Positions 1 to 64,000 of a DNA stretch of 64,000 bases are shown here, piece after piece. The position numbers and the translations under genes are program-made. The DNA is from Novosphingobium piscinae. Its GTDB lineage: Bacteria > Pseudomonadota > Alphaproteobacteria > Sphingomonadales > Sphingomonadaceae. The notes beneath the pieces are model-generated. The model ran no database searches, was not told where the DNA came from, and saw nothing but the letters and a program-made list of their open reading frames with translations. The stretch lies in the NCBI RefSeq assembly GCF_014230355.1, contig NZ_JACLAX010000002.1, positions 1-64,000 on the forward strand, in the 5' to 3' direction. Within the stretch, counting starts at the first letter, position 1. Each line of letters opens with the position of its first letter.

Positions 1-447
1 CGCCGGGCCGCGGCCAGCCCGGCGCAGGATGCCGCCGCGATCGCCGCGGCGCTGGCGGCGATGGACCTGGTCGCGCTGCGCCACCGGCCGGTCTCGCAGC
101 TGTCGGGCGGCGAGCGCGCGCGGGCGCTGGCCGCGCGGGTGCTGGCCGGCGAACCGCGCTGGATCCTGGCCGACGAGCCGCTCGCCAATCTCGATCTGGC
201 CCATGCCGCCGCGCTGGTGCGCCTGCTGCGTGCGCAGGCCGGGGCCGGGCGCGGGGTGGTGCTGGTGCTGCACGATCTGGCCACGGCGATGAACCGGGCC
301 GACCGCGTGGTTGTGCTCGACCGCGGCCGGGTCGTGGCCGATGGCCCGCCCGAAGCGGCGCTGGCCGCCGCGCTGGTCGCGCAGGTCTGGCAGGTCGAGG
401 CGCGCTGGCTGGGCGAACCGGGCCAGCGCGCGCTGGCGCTGGGCTGA
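1..447 (+). CDS. ABC transporter ATP-binding protein, FecE/BtuD-like (5' end outside window)
   Basis: This is the C-terminal half of an ABC ATPase; the frame is open from the first base, so the start and Walker A lie upstream of the window. Visible are the ABC signature LSGGE near base 105, Walker B (WILADEP) with the following LANLD, and the H-loop LHDLA. The spacing and the short C-terminus match the iron-siderophore, haem or cobalamin importer ATPases (FecE, BtuD, HmuV). Such proteins energise an inner-membrane permease that takes over substrate delivered by a TonB receptor. Its partners must lie upstream of the window, so the substrate cannot be read here. The family is clear; the substrate is inference. 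Confidence 0.85.
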   Translation, partial: RRAAASPAQDAAAIAAALAAMDLVALRHRPVSQLSGGERARALAARVLAGEPRWILADEPLANLDLAHAAALVRLLRAQAGAGRGVVLVLHDLATAMNRADRVVVLDRGRVVADGPPEAALAAALVAQVWQVEARWLGEPGQRALALG

Positions 448-481
448 GGTTTCAGCGTCCCCCGGCCTCGCTCCTGTCACC

Positions 482-503
482 AGCCCGCGCGACCGCGCGG
501 GCT
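482..503. terminator. GC hairpin between convergent genes
   Basis: A 9-bp perfect inverted repeat (AGCCCGCGC / GCGCGGGCT) with a 4-nt loop lies between the stop of the ABC ATPase and the stop of the convergent GGDEF gene. There is no T-run, so a bidirectional terminator role is plausible but not proven. Confidence 0.4.
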
Positions 504-1474
504 CAGTGCGGCTCCTCGATCACGCCCTTGACCACGCGCCCGCCGCCCTCGGCCTTGGCGCGGTGCAGCGCCACGTCGGCGGCGCGCAGCGCCAGCCGCG
601 GATCGCCGTCCAACGGCACCTGGGCCAGCCCGCAGGCGATTCCGGGGGGCAGGCCGTCCACCGCCAGATCGGGCAGGGCGGCGATGGCGCGGGTGATCCG
701 GTCAAGCCCGGCGGCGACCGTGTCGGCCTCGGCCGCCCGCAGCAGCAGCACGAATTCCAGCCCGCGGTTGCGTGACAGGTGGCGGTGGCAGCCGGGCAGG
801 GTGGCCAGCTGATCGGCGATCAGCCGGATCAGCCCGTCGCCGGCATCGAGCCCCAGCGCGCGGTTGAGCCGGTCGAGCCGGTCGGGATCGACGAAGGCGA
901 TGACCAGTCCGGTGCCGTCGGTGCGGGCCGCGCGGCATGCGGCCTCGAATACCGCCTCGAAGGTGCCGCGCCCGGGCAGCCCGGTCAGCTTGTCGGCATC
1001 ACGCACCGGCTCGCCCGCGATCTCGTCCGCGCCCGGGCCCGAGGCGGGGGCAGGGGGCGGTACGATCAGGGCCTCGATCTCGGGCTCGCGGGGCTTCAGC
1101 GCGGTGCGGCGGAACTTGCGCTTGCGCGAATCCCGCAAGGCCAGCGAGCTGTCCGGATCGTTCACCCCGTTGTCGAGCTTGATCTGCTCGGCAAAGGCTT
1201 CCACCTCGGGCTCGGTCTCGAGATGGTCGATCGGAAAGCGCGCCACGACGAAGTCGTTGCGGGTGTCGATCAGGTAGAGGAACGGCTTGTCCATCCCCTG
1301 GTAGACGCTCATCAGGTTGAAGCCCTCGGCCAGGTGCCAGGCCTTCTTGTCCCACGAGATGATCGGCCGGTCGCAGTGCCGGCAGTCGCTGCGGAACACG
1401 CCCTCGCCGTTCTTGCGCCCGGCATAGGCCGGCACATGGGTGCGCGTGAACCAGCACTGGGTCAGGGCCAACAT
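503..1474 (-). CDS. degenerate GGDEF-domain protein with Cys-containing N-terminal domain
   Basis: A 323-residue protein. The C-terminal half is a GGDEF fold: it has the DKLTGLPGR entry motif near residue 160 and a FVDPDRLDRLN metal-binding segment. The signature loop, however, reads RGLEF at residues 237-241 instead of GGDEF/GGEEF. In known diguanylate cyclases the second Gly, Asp and Glu are needed for GTP and metal binding, so this copy is probably not catalytic. It may sense GTP or c-di-GMP or act structurally. The N-terminal 130 residues carry a CRHC pair and are otherwise unrecognised. The ATG at 1474 follows an AAGGAA ribosome site. No membrane segment is seen. Confidence 0.7.
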   Translation of the reverse strand: MLALTQCWFTRTHVPAYAGRKNGEGVFRSDCRHCDRPIISWDKKAWHLAEGFNLMSVYQGMDKPFLYLIDTRNDFVVARFPIDHLETEPEVEAFAEQIKLDNGVNDPDSSLALRDSRKRKFRRTALKPREPEIEALIVPPPAPASGPGADEIAGEPVRDADKLTGLPGRGTFEAVFEAACRAARTDGTGLVIAFVDPDRLDRLNRALGLDAGDGLIRLIADQLATLPGCHRHLSRNRGLEFVLLLRAAEADTVAAGLDRITRAIAALPDLAVDGLPPGIACGLAQVPLDGDPRLALRAADVALHRAKAEGGGRVVKGVIEEPH

Positions 1475-1898
1475 CGCGTGGGTTCCTTGCGGACAGGGTC
1501 GGTCGATCGTTCACCCTAGCCCGCAGGTGTCGCTGCCCGGTTGCGCCACCCTCGGGGAAAGCGGCGGGGTGGCCGGTAACCACGGGTCAAGCATGTTCGC
1601 CCCGGTACCGCCCCGCCGGCGCAGGCTGGCAGCTCCCGCCCCATCGTCCTGCCAGCGCAGGCTGGCAGCTCCCGATCCAATCGTCCTGCCAGCGCAGGCT
1701 GGCAGCTCCCGCCGGATGGCGCGGCCGGCCCATCCGGCGGCAAGAGATGCCAGCCTGCGCTGGCATGACGAGCGGGGGAGACGGCGAGACGGGGGAGAAG
1801 GCGATACAGGCGAGAAGGCGAGCCGGGGGAGAGCGGGAGACGCGGGATAGGCCGACCGGACGGACAGCGGCAGAGACAGCCACCGCGCCGATCGCGCC
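1475..1898. other. 424-bp intergenic region with a palindromic repeat cluster
   Basis: No convincing gene is present. The region holds the repeat cluster at 1615-1770 followed by purine-rich, GGCGAGA-like degenerate short repeats at about 1770-1850. It separates the GGDEF gene from the 3' end of the large methyltransferase gene; both read leftwards. Confidence 0.6.
1615..1770. repeat. REP-like palindromic repeat cluster, three direct and one inverted copy
   Basis: The core TGCCAGCGCAGGCTGGCA (7-bp arms, 4-nt loop) with flanking CGTC and GCTCCCG occurs at about 1615-1638 (left arm altered), 1645-1674 and 1682-1711. An inverted copy lies at 1744-1770. Single copies recur at 5490-5515 and at 43386-43569. 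The small palindrome, conserved flanks and alternating orientation are typical of REP/BIME elements. Confidence 0.8.
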
Positions 1899-4800
1899 TT
1901 ACGCCGCGCGGCGCAAGGCGTAGCCATCGGCGCCGCGGCTGACGTGGCCAAGCCGCTCCAGCGCATCCAGCGTCTTCTGCACGCGGGCGACCACCTTCAG
2001 CCCCTGCGCATAGGCGCGGGCAATGGTTGCGGCGTCGGTCACCCCGCCGCGCAGCCCGGCGATGACCGCAACGGTCTGGCCGATGGCATCGCGCGGGAAC
2101 AGCGGCTTGCGCGCGGCGGCTTCGGGCAGGGCCGCTTCCAGCTGATCGCCGGCTGTGGACGGGCGCAGTTCCACCGCGCCGGCCTTGGCGATCTGGTACT
2201 CCGGCCGCAGCCAGCGCACGATCCCGCGCTGCTCCTCGGCATGGCGCTGCGCGTTGAGCGCGACCAGCCGGGCGACGATCTCCGCGTCGGACAGGTCCGC
2301 CGGCCAGCCATAGGCTTCGGCCACCCCGGCATCGATCCGGTCGTGCAGTTCGGTGATCAGATCGATCAGCCCGCGCTGGCGCTGGTCCTGCTCGACCAGG
2401 TCGAGCGGCGCGCCCTGCCGCAGCTTGTCGCGCAGGTTGTACAGCCCGGTCAGGGTCAGGTCGGCATGGCGCGCGAGCACGTCCTTGCGCACCGCGTCCA
2501 ACTCCTCGGCGAGCGCGCCGATGCGCTGGCGCTGGTCGGGGATGGCGTCGGGGAAGGGGAAGGGGTCGAAGCTGAGAGATTTCACATACACGGCCGGCGC
2601 GCCGTACATCCCAATCATGCCAGCGTTGGCCAGATACCAAATCTCATGGATGCGCGAGTGTACGACAGCCAGATGTTCGGCTGAAGCGGTTGCCAGCACG
2701 ATCAGCTTGTTATCCGGCAGGATGCTGGCGTCCAGAAACTGGAACACCCGGTGCTTGGCGGTTTCCACCGTGGCGATGTAGCGGGGCAGACCCGCCAGCG
2801 CTGGGCGTAGTTCCGTGCGTGGCTTGCCAAAAATCCACCATTTCTCGGCATATGCGGCAGCGTCTTTTGTGCCGGACTTCACAGCCTGCGCGTCACGCTC
2901 CGGCTTCACCGCAACAAGCAGGTGCTGAAACACTTCGGGAAAGCGCCGCCGCACCTCGGCCTCGTCCAGCCCGAACAGGTCGATCACCATGGCCCCGCGC
3001 GCCCGCGCGGTCAGGTCGCGGCCATGGCGATAGGGACGGATGTGCCGATCCAGTCCGGCGCGGGTGCCAAGCCCCAGCGCCTTCGCCTCGGCCGGGGAAA
3101 CGATGAAGCCGGCACCATGCAGCTTAACGCCCGGCGAGCAGATCCCATCGTTGGCACGCAGCGGCCGGGCGGCTGTAACGTCCGCCCCCACGGTCAGGTC
3201 CGCATGGACCTCGCCGCTGGCCTCGCTGAACGCAATGTCGGGCGCATCGCTGTCCAGCCCGGCCTCGCCCACCACGCCCAGCACCCGGCCCTCGTGCCGG
3301 CCCGCCGCTGCCACGGTCATCGCGATCCGCACCGCTGCCGTGTCCTTGCTGGCCTTGGTCCATGGATGATCCGGGATCGCCAGCAGCAGGCTGATCGGCA
3401 CGCGCCCGTCCAGATGCCTGGCGATCACCCGGCGGCTGAACTCCTGCGTGATCGAATTGGTGGTGACGAAGCCGAAGCGCTTCAGCCGCGTACCCTTGCG
3501 GGTCAGCAGGTCGGCCGCGCGATCCCACCAGACCATCACGAAATCGGCGCTCTTGTTCATCTTCGGGTTGGCCTTCCACAGCGCGGCGGCATAGGCATCG
3601 CCCAGCCGGCTGCGGATATCCTTGCCGCCAATGAACGGCGGGTTGCCCACGATATAGTCCGCCTCGGGCCAGTCCGGGCGGCGCGGGTTGGCCAGCTCGG
3701 TGCCGCTGCCATCGGCGTTGGGGCGTTCGCCATCGTGCTTCACCACGGCGTCCATCGTGGTGATGTTGCTCAGCTTTTCCAGCACCGGATCGGCGATGCT
3801 GGTGCCATTGCGCAGCTGCCATTGCAGATAGCCCAGCCACAGCACCAGTTCGGCAATCGCGGCGGCGCGCGGGTTCAGCTCCAGCCCCAGGAAATTGCGC
3901 GGATGGACGGTGCTGGTTTCCAGCGCCAGCGCCTCCTGCCCGCCCAGATCGGCCAGCACCTCCAGCACGTCGCCCTCCAGCCGCTTCATCAGCTCAAGCG
4001 CGACATAGAGGAAATTGCCGGTGCCGCAGGCGGGATCGAGCACGCGGGTGGCGGCCAGCTTCGCGTGGAAATCGTGGACCAGCTTGATGGCGGCGTGGCG
4101 GTCGCTGTCGTGCTCGCGCTCGACCGTGCCCAGCACGATGGTTTGCCATTCGGCCTGCAGCGGTTCGATCACGGTGGCATTGACCAGCCGCTCCACATAG
4201 GCGCGCGGGGTGTAGTGCGCGCCCAGCCGCCGGCGTTCCTCGGGGTCCAGCGCCTGTTCCAGCAGGGTGCCGAAGATCGCCGGTTCAACCTCGGTCCAGT
4301 CGTGCCGGGCCGCCTCGTAAAGCTCGCCGATCTCCTCGCGCCGCAGCGGGATCGCGGGGCTGTGGGCAAACAGTCCGCCGTTGAAATGGCGCACCTTGCG
4401 CCGCAGCGTGGTGCTGAACCCCCCGCGGTCCATCGTGCGCCACAGCTCCTCCAGCATCGGCGCGAAACTGTCCGGATCAGCGCGCGCGCCGGCCAGAACA
4501 TCGGCAAAACTGCCGCGTTCGAGCAGGCCGGTGTCCTCGGCGAACATGGTGAACAGGCAGCGCATCAGGAAATGCGCCACCGGTTCGGGGCGGTAGCCGC
4601 GATCCTCCAGCAGCTTGCTCACGCTGGCCAGCCGCCGCGCGATGTCGCGGGTGACGGCGGCCGCGCGCTTCGCCGGATCAAGACTGTGCGGATCGGTCCA
4701 GATCGCGCGCAGCCGGGCCTGCACCGCCGGATCGCGCAGGTCGTCCAGATAGATGCGGAAGGTGCCGCGGTCGGGGAACTGCCGGTAGGTCTTTCCCTGT

Positions 4801-5162
4801 CCGGAAAAGTCGGCGAACACCTCGATCGCATGGCCCACGTCGCAGACCAGGATGAACGGCGGCCAGCCATGCTCGGTGGGCAGGGCGCGGGCATAGAGTT
4901 CGGCCTGTTCGCGGGCGTTGCGCATCAGTCCGTCCCAGCCGCGATGCGCGCTGCGTCGCCCGCGCGGGCCGGTGCCCTCGCTGCCAGCGGCGGGGAAGCC
5001 GGGCAGGGCGGTCTGCTCGGCGGGCCGCGGCATCTCCTTGCTTCCGCCCCGCTCGCGGCTCTGCTTGGCCTCCAGAACGAAGCACCCGCGCTTGTACAGA
5101 TCGATCCGGCGATGGCTGCGGCGGCCGGCCTCGTCCACTTCCACCACGGCGCGTTCGAACAC
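1899..5162 (-). CDS. MmeI-family restriction-modification protein (N6-adenine methyltransferase with PD-ExK nuclease), N-terminus cut off by a nonsense codon
   Basis: This 1087-codon frame encodes a type IIG/IIL (MmeI-like) enzyme that would methylate adenine and cut DNA in one polypeptide. Numbering from the GTG at 5162, the nuclease motif is D21-x9-E31-A-K33. A helical linker follows, then the SAM motif DPACGTGNF at 376-384 and the catalytic NPPF at 507-510. The target-recognition region lies further on. Homologous sequence continues in frame for another 40 codons upstream of 5162 until a TAG at 5285-5283, and the only good ribosome site lies beyond that stop (see the entry at 5163-5312). 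The GTG at 5162 has no visible ribosome site. The gene is therefore probably silent or poorly expressed, although the rest of the frame is intact over 3.2 kb, which suggests a recent mutation. Confidence 0.85.
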   Translation of the reverse strand: MFERAVVEVDEAGRRSHRRIDLYKRGCFVLEAKQSRERGGSKEMPRPAEQTALPGFPAAGSEGTGPRGRRSAHRGWDGLMRNAREQAELYARALPTEHGWPPFILVCDVGHAIEVFADFSGQGKTYRQFPDRGTFRIYLDDLRDPAVQARLRAIWTDPHSLDPAKRAAAVTRDIARRLASVSKLLEDRGYRPEPVAHFLMRCLFTMFAEDTGLLERGSFADVLAGARADPDSFAPMLEELWRTMDRGGFSTTLRRKVRHFNGGLFAHSPAIPLRREEIGELYEAARHDWTEVEPAIFGTLLEQALDPEERRRLGAHYTPRAYVERLVNATVIEPLQAEWQTIVLGTVEREHDSDRHAAIKLVHDFHAKLAATRVLDPACGTGNFLYVALELMKRLEGDVLEVLADLGGQEALALETSTVHPRNFLGLELNPRAAAIAELVLWLGYLQWQLRNGTSIADPVLEKLSNITTMDAVVKHDGERPNADGSGTELANPRRPDWPEADYIVGNPPFIGGKDIRSRLGDAYAAALWKANPKMNKSADFVMVWWDRAADLLTRKGTRLKRFGFVTTNSITQEFSRRVIARHLDGRVPISLLLAIPDHPWTKASKDTAAVRIAMTVAAAGRHEGRVLGVVGEAGLDSDAPDIAFSEASGEVHADLTVGADVTAARPLRANDGICSPGVKLHGAGFIVSPAEAKALGLGTRAGLDRHIRPYRHGRDLTARARGAMVIDLFGLDEAEVRRRFPEVFQHLLVAVKPERDAQAVKSGTKDAAAYAEKWWIFGKPRTELRPALAGLPRYIATVETAKHRVFQFLDASILPDNKLIVLATASAEHLAVVHSRIHEIWYLANAGMIGMYGAPAVYVKSLSFDPFPFPDAIPDQRQRIGALAEELDAVRKDVLARHADLTLTGLYNLRDKLRQGAPLDLVEQDQRQRGLIDLITELHDRIDAGVAEAYGWPADLSDAEIVARLVALNAQRHAEEQRGIVRWLRPEYQIAKAGAVELRPSTAGDQLEAALPEAAARKPLFPRDAIGQTVAVIAGLRGGVTDAATIARAYAQGLKVVARVQKTLDALERLGHVSRGADGYALRRAA

Positions 5163-5312
5163 GTAATCGTTGTGGGCGTGGTTGGCGCTGGCCGGATCGG
5201 GTTGGGGCAGGCCCAGAACCTGCGCCAGTTCGGTCAGGAACAGCGGAAAGTTGGCCCGTTCCGCGCCGCCTTCATTGCTGCGCTAGCGTTCGATGAACCC
5301 GTCGACCGTCAA
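5163..5312 (-). pseudogene. separated N-terminal start of the MmeI-like gene, ending in an in-frame TAG
   Basis: Reading leftwards from a TTG at 5312, preceded by AGGAG at a 7-nt spacing, the first nine codons give (M)TVDGFIER and then TAG at 5285-5283. The frame resumes at once with RSNEGGAERANFPLFLTEL and continues without a break into the 1087-codon frame. MmeI-family proteins typically start with a FIxxW-type motif followed by ERAN-FLxxL, so the TAG most simply replaces a Trp TGG at codon 10. With it restored the protein would be 1137 residues, placing the nuclease motif at D71-E81-K83, close to the MmeI positions (D70-E80-K82). Confidence 0.75.
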
Positions 5313-5489
5313 GCCTGCTCTCCTGGTCAGGAGAATGGCGCGGAGCAGGCGGTGTCGCCCTAACCATGATGGCAGGCGCTTACCCCATTCAGTTAAGGGC
5401 TTCGCCGGGGCTGCCCGGCCATCGCCCGATCGGTGTCCGCGCGCAGGTCGGGAAATCCGCCGCGCAGGGTGCGCGGGCTCTGGCGGCCC

Positions 5490-5515
5490 GAGATGCCAGC
5501 CTGCGCTGGCATGAC
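5490..5515. repeat. single REP-like palindrome copy
   Basis: AGATGCCAGCCTGCGCTGGC plus ATGACG, identical in core to the inverted copy at 1744-1770. Confidence 0.75.
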
Positions 5516-5882
5516 GGAGCGGCGGGATGGCTGATCGAGGGGGATCTGACACCGCCCCCAGTGGCCGCGCCGATCGAAACTGCGAGGACCATGGCGGCGG
5601 CCAGCCAGGAGACGCGGCCGCCGCCATGCGGGACGGGTGTCCTGCCGCCGCGGTGGAACGGACCGGGCGGCAGGAGCTAGGGAATTGCCCGGTGTTCGTC
5701 CTGGCGACAATTGCCAGAAACGAAGCTCGCCTAATCCTGTTCGGTCATGATCTACCCCATACTGTTAGTTGACCGGAGGGACGACCCACCCTGCCTCCTG
5801 CCCCCTCCGCCACCTTGCGCCGCACGGCCGGCTTTCCCACATCCGCGCCGCCGCCAGCGCCTAGCGCCCTCTTGTCTCCCCT

Positions 5883-5897
5883 GAACAGATGTGGAAC
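5883..5897. promoter_or_regulatory. LexA (SOS) box of uvrA
   Basis: GAAC at 5883-5886 and GAAC at 5894-5897 are separated by 7 bases. This is the reverse complement of GTTC-N7-GTTC, the known alphaproteobacterial LexA site. It ends 10 bases before the uvrA ATG, a position where repressor binding would block initiation. SOS control of uvrA is common in this class. Confidence 0.8.
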
Positions 5898-5907
5898 ATC
5901 CGCCCTC

Positions 5908-8922
<3,015 letters not shown>

Positions 8923-8930
8923 CCGGGAAC

Positions 8931-8975
8931 GAGCCTGTCCTGAGCGAAGCCCGCTTGCGGGCGTAGTCGAAGGGC
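8931..8975. repeat. second palindrome-type repeat, just after uvrA
   Basis: GAGCCTGTCCTGAGCGAAGC, then a CCCGC/GCGGG insert, then GTAGTCGAAGGGC. It belongs to the same GAGCCTGTC/GTCGAAGG sequence family as the element inside uvrA. It directly abuts the displaced uvrA tail. Confidence 0.6.
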
Positions 8976-9043
8976 CGGAGCAGGTGGTCAAGGTCAAGGG
9001 GAGCTATACGGGGCGGTATCTGGCGCCGTTGTTGGGGCGGTGA
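8969..9043 (+). pseudogene. displaced duplicate of the uvrA 3' end
   Basis: In the +1 frame relative to uvrA, bases 8969-9043 read EGPEQVVKVKG, then SYTGRYLAPLLGR and a stop. The live uvrA ends [25 protein letters not shown] and stop. The two tails are clearly homologous but about 40% diverged in protein. There is no start codon or ribosome site, so this is a relic of an alternative uvrA terminus, not a gene. Confidence 0.7.
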
Positions 9044-9221
9044 GGGGTTAGCGAAGATGCCGCACGGGCCGGCAAGAGGGCTCGTCTGCGCGGGGGTAAA
9101 CAGACCTCTTTGTGGCGTGACATGACATGGAGGGGTGGGACTGCGCGCCCTTAACCCGCCATTTAGTAGCCCTAGTTAATCCCTGCCTGCTGAATATGCG
9201 ATAACTTTAGATGCAAGTGAT
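9044..9221. other. intergenic, composition shift
   Basis: Non-coding. GC content drops from the uvrA side towards the AT-richer gene that follows. No terminator or attachment site is obvious. Confidence 0.4.
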
Positions 9222-10709
9222 TTAGTCATCATCTTCTGGATTTCCATCATCCTGAAAAGCTTTGCCCTGTGTAACTTCCAAGCCTTCTCTATAAAGCGCA
9301 GGAATTTTGAACGTACCTCCAGTTTCCTCGAGGAATCCGATGTCTCTCAGTGGCTTTATCGCAGCCATAACATTATCTTCTGAAGTTCCTAGGATATAGG
9401 AGAGTGATGTAGCATTATGTTCAGCTTTACCCCCTCGAAATTTTTCGATTTCTAGGGAAAGAATGCCAGATTCAGCGATAAGTGTGTCATTAACCCGACT
9501 TTGGCTCAGCTGAGTTAGTCCTTTGCGTAGAGCATCTGGCTCAATCAACGGCGAAGAGGTAAAATCTCTAGTCTGGCGATCTTCCTTCCGAATCTGAGCC
9601 TCACGAGCGTGACTAATCAAGTCGATGAGATTTCTAGGCGGCTTGGAGTCATTTCCGTCTCGTATTCTTCTCATCATCCAAATCCAGGTCTTGGGCTTTC
9701 GAGACCCAAGATCTACTTGGTCAGGAAATATTCTATCGAATATGGCTTGGTCGTCAGCGTTATCAATCCCAAGAGTCGTCGAGAAATCACTATTCTCTCT
9801 GATGCGTCTTGCGAGCAAATTCAGAAGATCCTCTTCATCCCAAATTATCTCGATCTTTTTAGCATTGATGTGGGTGAGGTTTACAAAGCCGCCAGATGTG
9901 ACGCGGCGAAAAAGATCTTTTCTTAAGAAAAGCTTCAATTTGATCGCTTCCAGGTCAGACAGATCTAGGTAGGTCCTCAAAAGGGCCCGAAGTGCTTTCA
10001 CTTCTGTATCTGGCTGCCCGTGAAATGCCTCGTCGAGCCTGTCGAAACTCACCCAAATCTCTTGACCGCTCTCACTTACTGTTCGGTCAAGAATGGCGAG
10101 CGCATCCTCTGGCGAGACGAAGTCAGAACTTGAACCCTTTTCGTCGCGGTCAGCAAACTCGATCTTCGGCACGATAATCGGTATCCCCGATTCGGATATC
10201 GTCATCGACAGTTCCGCAGACTTCCAATGGAAAAAGTTTGGCAAACGAGACAGTACTGTCCCGAATACATTTTTTGGACTTGGTATCGCTATTCTTACTC
10301 CAAGTGCCTTGAGGAGCAGATCGAGTTGAGATCCCTCGAGTCTAGTATCACCCTGTATGATAGTGTTTCCAACAAGGGCGAATATATAGAGCTTCCAAAG
10401 AGATGAGTATTGTGATTCATTAATGATATTTTGATCGCTAAGTTGTGAAAAAATTGGGCTGCCCGAGGGGTTGAAGGCAGCGATTAGAAGCTTACCGTCC
10501 AACTCTTCAATAAGGCTGAAATTTTTATTAAGATATCGGAATATCGCTGTCTTGCCGGTACCTTTATCCCCAGCAATGATATCCTTGCGACCATTTATGA
10601 ACTCATGAAAAACATTAGTTCGAACAAAGTAGTTCTCTAGATCCTCGTCGAACTCAGCGACTGAAGTTCCTAAGCGCATTTTCGTGAGTAGTTCTTTAGC
10701 CGTCGTCAT
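9222..10709 (-). CDS. P-loop ATPase, resembles the Sll1717 family; low-GC, probably acquired
   Basis: A 495-residue soluble protein. It has Walker A GDKGTGKT at residues 47-54, preceded by FDEDLENYFVRT, and a Walker B-like strand IWVSFDRLDE near 217-226. FLRKDLFRR follows and may supply an arginine finger. The C-terminal third looks winged-helix-like (residues about 400-480). The layout resembles STAND/KAP-like ATPases annotated as P-loop ATPase, Sll1717 family, whose role is not established and which often occur in accessory or defence regions. Base composition is far lower in GC than either neighbour and codon use is AT-ending, both signs of horizontal transfer. It stands alone, with no obvious partner gene in either direction. 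The family call is by pattern only. Confidence 0.65.
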   Translation of the reverse strand: MTTAKELLTKMRLGTSVAEFDEDLENYFVRTNVFHEFINGRKDIIAGDKGTGKTAIFRYLNKNFSLIEELDGKLLIAAFNPSGSPIFSQLSDQNIINESQYSSLWKLYIFALVGNTIIQGDTRLEGSQLDLLLKALGVRIAIPSPKNVFGTVLSRLPNFFHWKSAELSMTISESGIPIIVPKIEFADRDEKGSSSDFVSPEDALAILDRTVSESGQEIWVSFDRLDEAFHGQPDTEVKALRALLRTYLDLSDLEAIKLKLFLRKDLFRRVTSGGFVNLTHINAKKIEIIWDEEDLLNLLARRIRENSDFSTTLGIDNADDQAIFDRIFPDQVDLGSRKPKTWIWMMRRIRDGNDSKPPRNLIDLISHAREAQIRKEDRQTRDFTSSPLIEPDALRKGLTQLSQSRVNDTLIAESGILSLEIEKFRGGKAEHNATSLSYILGTSEDNVMAAIKPLRDIGFLEETGGTFKIPALYREGLEVTQGKAFQDDGNPEDDD

Positions 10710-10880
10710 TTTCTAATCTCGGTTGTTCGCTGGGTTAGGTATCGGTCAATTCGAGCTGATATGCAATAGTGCTCCGCCTGTCTTGCGTACGACTGCGCTC
10801 AGCGTTGCTGCACTAGCCACTTGCGCCGCTCCGTCATCCCCTCCAGTCCGATAGCGCGATTGCCGCGCCTCCCCTAACCC
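10710..10880. other. intergenic between the acquired ATPase and the toxin-antitoxin operon
   Basis: About 170 bp upstream of both divergent units. Composition returns to high GC near 10780. No repeat bounds the low-GC gene here. Confidence 0.4.
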
Positions 10881-10910
10881 TTGCCTTTTTGTACAATAAT
10901 CTGTACACAT
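10881..10910 (+). promoter_or_regulatory. yefM-yoeB promoter/operator with paired TGTACA boxes
   Basis: Two TGTACA hexamers at 10890-10895 and 10902-10907 are 12 bp apart centre to centre. This is the arrangement bound by YefM and YefM-YoeB at the E. coli operator. A possible -35 (TTGCCT, 10881) and -10 (TACACA, 10904) at 17-bp spacing overlap the boxes, which fits autorepression. Confidence 0.7.
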
Positions 10911-10931
10911 CTATTCCAAGGAGCCCCCCCC

Positions 10932-11186
10932 ATGGACGTCATCAGCTATTCCGACACCCGCGCCCATCTCAAGGACGTGATGGACCGCGTCGTCGCGGAT
11001 CGGGCGCCGGTGGTGATCTCGCGGCAGAAGGCGGAGTCGGTCGTCATGGTCTCGCTGGCGGACTGGAACGCGATGGAGGAGACGCTGCATCTGCTCTCCA
11101 CGCCGGCCAACCGCGCCCGCCTGACCACGGCGGTCCAGCAGCTCGACGGGGGCGAGGGCGAAGCGCGCGATCTGATCGCGCCGTGA
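10932..11186 (+). CDS. yefM: antitoxin YefM (Phd/YefM family)
   Basis: An 84-residue antitoxin. It starts MDVISYSDTRAHLKDVMDRV, the usual Phd/YefM N-terminal DNA-binding fold, and continues with the conserved APVVISRQKAESVVMVSLADW. It binds and neutralises YoeB through its C-terminal tail and represses its own operon. The ATG at 10932 follows AAGGAG (10918-10923), and the start fits family length. The stop overlaps the GTG of yoeB, implying translational coupling. Confidence 0.93.
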   Translation: MDVISYSDTRAHLKDVMDRVVADRAPVVISRQKAESVVMVSLADWNAMEETLHLLSTPANRARLTTAVQQLDGGEGEARDLIAP

Positions 11187-11449
11187 GGCTGGTCTTCGCG
11201 CCGGGCGCCTGGGAAGACTATTGCCACTGGCAGGCCACCGCACCCAACGTGCTGCAGCGCGTGAATGATCTGATCCGGGAATGCCAGCGCACGCCGTTCA
11301 CCGGCACCGGCAAGCCCGAGCCGCTGCGCGGCGATCTGAAGGGCTGGTGGTCGCGCCGGATCACGCTGGAGGACCGGCTGGTCTATTGCGTCACCGGCAG
11401 CCCGCCGCACCAGCCACTCGAAATCGCCCAGTGCCGGTTCCATTACTGA
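11183..11449 (+). CDS. yoeB: toxin YoeB (RelE-superfamily ribosome-dependent mRNA endonuclease)
   Basis: An 88-residue toxin that cuts mRNA in the ribosomal A site when released from YefM. It has the family landmarks WEDYxxWQ, RTPFTGTGKPEPL, WSRRI, EDRLVY and the C-terminal FHY; the last His-Tyr, the Arg of WSRRI and the Glu of GKPEPL correspond to known active-site positions. It starts with GTG inside the last codons of yefM (GTGA overlap) and nothing appears truncated, so the module is probably functional. Confidence 0.93.
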   Translation: MRLVFAPGAWEDYCHWQATAPNVLQRVNDLIRECQRTPFTGTGKPEPLRGDLKGWWSRRITLEDRLVYCVTGSPPHQPLEIAQCRFHY

Positions 11450-11537
11450 CGGCGCCGTCCGGCACGCCCCCTGTCCTACACCCCGCCCCCTGACATAGCC
11501 TCGCCGGTTCCCCCCTGCCCATCGGGAGCCGTCCGCC

Positions 11538-12626
11538 ATGTCCACACCCACCGATCCGTTCGTCTCCGCGCCCGCCGACCGCTCTGCCGCCCTTTCTGGC
11601 GCCCCCTCCGGCTCCGCCGGCCCTGATCCCGCGCTGCCCGCGCCCCTTGGGGGCAGGGTGCGGCTGCTGGGGGGCGATCCCGGGTGGCCGGGAGAGGGAT
11701 GGACCTGGCCCGAGCCTCCCCCGTCGGGGGAGGTGGCGGCCGGGACGGCCGGCGGAGGGGGCGGGGCGGGGTGGGGCGGTGCGCCCTCCACCCCCCGCTG
11801 CGCGGGCGGTTCCCCTGCCCCAGAGGGGGAGGATCCGGCGGCGCCGCAGCCTCCCGACATCTCCGCGGCTGCGCAAGCGGCGGTGCCGCCGCGCCCCGAT
11901 CTGTTCACCGCCGAGCGGCAGGCGCGGTTCCTTGCCGCGCTGGCCGAGACCGGGGCGGTGCGCCAGGCCTGCGCGCGGGTCGGGGTCTCGCCCGAATGCG
12001 TCTACCGGCTGCGGCGGCGCGACGGGCTGTTCGCCGCCGGGTGGGACGGGGCGCTGGTGCTGGCGCGGCGCGTGGCCGAGGACGTGCTGGCGGCGCGCGC
12101 GCTCGACGGGGTGGAGGAGCCGGTGTTCTTCCGCGGCGAGCAGGTCGGCACGCGGGTGCGCTTCGATGCGCGGCTGCTGCTGGCCCATCTCGCCCGGCTC
12201 GATGCCCATGCCGAGCGTTCGGCCTATGGCGCGCAGCGCGCCGAGCGCTTCGACGAGCTGCTGGCGCTGGTCGGCGGTGCGGCCCCGCCCGCCGCGCTGA
12301 CCCCGCCGGCCCGGTCTGCCCAGCCGCAGCCTACCTACCCGGGGGTGCGCCCGGCCGATCCCCAGCTGCCCCCCGACCGCGCGGTGGCGGTCGATGCCGC
12401 GCTCGAGGCCCTCCCGCTGCGCGCCGGCCCGCGCGCCCGCCAGCGCTGCCTGGCCGCCGCCGAGGCGGAATGGCGCACCTGGCGCAGCACCGCGCGCGCG
12501 GCGGCCGACCGGCTGGCCGGACCGGCGCCGGAGTCTCGCCTCAGGACCCTGTCAACCGTGTCAACCGGCGCGCTCGGCGCGGGGCTGGTTGCGAGCCCGC
12601 AGCGGGTCGGGAGCGATGCAGGGTAG
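11538..12626 (+). CDS. helix-turn-helix (terminase-small-subunit-like) protein of unknown role
   Basis: A 362-residue protein. Residues about 117-165 form a predicted HTH (FLAALAETGAVRQACARVGV, then SPECVYRLRRRDG) of the kind seen in phage terminase small subunits and in an unnamed sphingomonad family. A charged helical stretch follows. The first 110 residues are Gly/Pro/Ala-rich low complexity, and DNA there contains repeat-like hairpins, including a CCTCCCCC/GGGGGAGG pair at 11715-11733. The conserved domain may therefore carry a repeat-derived extension. No in-frame ATG lies closer to the HTH. There are no phage neighbours, so a phage function is unlikely; a DNA-binding role is inference. 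Confidence 0.65.
   Translation: MSTPTDPFVSAPADRSAALSGAPSGSAGPDPALPAPLGGRVRLLGGDPGWPGEGWTWPEPPPSGEVAAGTAGGGGGAGWGGAPSTPRCAGGSPAPEGEDPAAPQPPDISAAAQAAVPPRPDLFTAERQARFLAALAETGAVRQACARVGVSPECVYRLRRRDGLFAAGWDGALVLARRVAEDVLAARALDGVEEPVFFRGEQVGTRVRFDARLLLAHLARLDAHAERSAYGAQRAERFDELLALVGGAAPPAALTPPARSAQPQPTYPGVRPADPQLPPDRAVAVDAALEALPLRAGPRARQRCLAAAEAEWRTWRSTARAAADRLAGPAPESRLRTLSTVSTGALGAGLVASPQRVGSDAG
11715..11733. repeat. GC hairpin, probably part of a third repeat family, inside the HTH gene
   Basis: CCTCCCCC-GTC-GGGGGAGG is a perfect 8-bp palindrome. The surroundings (GTGGCGGCC..., GGAGGGGGCGGGG) look like a dispersed intergenic repeat seen in alphaproteobacteria, here read as codons. Confidence 0.5.
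12543..12565. repeat. tandem GTTGACA motif, copy 1 (reverse orientation)
   Basis: The complement reads GTTGACACGGTTGACA followed by GGGTCC: two GTTGACA units 9 bases apart. The same sequence occurs at 34940-34961, with a variant at 34835-34856. This copy lies in the 3' end of the HTH gene. Confidence 0.6.
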
Positions 12627-12730
12627 TGCTCTGCCATCCGCGAAGACGCTCCGGCGCGGACCGGGGCGGCCGCGCCAGAGTGCCCACCGCTGCGGCGGCG
12701 CAGGTCTCGCGATAGCGGGCAACGGTGGCT

Positions 12731-12763
12731 GACCGGCGAAGCCCCGCTGGGGCCACGCCGGTC
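12731..12763 (-). terminator. hairpin downstream of the PEP-CTERM gene
   Basis: GACCGGCG and CGCCGGTC form an 8-bp stem, with an inner GCCCC/GGGGC stem, 12 bases past the stop of the leftward gene. There is no clear T-run. Confidence 0.45.
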
Positions 12764-12774
12764 AGCCAGCCGGA

Positions 12775-13416
12775 TCAGGCGACGATGAGGCGCACCGTCT
12801 GGCGCGGCTTGCGGCGCAGCATGGCGCCCACGCAGCCGAAGCCGATCAGCATCATGGCCCAGGTCGACGGCTCGGGCACCGCGCCGGTCCCGGCCGCCGA
12901 GAGCTGCAGGTTGTCCACCAGGAAAAAGTCTGATGCGGTGTTGGTGATCCGGATGCTGTCGAAAGCGGAGTTCGTGAAACCGTAAAAGTTGTTCGCTGAG
13001 GTAGAGCCGACATTTGCCGTGAAGCTTTCGACCACGCTGCCGCCCAGCAGCGACTCGAACGTGTAGTTCGAGCTGTTCGACGCCATGGCAAAGGCAGCCG
13101 CAGTCCGCAGCGCGCCGAACGAGAACGTGACCGCACCGGGCTGGAAGGCGCCATTAAAGGTGAAATTCCCGAGCGTCCCCCCCGTGATGTTGGGGAAGTT
13201 GGTTTGCGGGGAAAAGAACAGGTTGGGCGAAACGGTCAGGCCCAGCCCGGCAAACTGGTTGGTCACGGCAGCGTCCGGAGCCAGCGCGAGCTCGCTGAAG
13301 GTGATCGTGGTCGCCGGCGCGGCGATCCCGGTGGCCGATCCGACGATCGTCGCCGCATGGGCCTGGGTGGCCAACAGCGAGGTCGCCGCCAATAGGGCCT
13401 TGGTCAGTGTCTTCAT
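12775..13416 (-). CDS. PEP-CTERM sorting-domain exported protein
   Basis: A 213-residue secreted protein. It has an N-terminal signal peptide (MKTLTKALLAATSLLATQAHA), a Gly/Thr/Asn-rich beta-type body (NFTFNGAF, VTFSFGALRTAAAFAMAS), and a C-terminal VPEPSTWAMMLIGFGCVGAM followed by RRK. That tail is the PEP-CTERM signal recognised by exosortase, usually linked to exopolysaccharide or surface display. The ATG at 13416 follows GAGGAG at good spacing. Frame continues upstream, but that part lacks a signal sequence and is not part of the gene. No exosortase gene lies in the window. Confidence 0.88.
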   Translation of the reverse strand: MKTLTKALLAATSLLATQAHAATIVGSATGIAAPATTITFSELALAPDAAVTNQFAGLGLTVSPNLFFSPQTNFPNITGGTLGNFTFNGAFQPGAVTFSFGALRTAAAFAMASNSSNYTFESLLGGSVVESFTANVGSTSANNFYGFTNSAFDSIRITNTASDFFLVDNLQLSAAGTGAVPEPSTWAMMLIGFGCVGAMLRRKPRQTVRLIVA

Positions 13417-14546
13417 CTTGCACTCCTCGCTTTGTCGCCTGCCCACCCGGGCTGCATGTTCGGCGTCCGGGATGCACCCTATCCGGTGGCGGCAGCACGG
13501 GAAAGGTCGTGACCGCGCCTCAATCCTCGATGTTCCTTTCCGGGACGGCGCGGACGGTGGCGCATCGTCACGGTCACCCGGCGGCAGGCCGGAGCCTGGT
13601 GTCGACCGTACGGGCGCGGCGTGACGAACGGGCCTTGGTTGTTCGGGAGGCGCGGCGCAGGAGGAGGCGGAGGCAGACCACCGCGGCTCATCCAGCGGGG
13701 CCAATGGATGATGCGCCTGAAGATCCTGCGGAGGTCGCAGTGGCGCGATGGGCGCCCAACGCAAATGGGGCCGGCGTTGCCGCCAGCCCCATTCTCGCCT
13801 GCCTTCCGACCCATTCCGTCCGGTCGGCTGCCGGTCCGGCATGGTTCCAGGCGGAACCCTGCGGTCGGCGGCCCTCCTTCCGTTCTGGCGGGTGGCCCGG
13901 CAGGATCGCTTGCGTCACGGGGGACGCGCCCGATCCCGGTTCCTGGCACCCTGGCCCGGCGGCGGGGGTGGTCCCGTCAGGCGGGGGCTCGGGGGGTGGA
14001 TCGGCCCCGGTGAAAGGGCTTTCCGCTCCGTCGCCCGCCGCCCGGCGGTTCCTGATCGCTGTCGCGGGTCCGGTTCGGCGCCTGGCCCACCCGATGCGCC
14101 GGGCCGAAGCCTTGCGATCCGTGCGGTCCCGGCGTTGCCCCGTCCGGTGCCACGCCCCTTCGATCATCCGGTGTCGTATCGCTCGCCAGCATCTGCGGTT
14201 CGCGTCCTCGCGGCCTTGCAAGCGGCGGTTAGGCCAGCCTGCCAGGGGCTTCGTTCGCGTGTTTTCCGATCCTGCCGGGGACTGCGCCACCGTCTCGTCC
14301 GCTTGGCCATCTCATTGGAATTTCAGAGTTTCCTCTGTCTTTCCGCCGGTCTGTTCCGCGCTTCTGATGACCCAAAGCTGCGCCTCATCCCTGAGTCGGG
14401 CAAGCGCGCAGGGGCCAACTTATCCACAGGCGCCGATGCAAGCGGTGGATAAGTCGGGGGTCGCGGTGGACAAGTCGTGCTGCGCCGCGATGCCGCAGTG
14501 CGAGGCACGATTCGGGACGCCCCGCGCCTCCCCGATCACTCTTCAG
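13417..14546. other. about 1.1 kb without a convincing gene
   Basis: Several long frames overlap here on both strands, but their products are Arg/Pro/Gly-rich, resemble no family and lack ribosome sites. The stretch is high GC and contains DnaA-box-like sequences at 14420-14473. It could be a degraded gene region or a functional non-coding region. Confidence 0.5.
14420..14477. promoter_or_regulatory. cluster of DnaA-box-like sites
   Basis: A consensus DnaA box, TTATCCACA, lies at 14420-14428. On the opposite strand TTATCCACC (14444-14452) and TTGTCCACC (14465-14473) follow. The two reverse sites lie within a 15-bp direct repeat (GCGGTGGAYAAGTCG at 14442 and 14463) repeated at exactly 21 bp, two helical turns. 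This could be an origin-associated or DnaA-regulated site. Confidence 0.45.
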
Positions 14547-14612
14547 CCGTTCGTGTCGAGCGCCGTCGAGACACGCCGCGCCGGGCCTCTCGACTGCGCT
14601 CGAGGCGAACGG
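14547..14612. repeat. 66-bp palindromic element, copy A
   Basis: It begins CCGTTCGTGTCGAGCG and ends CTCGAGGCGAACGG, with internal GTCGAGACACG and CTCTCGACT arms that can fold into a cruciform. A copy of identical length lies at 56395-56460 between hyuA and hyuB. Confidence 0.8.
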
Positions 14613-14709
14613 GGGCAGGAGATCGCGAGGGGACGATCGAACCCGAAGCTGCCCGCGCTCGGCGGTGCCGCTGCGCTAGCCGGCGCCAGCGCCTGTCGGT
14701 CCCGCTGCG

Positions 14710-14754
14710 CCGGCAGGGGGACCGACAGGGGGCCGACAGGGGGCCGGCAGGGGC
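14710..14754. repeat. 11-12-bp tandem repeat beside argG
   Basis: Four units of CCGRCAGGGGG start at 14710, 14722, 14733 and 14744. They lie immediately downstream of the argG stop. A G-rich strand of this type could form a secondary structure. Confidence 0.6.
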
Positions 14755-14760
14755 AAGCGC

Positions 14761-15975
<1,215 letters not shown>

Positions 15976-16058
15976 CGGGCTTGGGCTCCGCGAACGGGGG
16001 GGAACGGTTGGGGCGGGCGCCTAACAGGCTGGCGCCGGGTGTGCAACCATGTGCCGCC

Positions 16059-18194
16059 CTAGCGGCGGACCAGCACCCTGGTCGAGCGGACGTGGGGCTT
16101 CAGCTCGTCCGGGTAGAACCACACCGGGCGCAGCTCAGCGGCCACGTAGCGCGGCACCTGGTCGACGAAGTGGGGCGAGGCGGGGTCGCCGCTCTGCCCG
16201 CCGGCCATGATCGCCAGGGCCCGCACCCGCGGCCCGAACTCGACCGCGGCGACGAAGGAGTTGCCCTTGTCGCCGTAGAACCGCTTGACCCCCGGATGCG
16301 GCCGCGCCCCGAAGGCGGCGAGCGAGCCCCAGGTCGAGGCGGTGAAGGGCACCGGCGTGCTGGGCTTGCTGTCGTCGTAGCTCAGCTCGATCGCCCCGCT
16401 CAGCCGCTGGAACCGGTTGATCTGGCCCCACGGCACCTGCCAGCTGCCGAAATCGGCGGTGAGCCGGGCCACCGCGGCATCCAGCGCGGCCAGGCGCTGG
16501 GCGTCGGTCGGCCGGGTGGTCAGCCAGTCCCACTGGTTCAGCCCCTCGGCCTTGGCCTGCTCGGCCCCGGCGGCCCACAGCGCCTCGCCCCAGAACACGG
16601 CGAGGCTGGTCGCCGTGCTGTCGAGCGCCCACTTGCGGTCCCAGTCGCGCAGCAGCGCCACCGGGCCATCGCGCCGGGCCTCGGGCTGACGCTGGTGCGC
16701 CGCGACCAGCGCGGGCAGGGTCCGCTCGAACGCCGGGAGCCAGGGGTCGTAGGCCGCCTGGACCAGGCTCTCGAGGGAGAAGCGCCCGCCCTCGGCCAGC
16801 ACCCGCTCGGCATGGGGGCCGCGTGCGGTCTCGCCGACCTGGTCCATGTAGACCGGGAAGGCGCCGCGCCGCGGGCTGTCGGGCCCGGCTGCGGTCCACG
16901 GCCAGTTGTTGACGTTGAACGCCCAGCCGACCCGGGCCTGTAGCACCTGCGGCAGTTCGGCCAGCGGATGCAGGCCCTGCCAGTCGGTCCGCGGATCGCT
17001 GCCGTCGACCGGCTTGCGGTAGTCGAAGCGCTGGTCGCGGACGGGCACGAACTGGGGGTGGAGATAGGCGATCGCGCCCTTGCTGTCGGCGAACAGGGTG
17101 TTGTTCGAGCTGTTCGCCTGGAGCGCGGCGACCTTGAGGAACCCCGCGCGGTCGACCGCCTTGGTCCGCAGGTAGCTCTGCTGGAGCGCGGCGAGCGGGC
17201 GGTACATCATGGCCCAGGCGATCCATTTGCCGTTTTCCTGGCGGACGATCGGGCCGTGATGGGTGGCATAGGTGGTGAAGCTGCGCTCGGCCAGCGACCC
17301 GTCGGACTGGCGCACCTTCAGCGTCACCGGCCTGACCGTCACCGGCCGGAGCTGGTCGCCATACCGGTAGACCAGCGTCCCGTCGGGCCGCGTCTCGACC
17401 GTCTCGGCGAACTCGTCGACATTGTCGATCGTGCTCGAGGTATGCATCCAACCGGCCTTGGCGTTGAAGCCCTGGTAGATGAAGAACTGGCCCCAGGTCG
17501 CCGCGCCATAGGCGTTGAGCCCCTCGTCGCTGGTCACCTGCTGCTCGGCGCGGAAGTAGAACGAGGTGTGGGGGTTGATCAGCAGCAGCGCCTTGCCGCT
17601 GGCGCTGCGCGCGGGGGCGATGGCGAAGCCGTTGGAGCCGCTCGGATCGCGAAAGTCGATGCCCCGCTCGAGCGCGGTCAGGGCCAGCCGGCGCCGGGTG
17701 TAGAACGCCTCGAGCTGGCTCAGCGGCACGCGCTCGATGTCGCCGCCGATCGAACCTTCGGTGAAGCTCAGCGCCATCCACGGTTCCCAGTGGGCGATCA
17801 CCCGGGGCTTCACCGCCGGATGGTCGGCCAGGTAGGCGTTGAGCCCGGCAGCCCAGGCGTCCATCAGGCGGCGCAGCCAGGCCGGACTGCGGGCATAATC
17901 GGCCTTCAGCTCGGCCGGATCGACCCACAGCCGCTGGCGCAGGTCCTGCCACACCGCGCTCTCGCCCTCGGCCTCGGCGAGGCGGCCCAGGTTGACCAGG
18001 TAGTTCTGTTCGATCCTGGCAAAATCATCCTCGGCCTGCGCGTAGATCATGCCGTAGACCGCGTCGGCATCGGTGCGGCCGTGGATATGGGGAATGCCCC
18101 ATTCGTCCCGCTGGATGGTGACCTTGGCGGGCGGTGCGGCCACGACCGGGCCGGCAAGCAGCACAGCGGCGGCGGCGACAGAGAGAGTGCGCAT
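16059..18194 (-). CDS. penicillin acylase-family N-terminal-nucleophile hydrolase
   Basis: A 711-residue periplasmic precursor. Residues 1-20 form a signal peptide (MRTLSVAAAAVLLAGPVVAA). The alpha-chain region opens with VTIQRDEWGIPHIHGRTDAD, typical of the family. The catalytic Ser of the beta chain is in PSGSNGFAIAP (Ser187): after autocleavage its alpha-amino group acts as the base. HTSFYFRAEQ and NVDEFAETVE are conserved substrate-pocket segments. Family members cleave amide bonds of beta-lactams, acyl-homoserine lactones or other N-acyl compounds, and the sequence does not decide which. The start at 18194 gives the signal peptide directly. Confidence 0.9.
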   Translation of the reverse strand: MRTLSVAAAAVLLAGPVVAAPPAKVTIQRDEWGIPHIHGRTDADAVYGMIYAQAEDDFARIEQNYLVNLGRLAEAEGESAVWQDLRQRLWVDPAELKADYARSPAWLRRLMDAWAAGLNAYLADHPAVKPRVIAHWEPWMALSFTEGSIGGDIERVPLSQLEAFYTRRRLALTALERGIDFRDPSGSNGFAIAPARSASGKALLLINPHTSFYFRAEQQVTSDEGLNAYGAATWGQFFIYQGFNAKAGWMHTSSTIDNVDEFAETVETRPDGTLVYRYGDQLRPVTVRPVTLKVRQSDGSLAERSFTTYATHHGPIVRQENGKWIAWAMMYRPLAALQQSYLRTKAVDRAGFLKVAALQANSSNNTLFADSKGAIAYLHPQFVPVRDQRFDYRKPVDGSDPRTDWQGLHPLAELPQVLQARVGWAFNVNNWPWTAAGPDSPRRGAFPVYMDQVGETARGPHAERVLAEGGRFSLESLVQAAYDPWLPAFERTLPALVAAHQRQPEARRDGPVALLRDWDRKWALDSTATSLAVFWGEALWAAGAEQAKAEGLNQWDWLTTRPTDAQRLAALDAAVARLTADFGSWQVPWGQINRFQRLSGAIELSYDDSKPSTPVPFTASTWGSLAAFGARPHPGVKRFYGDKGNSFVAAVEFGPRVRALAIMAGGQSGDPASPHFVDQVPRYVAAELRPVWFYPDELKPHVRSTRVLVRR

Positions 18195-18415
18195 GAAGGG
18201 TCCCCTGGATTCGATCCCGTGCTTGTCCCGCAGCGCGGGGGCAGGGGCAAGGGTTGGTGGGGATGCTGCACACAACGCTGGCGCGTCGGGCCGGTGCTGG
18301 CGGGCCTTTGTGGCGGACGAGGGGGGCGGCTTCCGATGTCAGGTGCCGCGGGTGGATCGGCGCGAGACAGGCCAGCCATGACGGGCGGGCCGAAGGCGTG
18401 GTCCCGGCCCCGACG
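18195..18415. other. intergenic between acylase and CFA synthase genes
   Basis: About 220 bp; it holds the promoter side of the acylase gene. No repeat or RNA is recognised. Confidence 0.3.
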
Positions 18416-19687
18416 CTACTCCGCGGCGACCGACAGGTGCCAGTCGGGCACCGGTTCCGCCGCGATCAGGCGGGCGGCCTCGGCGGCGATGTAGTCGCGG
18501 GTCATCGGCAGCACGCCCTGGCGCTTGACCGTCTGGAGATGGAGGTTGACCATCCCGCCCGAACGGAACGCCTGCTCGGCCCCGGCCAGATAGAACTGCC
18601 ACATCCGGAACAGCCGCTCGTCGTAGAGCGCGACGATCTCCGCGCGGTGCGCGCAGGTCCGCCGATACCATTCCTGCAGGGTCAGCGCGTAGTGGAAGCG
18701 CAGCACCTCGCAGTCGCCGGTCTGCCAGCCGGTCTGCTCGCAGGCCGTGACCAGCTCGCTCAGCGCCGGGATATAGCCGCCGGGAAAGACGTGCTTGCGC
18801 GTCCAGGCATCGGTCCGGCCCGGGCCCGAGGTGCGGCCGATCGTATGGGTCAGCATGATCCCGTCGTCAGCCAGCAGGTCGAAGGTCTTGGCGAAATAGC
18901 CGGTGAAGTTGCCGGCCCCGACATGCTCGATCATGCCGACGCTGGTGATCCGGTCGAACGTTCCGGTGACGTCGCGGTAGTCGATCAGCTCGAACCGCAC
19001 CTTGTCGGCGACGCCGGCGGCGGCGGCGCGCTCGTTGGCGAAGCGCACCTGGTCCGGGGCGAGGCTGACCCCCAGCACCTCGCAGCCGTAATGGCGGTGG
19101 AGGAACAGGCCGAGCCCGCCCCAGCCGCAGCCGATGTCGAGCACCCGCAGGCCATGCGAGCGCGCCGGATCGAGCCTGAGCTTGGCCGCGATCAGCGCCT
19201 TCTTGTCGCGCTGGGCCTGTTCCAGCGTGCCGTCCGGGTCGGCCCAGTAGGCCATGGTGTACTGGCGGTCCTCGTCGAGGAACAGCTCGTAGAACTGGCG
19301 GGTCAGGTCATAGTGATGGCGCACCTTGGCGCCGATCCGCGCGCGGGTGTTGATCTGGTCAAGCCGCCACGCGACCCAGTCGACCAGCCGGCGCAGCGGA
19401 TTGGGCGGGGCCGAGCCGAAGCGGCGGCGGTTGGCGTTGCGCTTGAACAGCAGCACCAGGTCGCGGATGTCGTGCGGCGGATCAACCACCAGTTCGCCAT
19501 CCATATAGGCCTCGCCGGCGCCCAGTCCGGGATCGCTGGCGATCCGCCAGGCGGTGCGCGGTGCGGTCAGGCGGATGGTGAGCGGATCGCCGCCGGTTCC
19601 GTAGTGGTGGAGTGACCCATCGTGATCGACCACAATCAGCGGGCCCTCATGGACCACGGCTCGCAGCAGGCGGTCAAGCAGCCACAT
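18416..19687 (-). CDS. cfa: cyclopropane-fatty-acyl-phospholipid synthase
   Basis: A 423-residue SAM-dependent enzyme that methylenates unsaturated acyl chains of membrane phospholipids. A lipid-binding N-terminal domain contains EAYMDGELVV. The Rossmann methyltransferase domain has VLDIGCGWGGLG for SAM, followed by VGMIEHVG and HTIGRTSGPGRTDAWTRKHV with the conserved catalytic segments. FHYALTLQEWYRR near the C-terminus is also typical. Membrane cyclopropanation is usually induced in stationary phase or acid, but no regulatory site is clear here. Confidence 0.95.
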   Translation of the reverse strand: MWLLDRLLRAVVHEGPLIVVDHDGSLHHYGTGGDPLTIRLTAPRTAWRIASDPGLGAGEAYMDGELVVDPPHDIRDLVLLFKRNANRRRFGSAPPNPLRRLVDWVAWRLDQINTRARIGAKVRHHYDLTRQFYELFLDEDRQYTMAYWADPDGTLEQAQRDKKALIAAKLRLDPARSHGLRVLDIGCGWGGLGLFLHRHYGCEVLGVSLAPDQVRFANERAAAAGVADKVRFELIDYRDVTGTFDRITSVGMIEHVGAGNFTGYFAKTFDLLADDGIMLTHTIGRTSGPGRTDAWTRKHVFPGGYIPALSELVTACEQTGWQTGDCEVLRFHYALTLQEWYRRTCAHRAEIVALYDERLFRMWQFYLAGAEQAFRSGGMVNLHLQTVKRQGVLPMTRDYIAAEAARLIAAEPVPDWHLSVAAE

Positions 19688-19754
19688 TGGTTGTACCCCG
19701 TCTTCGGACCAGCGTCGCCTAACGGTCGAATCGACCTCGGGTTCCGGATTATGG

Positions 19755-20552
19755 TCAGGTGCGGGCCAGAAACAACACGTCGCGGGGCTGGCGCATCAGG
19801 TGCTGGCCGGAGTCGATGTAGAGCGTCGTCCCGCTCTCCAGCCAGCCCTCGCTGAGGAACAGGGCCGCCTCGGCGAGCTCCTGCGGATCGTTGAGCCGGC
19901 CCAGCAGGTTCATCCGACCGCTGAGCTCATGCTCCTCGGGCGCCTGGTCGAAGCTGGCCATCATGGCTCCCGGGGCCAGGCCATAGACCCGGTCGGCGGG
20001 TTGCGGGCAGTGCATCGCCTGCATCCGCATCGCCGCCTCGAACGCCGCCTTGGCCATGGTGTAGGAGAAGAAATCCGGATTGATGTTGCGCAGTTTCTGG
20101 TCGAGGAAATCGATCACCCGCCGGCCTCCGCCCGACCGGGCGTGGCGCAGGAAGGCGCTGGTCATCGCGGCCGGCGTGGCGGCATTGACCGCGATCGCCT
20201 CGGCCAGCACCCCGGCCTCGGGGGCCTCGTCGGAATCGTAGCGGAACACCGCCGCGCAGTTCACCAGCACGCGCCAGTCCGGCAGCCGCGCAGCCAGCGC
20301 TTCGACCATGGCGAGCGCCGCGGCGCGATCGGCCAGATCACAGGAGACCACCTCGGCGGACAGGAGGCTGGCGGCCAGGGCGTGCGCGGCCTCGAGCGAG
20401 CGGCCGCAGTGGATCACCACGTGCCAGCCCGCCGCGGCGAACCGCCGCACCACCAGCGCGCCGATGCGCTGGGCGCCGCCGGTGACGAGCACGGCGGGAC
20501 GCTCCGCGGGCGGCGGCGGGGGTTGCGGGGACTCGGCAGCGGAAACAGGCAT
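19755..20552 (-). CDS. short-chain dehydrogenase/reductase, FolM/pteridine-reductase-like
   Basis: A 265-residue NAD(P)H-dependent SDR. The Rossmann motif is VLVTGGAQRIGA; Arg after the glycine motif favours NADPH and is typical of pteridine/dihydromonapterin reductases (FolM). The catalytic pair is Tyr164-x3-Lys168 in YTMAKAAF. NCAAVF replaces the usual NNAS. The ATG at 20552 gives MPVSAAES and a Pro-rich leader; longer reading upstream crosses the neighbouring GNAT and PhzF genes and is an artefact. The substrate is inference from resemblance only. Confidence 0.8.
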   Translation of the reverse strand: MPVSAAESPQPPPPPAERPAVLVTGGAQRIGALVVRRFAAAGWHVVIHCGRSLEAAHALAASLLSAEVVSCDLADRAAALAMVEALAARLPDWRVLVNCAAVFRYDSDEAPEAGVLAEAIAVNAATPAAMTSAFLRHARSGGGRRVIDFLDQKLRNINPDFFSYTMAKAAFEAAMRMQAMHCPQPADRVYGLAPGAMMASFDQAPEEHELSGRMNLLGRLNDPQELAEAALFLSEGWLESGTTLYIDSGQHLMRQPRDVLFLART

Positions 20553-20580
20553 CACCCCATCAAGCACAGCGCGGCGGCCA

Positions 20581-20641
20581 GGGCAAAGCTCCCGCAAGGG
20601 CAAGGCTCCCGCAAGGGCAAGGCTCCCGCAAGGGCAAGGCT
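20581..20641. repeat. 17-bp tandem repeat between divergent genes
   Basis: CTCCCGCAAGGGCAAGG is repeated three times with period 17 (starts 20589, 20606, 20623), with a partial unit before. It occupies most of the 123-bp divergent promoter region between the SDR and GNAT genes, so changes in copy number could alter spacing. Confidence 0.75.
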
Positions 20642-20675
20642 GGCTCGCCGGGGCGTCCCGGCCTATGCTGCGGCC

Positions 20676-21158
20676 ATGCAGATCCGTCCAGCCGAGCCGG
20701 CCGACGCCCCGGCGATCGCCGGCATCATCCTGCCGGTGATCCGGGCCGGCGAAACCTATGCGCTCGACCCGGGGATGAGCGAGGAGGCGGCCCTGGCCTA
20801 CTGGCTGGGGCCCGACCGCGCCACCTTCGTCGCCGAGGACAAGGGGACGATCCTGGGCACCTACTATCTGCGCGCGAACCAGCCAGGGGGCGGCAGCCAC
20901 GTCGGCAACTGCGGCTACATGACCGCGGCCCGGGCGAGCGGGCGCGGAGTGGCCCGGGCCATGGCCACGCATTCTTTCGCCGAGGCCGCCGCGCGGGGTT
21001 TTCGCGCCCTGCAGTTCAACTTCGTGGTGAGCAGCAACCACCGCGCGGTGCGGCTGTGGGAGCAGCTCGGCTTTGCCACGGTCGGCCGGTTGCCGGGCGC
21101 CTTCCGCCATCCGGCGCTGGGCTATGTCGATGCCCTGGTCATGTTTCGCGGTCTCTAG
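20676..21158 (+). CDS. GNAT-family N-acetyltransferase
   Basis: A 160-residue protein starting MQIRPAEPADAPAIAGIILP. The acetyl-CoA loop is seen as ARASGRGVARAMATHSF (motif A, RxxGxA variant), followed by the strand LQFNFVVSSNHRAVRLWEQLGF, typical of GNATs. It transfers an acetyl group from acetyl-CoA to an unknown amine. The following PhzF gene reads the same way after 48 bp, so the two may be co-transcribed. Confidence 0.88.
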   Translation: MQIRPAEPADAPAIAGIILPVIRAGETYALDPGMSEEAALAYWLGPDRATFVAEDKGTILGTYYLRANQPGGGSHVGNCGYMTAARASGRGVARAMATHSFAEAAARGFRALQFNFVVSSNHRAVRLWEQLGFATVGRLPGAFRHPALGYVDALVMFRGL

Positions 21159-21206
21159 CCGGTCCCGGGGCTTTCCCCCGGCGCTGCGCGCTGGCACAGT
21201 CGGGCC

Positions 21207-22049
21207 ATGCAGATCGATCTTCTCGACGTGTTCGCCAATGGCCCGCTCAGCGGCAATCCCCTGGCCGTGGTGCGGGGCGGGGCGGGGCTGACGGCCGAGG
21301 CGATGCTGGGCCTGACCCGCTGGCTGGGCTTTTCCGAGACAACCTTCCTGCTGCCCCCGGATGATCCGGCTGCCGACTACCGGGTGCGGATCTTCTACCC
21401 GTCGGGCGAACTGCCCTTCGCCGGCCATCCCACGCTGGGCACGGCCGCGGCCTGGCTGGCCGCCGGGGGCGTGCCGCGTACGCCCGGCACGGTGGTGCAG
21501 GAATGCGGCGTGGGGCTGGTCCCGGTGCAGATCACGGCGGATCACCTTGCCTTCCGCGCCCCGCCGCTGCGCAAATCCGGCCCGCTCGGCGCGGCGGAGC
21601 GGGCCGAGGCGATCCGGGTCGCGGGGGTCGATCCGGCCGCGGTGGTCGCCGCGGTCCATGCCGACAACGGCCCCGGCTGGGTGCTGCTGCACCTCGCCAG
21701 CGCCGAGGCCGTGCTGGCGGCGAGGCCGGTGGCGCGCGTGCCGGTCATCACCGATGTCGGCATGGTCGGGCCCCATCCGGCCGGCAGTGCAGTCGGCTGG
21801 GAGGTGCGGGCCCTGTTCACCGCGCCATCGCTGGCGCTGAAGGAGGATCCGGTCACCGGCAGCCTCAACGCCGCCGTCGCCCAGTACCTGTTCGGGGCCG
21901 GCCTGGCTCGCGACAGCTATGTTGCCGCACAAGGGCAATGTGCGGGGGCTGATGGCCGCGTGTTCGTTTCGCAGGACGCGGCGGGCGAAGTGTGGGTCGG
22001 CGGGGCCGTGCGCATGGTCGCGGCGGGCGCGGCGCTGGCGCTCGGCTGA
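21207..22049 (+). CDS. PhzF family isomerase/epimerase-like protein
   Basis: A 280-residue protein with the PhzF diaminopimelate-epimerase-like fold. It starts MQIDLLDVFANGPLSGNPLAVV, and the catalytic Glu44 lies in GFSETTF. RIFYPSGELPFAGHPTLGTA and KEDPVTGSLNAAVAQYL are the conserved binding segments. PhzF itself isomerises a phenazine precursor, but most genomic members have unknown substrates and there are no phenazine genes here. Confidence 0.9.
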   Translation: MQIDLLDVFANGPLSGNPLAVVRGGAGLTAEAMLGLTRWLGFSETTFLLPPDDPAADYRVRIFYPSGELPFAGHPTLGTAAAWLAAGGVPRTPGTVVQECGVGLVPVQITADHLAFRAPPLRKSGPLGAAERAEAIRVAGVDPAAVVAAVHADNGPGWVLLHLASAEAVLAARPVARVPVITDVGMVGPHPAGSAVGWEVRALFTAPSLALKEDPVTGSLNAAVAQYLFGAGLARDSYVAAQGQCAGADGRVFVSQDAAGEVWVGGAVRMVAAGAALALG

Positions 22050-22052
22050 CGT

Positions 22053-22079
22053 GCGGGGCGAACGGAGCGTTCCGCCCGC
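22053..22079. terminator. hairpin between convergent phzF-like gene and rlmN
   Basis: Arms GCGGGGCGAACG and CGTTCCGCCCGC pair over 12 bp with one mismatch around a 3-nt loop. It lies between two convergent stop codons and could end transcription from both sides. Confidence 0.5.
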
Positions 22080-22109
22080 CACGCGGCTAGCCAGCGGCGG
22101 GCCGCACCT

Positions 22110-23387
22110 TTACCCCAGCGCGGCCTGCTTCTCGTCGGCCAGCCGGTCCAGCTCGGCCCGGCTGAGCTTCTGCGCGGCGGTCTTGAGCTGGCCGCAAGCG
22201 GCATCGATGTCGCGCCCGCGCGGGGTGCGGACCGGGGCGCTGATCCCGGCCTCGAACACGATCTCGGAAAAGCGCCGGATCCGTTCCGGGGTGGAGCATT
22301 CGTAGATCGCGCCAGGCCAGGGATTGAACGGGATCAGGTTGACCTTGGCGGGCAGCTTGTAGTGCTTGAGCAGGCGGACCAGCTCGCGGGCGTCCGCGTC
22401 GCTGTCGTTCTTGTCCTTGAGCATCACGTATTCGAACGTGATGCGGCGGGCGTTGCTGGCGCCGGGATAGTCGGCGCAGGCCTGGAGCAGCTCGTCCAGC
22501 CCGTACTTGCGGTTGATCGGAACGATCTCGTCGCGGACCTCCTTGCTGACGGCGTGGAGCGAGACCGCGAGGTTGACCCCGATCTCCTCGCCGCAGCGGG
22601 CCATCTGCGGGACCACGCCGCTGGTCGACAGCGTGATGCGGCGCTTGGACAGGGCCAGCCCGTCGCCGTCCATCACGATCTTCAGCGCGTCACGGACGTT
22701 GTCGAAGTTGTACAACGGCTCGCCCATGCCCATCATCACGATGTTGGTGAGCAGGCGGCCATCGGCCGAATAGTGGCCCTCGTCACTCTCGTCCTCGTCG
22801 AAGTCGAGCCCGGCCATCGTCGCCGGGCGGCTGTCGCCGGCGCCTCTCGGCCACTCGCCCAGCGCGTCACGGGCCAGCATGACCTGGCCGACGATCTCGC
22901 CCGGGGTGAGGTTGCGCACCAGCCGCATCGTGCCGGTGTGGCAGAAGCGGCAGTTCAACGTGCAGCCGACCTGGCTCGACACGCACAGCGTGCCGCGGTC
23001 GGCATCGGGGATGAACACCATCTCGAATTCGTGCCCGTCGGCCGTGCGCAGCAGCCATTTGCGGGTGCCGTCGCTGGAATGCTGGGCAAGCACGATCTCG
23101 GGCCGGCCGATGACGAAGCGCTCGGCCAGCCAGGGGCGCATGGTCTTGGCGATGTCGGTCATCGCCTCGAACTCGGTCACCCCGCGATGGTAGAGCCAGT
23201 GGAACACCTGCTTGGCGCGCAGCTTGGCCGCCTTGGCGTCAAGCCCGGCCGCGGCGAACAGCTCGGCGATGCGCCCGCGCGGCAGCCCGACCAGATCGAC
23301 ACGCCCATCGGCGCGCGGCGTAACGTCGCGGGGGACCGGAACCGGATCGACGTGTCCGGGGATCGACATGAGAGAAGTATCGGCCAT
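22110..23387 (-). CDS. rlmN: dual-specificity 23S rRNA A2503 / tRNA A37 C2-methyltransferase
   Basis: A 425-residue radical-SAM enzyme that methylates C2 of A2503 in 23S rRNA and A37 in some tRNAs. The 4Fe-4S ligands are Cys142, Cys146 and Cys149 (CTLNCRFC). The RlmN-type [12 protein letters not shown] segment and the C-terminal [17 protein letters not shown], with its methyl-carrying Cys, are present. An acidic insert near residue 180 ([12 protein letters not shown]) is not universal. Starts at 23387 (MADTSL) and 23369 (MSIPGH) are both possible; I took the first. Confidence 0.96.
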
Positions 23388-23445
23388 GGAGCGCCGCGAT
23401 ATAGGCGGAGTGGCCGGCAAATGCCAGCGCCCAGCCCCGCCGGGC

Positions 23446-23985
23446 TCAGTCGCGGGCGCAGCCGAGTGTCGCGGCGTCCATCGCCGTGGCCGCCCCGGCC
23501 AGGGTGTAGACATCGACGAAGGGGCGGCCGCGACCATCGCGTGCGCTGACCCGCATCGAGCCGGCCGAGCGCATGGCCGCGACGATGGCGGCGTCCATCC
23601 GGCGGTCGGCGCTCCAGGCGTCGCCGCCACTGCCCGCCAGTGTCAGGCGCTGGCCGTTGATCGCCAGCACTGGCTTTGCCCCGCTACCGATCTGCCGGGA
23701 CAGCCGGAAATGGACCTGGTTGCGCTCACCGCGCCGGGGCCAGGTTCCGATCGCGGCATAGGGCTGCCGTTCGCGCGACATGGCCGAAGGATCGGCGAGC
23801 GCGATGGCATAACAGCGCGGCACCCCGGCATCGCGGAACGCCCCCCAGCCACCGAACAGGCCCAGACTGTCGCGCGCGACGGCCGGACCGGCCACGGCGG
23901 CCAGCACCAGGCCCAGCGCCAGGGTGCGCCGGAGAGTACCGCGCGGGGCGCGAACAGGTGACCGGGAGAGGCGAATCGTTCGCAT
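23446..23985 (-). CDS. exported protein of unknown function
   Basis: A 179-residue protein with an Arg-rich start and a signal peptide ([16 protein letters not shown]). The mature part starts [15 protein letters not shown] and has [11 protein letters not shown] and [21 protein letters not shown]; it ends with a Cys-containing TLGCARD, so one disulfide is possible. It loosely resembles invasion-associated locus B-type proteins. It sits just upstream of rlmN on the same strand. Confidence 0.7.
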
Positions 23986-24176
23986 GTCCTGCCCCCAATG
24001 CCCGCTCGGCGGCCCGCGCGGAAGAGCCTGTGCAGAGGCCGAACCTTATGACTTTGTTAAGGGGGGGATGCCTAGAAAACCCGGTCTGCCAGGCCTGCCG
24101 GGGAAGCAGGAATGGCGATTCGCGCTTGGGGAAGTGCGACGGCGCGCAAGCGCCACAGGCACGAAGGAGACTGGAC

Positions 24177-24350
24177 ATGAACATGATGCGCGCCTTGCTG
24201 CGCAATGAAGACGGCGCCACCGCCATCGAGTATGGACTGATTGCCGCGTTGATCGCCGTGGCGGTGATGACCACCGTTTCGGGTCTGGGCAGCCAGCTCA
24301 ACACCACCTTCCAGAAGACGTCCTCGCGGCTGCAGGCCGCGAACGCCTGA
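24177..24350 (+). CDS. flp: Flp/Fap-type pilin
   Basis: A 57-residue class IVb prepilin. A short leader precedes DGATAIEYGLIAALIAVAVM, whose Glu-Tyr pair just after the processing site is the Flp hallmark, and the hydrophobic helix follows. Prepilin peptidase would cleave it and the Tad/Cpa machinery would assemble it into adhesive pili. The ATG at 24177 follows AAGGAG at 7 nt. No tad/cpa genes are present in the window, so this is an orphan copy. Confidence 0.92.
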   Translation: MNMMRALLRNEDGATAIEYGLIAALIAVAVMTTVSGLGSQLNTTFQKTSSRLQAANA

Positions 24351-24366
24351 TCATTTGAGCTCGGCT

Positions 24367-24410
24367 CCGGGTGTCGCCCCCGCTGCGCCGCAGCGCGGGG
24401 AGGCACCCGG
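24367..24410 (+). terminator. hairpin after flp
   Basis: CCGGGTG and CACCCGG close a long GC stem with an inner CCCCGCTGCG / CAGCGCGGGG pairing, 17 bases after the flp stop. A strong structure for ending or limiting transcription, though without a T-run. Confidence 0.55.
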
Positions 24411-24786
24411 ACGGGCCCGACCGCCCGCTCGGTTGGCATCGCCGCCTGGCGGACCGGGCCGCGAGCGCCGACCACACCGCGGGCCCGGTGCGACTGGCCC
24501 ATGCCATTCGCAGCCAGGACCGGCGCGATGCGCCCAGGCCATGACCGGCCGAACTCTCGGGCCGGACTCCTTATCTCAAAACGCAGCGACCGGTCGGTGG
24601 CGAGCGCCACGGCCGTCTGGCCCTGCGCGCCCGGCGCGCCGGTTTCAGCGCTCTGCCCCGGGGTAACTGTTGCTGCAGGGCCACACTTCCGCTCGTTGTC
24701 CCAGGTTCATGAAACAGCGGGACCCCTCGCTCATTCCTGTTGCCGCAGCCGGCGTGTCCGGCCGTCAACAGAGAATGGAGTGCAAC
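24411..24786. other. 375-bp leader region of the outer-membrane barrel gene
   Basis: No gene recognised. It should contain the promoter of the next gene, but no confident -35/-10 pair is seen. Confidence 0.35.
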
Positions 24787-25467
24787 ATGACCAAGCTTTT
24801 CCTCCTGGCCGCAGGCGCTGGCCTCGCTGGCGCTGCCGTCCTGGTTCCCGGGGCCGCGCAGGCACAGGACGGGCGCCTGCCCTTTACCGGCCCGCGGATC
24901 GAGGCCATCGTCGGTTATGATCACAACCGCTCGGGCAGCACGGTCGACATCGATGCCGCACGCAACCTGAAGCAGTCGATCGAGGGCCTGACCTATGGTG
25001 TCGGCGCGGGCTTCGACTTCGCCACGGGCGAAACCCTGCGCGTCGGGGCCGAGGCGGAGCTTACGGACAGCTCCGCCAAGTGGGACAACAACAACGGCGT
25101 GCCCAACACCTTCAACCTCGGCCGGGTGAAGGCCGACCGCGACTTCTACGTCGGCGCGCGCATTGGTGTCGTCACCAGTCCCCGGACGATGCTCTATGCG
25201 AAGGCGGGCTACACCAATGCCCGCTACGGCCTGCTCGGCACCAACGGCAGCACCGTGCTCGACCAGCGGCTCGACACCGATGGCTACCGTCTCGGTGCGG
25301 GCCTGGAGTATGCGCTCGACAGCAACGCCTTCGCCAAGCTGGAGTACCGCTATTCGAACTATTCGCGCGGCGAGTTCGACTTCGACGGGCGGACCCCGGA
25401 CAGCAGCCGCTTCAGCATCGACACCGATCGCCACCAGGTGGTGGCCGGGGTCGGCCTGCGCTTCTGA
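24787..25467 (+). CDS. outer-membrane beta-barrel protein
   Basis: A 226-residue protein with a signal peptide (MTKLFLLAAGAGLAGAAVLV...AQAQ). The mature part is a series of alternating amphipathic strands (RIEAIVGYDHNR, LTYGVGAGFDF, LRVGAEAELT, FYVGARIGVV, MLYAKAGYTNA, YRLGAGLEYAL, AFAKLEYRYSNY) and ends in VVAGVGLRF. The terminal Phe is the outer-membrane assembly signal. This matches the 8-stranded OmpA/Omp25-like barrel family. Its role may be structural or adhesive and is not known. Confidence 0.9.
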   Translation: MTKLFLLAAGAGLAGAAVLVPGAAQAQDGRLPFTGPRIEAIVGYDHNRSGSTVDIDAARNLKQSIEGLTYGVGAGFDFATGETLRVGAEAELTDSSAKWDNNNGVPNTFNLGRVKADRDFYVGARIGVVTSPRTMLYAKAGYTNARYGLLGTNGSTVLDQRLDTDGYRLGAGLEYALDSNAFAKLEYRYSNYSRGEFDFDGRTPDSSRFSIDTDRHQVVAGVGLRF

Positions 25468-25540
25468 GCCGGGCAGGTCTGGCCGAACGTAACGGGGAGG
25501 CGCCCTGCGCCGCCCCGTTACGCTCATGCAAGGTGCGGCG

Positions 25541-26683
25541 TCAGGCCGTGCAGATCCGGTTGCGGCCTTCGGCCTTGGCGCGATAGAGCGCCTGGTCGGC
25601 GGCCTTGAGCGCCAGCCGCGGCTCGGAATAGGCGAACACGTCGGCGACGCCGCCGGAGAAGGTGATCCGCCCGATCGGCTCGTCGGTGGTCCGGTTGATG
25701 AAGTTGCGGGCGGCGAGCTGCTCGCGCGCCTGATCCAGAATCGCCCGGGATTCGTCCACGTTCTTGCCGCGGAACAGGACGACGAACTCCTCGCCGCCAT
25801 GGCGGGCGACGTGGCAGCGGTCATTCGAGATGCGCGACAGAACCTCGCTGACCGCCTGGAGCACGCGGTCGCCCGTTTCGTGGCCGTGGGTATCGTTGAC
25901 CGACTTGAACCGGTCGATATCGATGAAGGCGACCGACAGATTGTCGATCTCGGCCTGGGCAGCCCGGTAGTTGGTGTCGTAGACCGCCTCGAAGGCGCGG
26001 CGATTGGGCAGGCCGGTCAGGTGATCGACCTCGGCATCGCGGCGGGCGCGCTCCAGCCGCTTGCGCAGCCGATCGGCCTCGTCGGTGCTCTTCTTCATTT
26101 CCTGCTCGACCTCGCGGGTGCGCTCAAGCATCGCCTTGGCGAGCCCGGCCAGGCTGGTGATCATCTCACCGGTAGCATCAAGCGAGGTCATCGCCCCGAC
26201 GTGCTCCTCCAGGCTCTCGCCATAGGCGGCCGTGGTGCCTTGCGCGCGCGTGGTCACCGCCGAGAAGCTGGCGATCGAGGTATCGAGCCGCCCCATCAGG
26301 CTTTCCAGCTCGGCCCGCTGCTCCTTTTCGCGATCTTCGCCGCCATCAGCCGCGCCGCCGAGTTCGATCAGCCAGGCCTGGTCGATCTTCTGACCCGACA
26401 TCTGCCGCTCGGTGATCTTCTCGGCCAATTCGAGGTCCTCGCCAGAGAAGGCGCGCCGGGCGAGATCGAGGTTGGTGGTGGAGATATCGAGATCATGCGT
26501 CAGCAAGAATTCGCTGATCTGCTCGAGAAGGGCGCGACGGCCCGCCTTGCCGGCCGAGTCCGACCCGGTGGATGATTCCTCCGGCGGGGCTGAAGCAGCC
26601 GCCGGCGAATCATGATTTCTCGAGAAAAACTTCAACATCTCAGAAACTTCCTTGGCTGGTGCGACCCGAGCCAAGCGCTTCAT
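25541..26683 (-). CDS. diguanylate cyclase (GGEEF) with N-terminal helical sensory region
   Basis: A 380-residue soluble protein. Residues about 1-190 are mostly helical and low in recognisable motifs (coiled-coil-like MKKSTDEADRLRKRLERAR just before the catalytic domain). The GGDEF domain has DHLTGLPNRRAFEAVYDTN, FIDIDRFKSVND and an intact GGEEF at 296-300, and so should make c-di-GMP from two GTP. No RxxD inhibitory site is seen five residues upstream. Starts at 26683 (MKRLAR) and 26638 (MLKFFS) are both plausible. The gene follows the Gre-factor gene on the same strand. Confidence 0.9.
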   Translation of the reverse strand: MKRLARVAPAKEVSEMLKFFSRNHDSPAAASAPPEESSTGSDSAGKAGRRALLEQISEFLLTHDLDISTTNLDLARRAFSGEDLELAEKITERQMSGQKIDQAWLIELGGAADGGEDREKEQRAELESLMGRLDTSIASFSAVTTRAQGTTAAYGESLEEHVGAMTSLDATGEMITSLAGLAKAMLERTREVEQEMKKSTDEADRLRKRLERARRDAEVDHLTGLPNRRAFEAVYDTNYRAAQAEIDNLSVAFIDIDRFKSVNDTHGHETGDRVLQAVSEVLSRISNDRCHVARHGGEEFVVLFRGKNVDESRAILDQAREQLAARNFINRTTDEPIGRITFSGGVADVFAYSEPRLALKAADQALYRAKAEGRNRICTA

Positions 26684-26822
26684 AACCCCGCTTCCCCTGC
26701 AGCGGATTTGTGATCCGGATAAGCACTTGCCCTTAGGACGTTGGTCATGGCGATCCCGGCGGGCGATCCAGCGCATTCATGCGGATTTCGTGCACTTTTG
26801 CGGAAATGCCTTCAGAATGGTT

Positions 26823-27308
26823 TTAGGGACTCGGGTATGTAATTGATATTATCTCCCATTCCCGTTCGCCGGCGGGAAGCGTCACCCGGCGCAGGTCGCC
26901 CACCGCAGCGCCGCGCAGGGCGCGGGCGAGCGGCGCGCTCCAACCGATCCGCCCGGCGCCGGCATCCTGTTCGTCGTCGCCGACCAGGGTTACGGTCTTG
27001 TGGACATCGTCCTCGTCGGCGATCGTCACCGTGGCGCCGAACCAGACCCGGCTGCGGTCGGCCTGCCCAGCCGGGTCGACCACCCTGAGCAGCTTCATCC
27101 GGCGGGCGAGGTAACCCAGTTCGCGGTCGATCTCGCGCATGCGCTTGCGGCCATAGAGATAGTCGCCATTCTCGGAGCGGTCGCCGTTGCCCGCGGCCCA
27201 GCTCACCACTTCGACGATCGCCGGGCGCTCGGTGCCAAGCAGATGGTCGTAGCGGGCCCGCAGTGCGGCGAGGCCGGCGGGAGTGATCGGGGGGCCATCG
27301 GGTTTCAT
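26823..27308 (-). CDS. GreA/GreB-family transcription elongation factor
   Basis: A 161-residue protein with a coiled-coil N-terminal domain (GDRSENGDYLYGRKRMREIDREL). The acidic DxxE-type tip equivalent is in RSENGDY. The C-terminal FKBP-like domain has VWFGATVTIADEDD, TVTLVGDDE, RIGWSAPLARALRGAAVGD and EREWEIISITY. Such factors stimulate RNA cleavage in backtracked RNA polymerase. The C-terminal order is GreB-like. It ends 140 bp before the diguanylate cyclase gene. Confidence 0.88.
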   Translation of the reverse strand: MKPDGPPITPAGLAALRARYDHLLGTERPAIVEVVSWAAGNGDRSENGDYLYGRKRMREIDRELGYLARRMKLLRVVDPAGQADRSRVWFGATVTIADEDDVHKTVTLVGDDEQDAGAGRIGWSAPLARALRGAAVGDLRRVTLPAGEREWEIISITYPSP

Positions 27309-27352
27309 CACACCTGCCCTAGGCCGCGCCGGCCGGGCAGGACAAGGGGGGG

Positions 27353-29392
27353 TCAGCCGGTCACCCCGCTGCGGCCGAGGAAATGGCTGAGCGGGGCCGG
27401 CCCGCGGACACGCGCCTTGTCCGGGTTCATCGCCTCGTAGACCACCGCGTTCTCGAGCACCCGCTGCACATAGTTGCGCGTTTCGGAAACCGGGATGCGC
27501 TCGATCCAGTCGATCCAGTCGACCGTGCCGGTGCGCGGATCGCCATTGGCGCGCAGCCACTTGTTCACATTGCCCGGACCGGCGTTGTAGGCCGCAACCG
27601 CCAGCGGATAGGATCCGCCAAAGTAGTCCATCATCCGCCCGAAGTAGCCATCGCCGAGCCGCAGGTTGTAGCCCGGATCGTTCATCAGGGCGGAAGCGTC
27701 GAAAGCGAGGCCGACCTTGCCGGCCTGTTCGCGCGCGGTCCCCGGCATCAGCTGCATCAGCCCGCGGGCGCCGGCGTGGCTGACGGCGTTCTGGGCGAAC
27801 TGGCTTTCCTGCCGGCTGATCGCGTGGACCATCGTCCAGTCCGCGCCCTCGGGAATCGGGATCAGCGGAAAGGCCACATGCTGGAAATCGGCGATGCCGT
27901 CGGCACCGGCGGCCTGGCCGAGGATCACCCCCAGATCACGCCGGCCAAGCTCGCGCGCCAGGTCGGCGACGATCTGGTGCTCCGCCGGGGTTTCGGCCTG
28001 GGCCGCGATCTCCTTGAAGAAGCGCACCGCGGTTGGCCAGTCGCTCTCGCGCGCCACCTCGCGCACCGCGGCCACGATCGGCCGGGCGAGGAAAGCCTGC
28101 CGCTCGGAGGGCGAGGGGACCACCGAGGGTGAGGTGGCGAAGGCCGGGATCGTCCGACCCAGCCGTTCGAGCGCGAGCTGGCCGTAGAACTGGTCGGCGT
28201 AGATCGCCGCCCGGGTGAAGTAGGGCGCCGCGCCGGCGGTGTCCCCGCCCGAGGCGAGGGCCCGTCCCGCCCAGTACAGACCCTTGGCTCGGGTCTGCGG
28301 GGTGCGCGCGGCCATGCCGTAGCGCCAGAACAGGGGCGCAGCGCTGCGCGGTGCGGCCAGCGTCCACAGCGCCTTGGTTCCGCCCAGCCACATCAACGAG
28401 GTGTAGTCATCGCGCAGCCGGAAGCTCATCCGGCTCAGATCGGCGCCCTGCGCGAAGGAATCGTCGATCAGCGTGGCGAGGCGCACCGCAGTGGCGGGAT
28501 CGCTGTTGCGCGCGGCTGACAGCGTCAGGGCCACCCACTTCTCGGGATCGGTGGGCAGGCTGTCGAGCCGGGGGCGGGCGGCCAGCAGGGCGGCGGCCTC
28601 GGCCCCGCGGCCGGCGCCGATCAACTGGCGGGCGCGGTTGTAGAGAAAGCCGGGATCGGCGGCGGCCGAAGCGGGAATGGCCAGCCCGAGGGCGACCGGA
28701 TCGTTGCCCTGCAGCGCCGCGAGGCGGACCTGGAACAGGTCGCGCCGCGTCGGGGAGACCAGTGCCAGCTGGCGCTGCGCCGGAGCGAGGCTGCCCGCCC
28801 AGAGCAGCGCATCCATCCGCGCGTCTTGATCGTCGGCGGTGACGCGGCCGGCCAGCAGCGGGGCCAGCGCGGTCTCGGCCGCTTCGCTCATCGCGCCGCC
28901 GCGCCAGGCGGCCAGCGCCTGGCTGTGGGCCTCGGGGCGACCCTGGCGGGCGAGCGCGAGCGCGTACTGCGCCCGCGCCGCATTGGTCAGCGGGGCGATC
29001 CGGTCGAAGTAGGCGACCACCTGGCCCGGCTCGGCCCCGCCGCGCTCAAGCGCACGTTCGGCGTTGCGCCGCAGACGGTCTTCCTCGGGGAAGCCGCGAT
29101 AGGCGAGCAGGAACCCGGCATAGTCGTTGAAGGCGAAGCTGTCGTAGCGGGTCAGGCCCTGCCAGCGCTCGACCGCCTGGGCCATCGCCGTCGCCCCGCT
29201 CATCCGCAACTGCGCGCGGGCCTGGTCCCATTCGCTGCCCGCGCCGCGGGTGCTGGTCGACGCGCTGTCGCGCGTGGCTGCGGGGAGCGGCTGCACCACC
29301 GGGACCGACACGCTCTGCGACGAGACCGGTCCGCCCAGCACCAGCACCACCAGTGCCGAGGTTGCGAGGGACTGTCGGACCGTGCTGGACAT
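27353..29392 (-). CDS. soluble lytic murein transglycosylase
   Basis: A 679-residue periplasmic enzyme (Slt70 type). An Ala-rich superhelical domain fills the first 500 residues, and the C-terminal lysozyme-like domain carries the catalytic Glu529 in HAISRQESQF. ARGLMQLMPGTA and AVAAYNAGPGNVNKWL are the other family motifs. It cleaves peptidoglycan between MurNAc and GlcNAc, leaving 1,6-anhydro-MurNAc. The ATG at 29392 gives a moderate signal peptide (SLATSALVVLVLGGPVSS). It is divergent from dapA with a 101-bp gap that holds both promoters. Confidence 0.94.
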   Translation of the reverse strand: MSSTVRQSLATSALVVLVLGGPVSSQSVSVPVVQPLPAATRDSASTSTRGAGSEWDQARAQLRMSGATAMAQAVERWQGLTRYDSFAFNDYAGFLLAYRGFPEEDRLRRNAERALERGGAEPGQVVAYFDRIAPLTNAARAQYALALARQGRPEAHSQALAAWRGGAMSEAAETALAPLLAGRVTADDQDARMDALLWAGSLAPAQRQLALVSPTRRDLFQVRLAALQGNDPVALGLAIPASAAADPGFLYNRARQLIGAGRGAEAAALLAARPRLDSLPTDPEKWVALTLSAARNSDPATAVRLATLIDDSFAQGADLSRMSFRLRDDYTSLMWLGGTKALWTLAAPRSAAPLFWRYGMAARTPQTRAKGLYWAGRALASGGDTAGAAPYFTRAAIYADQFYGQLALERLGRTIPAFATSPSVVPSPSERQAFLARPIVAAVREVARESDWPTAVRFFKEIAAQAETPAEHQIVADLARELGRRDLGVILGQAAGADGIADFQHVAFPLIPIPEGADWTMVHAISRQESQFAQNAVSHAGARGLMQLMPGTAREQAGKVGLAFDASALMNDPGYNLRLGDGYFGRMMDYFGGSYPLAVAAYNAGPGNVNKWLRANGDPRTGTVDWIDWIERIPVSETRNYVQRVLENAVVYEAMNPDKARVRGPAPLSHFLGRSGVTG

Positions 29393-29493
29393 TCGTCGAT
29401 GGCTCCTTATCAGGCGCAAAAGTGGCAGACCCCGGTAGGCGTTCTGGCCCCCGTAAGGGAAGCTAGCCGGAGATTGGGGCAAAAGCAGGGAAA

Positions 29494-30381
29494 ATGTCCA
29501 TGTTTTCCGGTTCGATTCCGGCTCTGGTGACTCCGTTTCGCGACGGAGTGTTCGATGAGAGGGCGTTTCGACGTCTGGTTGACTGGCAGATCGCCAACGG
29601 CTCGGCCGCGCTGGTGCCCTGTGGGACCACCGGCGAGAACTCGACCCTGTCGAACGCCGAGCATCACCGCGTGATCGAGGTGTGCATCGAGCAGGCCGCC
29701 GGGCGGGTGCCGGTGATCGCCGGATGCGGCAGCAACGACACGATGAACGCGATGCTGCACATGACCTTCTCGAAGAAGTGCGGCGCTGCCGCCGCGCTGC
29801 TGGTCGCGCCCTATTATAACCGGCCGAGCCAGGCGGGCCTGCTGGCGCACTTCTCCTATCTGGCGGAACACGTCGACCTGCCGATCGTGCTCTACAACGT
29901 CCCGGCGCGCACGGTGACCGACATCCAGCCGGAGACCGTGATCGAACTGGCGCGCCGCTTTCCCGGCAAGATCATCGGGATCAAGGACGCCAGCGGCGAC
30001 CTGTCGCGCGTGACCGATCATCGGATGGGGATCGGCGCCGATTTCTGCCAGCTCTCGGGCGACGACGAGCTGGCGCTGCCGTTCAACGCGGCCGGCGGGG
30101 TGGGCTGCATCTCGGTGACCGCCAATGTCGCCCCGCAGCTCTGCGCCGAGTTCCAGGCGGCCTGTGCGGCCAACGATCTGCAGAAGGCGCGCGAGCTCAA
30201 CGACCGGCTCTACCCGCTGCACTACGCGATGTTCGAGGACGCCTCGCCGGGACCGGTCAAGTATGCGTTGAGCCGCGTGCTCGAAGGGATGACCGACGAG
30301 CTGCGGCTGCCGCTGGTCGCCTGCAACCAGACGGCGCGGCAGGCGGTGGACGCCGCCCTGGTTCACGCCGGAGTGCTGTAG
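29494..30381 (+). CDS. dapA: 4-hydroxy-tetrahydrodipicolinate synthase
   Basis: A 295-residue TIM-barrel aldolase that condenses pyruvate with aspartate semialdehyde in the lysine/diaminopimelate pathway. The Schiff-base Lys164 is in IGIKDASGD, the general-base Tyr is in LYNVPARTV, and GTTGENSTL is the conserved nucleotide-free substrate loop. MSMFSGSIPALVTPF is the usual N-terminus; ATGs at 29494 and 29500 are both possible. Confidence 0.97.
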   Translation: MSMFSGSIPALVTPFRDGVFDERAFRRLVDWQIANGSAALVPCGTTGENSTLSNAEHHRVIEVCIEQAAGRVPVIAGCGSNDTMNAMLHMTFSKKCGAAAALLVAPYYNRPSQAGLLAHFSYLAEHVDLPIVLYNVPARTVTDIQPETVIELARRFPGKIIGIKDASGDLSRVTDHRMGIGADFCQLSGDDELALPFNAAGGVGCISVTANVAPQLCAEFQAACAANDLQKARELNDRLYPLHYAMFEDASPGPVKYALSRVLEGMTDELRLPLVACNQTARQAVDAALVHAGVL

Positions 30382-30491
30382 ACCGTCGCCTAGGCCGGCC
30401 AGCGGGCTCGGTTGGGCGCATTCCGTTCGCAAAATGCGATGAACTGTCGGCGGTGGCGGGAACGCCCGTGTTCCAGCGGGCTTCAACAGGC

Positions 30492-30821
30492 ATGGCTCGC
30501 AAACCCACCGCTCGCCCCGTCTTCGACGCCCCGATCCACGTGATGTCCGGGCGCGACGGCACCGTAACCCTGTTCCTGCCGGACGGGCACCGTCTGGTCC
30601 TGACCGCCGAGGCGGCAGTGCGATCGGGCACGATGCTGTCCCGCGCGCGCCAGCGCCTGCCGGCCGGACTGGTGATCCCGGCCGAGTTCGGTCTGGCGCG
30701 GGCGAAGGGCCTAGGCAAGCCGGGCGATGCCACCTACATGGCAGCCCACCATGGCCCGACCGACACCAGCCACCTTCGACAAAAAGAAGACCGTCGCCGA
30801 AAACCGGCGGGCGCGGTTTGA
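30492..30821 (+). CDS. small protein of unknown function overlapping smpB
   Basis: A 109-codon frame between dapA and smpB. The first 70 codons have the GC-rich third positions of real genes and a plausible fold ([19 protein letters not shown]). The last 24 codons overlap the start of smpB in another frame and look unrelated. It may be a true short gene, or a longer ancestral product that has run past its natural end. I do not recognise it. Confidence 0.45.
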
Positions 30822-31233
30822 CTATTACATCGACGAGGTCTTCGAGGCCGGTATCGCGCTGACCGGGACCGAGGTGAAGTCGCTGCGCTTCGGAGAAGGC
30901 TCGATTGCCGAATCCTATGCCGAGGTGCGCGACGGGCAGGTCTGGCTGGTCAACTCGAACGTGCCCGAGTTCAGCCATGGCAACCGCTTCAACCACGAGC
31001 CCAAGCGGCCGCGCAAGCTGCTGTTGCACGAACGCGAGATCGGCAAGCTGACCGGTGCGGTCGAGCGCAAGGGGATGACCCTGGTTCCCCTGTCGATCTA
31101 TTTCAACGGGCGCGGCCGGGCGAAGGTCGAGCTCGCCCTCGCCAAGGGCAAGAACGCCGCCGACAAGCGCCAGACGATCAAGGAACGCGACTGGAAGCGC
31201 GAGCAGTCGCGGCTGCTGCGCGACCACGGCTGA
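30751..31233 (+). CDS. smpB: SsrA-binding protein
   Basis: A 160-residue partner of tmRNA in ribosome rescue. The beta-barrel motifs [30 protein letters not shown] and the C-terminal [18 protein letters not shown] (the tail that enters the mRNA channel) are all present. The ATG at 30751 gives [27 protein letters not shown], as expected. The tmRNA gene itself is not nearby. Confidence 0.96.
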
Positions 31234-31405
31234 GTCCGCGCGGCGGCCTGCCCCGAAGGGCAGGGTGTTGCGGGCATGCTGACCCGCCGGGCGCTGTTGA
31301 CGATCCGGGCGTGGCTCTTCATCGGCCGGAAAGGACTGGCGGGGTAATCGCGGATATCGCGGGCGGTGCCGTTCGGCTATGGTCGCCGCGAAGGTAGACG
31401 GGACG

Positions 31406-31975
31406 ATGATCGCGAAGTTTTCAGCCTGGGCCCAACGCTCGATGCCGACGCGCGAACAGCTCGGCAGCAACCGCTTTGTCCAGCCCTTCGCGCATCGCGT
31501 GCTGGCCAGCGAGCTGTGGCGCTTCACCCGCCGCTCGGTGCCGCGGGGCGTGGCGCTGGGCATGCTGGTGGGGATCATCATTCCGTTTGCCCAGATCGTC
31601 TTCGCGGCCTTCCTCAGCCTGTCGGTCCGGGCCAATGTCCCGGTCGCGGCGCTGACCACCTTCATCACCAACCCGTTCACCACCCCGCTGATCTGGGCCG
31701 CGTCGTACAAGGTCGGCGAACGGCTGCTCTATTTCGATTCGATGCTCCATGCGAACCCGATCGACAGCCTGCTGCAGGTGACCGATGCCTGGCATCTGCT
31801 GATCTGGCTGACCGCCGAGGGCAAGGTGCTGGCGCTGGGCCTGGTGGTGGTGGCGGTGGTCTCGGCTGCGGTGTCCTATCTGGCGACCAGCGTGGCATGG
31901 AGCGCCTGGATCCGCGCCAAGCGCCGCCGCGTGCTGGCCGCGCGCGACGAACCGGGCCGTCCGTCCACCGATTGA
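31406..31975 (+). CDS. DUF2062-family membrane protein
   Basis: An inner-membrane protein of 189 residues. VALGMLVGIIIPFAQIVFAAFL is a membrane segment, followed by the DUF2062 signature ITNPFTTPLIWAASYKVG and a C-terminal membrane helix (LALGLVVVAVVSAAVSYLA) with a basic tail. Its function is unknown. Starts at 31406 (MIAKFSAW) and 31379 are both possible. Confidence 0.85.
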   Translation: MIAKFSAWAQRSMPTREQLGSNRFVQPFAHRVLASELWRFTRRSVPRGVALGMLVGIIIPFAQIVFAAFLSLSVRANVPVAALTTFITNPFTTPLIWAASYKVGERLLYFDSMLHANPIDSLLQVTDAWHLLIWLTAEGKVLALGLVVVAVVSAAVSYLATSVAWSAWIRAKRRRVLAARDEPGRPSTD

Positions 31976-32045
31976 TCGCACCGTCGCAGGCCTGGATGGC
32001 CCGGCGGTTCGTGACAGCGCCGCCTGCCGCAGCTATGCCGCTGGC

Positions 32046-34517
32046 ATGACGGACCGCGCCGCCCGATTTGCCACCCCCGCACCAGCCTCCGCCGCAGCCG
32101 CTCCTGCCCGGACCGGTGTGCTGCGCGATGGCGTGCTGGTGGCGGGCGGCTTCGTCGCCTCGCTGGCGGCGCTGTGGCTGGTCAGCGGCGAGCCGCTGGT
32201 GACCGCGGGCTTCGGCGGCGGGGCGGCGGCGCTGGGCGGGCTCGGCTGGGTGCTGGCACGGCGGCGTCCGGCGGAGCCCGAGCCCGAATGGGCCCTGCCT
32301 GACTGGACCGTGACCGTCGCCGCGATCGACAACGACGAGCGTGCCGTGGCGATCATCGACCGCGCCGGTCGGCTGGTCTGCGCCAATGCCACTTACGAGC
32401 GCTGGTTCGGCATCGCCAATCCGCCACCGCGGCTGCCGGTCGATCCGGCCGCGACCGAGGTGCTGGCACGGACCGCGCGGGCAGCCTGGCGCGATGGCCG
32501 GGCCGCGGCCGAGACCGTGGCGGCGGGCGAGCGGGTCTGGCGGGCCGAGGTCCACCGCGCCGGGCGCGGCGAGGATTTCCTGGTCTGGCATCTCGCCGAG
32601 GTGACCCGGCCCGATCCGGTCGCCGAACTGGGCCGCGCGATCGAGGGCAAGCTGGGGCGGGCGCTCGCCGTGGCCGGGATCAGCGCCGCGATCGTCACCC
32701 CCGAGGGCGAGATCCGCGCCGCCAGCGAAGGTCTGGCCCTGCGCGCCACCGGGGATGCCGGCGCCGATCTGCGCGGCCAGTCCTTCGTCGCGCTGCTGCG
32801 TCAGGACGATGCCGACCGCATCACCTGGGCGCGCGAGGGGCGCGAGGGGCAGCCGCTGGTGCTCTACTACGTGCCGGTTGCCGATCCCGACAGCGGTGTG
32901 GCGCCCGATCCCGATCATACCCCCTCGCTGATGCTGCTGGCCGACGCCGGGATCGGCATCGGTGCCGCCAGCGCGCAGGGCGATGGCCAGGCCGCGGTGC
33001 CGCACCTCGAGGCGCTGCTCGCCCAGTTGCCGCTGGGCCTCGCCATGGCCGACCGCGACGGGCGGCTGCTGTTCGCCAATGCCGCCTTCCTGCGCGCGGC
33101 CGGACGCGCCGGCGAGGAGCCGCCGCCGTTCCCCTCCGACCTGGTGGTGCGCGAGGACAAGGGCGCCCTGTCCGACGCGGTGCGGCGCCATGCGCAGGGG
33201 CCGGCCAGCGCGGGCGACATCGCGGTGCGGCTCAAGTTCCAGCCCGACGAGCCGGTCTCGCTCAGCCTTGCCGGGGTGCGCGGGCTGGGCGAGGCGGCCG
33301 TGCTGCTGGGCCTGTCCGACAGCACCGAGGAGACGCGGCTCAAGCGCCAGGTCGCCCAGGCCAGCAAGATGCAGGCGGTGGGCCAGCTGGCGGGCGGGGT
33401 GGCGCATGATTTCAACAACGTGCTCACCGCGATCCTCGGCACCTGCGACCTGATGCTGCTGCGCCATACCCCCGGCGACAGCGACTATGACGACATCCAG
33501 CAGATCCGCGCCAGCTCGAACCGCGCGGCCAGCCTGACCCGGCAACTGCTCGCCTTCTCGCGCCAGCAGACCCTGCGCCCCGAGGTGCTGCAGCTGCCCG
33601 ACATCGTCTCGGACATCACCCAGATGCTCAAGCGCCTGATCGGCGAGAAGATCCGCTTCGAGGTGCGGCACGACCGCGATCTCGGGGCGGTGCGGGCCGA
33701 TCCGACCCAGCTCGAGCAGGTCATCGTCAACCTCGTGGTCAATGCCCGCGACGCGCTGGCCGACAAGGCCGACGGCAGCGCCCGGCTGACCATCACCACC
33801 CGGCGGATGAAGGCCTCCGACGTGCGCTCGCGCGGGGGCGAGATCCTGCCGCAGGGCGACTATACCGCGCTGATCGTCGAGGACACCGGCAGCGGCATCG
33901 CCCCCGAGCACCTGTCCAAGATCTTCGAGCCGTTCTTCACCACCAAGGAGCAGGGCCGCGGCACCGGGCTGGGGCTCTCCACCGTCTATGGCATCGTCAA
34001 GCAGTCGGGCGGCTACATCTTCGCCGACAGCGAGGTGGGCAAGGGCACCTGCTTCTCGATCTACTTCCCGGTCCACCACGGCCCGGCGGCCAGCAGCGGC
34101 GGCGCCCAGCTCGCCGCCCGCACCGAGGAGCCGCGCAAGTGGGCCGGCGGCGGCAAGATCCTGCTGGTCGAGGACGAGGACACCGTCCGCGCCGTGGCCG
34201 AGCGCGCGCTCACCCGCCAGGGCTACGAGGTGACCGTCGCCGCCGACGGCGAGGAGGGGCTCCAGTTCGTCGCGCTCGGCCGCCGCTACGATCTGGTGGT
34301 GAGCGACGTGGTCATGCCGGTGATGGACGGCCCGGCCATGGCCCGCGAGATCCGCAAGATCGTGCCCAGCGTGCCATTCCTGTTCATGTCGGGCTATGCC
34401 GAGGAACAGCTCCGCAAGGAGATCGACTTCGACAACATGCACTTCATGCCCAAGCCCTTCACCGTGCAGCAGATCACCGACACGGTGGCGCAGGTGCTGG
34501 GCGCGGTGAAGGGCTAG
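32046..34517 (+). CDS. cckA: cell-cycle hybrid histidine kinase CckA
   Basis: An 823-residue membrane kinase/phosphatase at the head of the CckA-ChpT-CtrA phosphorelay that controls alphaproteobacterial replication and division. Two membrane helices lie in residues about 25-75, and PAS-like regions precede the kinase core. His454 in GGVAHDFNNVLTAI is the phosphorylation site. The ATPase motifs NLVVNARDAL, DTGSGIAPE and GRGTGLGLSTVYGIV follow. The C-terminal receiver has Asp754 in VVSDVVMP. Its length exceeds Caulobacter CckA, mostly in the PAS region. Confidence 0.95.
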   Translation: MTDRAARFATPAPASAAAAPARTGVLRDGVLVAGGFVASLAALWLVSGEPLVTAGFGGGAAALGGLGWVLARRRPAEPEPEWALPDWTVTVAAIDNDERAVAIIDRAGRLVCANATYERWFGIANPPPRLPVDPAATEVLARTARAAWRDGRAAAETVAAGERVWRAEVHRAGRGEDFLVWHLAEVTRPDPVAELGRAIEGKLGRALAVAGISAAIVTPEGEIRAASEGLALRATGDAGADLRGQSFVALLRQDDADRITWAREGREGQPLVLYYVPVADPDSGVAPDPDHTPSLMLLADAGIGIGAASAQGDGQAAVPHLEALLAQLPLGLAMADRDGRLLFANAAFLRAAGRAGEEPPPFPSDLVVREDKGALSDAVRRHAQGPASAGDIAVRLKFQPDEPVSLSLAGVRGLGEAAVLLGLSDSTEETRLKRQVAQASKMQAVGQLAGGVAHDFNNVLTAILGTCDLMLLRHTPGDSDYDDIQQIRASSNRAASLTRQLLAFSRQQTLRPEVLQLPDIVSDITQMLKRLIGEKIRFEVRHDRDLGAVRADPTQLEQVIVNLVVNARDALADKADGSARLTITTRRMKASDVRSRGGEILPQGDYTALIVEDTGSGIAPEHLSKIFEPFFTTKEQGRGTGLGLSTVYGIVKQSGGYIFADSEVGKGTCFSIYFPVHHGPAASSGGAQLAARTEEPRKWAGGGKILLVEDEDTVRAVAERALTRQGYEVTVAADGEEGLQFVALGRRYDLVVSDVVMPVMDGPAMAREIRKIVPSVPFLFMSGYAEEQLRKEIDFDNMHFMPKPFTVQQITDTVAQVLGAVKG

Positions 34518-34834
34518 GGCCGGTCCGGCTCAGGCCGAACCCCACCAGCCCCCGTCCGACCTCCGGGTCGCGCCCTTCGCCAGGCTCGGGATCCACCTCG
34601 GCCCCTCAGGCCGCAGGCGGGACACGCCGGGCGATGCCTCGCGGCGGCGCGCGCGGCAAACGGACGAGGGGGGCGTGAACCTCCCCAGGGCAGACCCCAG
34701 GACAGACCCCAGGGCGGCCCCGGCCCGGCCCCGGCCCGCAGCCGGACGCTCCGGCGCCATGGGCCTGTCCACCGGCCCGGTCCCCCACCACGCCGCAGCG
34801 GCCCCGACCTGCGCGCGGCGGCCGGCCGGGTGCG

Positions 34835-34856
34835 GTTGACACGGTTGACACGGTCC
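34835..34856. repeat. tandem GTTGACA motif, copy 2
   Basis: GTTGACACGGTTGACA followed by CGGTCC; one base differs from copies 1 and 3. Two GTTGACA units start 9 bases apart. Confidence 0.6.
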
Positions 34857-34939
34857 TGAGCGCAAAGCGCGAGGCGCAGACGGCCCGCCGCGCCAAGGGC
34901 CCGGCCAGCGCGGCGCGCGCGGCCCGCCCCCGCGCGGGT

Positions 34940-34961
34940 GTTGACACGGTTGACAGGGTCC
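34940..34961. repeat. tandem GTTGACA motif, copy 3
   Basis: GTTGACACGGTTGACA followed by GGGTCC, identical over 22 bases to the complement of the copy at 12543-12565, 22 kb away. Confidence 0.6.
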
Positions 34962-35417
34962 AGAGCGACCAAACCGCGGCGCGGGCAGCCGCCCCCGCCA
35001 GCGGCTGACGCACGCGCCGCTGCGGGCGGGCGAAGGGGCGAGCAGGTGGGCGACATGCCCGCGAGTGTAGCGCGGGGTGGGGGATGTAGGACAGGCGGGC
35101 TGGTTGGCTGGTTGCGGAGTGGGTGGGGCGTGGGGTGCGGCTAGAGTTGGTCGTGCAAGATCAGAGGAATGAACGTCGGCTTCCACCTGAAGCTGCCAGG
35201 CGGTTTTTGGGATCGAGCCCCGACCCCGCTCACGGCCGAGTCCTGGTGGATAGGCGAAAGTCTTCTTTGCGGGACCGCCGCAGCCATCGCCGACGGACGT
35301 TGTTCATCTGTTGCGACGTCGTTTCTCCAGCGGTAACCTACCGAAGCGCTGCGGTAAGGCGCGATGCAGGCGGCCATAGCGTTTGGTTGCCAGGCGTTGG
35401 CGGCATGTGGGGGATGG

Positions 35418-37346
35418 ATGCTTCGACTGAAAGTCTTGTTGGTCGCGATCGCCCTATGGTTTGCGATGGGATCGGCATCTGTCAACGCCCAAGCTGGGGG
35501 CTCATACGAAATCAGGACCGTCGCCGGATTGGAGCAGACCTGTTCAGGCGGCAATGCAGCCGACTGCGACGTGCTCGGCATGCTCTACCTGACCGGCGAC
35601 GGCACAGCCAAGGATCCCAAGAAAGCCGCTACCTATTTCCAGCGCGCCTGTGACAGGGGTGATGCGCGCGGCTGCTTCAACCTTGGTGAAAGCTACCAGT
35701 TCGGCGACGGTGTGCTTAAGGATCCAGCCAAGGCGGCAGCCTTCTATCTGCGCGCGTGCGACGGGCGCGAGAAGAAGGGTTGTTCGGAACTGGCGCTCAG
35801 CTATCTGGGCGGCAGTGGCGTTGAACGCAACGAGGCCAAAGCTGCGCTCTATGCCGACCGATCTTGTACGCTCAACAGTCCATTCGGCTGCGCGATTCTC
35901 GGTGTGGCCTATGCCGAAGGGGTCGAGGGCTATCCGCAGGATCTTGCCAAGGCCAAAGATCTCCTGTCCGACGCCTGCCACCAAAAGGTCGATTATACAA
36001 AGAAGCCCGACGAGGCAGCTCGCCTGGCATGCCCAGCCCTCGCTAAGGTGACAGGCGAGCCTGCTTGTGGGCCGATCGAGAAAGCAGGGACGGCAAGCGT
36101 CCGCCATTGCTTTGACGAGCGAGGAGGAACGGCAGCGTGGATTCGAACGTTGGTGACGAAGGACGCAGATAACGACTTCGACCCGGCCAGAGTTCGGGCC
36201 GCGCTCGATGCTCCTCAGCACCAGCGACCGACTCCGGTAGCGGCGGCAAGCCCTTCGGTGGCACCTGCTGTCATTGCGTTCAGCGCAGGTAATGCGGCCT
36301 ATGCGCGCAAGGATCATGTCGCTGCCGCCGCGCAGTTTGCCAAGGCTTGCGATGCAGGCTCGGCCGAAGCATGCGGCATATTGGGGGCAATGTACCTCAG
36401 CGGTGAAGGCGTCACCGCCAACATGACCCGGGCAGCTCCTCTGTTGGCGAGGGCATGCGATGCCGGGATCGTCAGATCATGCGGAAACTTGGGGCGCTTG
36501 TATGAACGCGGAAGCGGTGTGACGAAAAACAAAGCGCTAGCGTTAAAGTTCTACATGGTCGCATGCAACAATTCAGAGATTTCTTTTTGTAACGATCTTG
36601 GTAATATTTACGAAAGTGGTGACGGTACTGGAGTGGAGCCTAATTTAGGTCAAGCTGAAGCGCTCTATAAGAAAACCTGCGATGCTGATATTGCACTCGG
36701 TTGCTACAACTTGGGGGCACTTTACTTTTCTGGCCCATACACCGACGAAAGCAGTTCCAAAGCGACGCGGTGGTATCAGATGGCCTGTGACAAAGGTGAC
36801 ACGCGTGGATGCGATAAAGTTGCGCTTCTGGCATCGCAAAAAGAGAAGTTTGCGTTGATTGCTGAGCAAAATCGGCAATACGCATTAATGGAGAAAAAAT
36901 CGGCGGAAAAAGCGAGGATTGCAGAGGCAAGTAAGAGGCCGGTTGACTGCATAGAATTGCCAAAAAATAAAGTTGTCGATGTTCAGCCAGACACTTACAC
37001 GCAATGCAGTGATGGAGAGTGCAAAAGGTATGAATCTTGGTCGCCGGTTAGAAGGACAATGATTGTTTCGACAGAAATAAAAAACTCTTGCTCAAGATCA
37101 GTTGAGGTTCATGTATTTTACGATATTGTAAATAGTGCTGAGACTGCGAAAAGGTGGTATGGTCCTAACGCTTACGTGCCAAAGAAGAATCACTTTATAA
37201 CTGTCCCTGCTAAAAATTCGTCATATTTGGCCTATTCTGATTATAAATTTATTTCTGCGAGATGGTCTTCTCAAGATGGAGGTGCGCAATATCCTCCAAA
37301 TTCCATGTGCTCTCTTCAGTATGCCAATGTAAGAGATTGCAAATAA
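35418..37346 (+). CDS. secreted Sel1-repeat, Cys-rich protein with AT-rich 3' half
   Basis: A 642-residue exported protein. The signal peptide (MLRLKVLLVAIALWFAMGSASVNAQ) is followed by Sel1-like alpha/alpha repeats with paired cysteines (CDVLGMLYLTGDG, GCFNLGESYQFGDGV, GCSELALSYLGGSGV, ACGILGAMYLSGEGV and others), as in the Hcp cysteine-rich proteins. A short charged helix and a non-repeat C-terminal domain (about residues 490-642) end it; that last domain is unrecognised. Bases from about 36540 onwards are much richer in A+T than the first half of the gene, so the gene is a mosaic. Its role is unknown; Sel1 repeats usually mediate protein contacts. Confidence 0.8.
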   Translation: MLRLKVLLVAIALWFAMGSASVNAQAGGSYEIRTVAGLEQTCSGGNAADCDVLGMLYLTGDGTAKDPKKAATYFQRACDRGDARGCFNLGESYQFGDGVLKDPAKAAAFYLRACDGREKKGCSELALSYLGGSGVERNEAKAALYADRSCTLNSPFGCAILGVAYAEGVEGYPQDLAKAKDLLSDACHQKVDYTKKPDEAARLACPALAKVTGEPACGPIEKAGTASVRHCFDERGGTAAWIRTLVTKDADNDFDPARVRAALDAPQHQRPTPVAAASPSVAPAVIAFSAGNAAYARKDHVAAAAQFAKACDAGSAEACGILGAMYLSGEGVTANMTRAAPLLARACDAGIVRSCGNLGRLYERGSGVTKNKALALKFYMVACNNSEISFCNDLGNIYESGDGTGVEPNLGQAEALYKKTCDADIALGCYNLGALYFSGPYTDESSSKATRWYQMACDKGDTRGCDKVALLASQKEKFALIAEQNRQYALMEKKSAEKARIAEASKRPVDCIELPKNKVVDVQPDTYTQCSDGECKRYESWSPVRRTMIVSTEIKNSCSRSVEVHVFYDIVNSAETAKRWYGPNAYVPKKNHFITVPAKNSSYLAYSDYKFISARWSSQDGGAQYPPNSMCSLQYANVRDCK

Positions 37347-37429
37347 CGAATATTATTTCGATTATAAAAAATTTTAAAAATATATATCTAAAGTAATTAA
37401 ACGAGAGTTATTTTATTCCGGAGCTAGGC

Positions 37430-38125
37430 GTGCGCATTTTTACTTATATTGTATTGTGCTTGGCTGCTTACGGCCATGCAGTTCAAGCGCAAGCTGGTCC
37501 AGAATGCCGCACCGCGGCGCTCCCCGACGGGACCCCGGCGCTGTTCTGCAAGGACAAGAAGGGCAACTGGCAGCAGCAGCAAGGCAAGGTCGCCGTCGCG
37601 CCCGCAGCCCTGCCTACGAGCGCCGCACAGCAGCTACTTTACGCCGACGCCCGCTATCGTGGGTCGGTTGTTTACGTCTATCCCATCGAAGAGCGCCGGC
37701 GCCGAAATACGGGCATCATTGATGCCCTCGTAAGCGCAGCTGCATCCAACACCCGCAGGGAGGAAATTCTCGCGTCAATAACCATGCGCATCGAAGGGGA
37801 GGTTGTTACCGGAACCATTACCGGCGGGGTCTGGACCAACAATGTGCCGATCACCGGCACGCGCAGAAATGGCATTTGCGACATATCTGCTACCCTCAAC
37901 GGCGACTCAGTCGTTTACAAAGGCAAATGTGACGCCTCCGGGTTCAGCGGGACGGCTACACAATATCCGCGACGCGGCACCTCGACTAAAGGCACTTTCC
38001 AACTTGCCGCAATCTCCTTCACCGATACCAGCACACGCGACTCCCGTCGCGCCGACCTCGAAGCAAAGTGCGATGGCGGGAGCGGTAGCGTCGAAGCCTG
38101 CGTGGAACTTGATCAGCTCAAATAG
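37430..38125 (+). CDS. secreted protein of unknown function
   Basis: A 231-residue protein with a signal peptide (MRIFTYIVLCLAAYGHAVQAQA) translated from a GTG at 37430 behind a GGAG. The mature part has four or more cysteines in pairs (CRTAAL, FCKDKKG, CDISATL, KCDASGF) and beta-rich stretches (GEVVTGTITGGVW). I do not recognise it. The first 20 codons lie in the AT-rich patch; the rest is ordinary GC-rich sequence. It reads the same way as the Sel1 gene, 83 bp after it. Confidence 0.65.
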   Translation: MRIFTYIVLCLAAYGHAVQAQAGPECRTAALPDGTPALFCKDKKGNWQQQQGKVAVAPAALPTSAAQQLLYADARYRGSVVYVYPIEERRRRNTGIIDALVSAAASNTRREEILASITMRIEGEVVTGTITGGVWTNNVPITGTRRNGICDISATLNGDSVVYKGKCDASGFSGTATQYPRRGTSTKGTFQLAAISFTDTSTRDSRRADLEAKCDGGSGSVEACVELDQLK

Positions 38126-38361
38126 CGTAGCCCTTCTCCAGCCCAATCCTGTGCCGTTCCGCTATCCCGCCGAGATCGAGTCACATCTGGTTATGGCTGC
38201 TTAAGAGCAACGGATGATCGTCGCCGAACGTCCGCTTCGGGATCGGTTGCGGGATGTCGGCTTCTGGCAGAACCCCGGTCGAAGCTGACTGACCGGTATT
38301 GGCGAAACCAGTCATTCAGCATGTCGACTGGAACCGGCGGGTTTGCCCCACCGCAGCCCCT
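38126..38361. other. 236-bp intergenic region between convergent genes
   Basis: Nothing is recognised apart from the typA terminator at its right edge. Confidence 0.35.
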
Positions 38362-38402
38362 CCAAAAAAACAAAAAGGCCCGGAGCTTCCACCCCGGGCC
38401 TT
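38362..38402 (-). terminator. rho-independent terminator of typA
   Basis: On the minus strand AAGGCCCGG pairs with CCGGGCCTT and is followed by TTTTTGTTTTTTT. The 9-bp stem and T-run start 32 bases after the typA stop. Confidence 0.85.
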
Positions 38403-38433
38403 CCCAAAACCGCTACACCGCAGCCACCGCCGT

Positions 38434-40284
<1,851 letters not shown>

Positions 40285-40584
40285 GAAATGGGATCTTTCG
40301 TGAGACAAAAAACGGCGCCAATTCGCTGCGGCGCAACATTGGCCGCGCCCGTAGCGTAAGAGGCGGATTCGAGCAAGCGGCGCGTGGCCCGGCTGCCGCA
40401 TTGCAACGTGCAACACCTGCGGCAAACCTGCCACAGCGGGGGCCCGCTTGGCTAAAATCTTGCGCGGGGAGATTGCCTTGAGCCCGCAGGAATCCTATGA
40501 TTTCGGCAGTAAACAAGCAGGGTCGCCCCCGGGACGGTGGGGGCAGGTCCCACGGGGGTACCCCGGGGTAGAGAGGATTTTTGC

Positions 40585-43281
40585 ATGAAGCGTATCGTTG
40601 CAGGTGTTACCGGTTGTGGGCGCGTGGCTCTGGCCGGAGGTGTTGCCATGCTGGCCCTGGTCCTGCCCGCCGTCGTCCAGGCGCAGACCGCGCCGGCCCC
40701 GCGCGAGGAGGCCCAGCCGGCCCCGGAAGCCCCCGCTGACGCCGACCTGTCCGGCAACGAGATCGTCGTCACCGCGACCAAGCGCGAGCAGACGCTGCAG
40801 GACGTGCCGGTGGCCGTCACGGTGACCTCGGCCGAGACGATCGAGCGCGCCCAGATCCGCGACATCCGCGACCTGTCCACCGTGGTCCCCTCGCTGCGCG
40901 TCAACACGCTGCAGAGCTCGGCCAACACCAACTTCTACATCCGCGGCTTCGGCAACGGCGCCAACAACGCGGGCATCGAGCCCTCGGTCGGCCTGTTCAT
41001 CGACGGCGTCTACCGCTCGCGCTCGGCCTCGATGATCGCCGACCTGCCCGATATCCAGCGGGTTGAGGTGCTGCGCGGGCCGCAGTCGACGCTGTTCGGC
41101 AAGAACGCCTCGGCCGGCGTGATCTCGTTCGTCACCAAGGAGCCGCAGTTCAAGCTCGGCGGCAACGTCGAGGCCAGCTACGGCAACTACAACGCCTTCG
41201 TCACCAAGGGCTACATCACCGGTCCGCTGGGCGAGAACGTCGCCGCCAGCATCGCCGGCGGCTACAACCGGCGCGACGGCTTCATCACCGATCTCGGCAC
41301 CAACACCAAGGCCAACGAGCGCAACCGCTGGTTCGCCCGCGGCCAGCTGCTGTTCGAGCCGTCGAGCGACTTCAAGGTCCGCCTGATCGGCGACTACGGC
41401 CGGATCGACGAGAACTGCTGCGCGGTGGTCAACATCCAGCGTTCGCCCGGCGTCGGCCCGTCGCAGATCATCACCAATGTCCTGGGCGGCAGGATCAGCG
41501 ATCCGGCCAACCCCTTCGCCGACATCACCTATGCCAACCTGCCGTCGACCAACAAGATCGACAACTGGGGCCTCTCGGGCCAGGCCGATTACAGCGTGGG
41601 CGTGCTCAAGCTGACCTCGATCACCTCGTATCGCAAGACCAAGGCGATCACCAACCAGGACTCCGACTTCACCAGCTCGGACCTGATCGGACGCAACTAT
41701 CAGGATCTGCGGATCGACACCTTCACCCAGGAACTGCGCCTCGCCACCGACTGGGAGGGCCCGATCAACGGCCTGCTCGGCGGCTTCTACTTCAACGAGG
41801 CGATCAACCAGGACAACCAGCTGCTGCTGGGCAGCGACTTCCGCAACTATGCCGATTTCCTGATCCGCGGCCAGTCGGCCAATGCCTTCACGCTGGGCTC
41901 GGTCGAGCAGCTGCTCACCGCCGCCAGCGGCACCAACTACATCGGCCGCTCGTTCGGCAACGGTACGGGCTTCACCGAGCGCTACCGGCTGAAGAACGAA
42001 AGCTTCTCGATCTTCGGGCAGATCGACTTCGAGGTCACCGACCGGCTGACCCTGACCGGCGGCCTGAACTACACGCACGACACGAAGGCCTTCTCGACCA
42101 ACAACGTCTCGAACGAGGTGTTCTCGGCGATCCCGCTGAGCAACCCGACCCTGCTGGCCGGCGCGGCCCAGGTGCTGACCGCGCAGCGCATCGGCCAGAT
42201 CACCGGCCAGGCGCCCTCGGCGGCCGTGGTCCAGGGCTTCGCCCAGGCCAACCCGGCCGTGTTCCAGCAGATCGTCGCCGGATCGACCGCCGCGGCCGGG
42301 CAGCTGCCCTCGCTCGCCGCCCTGCAGTTCCTGCCGCCCTTCCTCAACGTGCCCAACGCCCTTGAGACCGGCAGGGTCTCGGATGGTCAGTGGTCGGTCA
42401 CCGCGCGGCTGGCCTATGACGTGAACGATCACATCAACGTCTATGCCTCCTATGCCACCGGCTACAAGGCGGCCTCGGTCAACCTCTCGCGCGACAGCCG
42501 CCCGACCCCGGCCGACCTCGCCACGATCCAGTCGAACCCGGCCCTGGCCGCGCTGCGCCTGGCCAACCTGAGCTCGGGCAGCCGCATCGCCGATCCCGAG
42601 ATCGCCACGGTCTACGAGGCCGGGCTCAAGGGCAACTGGGGCATCGCCAGCGCCAACATCGCGGTGTTCAAGCAGTCGATCAAGGGCTTCCAGTCGAACA
42701 TCTTCGCCGGCACCGGCTTCCGCCTCGCCAACGCGGGCAAGCAGTCATCGTTCGGCGTCGAGTTCGAGGGCATGGTCCACCCGCACCGCGAGCTGACCCT
42801 CAGCCTCGGCATGACCTACCTCGATCCCAAGTACGACAGCTTCGTGCTGTCGGGCGTGGGTGACATCAGCGGCACCCGTCCGGGCGGGGTCTCGCCGCTG
42901 ACCGCCTCGTTCGGCGCGGTGTGGAACCACGAGCTGAACAATGGCGACCGTCTGATCCTGTCGGGCGACTACCGCTACGAGGCGCCCTTCGCCCTGGTCG
43001 AGGGTCTGCCCAACCTGGTGGTGCGCAACAGCGCCGGCGCGATCGTCAGCTCGGCCGCCGCCGTGGCCGCGGCGCAGAACCGCAAGCAGGAGATCAAGCT
43101 GCTCAACGGCTCGTTCACCTATGCGCTGGCCAGCGGGCTGGAGCTTACCATCTGGGGCCGCAACCTGACCAACCAGCGGACGATCCTGCAGATCTTCGAC
43201 AGCCCGGTGCAGATCGGCTCGATCTCGGGCTATCCCAGCGAGCCGCGCACCTGGGGCGGAGCCGTGCGCTACCGGTTCTGA
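40585..43281 (+). CDS. TonB-dependent receptor
   Basis: An 898-residue outer-membrane transporter. A signal peptide ends near AVVQAQ. The TonB-box-like region (GNEIVVTATKREQTLQDVPVAV) is followed by the plug domain (IRGFGNGANNAGIEPSVGLF, VEVLRGPQSTLFGKNASAGV) and a 22-stranded barrel ending YRF. Members import siderophores, oligosaccharides or aromatics. The substrate is not evident and there is no adjacent permease or regulator. The ATG at 40585 follows GAGAGG. Confidence 0.93.
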   Translation: MKRIVAGVTGCGRVALAGGVAMLALVLPAVVQAQTAPAPREEAQPAPEAPADADLSGNEIVVTATKREQTLQDVPVAVTVTSAETIERAQIRDIRDLSTVVPSLRVNTLQSSANTNFYIRGFGNGANNAGIEPSVGLFIDGVYRSRSASMIADLPDIQRVEVLRGPQSTLFGKNASAGVISFVTKEPQFKLGGNVEASYGNYNAFVTKGYITGPLGENVAASIAGGYNRRDGFITDLGTNTKANERNRWFARGQLLFEPSSDFKVRLIGDYGRIDENCCAVVNIQRSPGVGPSQIITNVLGGRISDPANPFADITYANLPSTNKIDNWGLSGQADYSVGVLKLTSITSYRKTKAITNQDSDFTSSDLIGRNYQDLRIDTFTQELRLATDWEGPINGLLGGFYFNEAINQDNQLLLGSDFRNYADFLIRGQSANAFTLGSVEQLLTAASGTNYIGRSFGNGTGFTERYRLKNESFSIFGQIDFEVTDRLTLTGGLNYTHDTKAFSTNNVSNEVFSAIPLSNPTLLAGAAQVLTAQRIGQITGQAPSAAVVQGFAQANPAVFQQIVAGSTAAAGQLPSLAALQFLPPFLNVPNALETGRVSDGQWSVTARLAYDVNDHINVYASYATGYKAASVNLSRDSRPTPADLATIQSNPALAALRLANLSSGSRIADPEIATVYEAGLKGNWGIASANIAVFKQSIKGFQSNIFAGTGFRLANAGKQSSFGVEFEGMVHPHRELTLSLGMTYLDPKYDSFVLSGVGDISGTRPGGVSPLTASFGAVWNHELNNGDRLILSGDYRYEAPFALVEGLPNLVVRNSAGAIVSSAAAVAAAQNRKQEIKLLNGSFTYALASGLELTIWGRNLTNQRTILQIFDSPVQIGSISGYPSEPRTWGGAVRYRF

Positions 43282-43303
43282 GCCGGGCGCCGATCGCAGC
43301 GGG

Positions 43304-43332
43304 AAGGGGGGGCGGCTTTGCCCCCCCTTTTT
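43304..43332 (+). terminator. rho-independent terminator of the TonB receptor gene
   Basis: GGGGGGGC and GCCCCCCC form a stem with a GGCTTT-type loop followed by TTTTT, 23 bases after the stop. Confidence 0.85.
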
Positions 43333-43385
43333 CGTGGAGACGCTGGTGGGCGTGAACGCCGAACCGACCGTTGGCGGCCGATACC

Positions 43386-43569
43386 CGTCATCCCGGCGCA
43401 GGCCGGGATCTCTCACCCCGCCGCAGAAGATGCCAGCCTGCGCTGGCATGACGGGATGGAGGGGAGGGCCGACATGGGCTCGGCGGCTTGTACCCCATAC
43501 CCGTCATCCCAGCGAAAGCTGGGATCTCCCGCCTCGCCGCGGAAGATGCCAGCCTGCGCTGGCATGACG
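43386..43569. repeat. mosaic of four REP-like palindromes of two types
   Basis: Copies lie at 43386-43413 (CGTCATCCCGGCGCAGGC), 43427-43454 (inverted TGCCAGC type), 43502-43528 (CGTCATCCCAGCGAAAGC) and 43543-43569 (inverted TGCCAGC type). Forward and inverted units alternate, as in BIMEs. The non-coding stretch 43333-43680 is otherwise empty. Confidence 0.8.
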
Positions 43570-43680
43570 CTGGGTTTGGCTTTGGGCAGGCCATGAGCGG
43601 CAGCCCCGTCTACCTAGCAAGCCACGTCTCCTCCCCACCCGGCCCCGCCATTCCCGCAGCGGGGAACCGGCCCCGGCGGA

Positions 43681-46215
43681 TCACAGCTCGCGCAGCACCC
43701 GCGAGGGCCGCTCGCGCAGCACGGGCAGCGTCGCCGCCACGGCGAAGCCCAGCACGAGGGCCAGCCCGGCCGCCAGCACGGCGGCGATCGCCGGCCAGCT
43801 CGGCAGCCATTCGAAGTCGAACAGCTGGACCACGATGCCCCAGGCCACTCCGGTGCCGAGCGGCAGGGCCACGACCGCGAGCAGCAGGCCGAGCACGGCA
43901 TATTCCCCCAGCAGCACGGCCAGCACCTGGCCCCGGCTGGCGCCCAGCACGCGCAGCACGGCGGTGTCGTAGGTGCGCGTGCGCCGCGAGGCGGCAATCG
44001 CGCCGAGCAGCACCGCCAGCCCCGCCAGCACCGCCACCCCGGCGGCGGCGAGGATCGCCACGCTCATCCGGTCGAGCAGCGCGCGGGCGTCCTTCAGCAC
44101 GGCGCCGGTCTCGACCACCGAGGCGGCCGGGAAGGCGCGCACCAGCGCGCGCAGCAGTCCGCCGCGGGGCGCTCCCGCGGGCAGGTCGATCGTGGCCGCG
44201 AGGTTGTGCGGGGCATCGGCCAGCATGTTCGGGCTGAACACCAGCACATAGTTGAAGCCCAGCGAATCCCAGTCGATCCGCCGGAACGAAGCGATCCTCG
44301 CCTCGCGCTCCACCCCGAGCACGCTGACCGCGATGCGATCACCCAGCCTGAGTCCGAGCGAGGCGCCCAGTTTCTCGTCGACCGAGACCAGCGGCGGCCC
44401 GGCATAGTCGGCCGGCCACCACTCGCCCGCGGTCAGCACGTTGCCCTCGGGCACGGCCGCGGCATAGGTCAGGCCGCGTTCGCCGCGCAGGGCCCAGGCG
44501 TCTTCCGGGATCGCCTTGAGATCGGCCACCCGCACCATGCGTCCGGCGGGGCCATAGGCGAGGATCGCGCCGCGCAGGTTGGGCACCATGCGCACCTGCG
44601 CCCCCGGCGCGGTGCGGTCCACTGCGGCGCGGAACGCCGCGGCGCGGTCGCGCGGGACGTCGAGCACGAAGAAGTCGGGCGCGCGCTGGGGTACCCGCGC
44701 GGCGATATTGGCGTCGAGGCTCGACTGCACCGCGGCGAGCAGGACGAAGGCCGACAGCCCGAAGCCGAGCGCGGTGACCAGCGCCACGGTCTGCGCCCCC
44801 GGCCGGTGCAGATTGGCAAGGGCGGTGCGCAGCAGCGGCTGGCGCGGGCGCGGCATTACCGCAACCACCCGGCGCAGCAGCACGCCGAGGCTGGCGAGCA
44901 GGGCCAGCGTGGCCGCTGCGCCGCCGAGGAAGCCCAGCGTCACCAGCGGCTGCGCGGCGGTGGCGAGGGCGAGGGCCACCAGCGCGGCCAGGCCCAGGCC
45001 GATCGGCCAGGCCGCACCGCGCCAGGCCTGTCGCAGCGGATCGACCCGCGCGCGCATCAGTGCCATCGCGGGAAAGGCGCGTGCCGCCGCCAGCGGCCCG
45101 GCGGTGAACACCAGGGCGACCAGCAGACCATAGGCGGCAGCGCGCGCCAGTGCGGCGGGATCGATCACCACCCCGGGGGTGAGCGGCAGGAGATCGCCCA
45201 GCGCCGCGCCGAGCAGCGGGGTGACCAGCACGCCCACCACCAGTCCCGCCAGCGTGGCAGCCAGCGCCGCGGCGCCGACCTGCAGCAGGGTGATGCGGGC
45301 AATGTCCGCTCCGGTCGCGCCAAGGACCTTGAGCGTGGCGATGCTGGTGCGGCGGCCCTCGAGATAGGAGGACACGCCCAGCCCGATCCCGATTCCGGCG
45401 ATCACCAGCGCGGCCAGACCGACCAGCACCAGGAACTCGCCCATGCGTTCGACGAACCGCTCGGTGCCCGGGGCGGCGTTGTCGCGGGTCCGCAGCGCCA
45501 GCCCGCTCTGCGGGAAACGGCGCTTCAGGCTGTCGGCGGCTTCGGCCGGATCGTAGGGCCGGGCAAAGGCCACCCGCGCCCGCGTGCGGAACTGCGCGCC
45601 CGGCGCGGTCAGGCCGGCGGCAGCCGGGAAGCTGTCGGCAACGATGACCGGCGGGCCCCAGGCGAAGCCTTCGCCGAGCCGGTCGGGCTCGTCGGCGATG
45701 ATCCCGCCCACGGTCAGCGGGCGACCGGCAATGGTGAAGCGCTGGCCCGGCGCCAGCCCGAGCCGCTCGGCCGCGCCCTCGGCCAGCCAGGCCTGCCCCG
45801 GCGGCGGCGCGCCCACCAGCCGGCCGTCGCTCAGCCGCAGCCGGCCGACCAGTGGCCAGTTGCGGTCAACCGCCTTGAGCTGGACCGGCGCGGTCAGGTC
45901 GCCGGCGCTGGCCATGGCTTGCATCCGCACGCCCAGGCTCACCCGGCCCAGTGCGGCCAGCGCGGCGCGCTCGTCCGGGGTCAGCGCGCGCTGCCACACC
46001 TCGAGCCCGATATCGCCGCCGAGGATGGCGCGGCCGCGGGTCGCCAGCTCGCGCTCGATCGATCCGGTCAGCGATCCGATCGCCGCCAGCGCCGCCACGC
46101 CCAGGAACAGGCAGGTCAGCAGCAGCCGCAAGCCCTTGAACCGGGTCGACAGGTCACGCCGGGCGATCCGCCAGGCGCGCGACCAGGGGAGCGGCGGCGG
46201 CGTGGGAATGGTCAT
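43681..46215 (-). CDS. ABC exporter permease, FtsX/YbbP-like
   Basis: An 844-residue inner-membrane permease of the MacB/FtsX type. One membrane helix lies near residues 25-50 (LRLLLTCLFLGVAALAAIGS), a large periplasmic domain follows, then three more helices, a second periplasmic domain and the C-terminal helices (VAILAAAGVAVLAGLAVLLG, YAVLGLLLAVVALPLG). It overlaps its ATPase by 4 bp, so the two are translated together. In E. coli the ybbAP pair is divergent from tesA, exactly as seen here. Substrate unknown. Confidence 0.9.
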   Translation of the reverse strand: MTIPTPPPLPWSRAWRIARRDLSTRFKGLRLLLTCLFLGVAALAAIGSLTGSIERELATRGRAILGGDIGLEVWQRALTPDERAALAALGRVSLGVRMQAMASAGDLTAPVQLKAVDRNWPLVGRLRLSDGRLVGAPPPGQAWLAEGAAERLGLAPGQRFTIAGRPLTVGGIIADEPDRLGEGFAWGPPVIVADSFPAAAGLTAPGAQFRTRARVAFARPYDPAEAADSLKRRFPQSGLALRTRDNAAPGTERFVERMGEFLVLVGLAALVIAGIGIGLGVSSYLEGRRTSIATLKVLGATGADIARITLLQVGAAALAATLAGLVVGVLVTPLLGAALGDLLPLTPGVVIDPAALARAAAYGLLVALVFTAGPLAAARAFPAMALMRARVDPLRQAWRGAAWPIGLGLAALVALALATAAQPLVTLGFLGGAAATLALLASLGVLLRRVVAVMPRPRQPLLRTALANLHRPGAQTVALVTALGFGLSAFVLLAAVQSSLDANIAARVPQRAPDFFVLDVPRDRAAAFRAAVDRTAPGAQVRMVPNLRGAILAYGPAGRMVRVADLKAIPEDAWALRGERGLTYAAAVPEGNVLTAGEWWPADYAGPPLVSVDEKLGASLGLRLGDRIAVSVLGVEREARIASFRRIDWDSLGFNYVLVFSPNMLADAPHNLAATIDLPAGAPRGGLLRALVRAFPAASVVETGAVLKDARALLDRMSVAILAAAGVAVLAGLAVLLGAIAASRRTRTYDTAVLRVLGASRGQVLAVLLGEYAVLGLLLAVVALPLGTGVAWGIVVQLFDFEWLPSWPAIAAVLAAGLALVLGFAVAATLPVLRERPSRVLREL

Positions 46216-46907
46216 CCGGCGCGGCGGTCGGCGACGATGTGGCCGTCGGCCAGGGTAATCACCCGGTCGGCCCGCGCGGCCAGCTCGGCATCGTGGGTGA
46301 TCAGCACCAGCGTGGCGCCGGCCTCGGCGCGGCGGGTGAACAGCAGATCGACGATCGCCGCGCCGGTGGCGCCGTCGAGGTTGCCGGTCGGCTCGTCGGC
46401 GAAGAGCAGCGCGGGGCGCGGCGCCAGTGCACGGGCGATCGCCACGCGCTGCTGCTCGCCGCCCGACAGCTGGGCCGGGTAATGGTCAAGCCGGTGGCCG
46501 AGGCCAACCGCCTCCAGTTCGCGCGCCGCCACCGTCCAGGCGTCGGCCTGCCCGGCCAGTTCGAGCGGGGTGGCGACGTTCTCCAGCGCGGTCATGGTCG
46601 GCAGCAGATGGAAGGCCTGGAGCACGATCCCGATCCGCCCGCGCCGGGCCAGCGCCAGGGCATCCTCATCGAGCGCGGCGAAATCGGCACCGGCCACCGC
46701 CAGGCTGCCGCCGCTCGCCCGCTCCAGCCCCGAAAGGACCGCCATCAGCGAGCTCTTGCCCGAGCCCGAGTGGCCGAGCAGGGCCAGGGTCTCTCCCGGC
46801 GCCACGGTCAGGTCGATGCCCTTGAGGATGGTGGTGGCACCGATCGTCAGCGTGAGACCGCGGGCGGCGATGACCGGCACGGTATTTTCGGGGGAAGGGG
46901 TTGTCAC
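46212..46907 (-). CDS. ABC transporter ATPase, YbbA/LolD-like
   Basis: A 231-residue ATPase with Walker A GHSGSGKSS, signature LSGGEQQRVAIARAL and Walker B LLFADEPTGNLD, which is typical of the LolD/MacB-type exporters. It pairs with the permease downstream. The start is uncertain: GTG at 46907 (chosen; no ribosome site visible) or TTG at 46943. The stop overlaps the permease ATG. Confidence 0.92.
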   Translation of the reverse strand: MTTPSPENTVPVIAARGLTLTIGATTILKGIDLTVAPGETLALLGHSGSGKSSLMAVLSGLERASGGSLAVAGADFAALDEDALALARRGRIGIVLQAFHLLPTMTALENVATPLELAGQADAWTVAARELEAVGLGHRLDHYPAQLSGGEQQRVAIARALAPRPALLFADEPTGNLDGATGAAIVDLLFTRRAEAGATLVLITHDAELAARADRVITLADGHIVADRRAG

Positions 46908-46952
46908 CCCGCGGAGATGACATAGCTTTCGCAGGTGCGGCAAGGAGGGAAA

Positions 46953-47651
46953 ATGTACAGGCTTGTATCACTGCTGGCGCTGGCCGCCCTGGCCGCCTGC
47001 TCGCGCGGGGCCCCGCCGGTGCCCGAGCCGGGCGCGAGCAGCCCTGCTGCCGTCGAGGCGCCCGCCCTGCCGCCGGTGATGGGCCCCGAGCGGCGCATCC
47101 TGGCCGTGGGCGACAGCCTGTTTGCCGGATACGGCCTGGCCAGCCCGGCCGAGAGCTATCCGGCCCGGCTCGAGGCCGCGCTGCGCGCCCGCGGCATCAA
47201 CGCGCGGATCGCCAATGCCGGGGTTTCGGGCGACACCAGCGGGGCCGGTGCCGAACGCTTCGCTTTCGTGCTGAAAAGCCAGCCGCGCAAGCCCGACCTG
47301 ATCCTGCTCGAATTCGGCGGCAATGACGTGCTGCGCGCGCTCCCGCCCGAACAGACCCGTGCCAACCTCGACCGCATGCTGGCCGAGGCGCGCGCGCAGG
47401 GCGTGCCGGTGGTGCTGATGGGCCTGCTCGCCCCGCCGAACCTCGGGCCCGACTACAAGGCCCGGTTCGAGCCGATCTATCCGGCGCTGGCCAAGCAGTA
47501 CGGCGCCCGGTTGGTGCCGTTCTTTCTCGCCCCGGTGATCGGCAAGCCCGACCTGATCCAGGACGACCATATCCATCCCAATGCCCGCGGCGTGGATGAG
47601 ATCGTGGCGGCCAGCGTGGAGCAGGTGGCGGGAGCCCTGCCGCGGTCGTGA
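46953..47651 (+). CDS. SGNH/GDSL arylesterase, TesA-like lipoprotein
   Basis: A 232-residue serine esterase. The first 16 residues end in the lipobox LAAC, so the protein is probably lipid-anchored. The oxyanion/nucleophile motif is AVGDSLFAGYG (Ser55), the conserved Asn is in FGGNDVLRA, and the acid/His pair is D205-x2-H208. Homologous to E. coli TesA (thioesterase I / protease I / lysophospholipase L1). The ATG follows AAGGAGG. The divergent ybbAP-like ABC genes reproduce the E. coli gene order. Confidence 0.93.
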   Translation: MYRLVSLLALAALAACSRGAPPVPEPGASSPAAVEAPALPPVMGPERRILAVGDSLFAGYGLASPAESYPARLEAALRARGINARIANAGVSGDTSGAGAERFAFVLKSQPRKPDLILLEFGGNDVLRALPPEQTRANLDRMLAEARAQGVPVVLMGLLAPPNLGPDYKARFEPIYPALAKQYGARLVPFFLAPVIGKPDLIQDDHIHPNARGVDEIVAASVEQVAGALPRS

Positions 47652-47657
47652 CGTGGT

Positions 47658-48749
47658 TTATGCGCGGGCCACCGCGCCTCCGCTGACCCGCCACACCGCC
47701 GCTTCGGCGCGGATCGCGCTGAACGGCGGCAGTTCGGTTCCGGTCAGCCAGACCTGCGCCCGGCCTTGACGCAGCCGGTCGAACAGGGCTTCGCGGCGCA
47801 GCGGATCGAGATGCGCCGCCACCTCGTCCAGCAGCAGCAGGGCAGGGCGGTCGGGATCGAGCAGCCCGGCGTGGGCCAGGGTGATCGCGATCAGCATGGC
47901 CTTCTGTTCGCCGGTCGAGCACTCGGCGGCGGCCTGGCCCTTGCCGGCCATGGTCACCATCAGATCGTCGCGGTGCGGGCCGATCAGGGTGCGCTGGGCG
48001 GCCCGGTCGCGGCGGCGGCCCTCGCGCAGCGCGGCGGCCAGCGCGGCGGGGGTACCCGGTCCGCCGGCAGCCAGGACCAGCTCGGGGCGGGCGAACGGGG
48101 CCTCGGGCAGGGTGGCCAGCGCGGCCTGCAGCGCCGTGACCAGCCGCACCCGCGCCGCGGCCACGGCTCCGCCGGCTTCCGCCAGTTGCCCCTCGATCGC
48201 GTCAAGCCACGCCGGATCGGGCTCGCCCGGCTCGGCCAGCAGGCGGTTGCGTTCGCGCAGCGCGGTCTCGAGGCGGGCGGCCTGACGGGCGTGATCGGGC
48301 TCAAGGGCCAGCACCAGCCGGTCAAGGAAGCGCCGCCGCGCCCCCGCGCCCTCCATAAACAGGCGGTCCATCGCCGGGGTCAGCCAGCCCAGTGCGAGCC
48401 ATTCGCCCAGCCGCACCGCGGGCACTTCGGCCTGGTTGACCTGCACGAGGCGCCGCCCCGGCCGTTCGGGCTGGGTACCGGTGCCCAGCCGCACCGGCCC
48501 CGCGCGTGTGGCCAGCTCGGCGCTGACCGCAAAGCCGCCCGGGCCGCCCTGCGCGGCAATGTCGGCCAGCGCGGCGCGGCGCAGCCCGCGCCCGGGCGCC
48601 AGCAGCGAGAGCGCCTCGAGCACGTTGGTCTTGCCGGCGCCGTTTTCCCCGACCAGCAGGTTGAACTGCGCCGTGCCGTCAAGCGCGGTCTCGCGGTGGT
48701 TGCGGAACTGGCCGAGGAGGATGCGGTCGAGCGCCATGGGACGGCTCAC
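47658..48749 (-). CDS. recF: DNA replication and repair protein RecF
   Basis: A 363-residue SMC-like ATPase that loads RecA at gaps with RecO and RecR. The Walker A is GENGAGKTN, the signature region is ECSTGEQKAML and Walker B is LLLLDEVAAHLD. GPHRDDLMV is RecF-specific. It is convergent with the esterase with 6 bp between stops. The usual dnaA-dnaN-recF association is not seen here. Confidence 0.95.
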   Translation of the reverse strand: MSRPMALDRILLGQFRNHRETALDGTAQFNLLVGENGAGKTNVLEALSLLAPGRGLRRAALADIAAQGGPGGFAVSAELATRAGPVRLGTGTQPERPGRRLVQVNQAEVPAVRLGEWLALGWLTPAMDRLFMEGAGARRRFLDRLVLALEPDHARQAARLETALRERNRLLAEPGEPDPAWLDAIEGQLAEAGGAVAAARVRLVTALQAALATLPEAPFARPELVLAAGGPGTPAALAAALREGRRRDRAAQRTLIGPHRDDLMVTMAGKGQAAAECSTGEQKAMLIAITLAHAGLLDPDRPALLLLDEVAAHLDPLRREALFDRLRQGRAQVWLTGTELPPFSAIRAEAAVWRVSGGAVARA

Positions 48750-48828
48750 GCCCTACCGCGCCGGGCCGCGCGGCGCCATGGGAAAGGCCCGCCGGATCAC
48801 GATCCGGACCGGCCGCGGCAGAGGGCGC

Positions 48829-49620
48829 TCACCCGGTCTTGGCGAAGGGCGAGAAATCGATGTCGGTGTCGAACACGTCCACCCCCTCGCGCGCCTTGAG
48901 ATAGCCGACCACGGCATAGGTCACCGGGGTCAGGGCCACTTCCCAGGCCACCTTGAGCGCCCAGTTGGTGATCATCACCTGGACCACCAGCTCGGGGGGC
49001 CACACGCCCAGGAACGCCAGCGGATAGAAGATCACGCTGTCGACCGCCTGGCCGAACACGGTCGAGCCGATCGTGCGGGTCCACAGCTTGGTGCCGCCGG
49101 TCCAGACCTTCATCTTGGCGAGCACGAACGAGTTGACGAACTCGCCGCACCAGAACGCGATCAGCGAGGCCGCGGCGATGCGCCAGGTGCTGCCGAATAC
49201 CGAGACGTAGGTGGCCTGGCAGATCGTGCCGGGATCGCTCTTGGCCAGCACCTCGGCGAAGCGCGGATCGGCGCTGGCGGCGCAACCCCAGCCGGGCGAG
49301 GGCGGCATCGCCACCACGACCGTCGACATGAAGGCCATGAAGGCCAGCGCGACGAAGCCGGTCCACACACAGCGCCGGGCATTGGCATAGCCGTAGACCT
49401 CGGTCAGCACGTCGCCCAGCACGTAGGACACCGGGAAGAACAGGATCCCGGCGCCGAAGGTATAGCCCGCCACGGTCGACGACTTGGCCGCCCCGATCAG
49501 GTTCGACAGCAACAGGATCGCGACGAAGGCGGCGATCATGTAATCGAAGTAGCGGAAGTGGCGGCGCCCCCCGGCGCTGCCGCTGATACGGGCAAGATCG
49601 TGCGGTGCGGGAGCGTCCAT
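48829..49620 (-). CDS. yhhQ: queuosine precursor transporter (YhhQ/QPTR, DUF165)
   Basis: A 263-residue inner-membrane protein with about six helices (YMIAAFVAILLLSNLIGAAK, FGAGILFFPVSYVLGDVLTE, etc.). FFPVSYVLGDVLTEVYG and WTRTIGSTVFGQAVDSVIFY are the signature stretches. It takes up 7-cyano- or 7-aminomethyl-7-deazaguanine for queuosine in tRNA. The extended loop at residues about 105-130, with Cys, is not usual in the shortest members. Confidence 0.92.
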   Translation of the reverse strand: MDAPAPHDLARISGSAGGRRHFRYFDYMIAAFVAILLLSNLIGAAKSSTVAGYTFGAGILFFPVSYVLGDVLTEVYGYANARRCVWTGFVALAFMAFMSTVVVAMPPSPGWGCAASADPRFAEVLAKSDPGTICQATYVSVFGSTWRIAAASLIAFWCGEFVNSFVLAKMKVWTGGTKLWTRTIGSTVFGQAVDSVIFYPLAFLGVWPPELVVQVMITNWALKVAWEVALTPVTYAVVGYLKAREGVDVFDTDIDFSPFAKTG

Positions 49621-49679
49621 GGTGGAACCCTATCGTGGTTTGCACGAGGCGCAAAGCGTGCTTAAGAGCACCCCGGCGC

Positions 49680-49756
49680 GCGCCCATAGCTCAGCTGGAT
49701 AGAGCGCGAGACTTCTAATCTTGAGGCCGCAGGTTCGACTCCTGCTGGGCGCGCCA
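49680..49756 (+). tRNA. tRNA-Arg (anticodon TCT)
   Basis: A 77-nt cloverleaf. Acceptor GCGCCCA/TGGGCGC, D arm GCTC...GAGC, anticodon stem CGAGA/TCTTG with loop CTTCTAA, T arm GCAGG-TTCGACT-CCTGC, and an encoded CCA. Anticodon TCT reads AGA. Confidence 0.96.
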
Positions 49757-49941
49757 CACGCTGCCTCATGCGACGAAGGCGGTCCATCGACCGGCTTGTT
49801 CCCGTGCCCGGAAGGGAAGCGGGGCACTCCGCCGGCTTGGCCGGTCGGGAGCGCCCCGCATCGCTGGTGTGCTTCGCTCGGGAAGCGTCCGACAGTGCGA
49901 CCCGTCGGGCTCTGCGCCGCCGCTTGTGCGGACCGGGCGGC
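49757..49941. other. intergenic between tRNA-Arg and the TonB receptor gene
   Basis: No direct repeat of the tRNA 3' end was found, so there is no sign of an integrated element at this tRNA. Confidence 0.35.
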
Positions 49942-52491
49942 TCAGAACTTGTAGGCCAGCTCCGCGCCGACGGTGCGGCGGGCGCCGGGGGAAATGAACG
50001 ATCCGCCGAACTCGATCGCCGGGATCACCTCGGCGAGGAACTTGCGGTTGAACAGGTTCCGCGCGAAGCCGGTCACCGTCACGTTGCCCATTTCGAGGCT
50101 GGCCCGCAGGTCGGCCACGGCGAAGGCATCGCGCCGCGACAGCGCGTAGTTGGCGTTGCCGGTGGCTGGCGGGAAGGCCGACAGCTGCGAGATCGGCAGC
50201 AGCCCGGAGAAGATCGTCGGGCGGATCTGGTTCTGCACGGTGCTGAACCAGGTGGGGCCAGTGATCCGGTAATCGCCGCGCAGCACGAACTTGCCGAGGC
50301 CATCGAAATCGTGCGTGACCTCGGTGCCGAAGTTGATGGTGTAGTCCGCGGTGTAGGGCGACTTGTTGCCGACGGTGTAGGGGCGCGAGCCGTTCTTCTT
50401 GATCTCGCTCTCGGTCACGTTGCCCGAACCGAACACCCGCCAGCCGGGCACGATCTTGACGTTGACGCTCAGCTCGGCGCCGGTGATGTCGACCCGGTCG
50501 ATGTTCGAGACCACGCGCAGCAGGCCGAAGCTGCCGACGAAGAACTCGAAGAACTGCATGTCGGTGACGCGGGTGTAGTAGCCGGCGAGGTCGAAGGTGA
50601 CACGGTCGTCGAGCAGGCTGCCCTTGAAGCCCACTTCGAAGGCGCTCGACTTCTCGCGGCGGTACTGGTCGGTGATGCTGACCCCGGCGTTGATCGTGCC
50701 GGGGGTGACGCCGTTGTTGAAGCTGGCGTTGACCACGGCCGAGGAGCCCTGGTTGTTGAACCCGCCCGACTTGAAGCCGATCCCCCAGTTCGCATAGAGA
50801 TTGAGGCCCTCGGTCGGCTTCCACGCCAGGGTGACCTTGGGCTCAAGCAGCGAGAAGGTCTTCTGCTGCGGGCGCAGCGGCCCGAACGCCTGACCGGGGT
50901 TGATCGGGCCGCCGGTGAACGGATCGGTCGCGGTGGGAACCAGCGAGCTGGTCTTGCGATCCTCCGAATCGTAGCGCAGCGCGAACCCGGCGTTGAGCTG
51001 GTCGTTCGGCTTGTACTCGACCGAGCCGAAGCCGGCGAAGACGTTCGTGTTGAACTTGTCGGCCAGCAGCAGCGAGGTGGGGTTGGTCGAGGTGGGGGCG
51101 TTGTAGAGCTGCTTGATCACGCCCTGGCCGAGGTCGGCGCCGAGGCTGACCCCGGTGGTGCGGTCGATGTGCAGGAAATAGCCGCCGAGCTGCCAGCTGA
51201 CCGGGCCGGTACCGTTGGACACCAGGCGCAGCTCGCCGCTGACGTCCTTCTGTTTGCGCAACTGGTACTGGATGCCGTCGCAGGTGGTCGGGCTGTAGGG
51301 GCCGAAGGTCGAGCCGTTGGTCGGCGCGAACAGGAACGGCACGGGCAGGGCGCCGATGAAGCCCGGCTGGTTGACCGCATAGCCGGTGAGCGCTGCGGTC
51401 GAGGCGAAGCACTGGTTGACCGCCGCCTGGCCGGCCGGATTGCTGGCCGAGATGTAGCGCGCGAAATCAGCCGAGGTGCCGTCCGCGACAAGATCCTGGT
51501 TGATGTTCGAGTAGAGCACCCAGCCGATCAGCTTGGCCTTGCCGAGATCGTGCTCGACCTTGAGCGAGATGTCGAAACTCGTCTGGTCGTTGGTCGGGCG
51601 GATGTTGTTGTAGAAGTTGAACGGGTGCTTGTTGACGTCCTCGTAGAAGGCCGGGTTCACGGCGGCGAAGTTGGGCAGGGCAAAGGCCGCATTGAACGGC
51701 AGCGAGGCACCGTGGAACTCGGCGTAGCGGGCCTTGAAGTCGATCTTCGTGTTGGGGCCGACATCGGCCATGATCCGCCCGTCGACCGCCCAGCTGCGGT
51801 GATCGTCGACCACGGCGGCATTGTTCAGGAACTTGTTGCGGAAGAACCCGTCGGACCGGTCGTACATGCCCGAGACGACGAAGCCGGCGGTTTCGCCGAG
51901 CGGGCCGGCGAGGTTCGCCCGGCCGATCCAGGTGTTGTTGTTGGCATAGGCCAGCGCCGCGCTGCCGGAGAGCTGCTCGGTCGGCTTGAGGGTCTGCACC
52001 GCGATCGCGCCCGCGGCAGCGTTGCGGCCGTAGATCGCGCCCTGCGGTCCCTTGAGGATTTCCACCTGGCTGAGCGTGCCCTGGGCCTGGTTGAGCTGGG
52101 CGGTGTTGGTCTTGAGGATGCCGTCGACGACCAGCGCGACCGAGCTTTCCGCGTCGCGGGCCCCGTTCATGCCGCGAATGTTGATCTGGGTGTCGCCGGC
52201 CTCGGCCGTGCCGGTGACGATCGTCACGCCAGGGGTCAGCTTGGTGAAGTCCTCGGCCTTGGTCGAGCCGGTCCGGGTCAGCGCGGTGGCGGTCAGCACC
52301 GCCACCGAGGCCGGCACGTCCTGCAGCCGCTCGGTCTGGCGGCGGGCCGTGACGATGATCTCCTCGCCTTCCCCGCCGGCGGCATCCTGCGCCAGGGCGG
52401 GGGTGGCGGCAAGCGCGCCGGCCAGGATCGAGGCGGATAGCAGCCACCGGGCAGCCGGACGGCGGACTTGGTCAAGACCAATCTTGCTCAT
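49942..52491 (-). CDS. TonB-dependent receptor of the HyuAB catabolic island
   Basis: An 849-residue outer-membrane receptor. The signal peptide ends at TPALAQ, the TonB-box region is EEIIVTARRQTERLQDVPASV, and the plug has QINIRGMNGARDAESSVALV and VEILKGPQGAIYGRNAAAGA. The barrel ends in VGAELAYKF. It is divergent from the GntR gene across a 140-bp region with a palindrome, so the receptor probably imports the substrate of the downstream pathway under the same control. Confidence 0.93.
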   Translation of the reverse strand: MSKIGLDQVRRPAARWLLSASILAGALAATPALAQDAAGGEGEEIIVTARRQTERLQDVPASVAVLTATALTRTGSTKAEDFTKLTPGVTIVTGTAEAGDTQINIRGMNGARDAESSVALVVDGILKTNTAQLNQAQGTLSQVEILKGPQGAIYGRNAAAGAIAVQTLKPTEQLSGSAALAYANNNTWIGRANLAGPLGETAGFVVSGMYDRSDGFFRNKFLNNAAVVDDHRSWAVDGRIMADVGPNTKIDFKARYAEFHGASLPFNAAFALPNFAAVNPAFYEDVNKHPFNFYNNIRPTNDQTSFDISLKVEHDLGKAKLIGWVLYSNINQDLVADGTSADFARYISASNPAGQAAVNQCFASTAALTGYAVNQPGFIGALPVPFLFAPTNGSTFGPYSPTTCDGIQYQLRKQKDVSGELRLVSNGTGPVSWQLGGYFLHIDRTTGVSLGADLGQGVIKQLYNAPTSTNPTSLLLADKFNTNVFAGFGSVEYKPNDQLNAGFALRYDSEDRKTSSLVPTATDPFTGGPINPGQAFGPLRPQQKTFSLLEPKVTLAWKPTEGLNLYANWGIGFKSGGFNNQGSSAVVNASFNNGVTPGTINAGVSITDQYRREKSSAFEVGFKGSLLDDRVTFDLAGYYTRVTDMQFFEFFVGSFGLLRVVSNIDRVDITGAELSVNVKIVPGWRVFGSGNVTESEIKKNGSRPYTVGNKSPYTADYTINFGTEVTHDFDGLGKFVLRGDYRITGPTWFSTVQNQIRPTIFSGLLPISQLSAFPPATGNANYALSRRDAFAVADLRASLEMGNVTVTGFARNLFNRKFLAEVIPAIEFGGSFISPGARRTVGAELAYKF

Positions 52492-52591
52492 GATGTCACT
52501 CCCTGTTGCACGCAGGCGCCGCGATTCCGGTGCTGCCCAACGCTTCCCCACGGCCGCATCCCCCATGCGGCGTCTTGCAACATGAGGGGTA

Positions 52592-52601
52592 TTGTATACA
52601 A
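52592..52601. promoter_or_regulatory. probable GntR/FCD operator
   Basis: TTGTATACAA is a perfect 10-bp palindrome in AT-rich sequence, 30 bases before the gntR ATG and 100 bases upstream of the divergent receptor. FadR-subfamily regulators bind TNGT-N-ACNA-type palindromes. A half-match (TTGTATCCAG) occurs at about 53306, near the end of the regulator gene. Confidence 0.6.
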
Positions 52602-52631
52602 AGAGGCCGCGTCAAGCATTTTGAGGGTAGC

Positions 52632-53390
52632 ATGTCCCGCGCCTCCGACCGCGCCTACACCATGATCCGCGGGCTGATCCTGTCGGGCGAGCTCGCCCCC
52701 GGGGCGCAGCTCGGGGAAGAGGCCCTGGCCGAGTTGTGCGATGTCTCGCGCACGCCGATCCGCGACGCCTTGCGCCGCCTTGAGGCGGACCTCCTGATCC
52801 GCCGCACCGGCACCCAGCGCAGCTTCGTGGCCGACTGGTCGCTGGCCGACGTGGAGGATGCCTTCGAGCTGCGCGGCATGCTCGAGGCCCATGCCGCACT
52901 GCGCGCCTGCCAGCGCATGGACGACGAGGCGCTGGCCCGCCTGCGCCGCTGCAATGCGCGGATTCGCCGGGCTATCGAGCGGGCCGTTCCGGACGTGTCC
53001 GGGTTCATGAATGCCAACCGGGAGTTTCACGGCGTGATCCTCGAGCAGGCCCGCTCGCGGCGGCTGACTGCCCTTTTGGGCACGTTGGTGGAGCAGCCGG
53101 TGGTGCGCCGCACGGCGGAACAGTACAGCACGGCGCAGCTCAGCCAGTCATGGCGCGAGCACGACGAGCTGATTGCTGCGTTCGAGCGCCGCGACGGCGT
53201 CTGGGCCCAGGCCGTGATGCTGGGGCACATCCGTCGCGCGTTTCATGCCTATGCCGATGCGCACAAGCGGCAGGCGCCTGACGGTGCCGGTGACGTGTCG
53301 GAAAATTGTATCCAGAATGGTGAGGTCGCGGGGAGTGGTTCCCCGCCGGCCGATGGCCGCCCGCAGGCGGCGATGGCAGCGGAGGCATAG
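52632..53390 (+). CDS. GntR-family (FCD domain) transcriptional regulator
   Basis: A 252-residue regulator. The N-terminal winged helix reads AYTMIRGLILSGELAPGAQL, EEALAELCDVSRTPIRDALRRLE, with the FCD ligand domain following (FELRGMLEAHAALRAC, NREFHGVILEQ, HDELIAAFERRD). FCD regulators bind small acids or their CoA-path intermediates, often through a metal. Its location at the head of the operon and opposite the receptor suggests control of both. The stop overlaps the GTG/ATG start of the lyase gene. Confidence 0.93.
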   Translation: MSRASDRAYTMIRGLILSGELAPGAQLGEEALAELCDVSRTPIRDALRRLEADLLIRRTGTQRSFVADWSLADVEDAFELRGMLEAHAALRACQRMDDEALARLRRCNARIRRAIERAVPDVSGFMNANREFHGVILEQARSRRLTALLGTLVEQPVVRRTAEQYSTAQLSQSWREHDELIAAFERRDGVWAQAVMLGHIRRAFHAYADAHKRQAPDGAGDVSENCIQNGEVAGSGSPPADGRPQAAMAAEA

Positions 53391-53392
53391 TG

Positions 53393-54325
53393 ATGGCTGG
53401 CGACCCCCCGGTCCCGGAGCGGATCGAGTTCGTCGAGGTCGGGCCGCGTGACGGTCTGCAGAACGAGAAGGTGCTGATTTCCACCGAGAGCAAGCTGGCC
53501 CTGGTGGCGCGGGCGATCGCGGCGGGAGCCCGGCGGATCGAGGTGACGAGCTTCGTCAATCCGCGCCGGGTGCCGCAGATGGCCGATGCCGAGGCCGTCT
53601 GCGCCGGCCTGCCCGAGCGGCCCGACGTGACCTATATCGGCCTCGTCATGAACGCGCGCGGCGCCGAACGCGCCCTGGCCACCGGACGGGTCGACCAGCT
53701 CGGTGCGGTCTGTGTCTCGACCGATGCCTTCGCCATGGCCAACCAGGGCCAGACCAGCGCGGAATCGGCGGCGGCGGCCATGGAGATCGTCGCCATGGCC
53801 CAGGCCGCCGGGCGCAGCGGCCAGATCACGATCGGTGCGGCCTTTGGCTGCCCGTTCTCGGGCGAGGTCGCCGAAGCCGGCGTGATCGCCCTGGCGCAGC
53901 AGCTGGCGGCGGCCCGACCGGCCGAGATCGCGCTGGCCGACACGATCGGCTGCGGCAATCCGGCCCAGGTCGCGCGGCTGGTCGCCGGGGTGCGCGCGGC
54001 CGCGCCCGGCGTGCCGGTGCGGGTCCATTTCCACAACACCCGCGGCACCGGCCTCGCCAACGTCTGGGCCGCGGTCCAGGCCGGGGCGAGCGTGGTCGAC
54101 GCTTCGATCGGCGGCCTGGGCGGGTGCCCCTTCGCCCCGGGCGCGGCGGGCAACGTGGCCAGCGAGGACGTGGTCTACATGCTCGAGCGCGCCGGAGTGG
54201 CGACCGGCATCGACCTCGCGGAGATCATCGCCGCCAGCCAGTGGCTCAGCGGCATCATGGGCCGAACCTTGCCGGGCATGGCGGCGCAGGCGCCGCTGTT
54301 CCCGCAGACTATCGAAGGAGCTTGA
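53393..54325 (+). CDS. hydroxymethylglutaryl-CoA lyase family protein
   Basis: A 310-residue DRE-TIM aldolase-type lyase. The metal/active-site motif GPRDGLQNE is close to the N-terminus (IEFVEVGPRDGL). HFHNTRGTGLAN carries metal ligands, and catalytic Cys245 is in GGLGGCPFAPGAAGN. In characterised members it splits HMG-CoA into acetoacetate and acetyl-CoA; several relatives cleave other 3-hydroxy acyl-CoAs. It is the first structural gene of the island and starts where the regulator ends. Confidence 0.92.
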   Translation: MAGDPPVPERIEFVEVGPRDGLQNEKVLISTESKLALVARAIAAGARRIEVTSFVNPRRVPQMADAEAVCAGLPERPDVTYIGLVMNARGAERALATGRVDQLGAVCVSTDAFAMANQGQTSAESAAAAMEIVAMAQAAGRSGQITIGAAFGCPFSGEVAEAGVIALAQQLAAARPAEIALADTIGCGNPAQVARLVAGVRAAAPGVPVRVHFHNTRGTGLANVWAAVQAGASVVDASIGGLGGCPFAPGAAGNVASEDVVYMLERAGVATGIDLAEIIAASQWLSGIMGRTLPGMAAQAPLFPQTIEGA

Positions 54326-54329
54326 GCGG

Positions 54330-56378
54330 ATGGGCTATCGTCTGGGCGTCGATGTGGGCGGGACGTTTACCGACCTGCTGCTGTTCGACACGGCAAGCGG
54401 GGCATTCTGGCGGCACAAGACGCCGTCCACCCCGCACGATTCGTCCGAGGGCATCCTCAACGGGGTGACCGCGATCTGCGACAAGGCCGGGGTCGAGGCC
54501 AAGGACATCGAGTTCTTCCTCCACGGCACGACCGTGGCGACCAACGCCGTGCTCGAGGGCAAGGGCGCGCGGGTCGGGCTGGTCACCACCGAGGGCTATC
54601 GTCACATCATGCAGATCGCCCGCAGCTTCGTGCCGGGCGGCCTCGCTGGCTGGATCATCTGGCCCAAGCCGACCCCGCTCGCCGCGCTCGAGGACACGGT
54701 CACGATCAAGGGCCGGATGAGCGCGGAGGGCGCCGAGATCCGCCCGATCGACGATGATGACATCCGCACCGCGCTCGGCTGCCTCAAGGGGCAGGGCGTC
54801 GAGGCCGTGACCGTCTCGCTGATCAATGCCTATGCCAATGGCGCGCACGAGCAGCGCGTGGGCGCGCTGGCGGCCGAGATCCTCCCCGGGGTGCCGGTCT
54901 CGCTCAGCCACGAGGTCCTGCCCGAGATGCAGGAGTACGAACGCACGCTGACCACGGTGGCCAATGCCGCGGTCCGCCCGGTGGTGGGCAAGTATGTCTC
55001 CAACCTGCGCAGCCGGCTGGCCGCGGCGGGCATGGCCGGCAATCTCTCGCTGCTGCGCTCCGACGGCGGGCTGATGTCGGCCCACAAGGCCGAGGAGCAG
55101 CCGGTCAACATTCTCATGTCCGGGCCAGCGGGCGGCGTGACCGGGGCGCTATGGGTGGCGCGCAATGCCGGGCTCAAGAACATCCTCACGCTCGACGTCG
55201 GCGGGACCTCCACCGACGTCGCGCTGATCGAGAACCTCGAGCCGCGCCGCCAGCGCGAGACCGAGGTGGGCCACCTCAAGGTCCGCGCCTCGGCGCTCGA
55301 CGTGAAGACCGTGGGCGCCGGCGGTGGCTCAATCGCCTATGTGCCGGAACTGACCAAGGCGCTGCGCGTCGGGCCGCAGTCGGCCGGTGCGGTGCCGGGG
55401 CCGGTGGCCTATGGCAAGGGCGGCACCCTGCCGACCGTGACCGACGCCAACGTGGTGCTGGGCTACCTGCCCGAGAACCTGCTGGGCGGCACCTTCCAGC
55501 TCGACCGCGAGGGGGCGAAGCGGGCGGTGCAGACCATCGCCGATGCCCTGGGCATCGACCTGATGGCCGCGGCGCGCGGGATCATCGACATCGTCAACGA
55601 GAACATGTTCGGCGCGCTGCGGATGATCTCGGTCCAGCAGGGCTACGATCCGCGCGACTTCGCGCTGATGGGCTTCGGCGGGGCGGGGCCGCTCCACGTC
55701 AATGCCGTGGCGCGGCTGATGGGCTCGTGGCCCGCGGTCTCGCCGGTTTCGCCGGGCGTGCTCTGCGCGCTGGGCGATGCCACCACCCGCATGCGCACCG
55801 AAACCGCGCGCAGCTTCTCGCGGCTGGCCGGCAGCGCCACGGCCGAGGAGTTGATCGGCATTCTCGACGAAATGGCCGCGCAGACCCGCGCCGACCTGAT
55901 CGCCGATGGTGTGCCCGAGGCCGAGATCGCGACCACCTTCGAGATCGACGTGCGCTATGCCGGGCAGGCCTTCGAGGTGCCGCTGACGATCACCGCCGAC
56001 GTGCTGCGGGCCGACGGGATTGCCGGGATCCTCGCCCGGTTCGACGCCGAGCACCACCGCCTGTTCACCTTCAACATGGATACCCCGCACGAGATCGTGA
56101 ACCTGCGCGCCGTGGCCATGGGCCGCGCGCTCGACCTGCCAGCGGCCGAGCTGCCCAAGGGCGACGGCAATCCGGTGGCGGCGAAGATGCGCGACCATGT
56201 CCTGTGGATGGACGGGCGCGAACAGGCCGCAGTGATCTACGACCGTGCCAAGCTGCGCCAGGGCGATGTGATCCCCGGGCCGGCGATCGTCTGCGAGATG
56301 GATTCGACCACCCTGATCGAAAGCGGCTGCGTCGCCACGGTCGATGCGGTCGGCAACATCCTGATCAATCTCAAGTGA
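54330..56378 (+). CDS. hyuA: hydantoinase/oxoprolinase family subunit A (ATP-dependent)
   Basis: A 682-residue ATP-binding subunit with the ASKHA-type start LGVDVGGTFTDLLLFD and the HyuA/OxoprolinaseA domains (HGTTVATNAVLEGKGARVG, SHEVLPEMQEYERT, LTLDVGGTSTDVALIE, GFGGAGPLHVNAVA). With HyuB it couples ATP hydrolysis either to ring opening of hydantoins, oxoproline or lactams or, in the acetone and acetophenone carboxylase branch, to carboxylation of ketones. It starts 4 bp after the lyase stop. Confidence 0.94.
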   Translation: MGYRLGVDVGGTFTDLLLFDTASGAFWRHKTPSTPHDSSEGILNGVTAICDKAGVEAKDIEFFLHGTTVATNAVLEGKGARVGLVTTEGYRHIMQIARSFVPGGLAGWIIWPKPTPLAALEDTVTIKGRMSAEGAEIRPIDDDDIRTALGCLKGQGVEAVTVSLINAYANGAHEQRVGALAAEILPGVPVSLSHEVLPEMQEYERTLTTVANAAVRPVVGKYVSNLRSRLAAAGMAGNLSLLRSDGGLMSAHKAEEQPVNILMSGPAGGVTGALWVARNAGLKNILTLDVGGTSTDVALIENLEPRRQRETEVGHLKVRASALDVKTVGAGGGSIAYVPELTKALRVGPQSAGAVPGPVAYGKGGTLPTVTDANVVLGYLPENLLGGTFQLDREGAKRAVQTIADALGIDLMAAARGIIDIVNENMFGALRMISVQQGYDPRDFALMGFGGAGPLHVNAVARLMGSWPAVSPVSPGVLCALGDATTRMRTETARSFSRLAGSATAEELIGILDEMAAQTRADLIADGVPEAEIATTFEIDVRYAGQAFEVPLTITADVLRADGIAGILARFDAEHHRLFTFNMDTPHEIVNLRAVAMGRALDLPAAELPKGDGNPVAAKMRDHVLWMDGREQAAVIYDRAKLRQGDVIPGPAIVCEMDSTTLIESGCVATVDAVGNILINLK

Positions 56379-56394
56379 CCCATTCCTTCCTCCT

Positions 56395-56460
56395 CCGTTC
56401 GTGTCGAGCGAAGTCGAGACACGTCGCGCGGCGTCTCTCGACTTCGCTCGAGACGAACGG
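56395..56460. repeat. 66-bp palindromic element, copy B, between hyuA and hyuB
   Basis: Same length and layout as the element at 14547-14612 (ends CCGTTCG / CGAACGG). It fills most of the 112-bp gap between two subunit genes that are normally close together. A hairpin here could reduce hyuB mRNA or alter subunit ratio. Confidence 0.8.
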
Positions 56461-56490
56461 GGTGAGGGCTATCTGGCAAGGAACGCGTTG

Positions 56491-58377
56491 ATGCCTGCTA
56501 CCATCGTCGAAACCAACCACACCCCCTTCGCGAAGATCGCGATCGACCCGGTCACGCTCGACATCATCGAGAACGCGCTGCGCAATGCTCGCATCGAGAT
56601 GGACGCCACCCTGGTGCGCACCGCGATGTCGCCCGGCATCCGCGAGCAGGGCGACGCCTTCCCGCTGATCGCCGACCACTCCGGCAAGATGATCGTCGGC
56701 CAGTTCGGCAGCTTCATCGACGGCTTCCTCCGCGGCTACAGCGGCACGCTCGAGGACGGGGACATGATCTTCCTGTCCGATCCCTATTCGTGCGAGGGCG
56801 CGGTGAGCCATGCCAACGACTGGCTGGTGCTCTACCCGGTGTTCAAGGACGGCCGGTTGCTCGCCTACACCGCGATGTTCGGCCACATGAGCGACATCGG
56901 CGGCAGCGTGGTCGGCTCGATGCCGATCAAGGCGCGCTCGATCTTCGAGGAAGGGGTGCGCATCCCGCCGGTGAAGATCTGGAAGAAGGGCGAGTACAAC
57001 GACGAGGTGATCCGCGTGATCATGCACCAGGTGCGCAAGCCCGACTGGTGCCAGGCCGATCTCAACGCGATCATCGCCTCGTGCCGGGTCGCCGCGCGCC
57101 GCGTGATCGAGATGGCCGACCGCTTCGGCGACGATGTCTATGTCTCGGCCACGCAGGAGCTGCTGGCGCGCAACCACCGCGCGATGCAGGCCCTGATCGG
57201 CATGGCGATCGCCGAGGAGCCGGTCAGCTTCGAGGACTATATCTGCGATGATGGCGTGGGGCAGGGACCCTACCGGATCAAGTGCACGATGTGGCGCGAG
57301 AACGGCCGCGTGGTGCTCGATTTCGCCGGTACCGATCCGCAGAGCAGCGCCTCGATCAATTTCTATCTCAATGAAAACATGTTCAAGATGTTCTTCGGCA
57401 TCTACATGATCATGGTCTTCGATCCGCAGATCCTGTTCAACGACGGGTTCTATGACCTGATCGACGTGCGCATTCCCGAAGGCTCGCTGCTCAAGCCGAA
57501 GTTCCCCGCGGCCCTGTCGGGGCGGACCCACGCGCTGGGGCGGATCTTCGACATCCTTGGCGGGCTGCTGGGGCAGAAGACCCCCGAATTCCTCAACGCC
57601 GCCGGCTTCTCGTCGAGCCCGCACCTGTTCTATTCGGGCAACGATACCCGCCCGGGCAAGGGTGGCGAATGGTTCCAGCTGTTCCAGATCGGCTTCGGCG
57701 GGATTCCCGGCCGGCCGATGGGCGACGGGCCTGACGGGCACTCGCTCTGGCCGGGCTTCACCAACGTGCCCAACGAGTTCCTCGAGCGCTACTTCCCGAT
57801 GATCATCGAGCGCTATGAATGCGAGCCCGACAGCGGCGGCGCCGGGCTGCATCGCGGCGGGAACGGGATCCGCATGACCTACCGCTTCCTGGCGGACGGG
57901 ACGATCTCGATCCACGACGATCGCTGGTTCGTCCCGCCCTGGGGGGTCAACGGCGGCGAGCCGGGCAAGCGTGCGCGCAAGATCATCGAGAAGCCCGACG
58001 GCAGCCAGGTCATCGTCGGCAACAAGGTCGAGGAACTGGCCGTCTCGGCGGGCGATCAGCTGCACTTCATCACCTGGGGCGGTGGCGGCTGGGGTGATCC
58101 GCTCGAGCGCGACCCGGCGCTGGTCGGCAAGGAGATCGTCCAGGGCCTGATCACCGCCGAAGGTGCGCGCGAGTACGGTGTGGTCGCCAATGCCGGCGGC
58201 ACGGTCGACCTCGCCGCGACCGCTGCGCTGCGGGCCGAGCTGCGCGCCGGACGCGGGGCGTTGCCGCTGTTCAACTTCGGCCCCGGCATCGATGCGCTGC
58301 GCGCCGGCTGCCTGGCCGAGACCGGATTGCCCGCGCCGGTCCAGCCGGTCTGGCCGTTGGCCGTGGCGGCGGAATAG
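56491..58377 (+). CDS. hyuB: hydantoinase/oxoprolinase family subunit B
   Basis: A 628-residue HyuB-type subunit. FAKIAIDPVTLDIIENALRNA is the expected start, MSPGIREQGDAFPLI, ADLNAIIASCRVAARRV and GAGLHRGGNGI belong to the family. The ATG at 56491 follows AAGGA at 8 nt; an open frame continues upstream through the palindrome but the resulting peptide is repeat-derived, so it was not included. It forms the catalytic pair with HyuA. Confidence 0.94.
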   Translation: MPATIVETNHTPFAKIAIDPVTLDIIENALRNARIEMDATLVRTAMSPGIREQGDAFPLIADHSGKMIVGQFGSFIDGFLRGYSGTLEDGDMIFLSDPYSCEGAVSHANDWLVLYPVFKDGRLLAYTAMFGHMSDIGGSVVGSMPIKARSIFEEGVRIPPVKIWKKGEYNDEVIRVIMHQVRKPDWCQADLNAIIASCRVAARRVIEMADRFGDDVYVSATQELLARNHRAMQALIGMAIAEEPVSFEDYICDDGVGQGPYRIKCTMWRENGRVVLDFAGTDPQSSASINFYLNENMFKMFFGIYMIMVFDPQILFNDGFYDLIDVRIPEGSLLKPKFPAALSGRTHALGRIFDILGGLLGQKTPEFLNAAGFSSSPHLFYSGNDTRPGKGGEWFQLFQIGFGGIPGRPMGDGPDGHSLWPGFTNVPNEFLERYFPMIIERYECEPDSGGAGLHRGGNGIRMTYRFLADGTISIHDDRWFVPPWGVNGGEPGKRARKIIEKPDGSQVIVGNKVEELAVSAGDQLHFITWGGGGWGDPLERDPALVGKEIVQGLITAEGAREYGVVANAGGTVDLAATAALRAELRAGRGALPLFNFGPGIDALRAGCLAETGLPAPVQPVWPLAVAAE

Positions 58378-58389
58378 GAGCGGCAAGCG

Positions 58390-59574
58390 GTGAGCGGGGC
58401 ACTGCGCGGACTGCGCGTGATCGAGATGGGCCAGCTGCTGGCGGGACCGTTCTGCGGCCAGCTGCTGGGCGACATGGGCGCCGATGTGATCAAGGTCGAA
58501 CCGCCGGGCGCGGGCGATCCGATGCGCCAATGGGGCCAGGGCAGCGAGAAGGTGCAGTGGGAGGTCATCGCGCGCAACAAGCGCTCGGTTTCGGCCAACC
58601 TGCGCGTGCCCGAAGGCCAGGCGCTGGTGCGCCGGCTGATCGCCCATGCCGATATCGTGATCGAGAACTTCAAGCCGGGCACGCTGGAGAAGTGGGGCAT
58701 GGCCCCGGTCACGCTGCTGGCCGCGCATCCCGGCCTGATCATCGCGCGCATGTCAGGCTATGGCCAGACCGGCCCCTATTCGGACCGTGCCGGCTTCGGC
58801 GGGATCGGCGAGGCGATGGGCGGGTGGCGCTACATCGTCGGCGAACCCGACCGGCCGCCGAGCCGCATGGGTGTGTCGATCGGCGACACCCTGACCGCGA
58901 CCTACGGCTGTCTGGGCGTGCTGGCTGCCCTGCACCACAAGACCATGACCGGCGAGGGCCAGGTGATCGACGCCGCGCTGTATGAAAGCGTGCTGCAGGT
59001 GATGGAAGGGCTCGTGCCCGAGTACGACCGCATGGGGCTGATCCGCGAGCGCTCGGGGTCGATCCTGACCGGGATCGCGCCCTCCAATGTCTATGCCTGC
59101 AAGGACGGCGAATACATGATCGGGGCGAACAAGGATTCGCTGTGGAAGCGGCTCGCCGCCGCCATGGGCCGGCCCGAGCTGGGCGACGATCCGCGCTATG
59201 CCACGCACGTCGCGCGGGGCGAGAACCAGCTCGAGCTCGATGCGCTGATCAACGCCTGGACCCGTACCCTGACGGTCGAGGAGGTGGACGCGCTGATGAT
59301 CGCCCACTCGATCCCCGCAGGCCGGGTCTACCGCGCTCCCGACATGATCGCCGATCCGCACTTCCAGGCGCGCGAGGCGATCATCGAGGTCGAGACCGAG
59401 CGGTTCGGTCCGCTCAAGATGCAGGGAGCCTTCCCCAAGTTCTCGGCGACTCCGGGCGGGGTCCGGCGTCCGGCGCCGGCCCAGGTCGGGCAGCACAATG
59501 CCGAGATCTATGGCGAACTGCTCGGCATCGGGCCTGACGAGCTGGCGGCGATGGCCGCGGCCGGGGTGGTGTGA
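58390..59574 (+). CDS. class III CoA-transferase (CaiB/BaiF/Frc family)
   Basis: A 394-residue cytosolic CoA-transferase. It starts with GTG (GALRGLRVIEMGQLLAGPFC), contains the nucleotide-free CoA-binding stretch LGDMGADVIKVEPPGAGDPM, and the catalytic Asp166 is in SIGDTLTATYG. The family moves CoA between small carboxylates through an Asp-anhydride. In this operon it would activate the acid made by the HyuAB step, or one that the lyase then cleaves. It starts 12 bp after hyuB. Confidence 0.93.
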   Translation: MSGALRGLRVIEMGQLLAGPFCGQLLGDMGADVIKVEPPGAGDPMRQWGQGSEKVQWEVIARNKRSVSANLRVPEGQALVRRLIAHADIVIENFKPGTLEKWGMAPVTLLAAHPGLIIARMSGYGQTGPYSDRAGFGGIGEAMGGWRYIVGEPDRPPSRMGVSIGDTLTATYGCLGVLAALHHKTMTGEGQVIDAALYESVLQVMEGLVPEYDRMGLIRERSGSILTGIAPSNVYACKDGEYMIGANKDSLWKRLAAAMGRPELGDDPRYATHVARGENQLELDALINAWTRTLTVEEVDALMIAHSIPAGRVYRAPDMIADPHFQAREAIIEVETERFGPLKMQGAFPKFSATPGGVRRPAPAQVGQHNAEIYGELLGIGPDELAAMAAAGVV

Positions 59575-59585
59575 GCAGCGGGGCG

Positions 59586-60218
59586 ATGAGCGACGAGCTG
59601 ACCCAGAACTACGCGGGCGCCTTCGATGGCCACCTGCCGTTCGGCCGCAGGCCGGCGCTGCTGGTGATCGACCTGGTGCTGGCCTACACCACCCCCGGCT
59701 CGCCGCTCTATGCCGGACCGGGGATCGCGGACGTGATGGCCTGCACCGAGCGGCTGGTGGGCGCGGCCCGCGCCGCCGGCGTTCCGGTGATCTTCACCAA
59801 TGTGGAGTATACCCCCGGCGGCGCCGATGGCGGCGTGTTCTACCGCAAGGTACCGGCGCTGCGGCTGTTCGAGCGCGGTGCGCCGCTGGGGGCCTTTCCC
59901 CCCACGCTCGCGCCGCGCGACGGAGAGGTGGTGATCACCAAGCGCTACGCCTCGGCCTTCTTCGCCACCCCGCTCGCCGCGCTGCTGACCGCTCAGGGGA
60001 TCGACACGGTGCTGCTGGCCGGCGTCTCGACCAGCGGCTGCGTGCGCGCCAGCGCGCTCGATGCCTGTCAGCACGGATTCCTGCCCTTCGTGGTGCGCGA
60101 CGCCTGCGGCGATCGCCACCCCGCCCCGCACGAGGCCAACCTGTTCGACCTGCAGGCCAAATATGCCGAAGTGATCGGTGAAGCCCAGGCCCTGGCCCAC
60201 CTCGCTGCGCTGGGGTGA
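59586..60218 (+). CDS. isochorismatase-like cysteine hydrolase, N-carbamoylsarcosine-amidase type
   Basis: A 210-residue amidohydrolase with the Asp29-Lys119-Cys152 triad (ALLVIDLV, VITKRYAS, VSTSGCVRA). The FGRRPALLVIDLV start resembles N-carbamoylsarcosine amidase, which removes the carbamoyl group after hydantoin-ring opening. Two starts are possible: GTG at 59571, overlapping the previous stop (GTGA), and ATG at 59586 (chosen, as it fits family length). It is the last gene of the operon. Confidence 0.9.
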   Translation: MSDELTQNYAGAFDGHLPFGRRPALLVIDLVLAYTTPGSPLYAGPGIADVMACTERLVGAARAAGVPVIFTNVEYTPGGADGGVFYRKVPALRLFERGAPLGAFPPTLAPRDGEVVITKRYASAFFATPLAALLTAQGIDTVLLAGVSTSGCVRASALDACQHGFLPFVVRDACGDRHPAPHEANLFDLQAKYAEVIGEAQALAHLAALG

Positions 60219-60377
60219 AACCTGGTCCGCCCGGTGCCCTTCGTTGGCCTCGACCCTCTGCCTTGCCTTGATAGATCAAGCAGTTTCTGTTTAGTCCGCA
60301 CCATCGCGACTGCTGTGTTGGTGGCGATCTGCAGGCTGCAGTGCTGACGCGGCCGGGACTTTGTTGTGGGGTCGACG
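60219..60377. other. intergenic region at the end of the HyuAB operon
   Basis: 159 bp, less GC-rich than the operon. No terminator hairpin with a T-run was seen. Confidence 0.35.
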
Positions 60378-61430
60378 ATGGAACAAGATGATGCCGCCTC
60401 GACCCGGACGTGGCTGATCGCTGCCGCTTTCTTCACAGCTCCACAAAATCAGTGGATTGATGATTTCGTGCCGGCACCGCGCCGGCATCGCTTTTCGAAG
60501 ATTCCCAGTCAGTCTGCCGAACTCAACTGGCATAATCGCAAGACCCGGTACTCCGGCTTGTCCCAGTGGGCCAGTCACTGGGAACATGGCAAACGGATCT
60601 TCGCGCAACTCGGTCGGCAGGATGGGATCATTACAGTCTTTCCCCCGCTGGCCTTGGTCGCCGCGGTTCGCAAACTGTTGTATCGCCGCAGGAATCCCCT
60701 TGTCGCCTACTGCTTCAACGTCGGGGCTGCGCCCGGGGTTTTGCGGCGCGTGATCGGACGGATCGCATTTCGGGCTTGCGACGCGATCGTGGTCCACTCC
60801 AGTGCTGAAATCACGCTGGTCAACAAGTGGTTCGCGGTTGACCCGGCACGCATCCACTTTCTGCCGTTGCAATGCGGCGTCCTGAAGCCGCGGCCCTCGG
60901 AACAGGGCGAGCCCTACGTCGTGGCAATGGGCTCTGCCAATCGCGACTATCCTGTGCTGATTGAGGCTGCGGCCCGCACCGGAATCCGTACCATTATCGT
61001 GGCGGCGCCGCGTATCCTTGAGGGGCTCAACCAACCGGATAACGTCGAGTTTCTGCATGGCTTGTCGATGGAAGATTGCCGGTCGTTGGTGGCAGGCGCA
61101 CGCTTCAGCGTCATTCCGCTGACGGATGGCGAAGCCTCGTCGGGACAGATTACCCTGGTCGAGGCCATGCGACTGGGCTGCCCGACCATCGCAACCTCGA
61201 CCATCGGGACGGTGGATTATGTGCGCGACGGTGCAACCGGGTTCCTCGTCCCCCCCGGTGACCCGGCTGTGTTGGCTGAAGCGATGCGCCGTCTATGGGA
61301 CGATGACGAGCTGCGAGAGGGTGTAGCCCAGCGGGCCCGCGCTTATGCCGAAGCCGAGTTGTCCGATGAAGCCGCCGGACGCCGTCTATCGGCTTTGCTC
61401 GACCGGTTGGTGGATCAGGAACGAGCCTGA
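60378..61430 (+). CDS. glycosyltransferase family 4-like protein
   Basis: A 350-residue GT-B glycosyltransferase. The N-terminal domain contains VAYCFNVGAAPGVLRRVIGR, and the nucleotide-sugar domain has VVAMGSANRDYPVLIEAAAR and the donor-site stretch SSGQITLVEAMRLGCPTIAT, GATGFLVPPGD. The donor and acceptor are unknown. GC content is noticeably lower than in neighbours. It starts at the ATG 60378 (GTG at 60366 also possible) and its last 16 bases overlap the convergent MFS gene. Confidence 0.85.
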   Translation: MEQDDAASTRTWLIAAAFFTAPQNQWIDDFVPAPRRHRFSKIPSQSAELNWHNRKTRYSGLSQWASHWEHGKRIFAQLGRQDGIITVFPPLALVAAVRKLLYRRRNPLVAYCFNVGAAPGVLRRVIGRIAFRACDAIVVHSSAEITLVNKWFAVDPARIHFLPLQCGVLKPRPSEQGEPYVVAMGSANRDYPVLIEAAARTGIRTIIVAAPRILEGLNQPDNVEFLHGLSMEDCRSLVAGARFSVIPLTDGEASSGQITLVEAMRLGCPTIATSTIGTVDYVRDGATGFLVPPGDPAVLAEAMRRLWDDDELREGVAQRARAYAEAELSDEAAGRRLSALLDRLVDQERA

Positions 61431-62959
61431 GGCCGAGATCCCGTTGCGGGTGCTGAAGCCTGCTGCCGGACCGATCCCGGCTGCTCCAGTCGCCAGGCTG
61501 TCAGAGCGGCGGCGGCCATGGTTGCCGCCGCGAAGGCGAAGGTCCAGATCGGTTCGGTGGGAAAGAACAGCCGCATGATCGTGCCCATCACCGTCGCGAC
61601 CAGCAGCTGGGGGATCACGATGAACACGTTGAACAGCCCCATGAACACGCCCAGCTTCTGTTGCGGCAGCGCGCCGGCCAGGATCGCGTAGGGCAGGGCG
61701 AGCAGCGCGGCCCAGGCGATGCCGATGCCCAGCTCGCAGGCGACAAGCCAGCGCGGATCGCGCACCACCAGATAGCCGGCGAACCCGGCCGCGCCGCAGA
61801 GCAGGGCGAGCCCGTGGGCCCGGGCCTTGCCGAGCCGGCTCGCCAGCAGCGGCACCACGGTGAGCGCGGCAAGCGCGGCCACGCCGTTGTAGACCGCGAA
61901 GAGCACATCGACCCAGTTGGCGGCGGTTTGGTAGGCGGGGCTGTCGGCGGTGGCCGCGCCGAACTGGTATTGCGCGACGACCGGGGTGGTGTTGATCCAC
62001 ATGATGAACATGGCCGACCAGCTGAGGAACTGCACCAGCGCAAGCCGCTTCATCAGTGGCGGCATCCCGGTGAGGTCGCCGACGATGCTGGTCAGGGCGC
62101 CGGCCGGATGGCCCGCCTTGACCCTGCGGATTGCTGCTGCGGTCAGCACCCCGTAGCCGGCGAGCAGGCCAGCGAGGAGATAGAGCTCCTGTTCGAGCCC
62201 GACTCCCCAGGTCAGTCCGGCGAGCGCGAGCCCACCGGTGATCCAGCCCAGCGGCTGGCCCAGGCCGCGCCGGGCGAGGTGCTCGGCGGTGGGCGGGGCG
62301 GCCGCGGCCGTCGCCGCGGCGAACCGTGCCATCTCCGCGGGCGTGTATTCGCGGGTGGTGAACAGGGTCCACAGGACCGAGGCGAGCAGGGCGGTGCCGC
62401 CGAACCAGAAGCTGATCCGGACCGTTTCGGGAATGGTCCCCACCGGCGCCGTGTTCGACACCCCGACAAGGTCGAGCAGCCAGGGAAACAGCGAGCCGAC
62501 CACCGCGCCAGCACCGATCAGACCGGTCTGGATGGCATAACCGGCGGTATGCTGGTGTGCGGGCAGCATATCGCCGACGAAGGCGCGGAACGGCTCCATC
62601 GCGGTGTTGAGGCTGGCGTCGAGCATCCACAACAGCAGCGCGGCCATCAGCAGGCCGCTGCTGTAGGGCATCAGCACCAGGGACAGCGCGGCCAGCACGG
62701 CCCCGGCCAGAAAGTAGGGCCGGCGCCGTCCGAGCCGGCCAAGCCAGGTGCGGTCCGAGAGGTGGCCGATCAGCGGCTGGACCAGCAGCCCGGTCAGCGG
62801 GGCGGCGATCCACAGTGCCGGCAGATCATCGATGCGCGAGCCCAGCGACTGGAAGATCCGGCTCATGTTGGCGTTCTGCAGGGCGAAGCCGATCTGGATC
62901 CCGAAGAAGCCGAAGCTGATGTTGCACAGCCCGCGCAGGCTCTGGGTGGGCTTGTCCAT
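61415..62959 (-). CDS. MFS transporter, GPH/sucrose-maltose type
   Basis: A 514-residue inner-membrane carrier with twelve predicted helices. The N-terminus has CNISFGFFGIQIGFALQNANMS, and loop 2-3 has HLSDRTWLGRLGRRRPYFLAG, the signature of the glycoside-pentoside-hexuronide and plant-sucrose-like carriers. IMWINTTPVVAQYQFG lies in the second half. It probably imports a disaccharide; the adjacent LacI gene on the same strand suggests sugar induction. The start at 62959 gives MDKPTQSLRGLCN. Confidence 0.9.
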   Translation of the reverse strand: MDKPTQSLRGLCNISFGFFGIQIGFALQNANMSRIFQSLGSRIDDLPALWIAAPLTGLLVQPLIGHLSDRTWLGRLGRRRPYFLAGAVLAALSLVLMPYSSGLLMAALLLWMLDASLNTAMEPFRAFVGDMLPAHQHTAGYAIQTGLIGAGAVVGSLFPWLLDLVGVSNTAPVGTIPETVRISFWFGGTALLASVLWTLFTTREYTPAEMARFAAATAAAAPPTAEHLARRGLGQPLGWITGGLALAGLTWGVGLEQELYLLAGLLAGYGVLTAAAIRRVKAGHPAGALTSIVGDLTGMPPLMKRLALVQFLSWSAMFIMWINTTPVVAQYQFGAATADSPAYQTAANWVDVLFAVYNGVAALAALTVVPLLASRLGKARAHGLALLCGAAGFAGYLVVRDPRWLVACELGIGIAWAALLALPYAILAGALPQQKLGVFMGLFNVFIVIPQLLVATVMGTIMRLFFPTEPIWTFAFAAATMAAAALTAWRLEQPGSVRQQASAPATGSRPQARS

Positions 62960-63100
62960 GCGACTCCTCTCAACCGGGTGCGGTGCGCGTTCCGGCGCCG
63001 CTGCCGGCCACCTCGCTGGCATGCGGCGCGGCGCGCGGCAACATGCATACGAATACCCTTGGCGCGCCGGACAGCTGGGCGGCCCGCTGCCGAACCGGGT
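62960..63100. other. promoter region of the MFS gene
   Basis: It contains a less GC-rich ATGCATACGAATACC stretch that could hold a LacI-type operator, but no clear palindrome is seen. Confidence 0.3.
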
Positions 63101-64000
63101 TCAGCCCGCGGTGCTGCCGCGCACGACCAGCCGCGCGGGGATCACCGTCGGTGGCGGTTCGCGTCCTTCGATGCGGGCCACCACGGTATCGACCAGCAGG
63201 TTGCCGGCGGCCTGCATGTCCTGGACCAGGGTGGTCAGCGGCGGGTTGGTGTGCCGCGCGGCGAGGATATCGTCGAAGCCCACCACGGCCACGTCGCCGG
63301 GCACGGTCAGGCCCGCCTCGGTGAGCGCGCGCATCGCGCCGATCGCGATCAGATCGCTCGCGGCGAACAGCCCGTCGAAGGCCGCGCCGGCGTCGAGCAG
63401 CGAGCGGGCTGCCGCATAGCCCGATTCCTCGAAGCTCACCGCATTGCGGGTGAGGGCCGCATCATGGGCCACGCCGGCCTCGGCGAGTGCCGCCAAGAGT
63501 CCATGGTAACGCATTGCAAATTCTGGATAATGTTCGTCCGGCTGGCCGATGAAGGCAATCCGTCGCCGGCCCAGCGCCAGCAGGTGTTCGCCGGCCAGGC
63601 GGCCGCCGCCGGCGTTGTCCGAGCCGACCGTGCCACCGATTCCGTCATCCTGGACCGAGCCCCACCGGACGAACTGGGTGCCCTGCCGCACCAGCTGGTC
63701 GAGCCGGCTCTCGTACAGGGTGTAATCGCCATAGCCGAGCAGGATCAGGCCATCGGCGCGGTGGCTGTCCTGGTAGCGGACGTGCCAGTCGTCCTCCATC
63801 CGCTGGAACGAGATCAGCAGATCGTAACCCTGCGCGGCGCAGCGCGCGGTGATCGAGGCGAGCATCGCGAGATAGAACGGATTGATCTTGGTATCGTCGG
63901 GGGTCTGCTCCTCGAAGAACAGCAGGGCGATCGTGTTCGAACGCTGCGAGCGCAGCGACGAGGCGTTCTTGTCGACCGAATAGTGCAGGTCCCGCGCAAT
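63101..64000 (-). CDS. LacI-family transcriptional regulator (5' end outside window)
   Basis: The window holds the last 299 codons; the HTH and start lie to the right. The hinge (ARDLHYSVDKNASSLRSQRS) leads into NTIALLFFEEQTPDD, the start of the periplasmic-binding-like core. GLFAASDLIAIGAMRALTEA and VAVVGFDDILAARHTNPPLTT are typical ligand-domain segments. It likely controls the neighbouring MFS gene in response to a sugar. Confidence 0.92.
   Translation of the reverse strand: MARDLHYSVDKNASSLRSQRSNTIALLFFEEQTPDDTKINPFYLAMLASITARCAAQGYDLLISFQRMEDDWHVRYQDSHRADGLILLGYGDYTLYESRLDQLVRQGTQFVRWGSVQDDGIGGTVGSDNAGGGRLAGEHLLALGRRRIAFIGQPDEHYPEFAMRYHGLLAALAEAGVAHDAALTRNAVSFEESGYAAARSLLDAGAAFDGLFAASDLIAIGAMRALTEAGLTVPGDVAVVGFDDILAARHTNPPLTTLVQDMQAAGNLLVDTVVARIEGREPPPTVIPARLVVRGSTAG

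Follow-up and report, generated by a model that had tools for sequence, protein, structure and literature searches.

In creatinine breakdown, an ATP-dependent ring opener of the HyuAB type, N-methylhydantoin amidohydrolase, is followed by an isochorismatase-fold cysteine hydrolase, N-carbamoylsarcosine amidohydrolase; we know of no CoA-transferase or HMG-CoA-lyase step in that route. Acetophenone carboxylase belongs to the same superfamily as HyuAB. Caprolactamase CapAB and oxoprolinase OplAB, as described in passages of PMC6061476 and PMC11033972, open lactams with ATP using separate A and B subunits. Caprolactam opening yields an amino acid, which is transaminated. For nicotinate use by Aspergillus, passages of PMC9304392 describe a route (HxnM, HxnN) in which a cyclic imide is opened and the amide then hydrolysed to a hydroxy diacid. 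Annotations frequently call HyuAB genes hydantoinase or oxoprolinase without a test.

Here we analyse a locus of Novosphingobium piscinae at positions 49942–60218 of a 64,000-nt window, the whole stretch of contig NZ_JACLAX010000002.1 that was examined. Its gene set probably serves to take up a nitrogen-containing ring, open it at the expense of ATP, strip off nitrogen and break the carbon backbone. The enzymes of creatinine breakdown are the best solved relatives of its HyuAB and cysteine hydrolase, but in loci of this type the cysteine hydrolase is optional. With CapAB and OplAB it shares a two-subunit ring opener, whereas the proposed product is a CoA-loaded acid in place of a transaminated amino acid. 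It would share imide opening and subsequent amide hydrolysis with the Aspergillus route, which instead uses a PuuE-related imidase and a different amidase, and for which the passages cited above mention neither CoA-transferase nor lyase. The earlier statement that no described pathway has exactly this set goes uncontradicted by full-text searches of an open-access collection, in which no such pathway appeared; subscription journals lay mostly outside these searches.

Gene layout and putative control region

The first-pass annotation described a receptor and a GntR/FCD regulator around a palindrome, followed by lyase, HyuA, HyuB, CoA-transferase and cysteine hydrolase, and this arrangement is confirmed by Pfam and NCBIfam matches and by the coordinates (Table 1). 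Along the plus strand, from regulator to cysteine hydrolase, the first two genes overlap by 1 nt or lie 2 nt apart, the next gaps measure 4, 112 and 12 nt, and the last two genes overlap by 4 nt. The 112-nt interval, which holds the inverted repeat, measures about 18 nt in the nearest orthologous locus (L004). Start codons were chosen as ATG 52491 for the receptor (over the open-reading-frame start at 52566), ATG 52632 for the regulator (the frame list begins at TTG 52506), GTG 53390 or ATG 53393 for the lyase and ATG 56491 for HyuB (the listed start, 56401, falls inside the inverted repeat). Compared with solved structures, the receptor gave general receptor matches only. A sigma-70 promoter scan found none, and terminator-like sites numbered 2 against 2.6 expected. 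The sole Rfam match at gathering scores is a tRNA at 49680–49753.

Table 1. Features of the N. piscinae locus, in window positions
Feature	Position	Strand	Basis
TonB-dependent outer membrane receptor, 849 aa	49942..52491	-	Pfam Plug and TonB barrel over cut-off; divergent from operon
Palindrome TTGTATACAA, proposed operator of FCD regulator	52592..52601		Once in genome; conserved
GntR/FCD transcriptional regulator	52632..53390	+	Pfam GntR 56.9 bits, FCD 77.4 bits, both over cut-off
HMG-CoA-lyase-like enzyme	53390..54325	+	NCBIfam PRK05692 (HMG-CoA lyase subfamily), 299 bits, cut-off 246
HyuA, ATP-dependent hydantoinase/oxoprolinase-type subunit	54330..56378	+	Pfam Hydant_A_N, Hydantoinase_A, Hydant_A_C over cut-off
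66-bp inverted repeat, HyuA-HyuB gap	56395..56460		Arms 91% complementary
HyuB subunit	56491..58377	+	Pfam Hydantoinase_B 487 bits
Class III CoA-transferase	58390..59574	+	Pfam CoA_transf_3 412 bits
Isochorismatase-fold cysteine hydrolase, putative amide or carbamoyl hydrolase	59571..60218	+	Pfam Isochorismatase 137 bits

We propose TTGTATACAA as a candidate operator of the FCD regulator. The window holds one copy and so does the entire 3.78 Mb genome, where a reversed control pattern gave 0 matches; the palindrome is found exactly in 53 of 73 sphingomonad loci and with one mismatch in 9 (62 of 73 together); base shuffles match exactly in 0.07% and with one mismatch in 0.75%. Ten of ten loci read from a subgroup with a different layout (that of L006) carry it between receptor and lyase. 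Its absence from distant loci L106, L107, L110, L111, L114 and L115 and from the second HyuAB locus counts against our preferred reading. With both domains present and the palindrome conserved at the presumed promoters, the regulator has the features of a GntR/FCD protein with a predicted local operator, and the suggestion of one locally controlled unit gains support from a palindrome that is both genome-unique and conserved. Having a single candidate operator genome-wide, the regulator might also serve as a biosensor.

A gene set linked to one HyuAB subfamily

Among the best 80 named loci, which we treat as the close set, HyuA and HyuB are present in all 80, at adjacent coordinates, the lyase in 77 (profile search) or 78 (tblastn), a regulator in 73, the receptor and the CoA-transferase in 70 each and the cysteine hydrolase in 49. 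Lyase, HyuA, HyuB and CoA-transferase occur together in 69, and the loci without CoA-transferase (10) or lyase (3) are contigs of 3.4–14 kb. Least constant is the cysteine hydrolase, which 20 close loci lack even though their sequence runs on for more than 2 kb past the CoA-transferase. Extra partners are rare in this set (LeuD 3, CitE 2, LeuC 1, MmgE 1, PrpB-like and PuuE-like 0).

We then compared 29 distant loci (HyuA 52–70% identical) with 20 control loci from other HyuA subfamilies (28–37% identical). The cysteine hydrolase lies nearby in 20/29 distant loci against 1/20 controls, the CoA-transferase in 18/29 against 0/20 and the lyase in 16/29 against 1/20 (one-sided Fisher P values, uncorrected, of 5e-6, 3e-6 and 2e-4, with neighbour profiles built from the test loci, which favours those loci). 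By a separate count, 8 of the 29 have no nearby lyase, a point against the preferred reading. The test set joins 10 distant places to 19 of 34 places under 75% HyuA identity, with 15 places at 48–58% identity and L126 (81%) left out; three pairs share a genome (L109/L115, L132/L140, L141/L145) and one a genus (L127/L128). Controls were hand-chosen from 42 matches in 60 genomes, several of them coming from one genome, and 7 test and 4 control loci span under 19 kb.

Further enzymes recur around the distant loci. LeuD is nearby in 8/29 against 0/20 controls, a PrpB-like lyase in 7/29 against 0/20, MmgE/PrpD in 4/29 against 0/20 (P 0.11), CitE in 1/29 against 0/20, and LeuC in 8/29 against 1/20, which is weak alone (P 0.047 before correction). 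Beside HyuAB, LeuC is an extra copy in 9/9 relatives checked; the N. piscinae genome has three LeuC genes elsewhere. L111, L114 and L115, from another class, unite receptor, CoA-transferase, lyase, HyuAB, cysteine hydrolase, LeuC and LeuD. The gene set goes with one HyuAB subfamily, which is not confined to a single class of the phylum. Its genes stay together in both close and distant loci by counts of neighbours, and are not scattered in relatives. Because one subfamily is tied to defined downstream enzymes, with other subfamilies as control, a short list of candidate substrates can be drawn up.

HyuAB resembles hydrolases more than carboxylases

Adjacent A and B subunits with full Pfam domain sets place HyuAB in the ATP-dependent hydantoinase/oxoprolinase superfamily. 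The best NCBIfam match of HyuA is caprolactamase alpha, at 544 bits far under its cut-off; HyuB scores 211 bits against its caprolactamase counterpart (equivalog cut-offs, 1000 bits each). The best solved relative of both subunits is N-methylhydantoinase (458 and 221 bits). By their scores, HyuAB is nearer to hydrolases than to carboxylases, although no equivalog cut-off is reached.

These scores bear on the suggestion that HyuAB might carboxylate a ketone, drawing on bicarbonate and ATP as acetophenone and acetone carboxylases do and leaving the CoA-transferase to activate the product for cleavage. Besides common superfamily membership, HyuA matches acetophenone carboxylase gamma, at 316 bits for the model and 315 bits for the solved chain, but the gamma, alpha and delta cut-offs (1500, 1250 and 1500 bits) lie far above the 316, 184 and 112 bits obtained. 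The carboxylation alternative is weakened because both subunits score higher against hydrolases (for HyuB, the carboxylase scores are 112 and 116 bits); moreover, a beta-keto acid calls for a thiolase, not an HMG-CoA lyase, and the cysteine hydrolase would have no role. We regard carboxylation as very unlikely.

Downstream enzymes and the candidate substrate

The cysteine hydrolase has an isochorismatase fold with an Asp-Lys-Cys triad as in N-carbamoylsarcosine amidohydrolase: Asp34, Lys124 and Cys157, which we take to be the catalytic triad, are conserved in 84, 83 and 84 of 85 rows of the alignment and are common to 26st, 3ot4 and 1nba. Its solved relatives include N-carbamoylsarcosine amidohydrolase 26st (157 bits), 3ot4 (149 bits, a close score; with 3uao, presumably maleamate amidohydrolase) and 1nba (123 bits). 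Against the RutB and biuret hydrolase NCBIfam models it scores 58 and 60 bits, short of the equivalog cut-offs of 378 and 370.

Such likenesses invite a creatinine-type route, in which ring opening of a substituted hydantoin by HyuAB would give an N-carbamoyl acid for decarbamoylation by the cysteine hydrolase, and the CoA-transferase and lyase would degrade the remainder. Both HyuAB subunits find their best solved match in N-methylhydantoinase, a carbamoylsarcosine amidase is most often the best match of the cysteine hydrolase (67 of 80 scored rows), and Asp/Glu/hydantoin-racemase-like genes lie near 18/80 close loci, 4/29 distant loci and 0/20 controls (counts from single-sequence seeds). 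However, if the product were an amino acid it would have to be deaminated, and no recurring deaminase or transaminase was noticed by clustering or by eye, the LeuCD and PrpB-like partners do not fit, and the cysteine hydrolase is missing where there is room for it. The N-methylhydantoin-type step proposed earlier keeps the resemblance of this enzyme to carbamoylsarcosine amidase and is weakened by its absence from those 20 loci; we consider a hydantoin substrate unlikely. Both this reading and carboxylation fit less well than an imide or lactam.

The best solved relatives of the lyase are HMG-CoA lyases, and its predicted acyl substrate is not fixed by sequence. The best NCBIfam model for the CoA-transferase is succinate-glutarate CoA-transferase (266 bits, below the cut-off of 750), and it is similar to solved succinate-hydroxymethylglutarate CoA-transferases. 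These enzymes, together with FAD monooxygenase and Mo-hydroxylase-like genes that adjoin some loci, would suit a six-membered imide or lactam such as glutarimide or a hydroxypyridine, opened towards glutaconate or a 3-hydroxy-3-methylglutarate-like acid and ended by true HMG-CoA-type cleavage. Yet the known families to which the PrpB-like and LeuCD partners belong use 1,2-diacids, and we consider a six-membered ring unlikely. The Mo-hydroxylase-like IorB, by a single-sequence seed, is near 2/20 controls, 3/80 close and 0/29 distant loci and therefore says little on this point.

An oxindole has also been considered: HyuAB would open 3-hydroxy-oxindole-3-acetate derived from the auxin indoleacetate, with CoA-transferase and lyase leading to acetyl-CoA. 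Anaerobic indoleacetate degradation, the precedent for this, uses a hydantoinase-like enzyme and a CoA-transferase, and such a route would account for a core without cysteine hydrolase. No open-access paper found joins these terms, however, LeuCD and PrpB-like partners are left without a role, and no anthranilate pathway genes were noticed near the loci by eye. With little beyond that precedent in its favour, we set it aside as extremely unlikely. Isonicotinate/citrazinate and homarine were also considered and dropped; a search of open-access papers for citrazinic and homarine yielded nothing relevant.

Our preferred reading is one regulon feeding on a small nitrogen ring compound, most likely a succinimide/maleimide-type cyclic imide, which we put somewhat short of an even chance. 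The partners found in relatives agree with such a ring, but their rarity among the 80 close loci counts against it. PuuE-like genes lie near HyuAB in 6 of 12 further loci of the genus, 3/29 distant loci and 0/20 controls (single-sequence seeds). To our knowledge, imidases act without ATP, which counts against this choice, as does a cysteine hydrolase that is absent from 20 loci with room and is mostly carbamoylsarcosine-amidase-like. The PuuE-like family is tied to cyclic imide hydrolases in passages of PMC9304392.

Gene content, conservation, palindrome and subfamily linkage are observed here; which reactions take place and in what order, how the regulator acts and which substrate is used are inferred. 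The receptor would take up the compound. By family analogy, the FCD regulator would hold both promoters via TTGTATACAA and release them on ligand binding. HyuAB would cleave an amide bond of the ring at the expense of ATP, and in most versions the cysteine hydrolase would remove the second nitrogen, as amide or carbamoyl, to give a di- or tricarboxylic acid. An unsaturated acid could be hydrated by a LeuCD-type enzyme, which several relatives encode beside the set. The class III CoA-transferase would then load CoA, and the HMG-CoA-lyase-like enzyme would cleave the hydroxyacyl-CoA, giving a short acyl-CoA plus an oxo acid. The order proposed at first pass, from ring opening through nitrogen removal and CoA loading to C–C cleavage, is plausible but draws on family knowledge.

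Pigment maleimides as a possible substrate, and phototrophy

More specifically, although we judge this distinctly unlikely, the operon might degrade substituted maleimides (methyl-ethyl-maleimide, hematinic acid) that remain when chlorophyll, heme or bilins are broken down. HyuAB and the cysteine hydrolase would yield a methyl-substituted maleate for hydration by a LeuCD-type enzyme, and CoA-transferase and lyase (in relatives, alternatively a PrpB-like lyase) would give pyruvate plus an acyl-CoA of the side chain, such as glutaryl-CoA in the case of hematinic acid. The linked enzyme families fit this proposal, as does a regulator with a PrpR_N domain that adjoins the full set in L114. Were the ring a maleimide, the set would offer candidate genes for how bacteria finish the breakdown of pigments in water and sediment.

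Within the genus, HyuA at least 83% identical occurs in 23/26 reaction-centre-bearing genomes and 23/123 others (partial matches counted; the split was set within this analysis), whereas HyuA of 76–81% identity shows no bias (6/26 against 30/123). The raw count is strong, and shared ancestry may explain it: in a tree of 30 genomes, picked to balance classes and not at random, the link was unsupported, with 7 independent pairs and median P values of 0.625 and 0.5, too few pairs differing to reach 0.05. Nor does gene content mark the 83% split, since L116, L118, L120 and L125, among L116–L125 of the lower group, have lyase and CoA-transferase beside HyuAB.

An operon and its putative control region

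The operon belongs, in our view, among the ATP-dependent lactam/hydantoin hydrolase pathways as a variant rather than a separate kind; it is real, conserved and catabolic, and apparently under local control. The operon described in the first-pass annotation is confirmed: open reading frames and family searches place a TonB receptor and a GntR/FCD regulator divergently, followed by an HMG-CoA-lyase-like protein (the lyase), HyuA, HyuB, a class III CoA-transferase and an isochorismatase-fold cysteine hydrolase. The overlaps or small gaps it described hold for the other joins but not between HyuA and HyuB, the sole wide gap (112 nt), which contains a 66-bp inverted repeat that may be a mobile repeat. 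This gap is ~18 nt in L004, the nearest orthologue. Within the window, the repeat's core, TCGACTTCGCTCGA, has exact matches only at its two arms; a further copy, at 14590, differs at one position. The closest named HyuA is from N. aerophilum (96% identity), which makes the host a probable Novosphingobium. Among the full-text matches listed, judged by title and start of abstract, we found no description of this gene set, which is weak evidence of a real absence. The transporter and regulator genes downstream are probably a sugar locus unrelated to the operon; beyond the window (L169), receptor- and sugar-hydrolase-like genes, judged by eye, follow the LacI-type regulator.

Features and their positions
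Feature	Location	Strand	Remark
TonB receptor gene	window	minus	divergent from GntR/FCD regulator gene
Palindrome TTGTATACAA	window 52592-52601		candidate operator between receptor and regulator
Lyase, HyuA, HyuB, CoA-transferase, cysteine hydrolase	window, end 60218	plus	in this order after regulator
Inverted repeat	window 56395-56460		
MFS transporter, LacI-type regulator	window 61415-63865		downstream of operon
Second HyuAB cluster	contig C2, about 50-103 kb		own genome; L084, L166, L167
Two Photo_RC genes	G000:C33:272669-274332		own genome
RutA-like gene	L014 8008-9066		close locus
RutA-like gene	L036		close locus
RutA-like gene	L037 1153-2217		close locus
Set beside photosynthesis-like genes	L127 388-5696		distant locus
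~412-aa protein	L126 14585-15823		
~412-aa protein	L109 7547-8785		
~412-aa protein	L167 17528-18799		

HyuA relatives occur in 74/149 genomes of the genus, 54/209 of the family and 14/398 of the phylum (E up to 1e-150), and in 29/385 of the class (E up to 1e-190), the own genome being counted each time. Lyase, HyuA, HyuB and CoA-transferase are complete in 69 of the best 80 named loci (close loci), and incomplete sets are confined to short contigs (3.4-14 kb). The cysteine hydrolase is present in 49 of the 80 and absent despite room in 20; the other 11 cannot be scored because of a contig end or a missing CoA-transferase.

A whole-genome pattern search found TTGTATACAA once in 3,775,046 bases and its reversed control pattern nowhere. 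Among 73 sphingomonad loci with a regulator match, 53 have an exact copy as the best site of the stretch searched and 9 a copy with one mismatch, compared with 0.07% and 0.75% in base shuffles. In a subgroup of ten loci (L006-L013, L016 and L029) the regulator gene sits behind the receptor gene, except in L013, where none was found at the locus. All ten keep a site between receptor and lyase, which argues that the palindrome tracks the promoters of these two genes. The site is absent from 12 of 28 loci checked, including L106, L107, L110, L111, L114, L115 and the second HyuAB locus of the own genome (L084, L166 and L167). We infer that the regulator binds the palindrome and that the operon is inducible.

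Partner genes in related loci

We compared 29 distant loci (HyuA 52-70% identical) with 20 control loci of other HyuA subfamilies (28-37%). Contrasts are large for the cysteine hydrolase (20/29 versus 1/20; one-sided Fisher p 5e-6, as for all p values here), CoA-transferase (18/29 versus 0/20; p 3e-6) and lyase (16/29 versus 1/20; p 2e-4). The test loci themselves supplied the search profiles, and certain loci are related to one another, so the smaller contrasts are no more than suggestive: LeuD (8/29 versus 0/20; p 0.0095), PrpB-like (7/29 versus 0/20; p 0.018), LeuC (8/29 versus 1/20; p 0.047), MmgE/PrpD (4/29 versus 0/20; p 0.11) and CitE (1/29 versus 0/20). Of the 29 distant loci, 14 combine cysteine hydrolase, CoA-transferase and lyase, 11 have LeuCD or MmgE, and 21 have a lyase of any type (HMG-CoA-lyase-like, PrpB-like or CitE), leaving 8 with no lyase nearby.

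In L111, L114 and L115, from another class, a receptor, CoA-transferase, lyase, HyuA, HyuB, cysteine hydrolase, LeuC and LeuD are adjacent; L114 also has a PrpR_N-domain sigma-54 activator upstream. The identity of their CoA-transferase and lyase to the window proteins is low, at 28-39% (partly measured against the second-locus copies), indicating that the combination of functions is repeated while the enzymes filling it belong to different subfamilies. The LeuC beside HyuAB is an extra copy in 9/9 relatives checked.

The own genome's second HyuAB copy is 81% (HyuA) and 79% (HyuB) identical to the first, and two of the genome's three LeuC genes flank it, ~10 kb to each side. The locus has separate copies of the lyase (42%) and CoA-transferase (32%), a cysteine hydrolase (56%), a PrpB-like lyase, an AMDase/EutA-family protein, two FAD monooxygenases, aldehyde dehydrogenases, PuuE-like and MmgE-like proteins and a distant receptor.

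PuuE-like genes lie near HyuAB in 6/12 further genus loci, 3/29 distant, 0/80 close and 0/20 control loci, and the L119 copy has PuuE allantoinase as its best solved match (115 bits). These neighbours matter because passages of PMC9304392 relate the PuuE family to cyclic imide hydrolases. YrdC/Sua5-like genes (6/29 distant loci, namely L135, L137 and L141-L144; 0/20 control; 0/80 close) are of interest since, in passages of PMC11033972, bicarbonate and carbamoyl phosphate affect OplAB, a HyuAB-related enzyme.

Other neighbours recur. RutA-like flavin monooxygenase genes occur in 3/80 close loci, immediately before the lyase in L014, and an Asp/Glu/hydantoin-racemase-like gene in 18/80. The latter is joined by one or two SnoaL-like genes in L031, L057-L060, L066, L067, L078, L112 and L130, usually between receptor and regulator. 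A ~412-aa protein with a SAM-methyltransferase domain also recurs; family search of the L126 copy alone gave no Pfam match for its N-terminal part.

Candidate substrates

In terms of family chemistry, HyuAB and an amide hydrolase together release the nitrogen of a ring, enzymes of the LeuCD and PrpD types hydrate or dehydrate alkene di- and tricarboxylates, and the HMGL, CitE and PrpB families cleave hydroxylated acids. A five-membered cyclic imide would give an alkene 1,2-diacid, a simple intermediate common to the linked enzymes, which could then become a malate-type acid. Several observations weaken this reading. LeuD (3/80), LeuC (1/80), MmgE (1/80), CitE (2/80) and PrpB-like (0/80) partners are scarce in the close loci; the cysteine hydrolase, absent despite room in a quarter of these, usually has a carbamoyl hydrolase as its top match (67/80 scored rows, 82 given); a lyase is missing from 8/29 distant loci; and the imidases known to us do not require ATP. 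The substrate may instead be a hydantoin-type or a six-membered ring. Lactams are opened with ATP by caprolactamase (passages of PMC6061476) and OplAB (passages of PMC11033972).

A bolder form of the imide reading takes maleimides or hematinic acid from pigment breakdown as substrates. Passages of PMC7318184 cite reports of both in senescent leaves and lake sediments, and describe hematinic acid, with maleimides undetected, in its own leaves; according to passages of PMC8669743, bacteriochlorophylls c, d and e degrade to maleimides. Within the genus, window-like HyuA is found in 23/26 reaction-centre-bearing genomes versus 23/123 others, and HyuA of the 76-81% group is unbiased (6/26 versus 30/123); within the family, HyuAB occurs in 16/23 phototrophic versus 18/73 other genera. 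A tree control of 30 genomes did not support the link, so shared ancestry or habitat may account for it. The host, with its two reaction-centre genes, is probably an aerobic anoxygenic phototroph. At L127, the set adjoins photosynthesis-like genes as judged by eye, of which family search confirmed one, a Mg-chelatase-type AAA protein.
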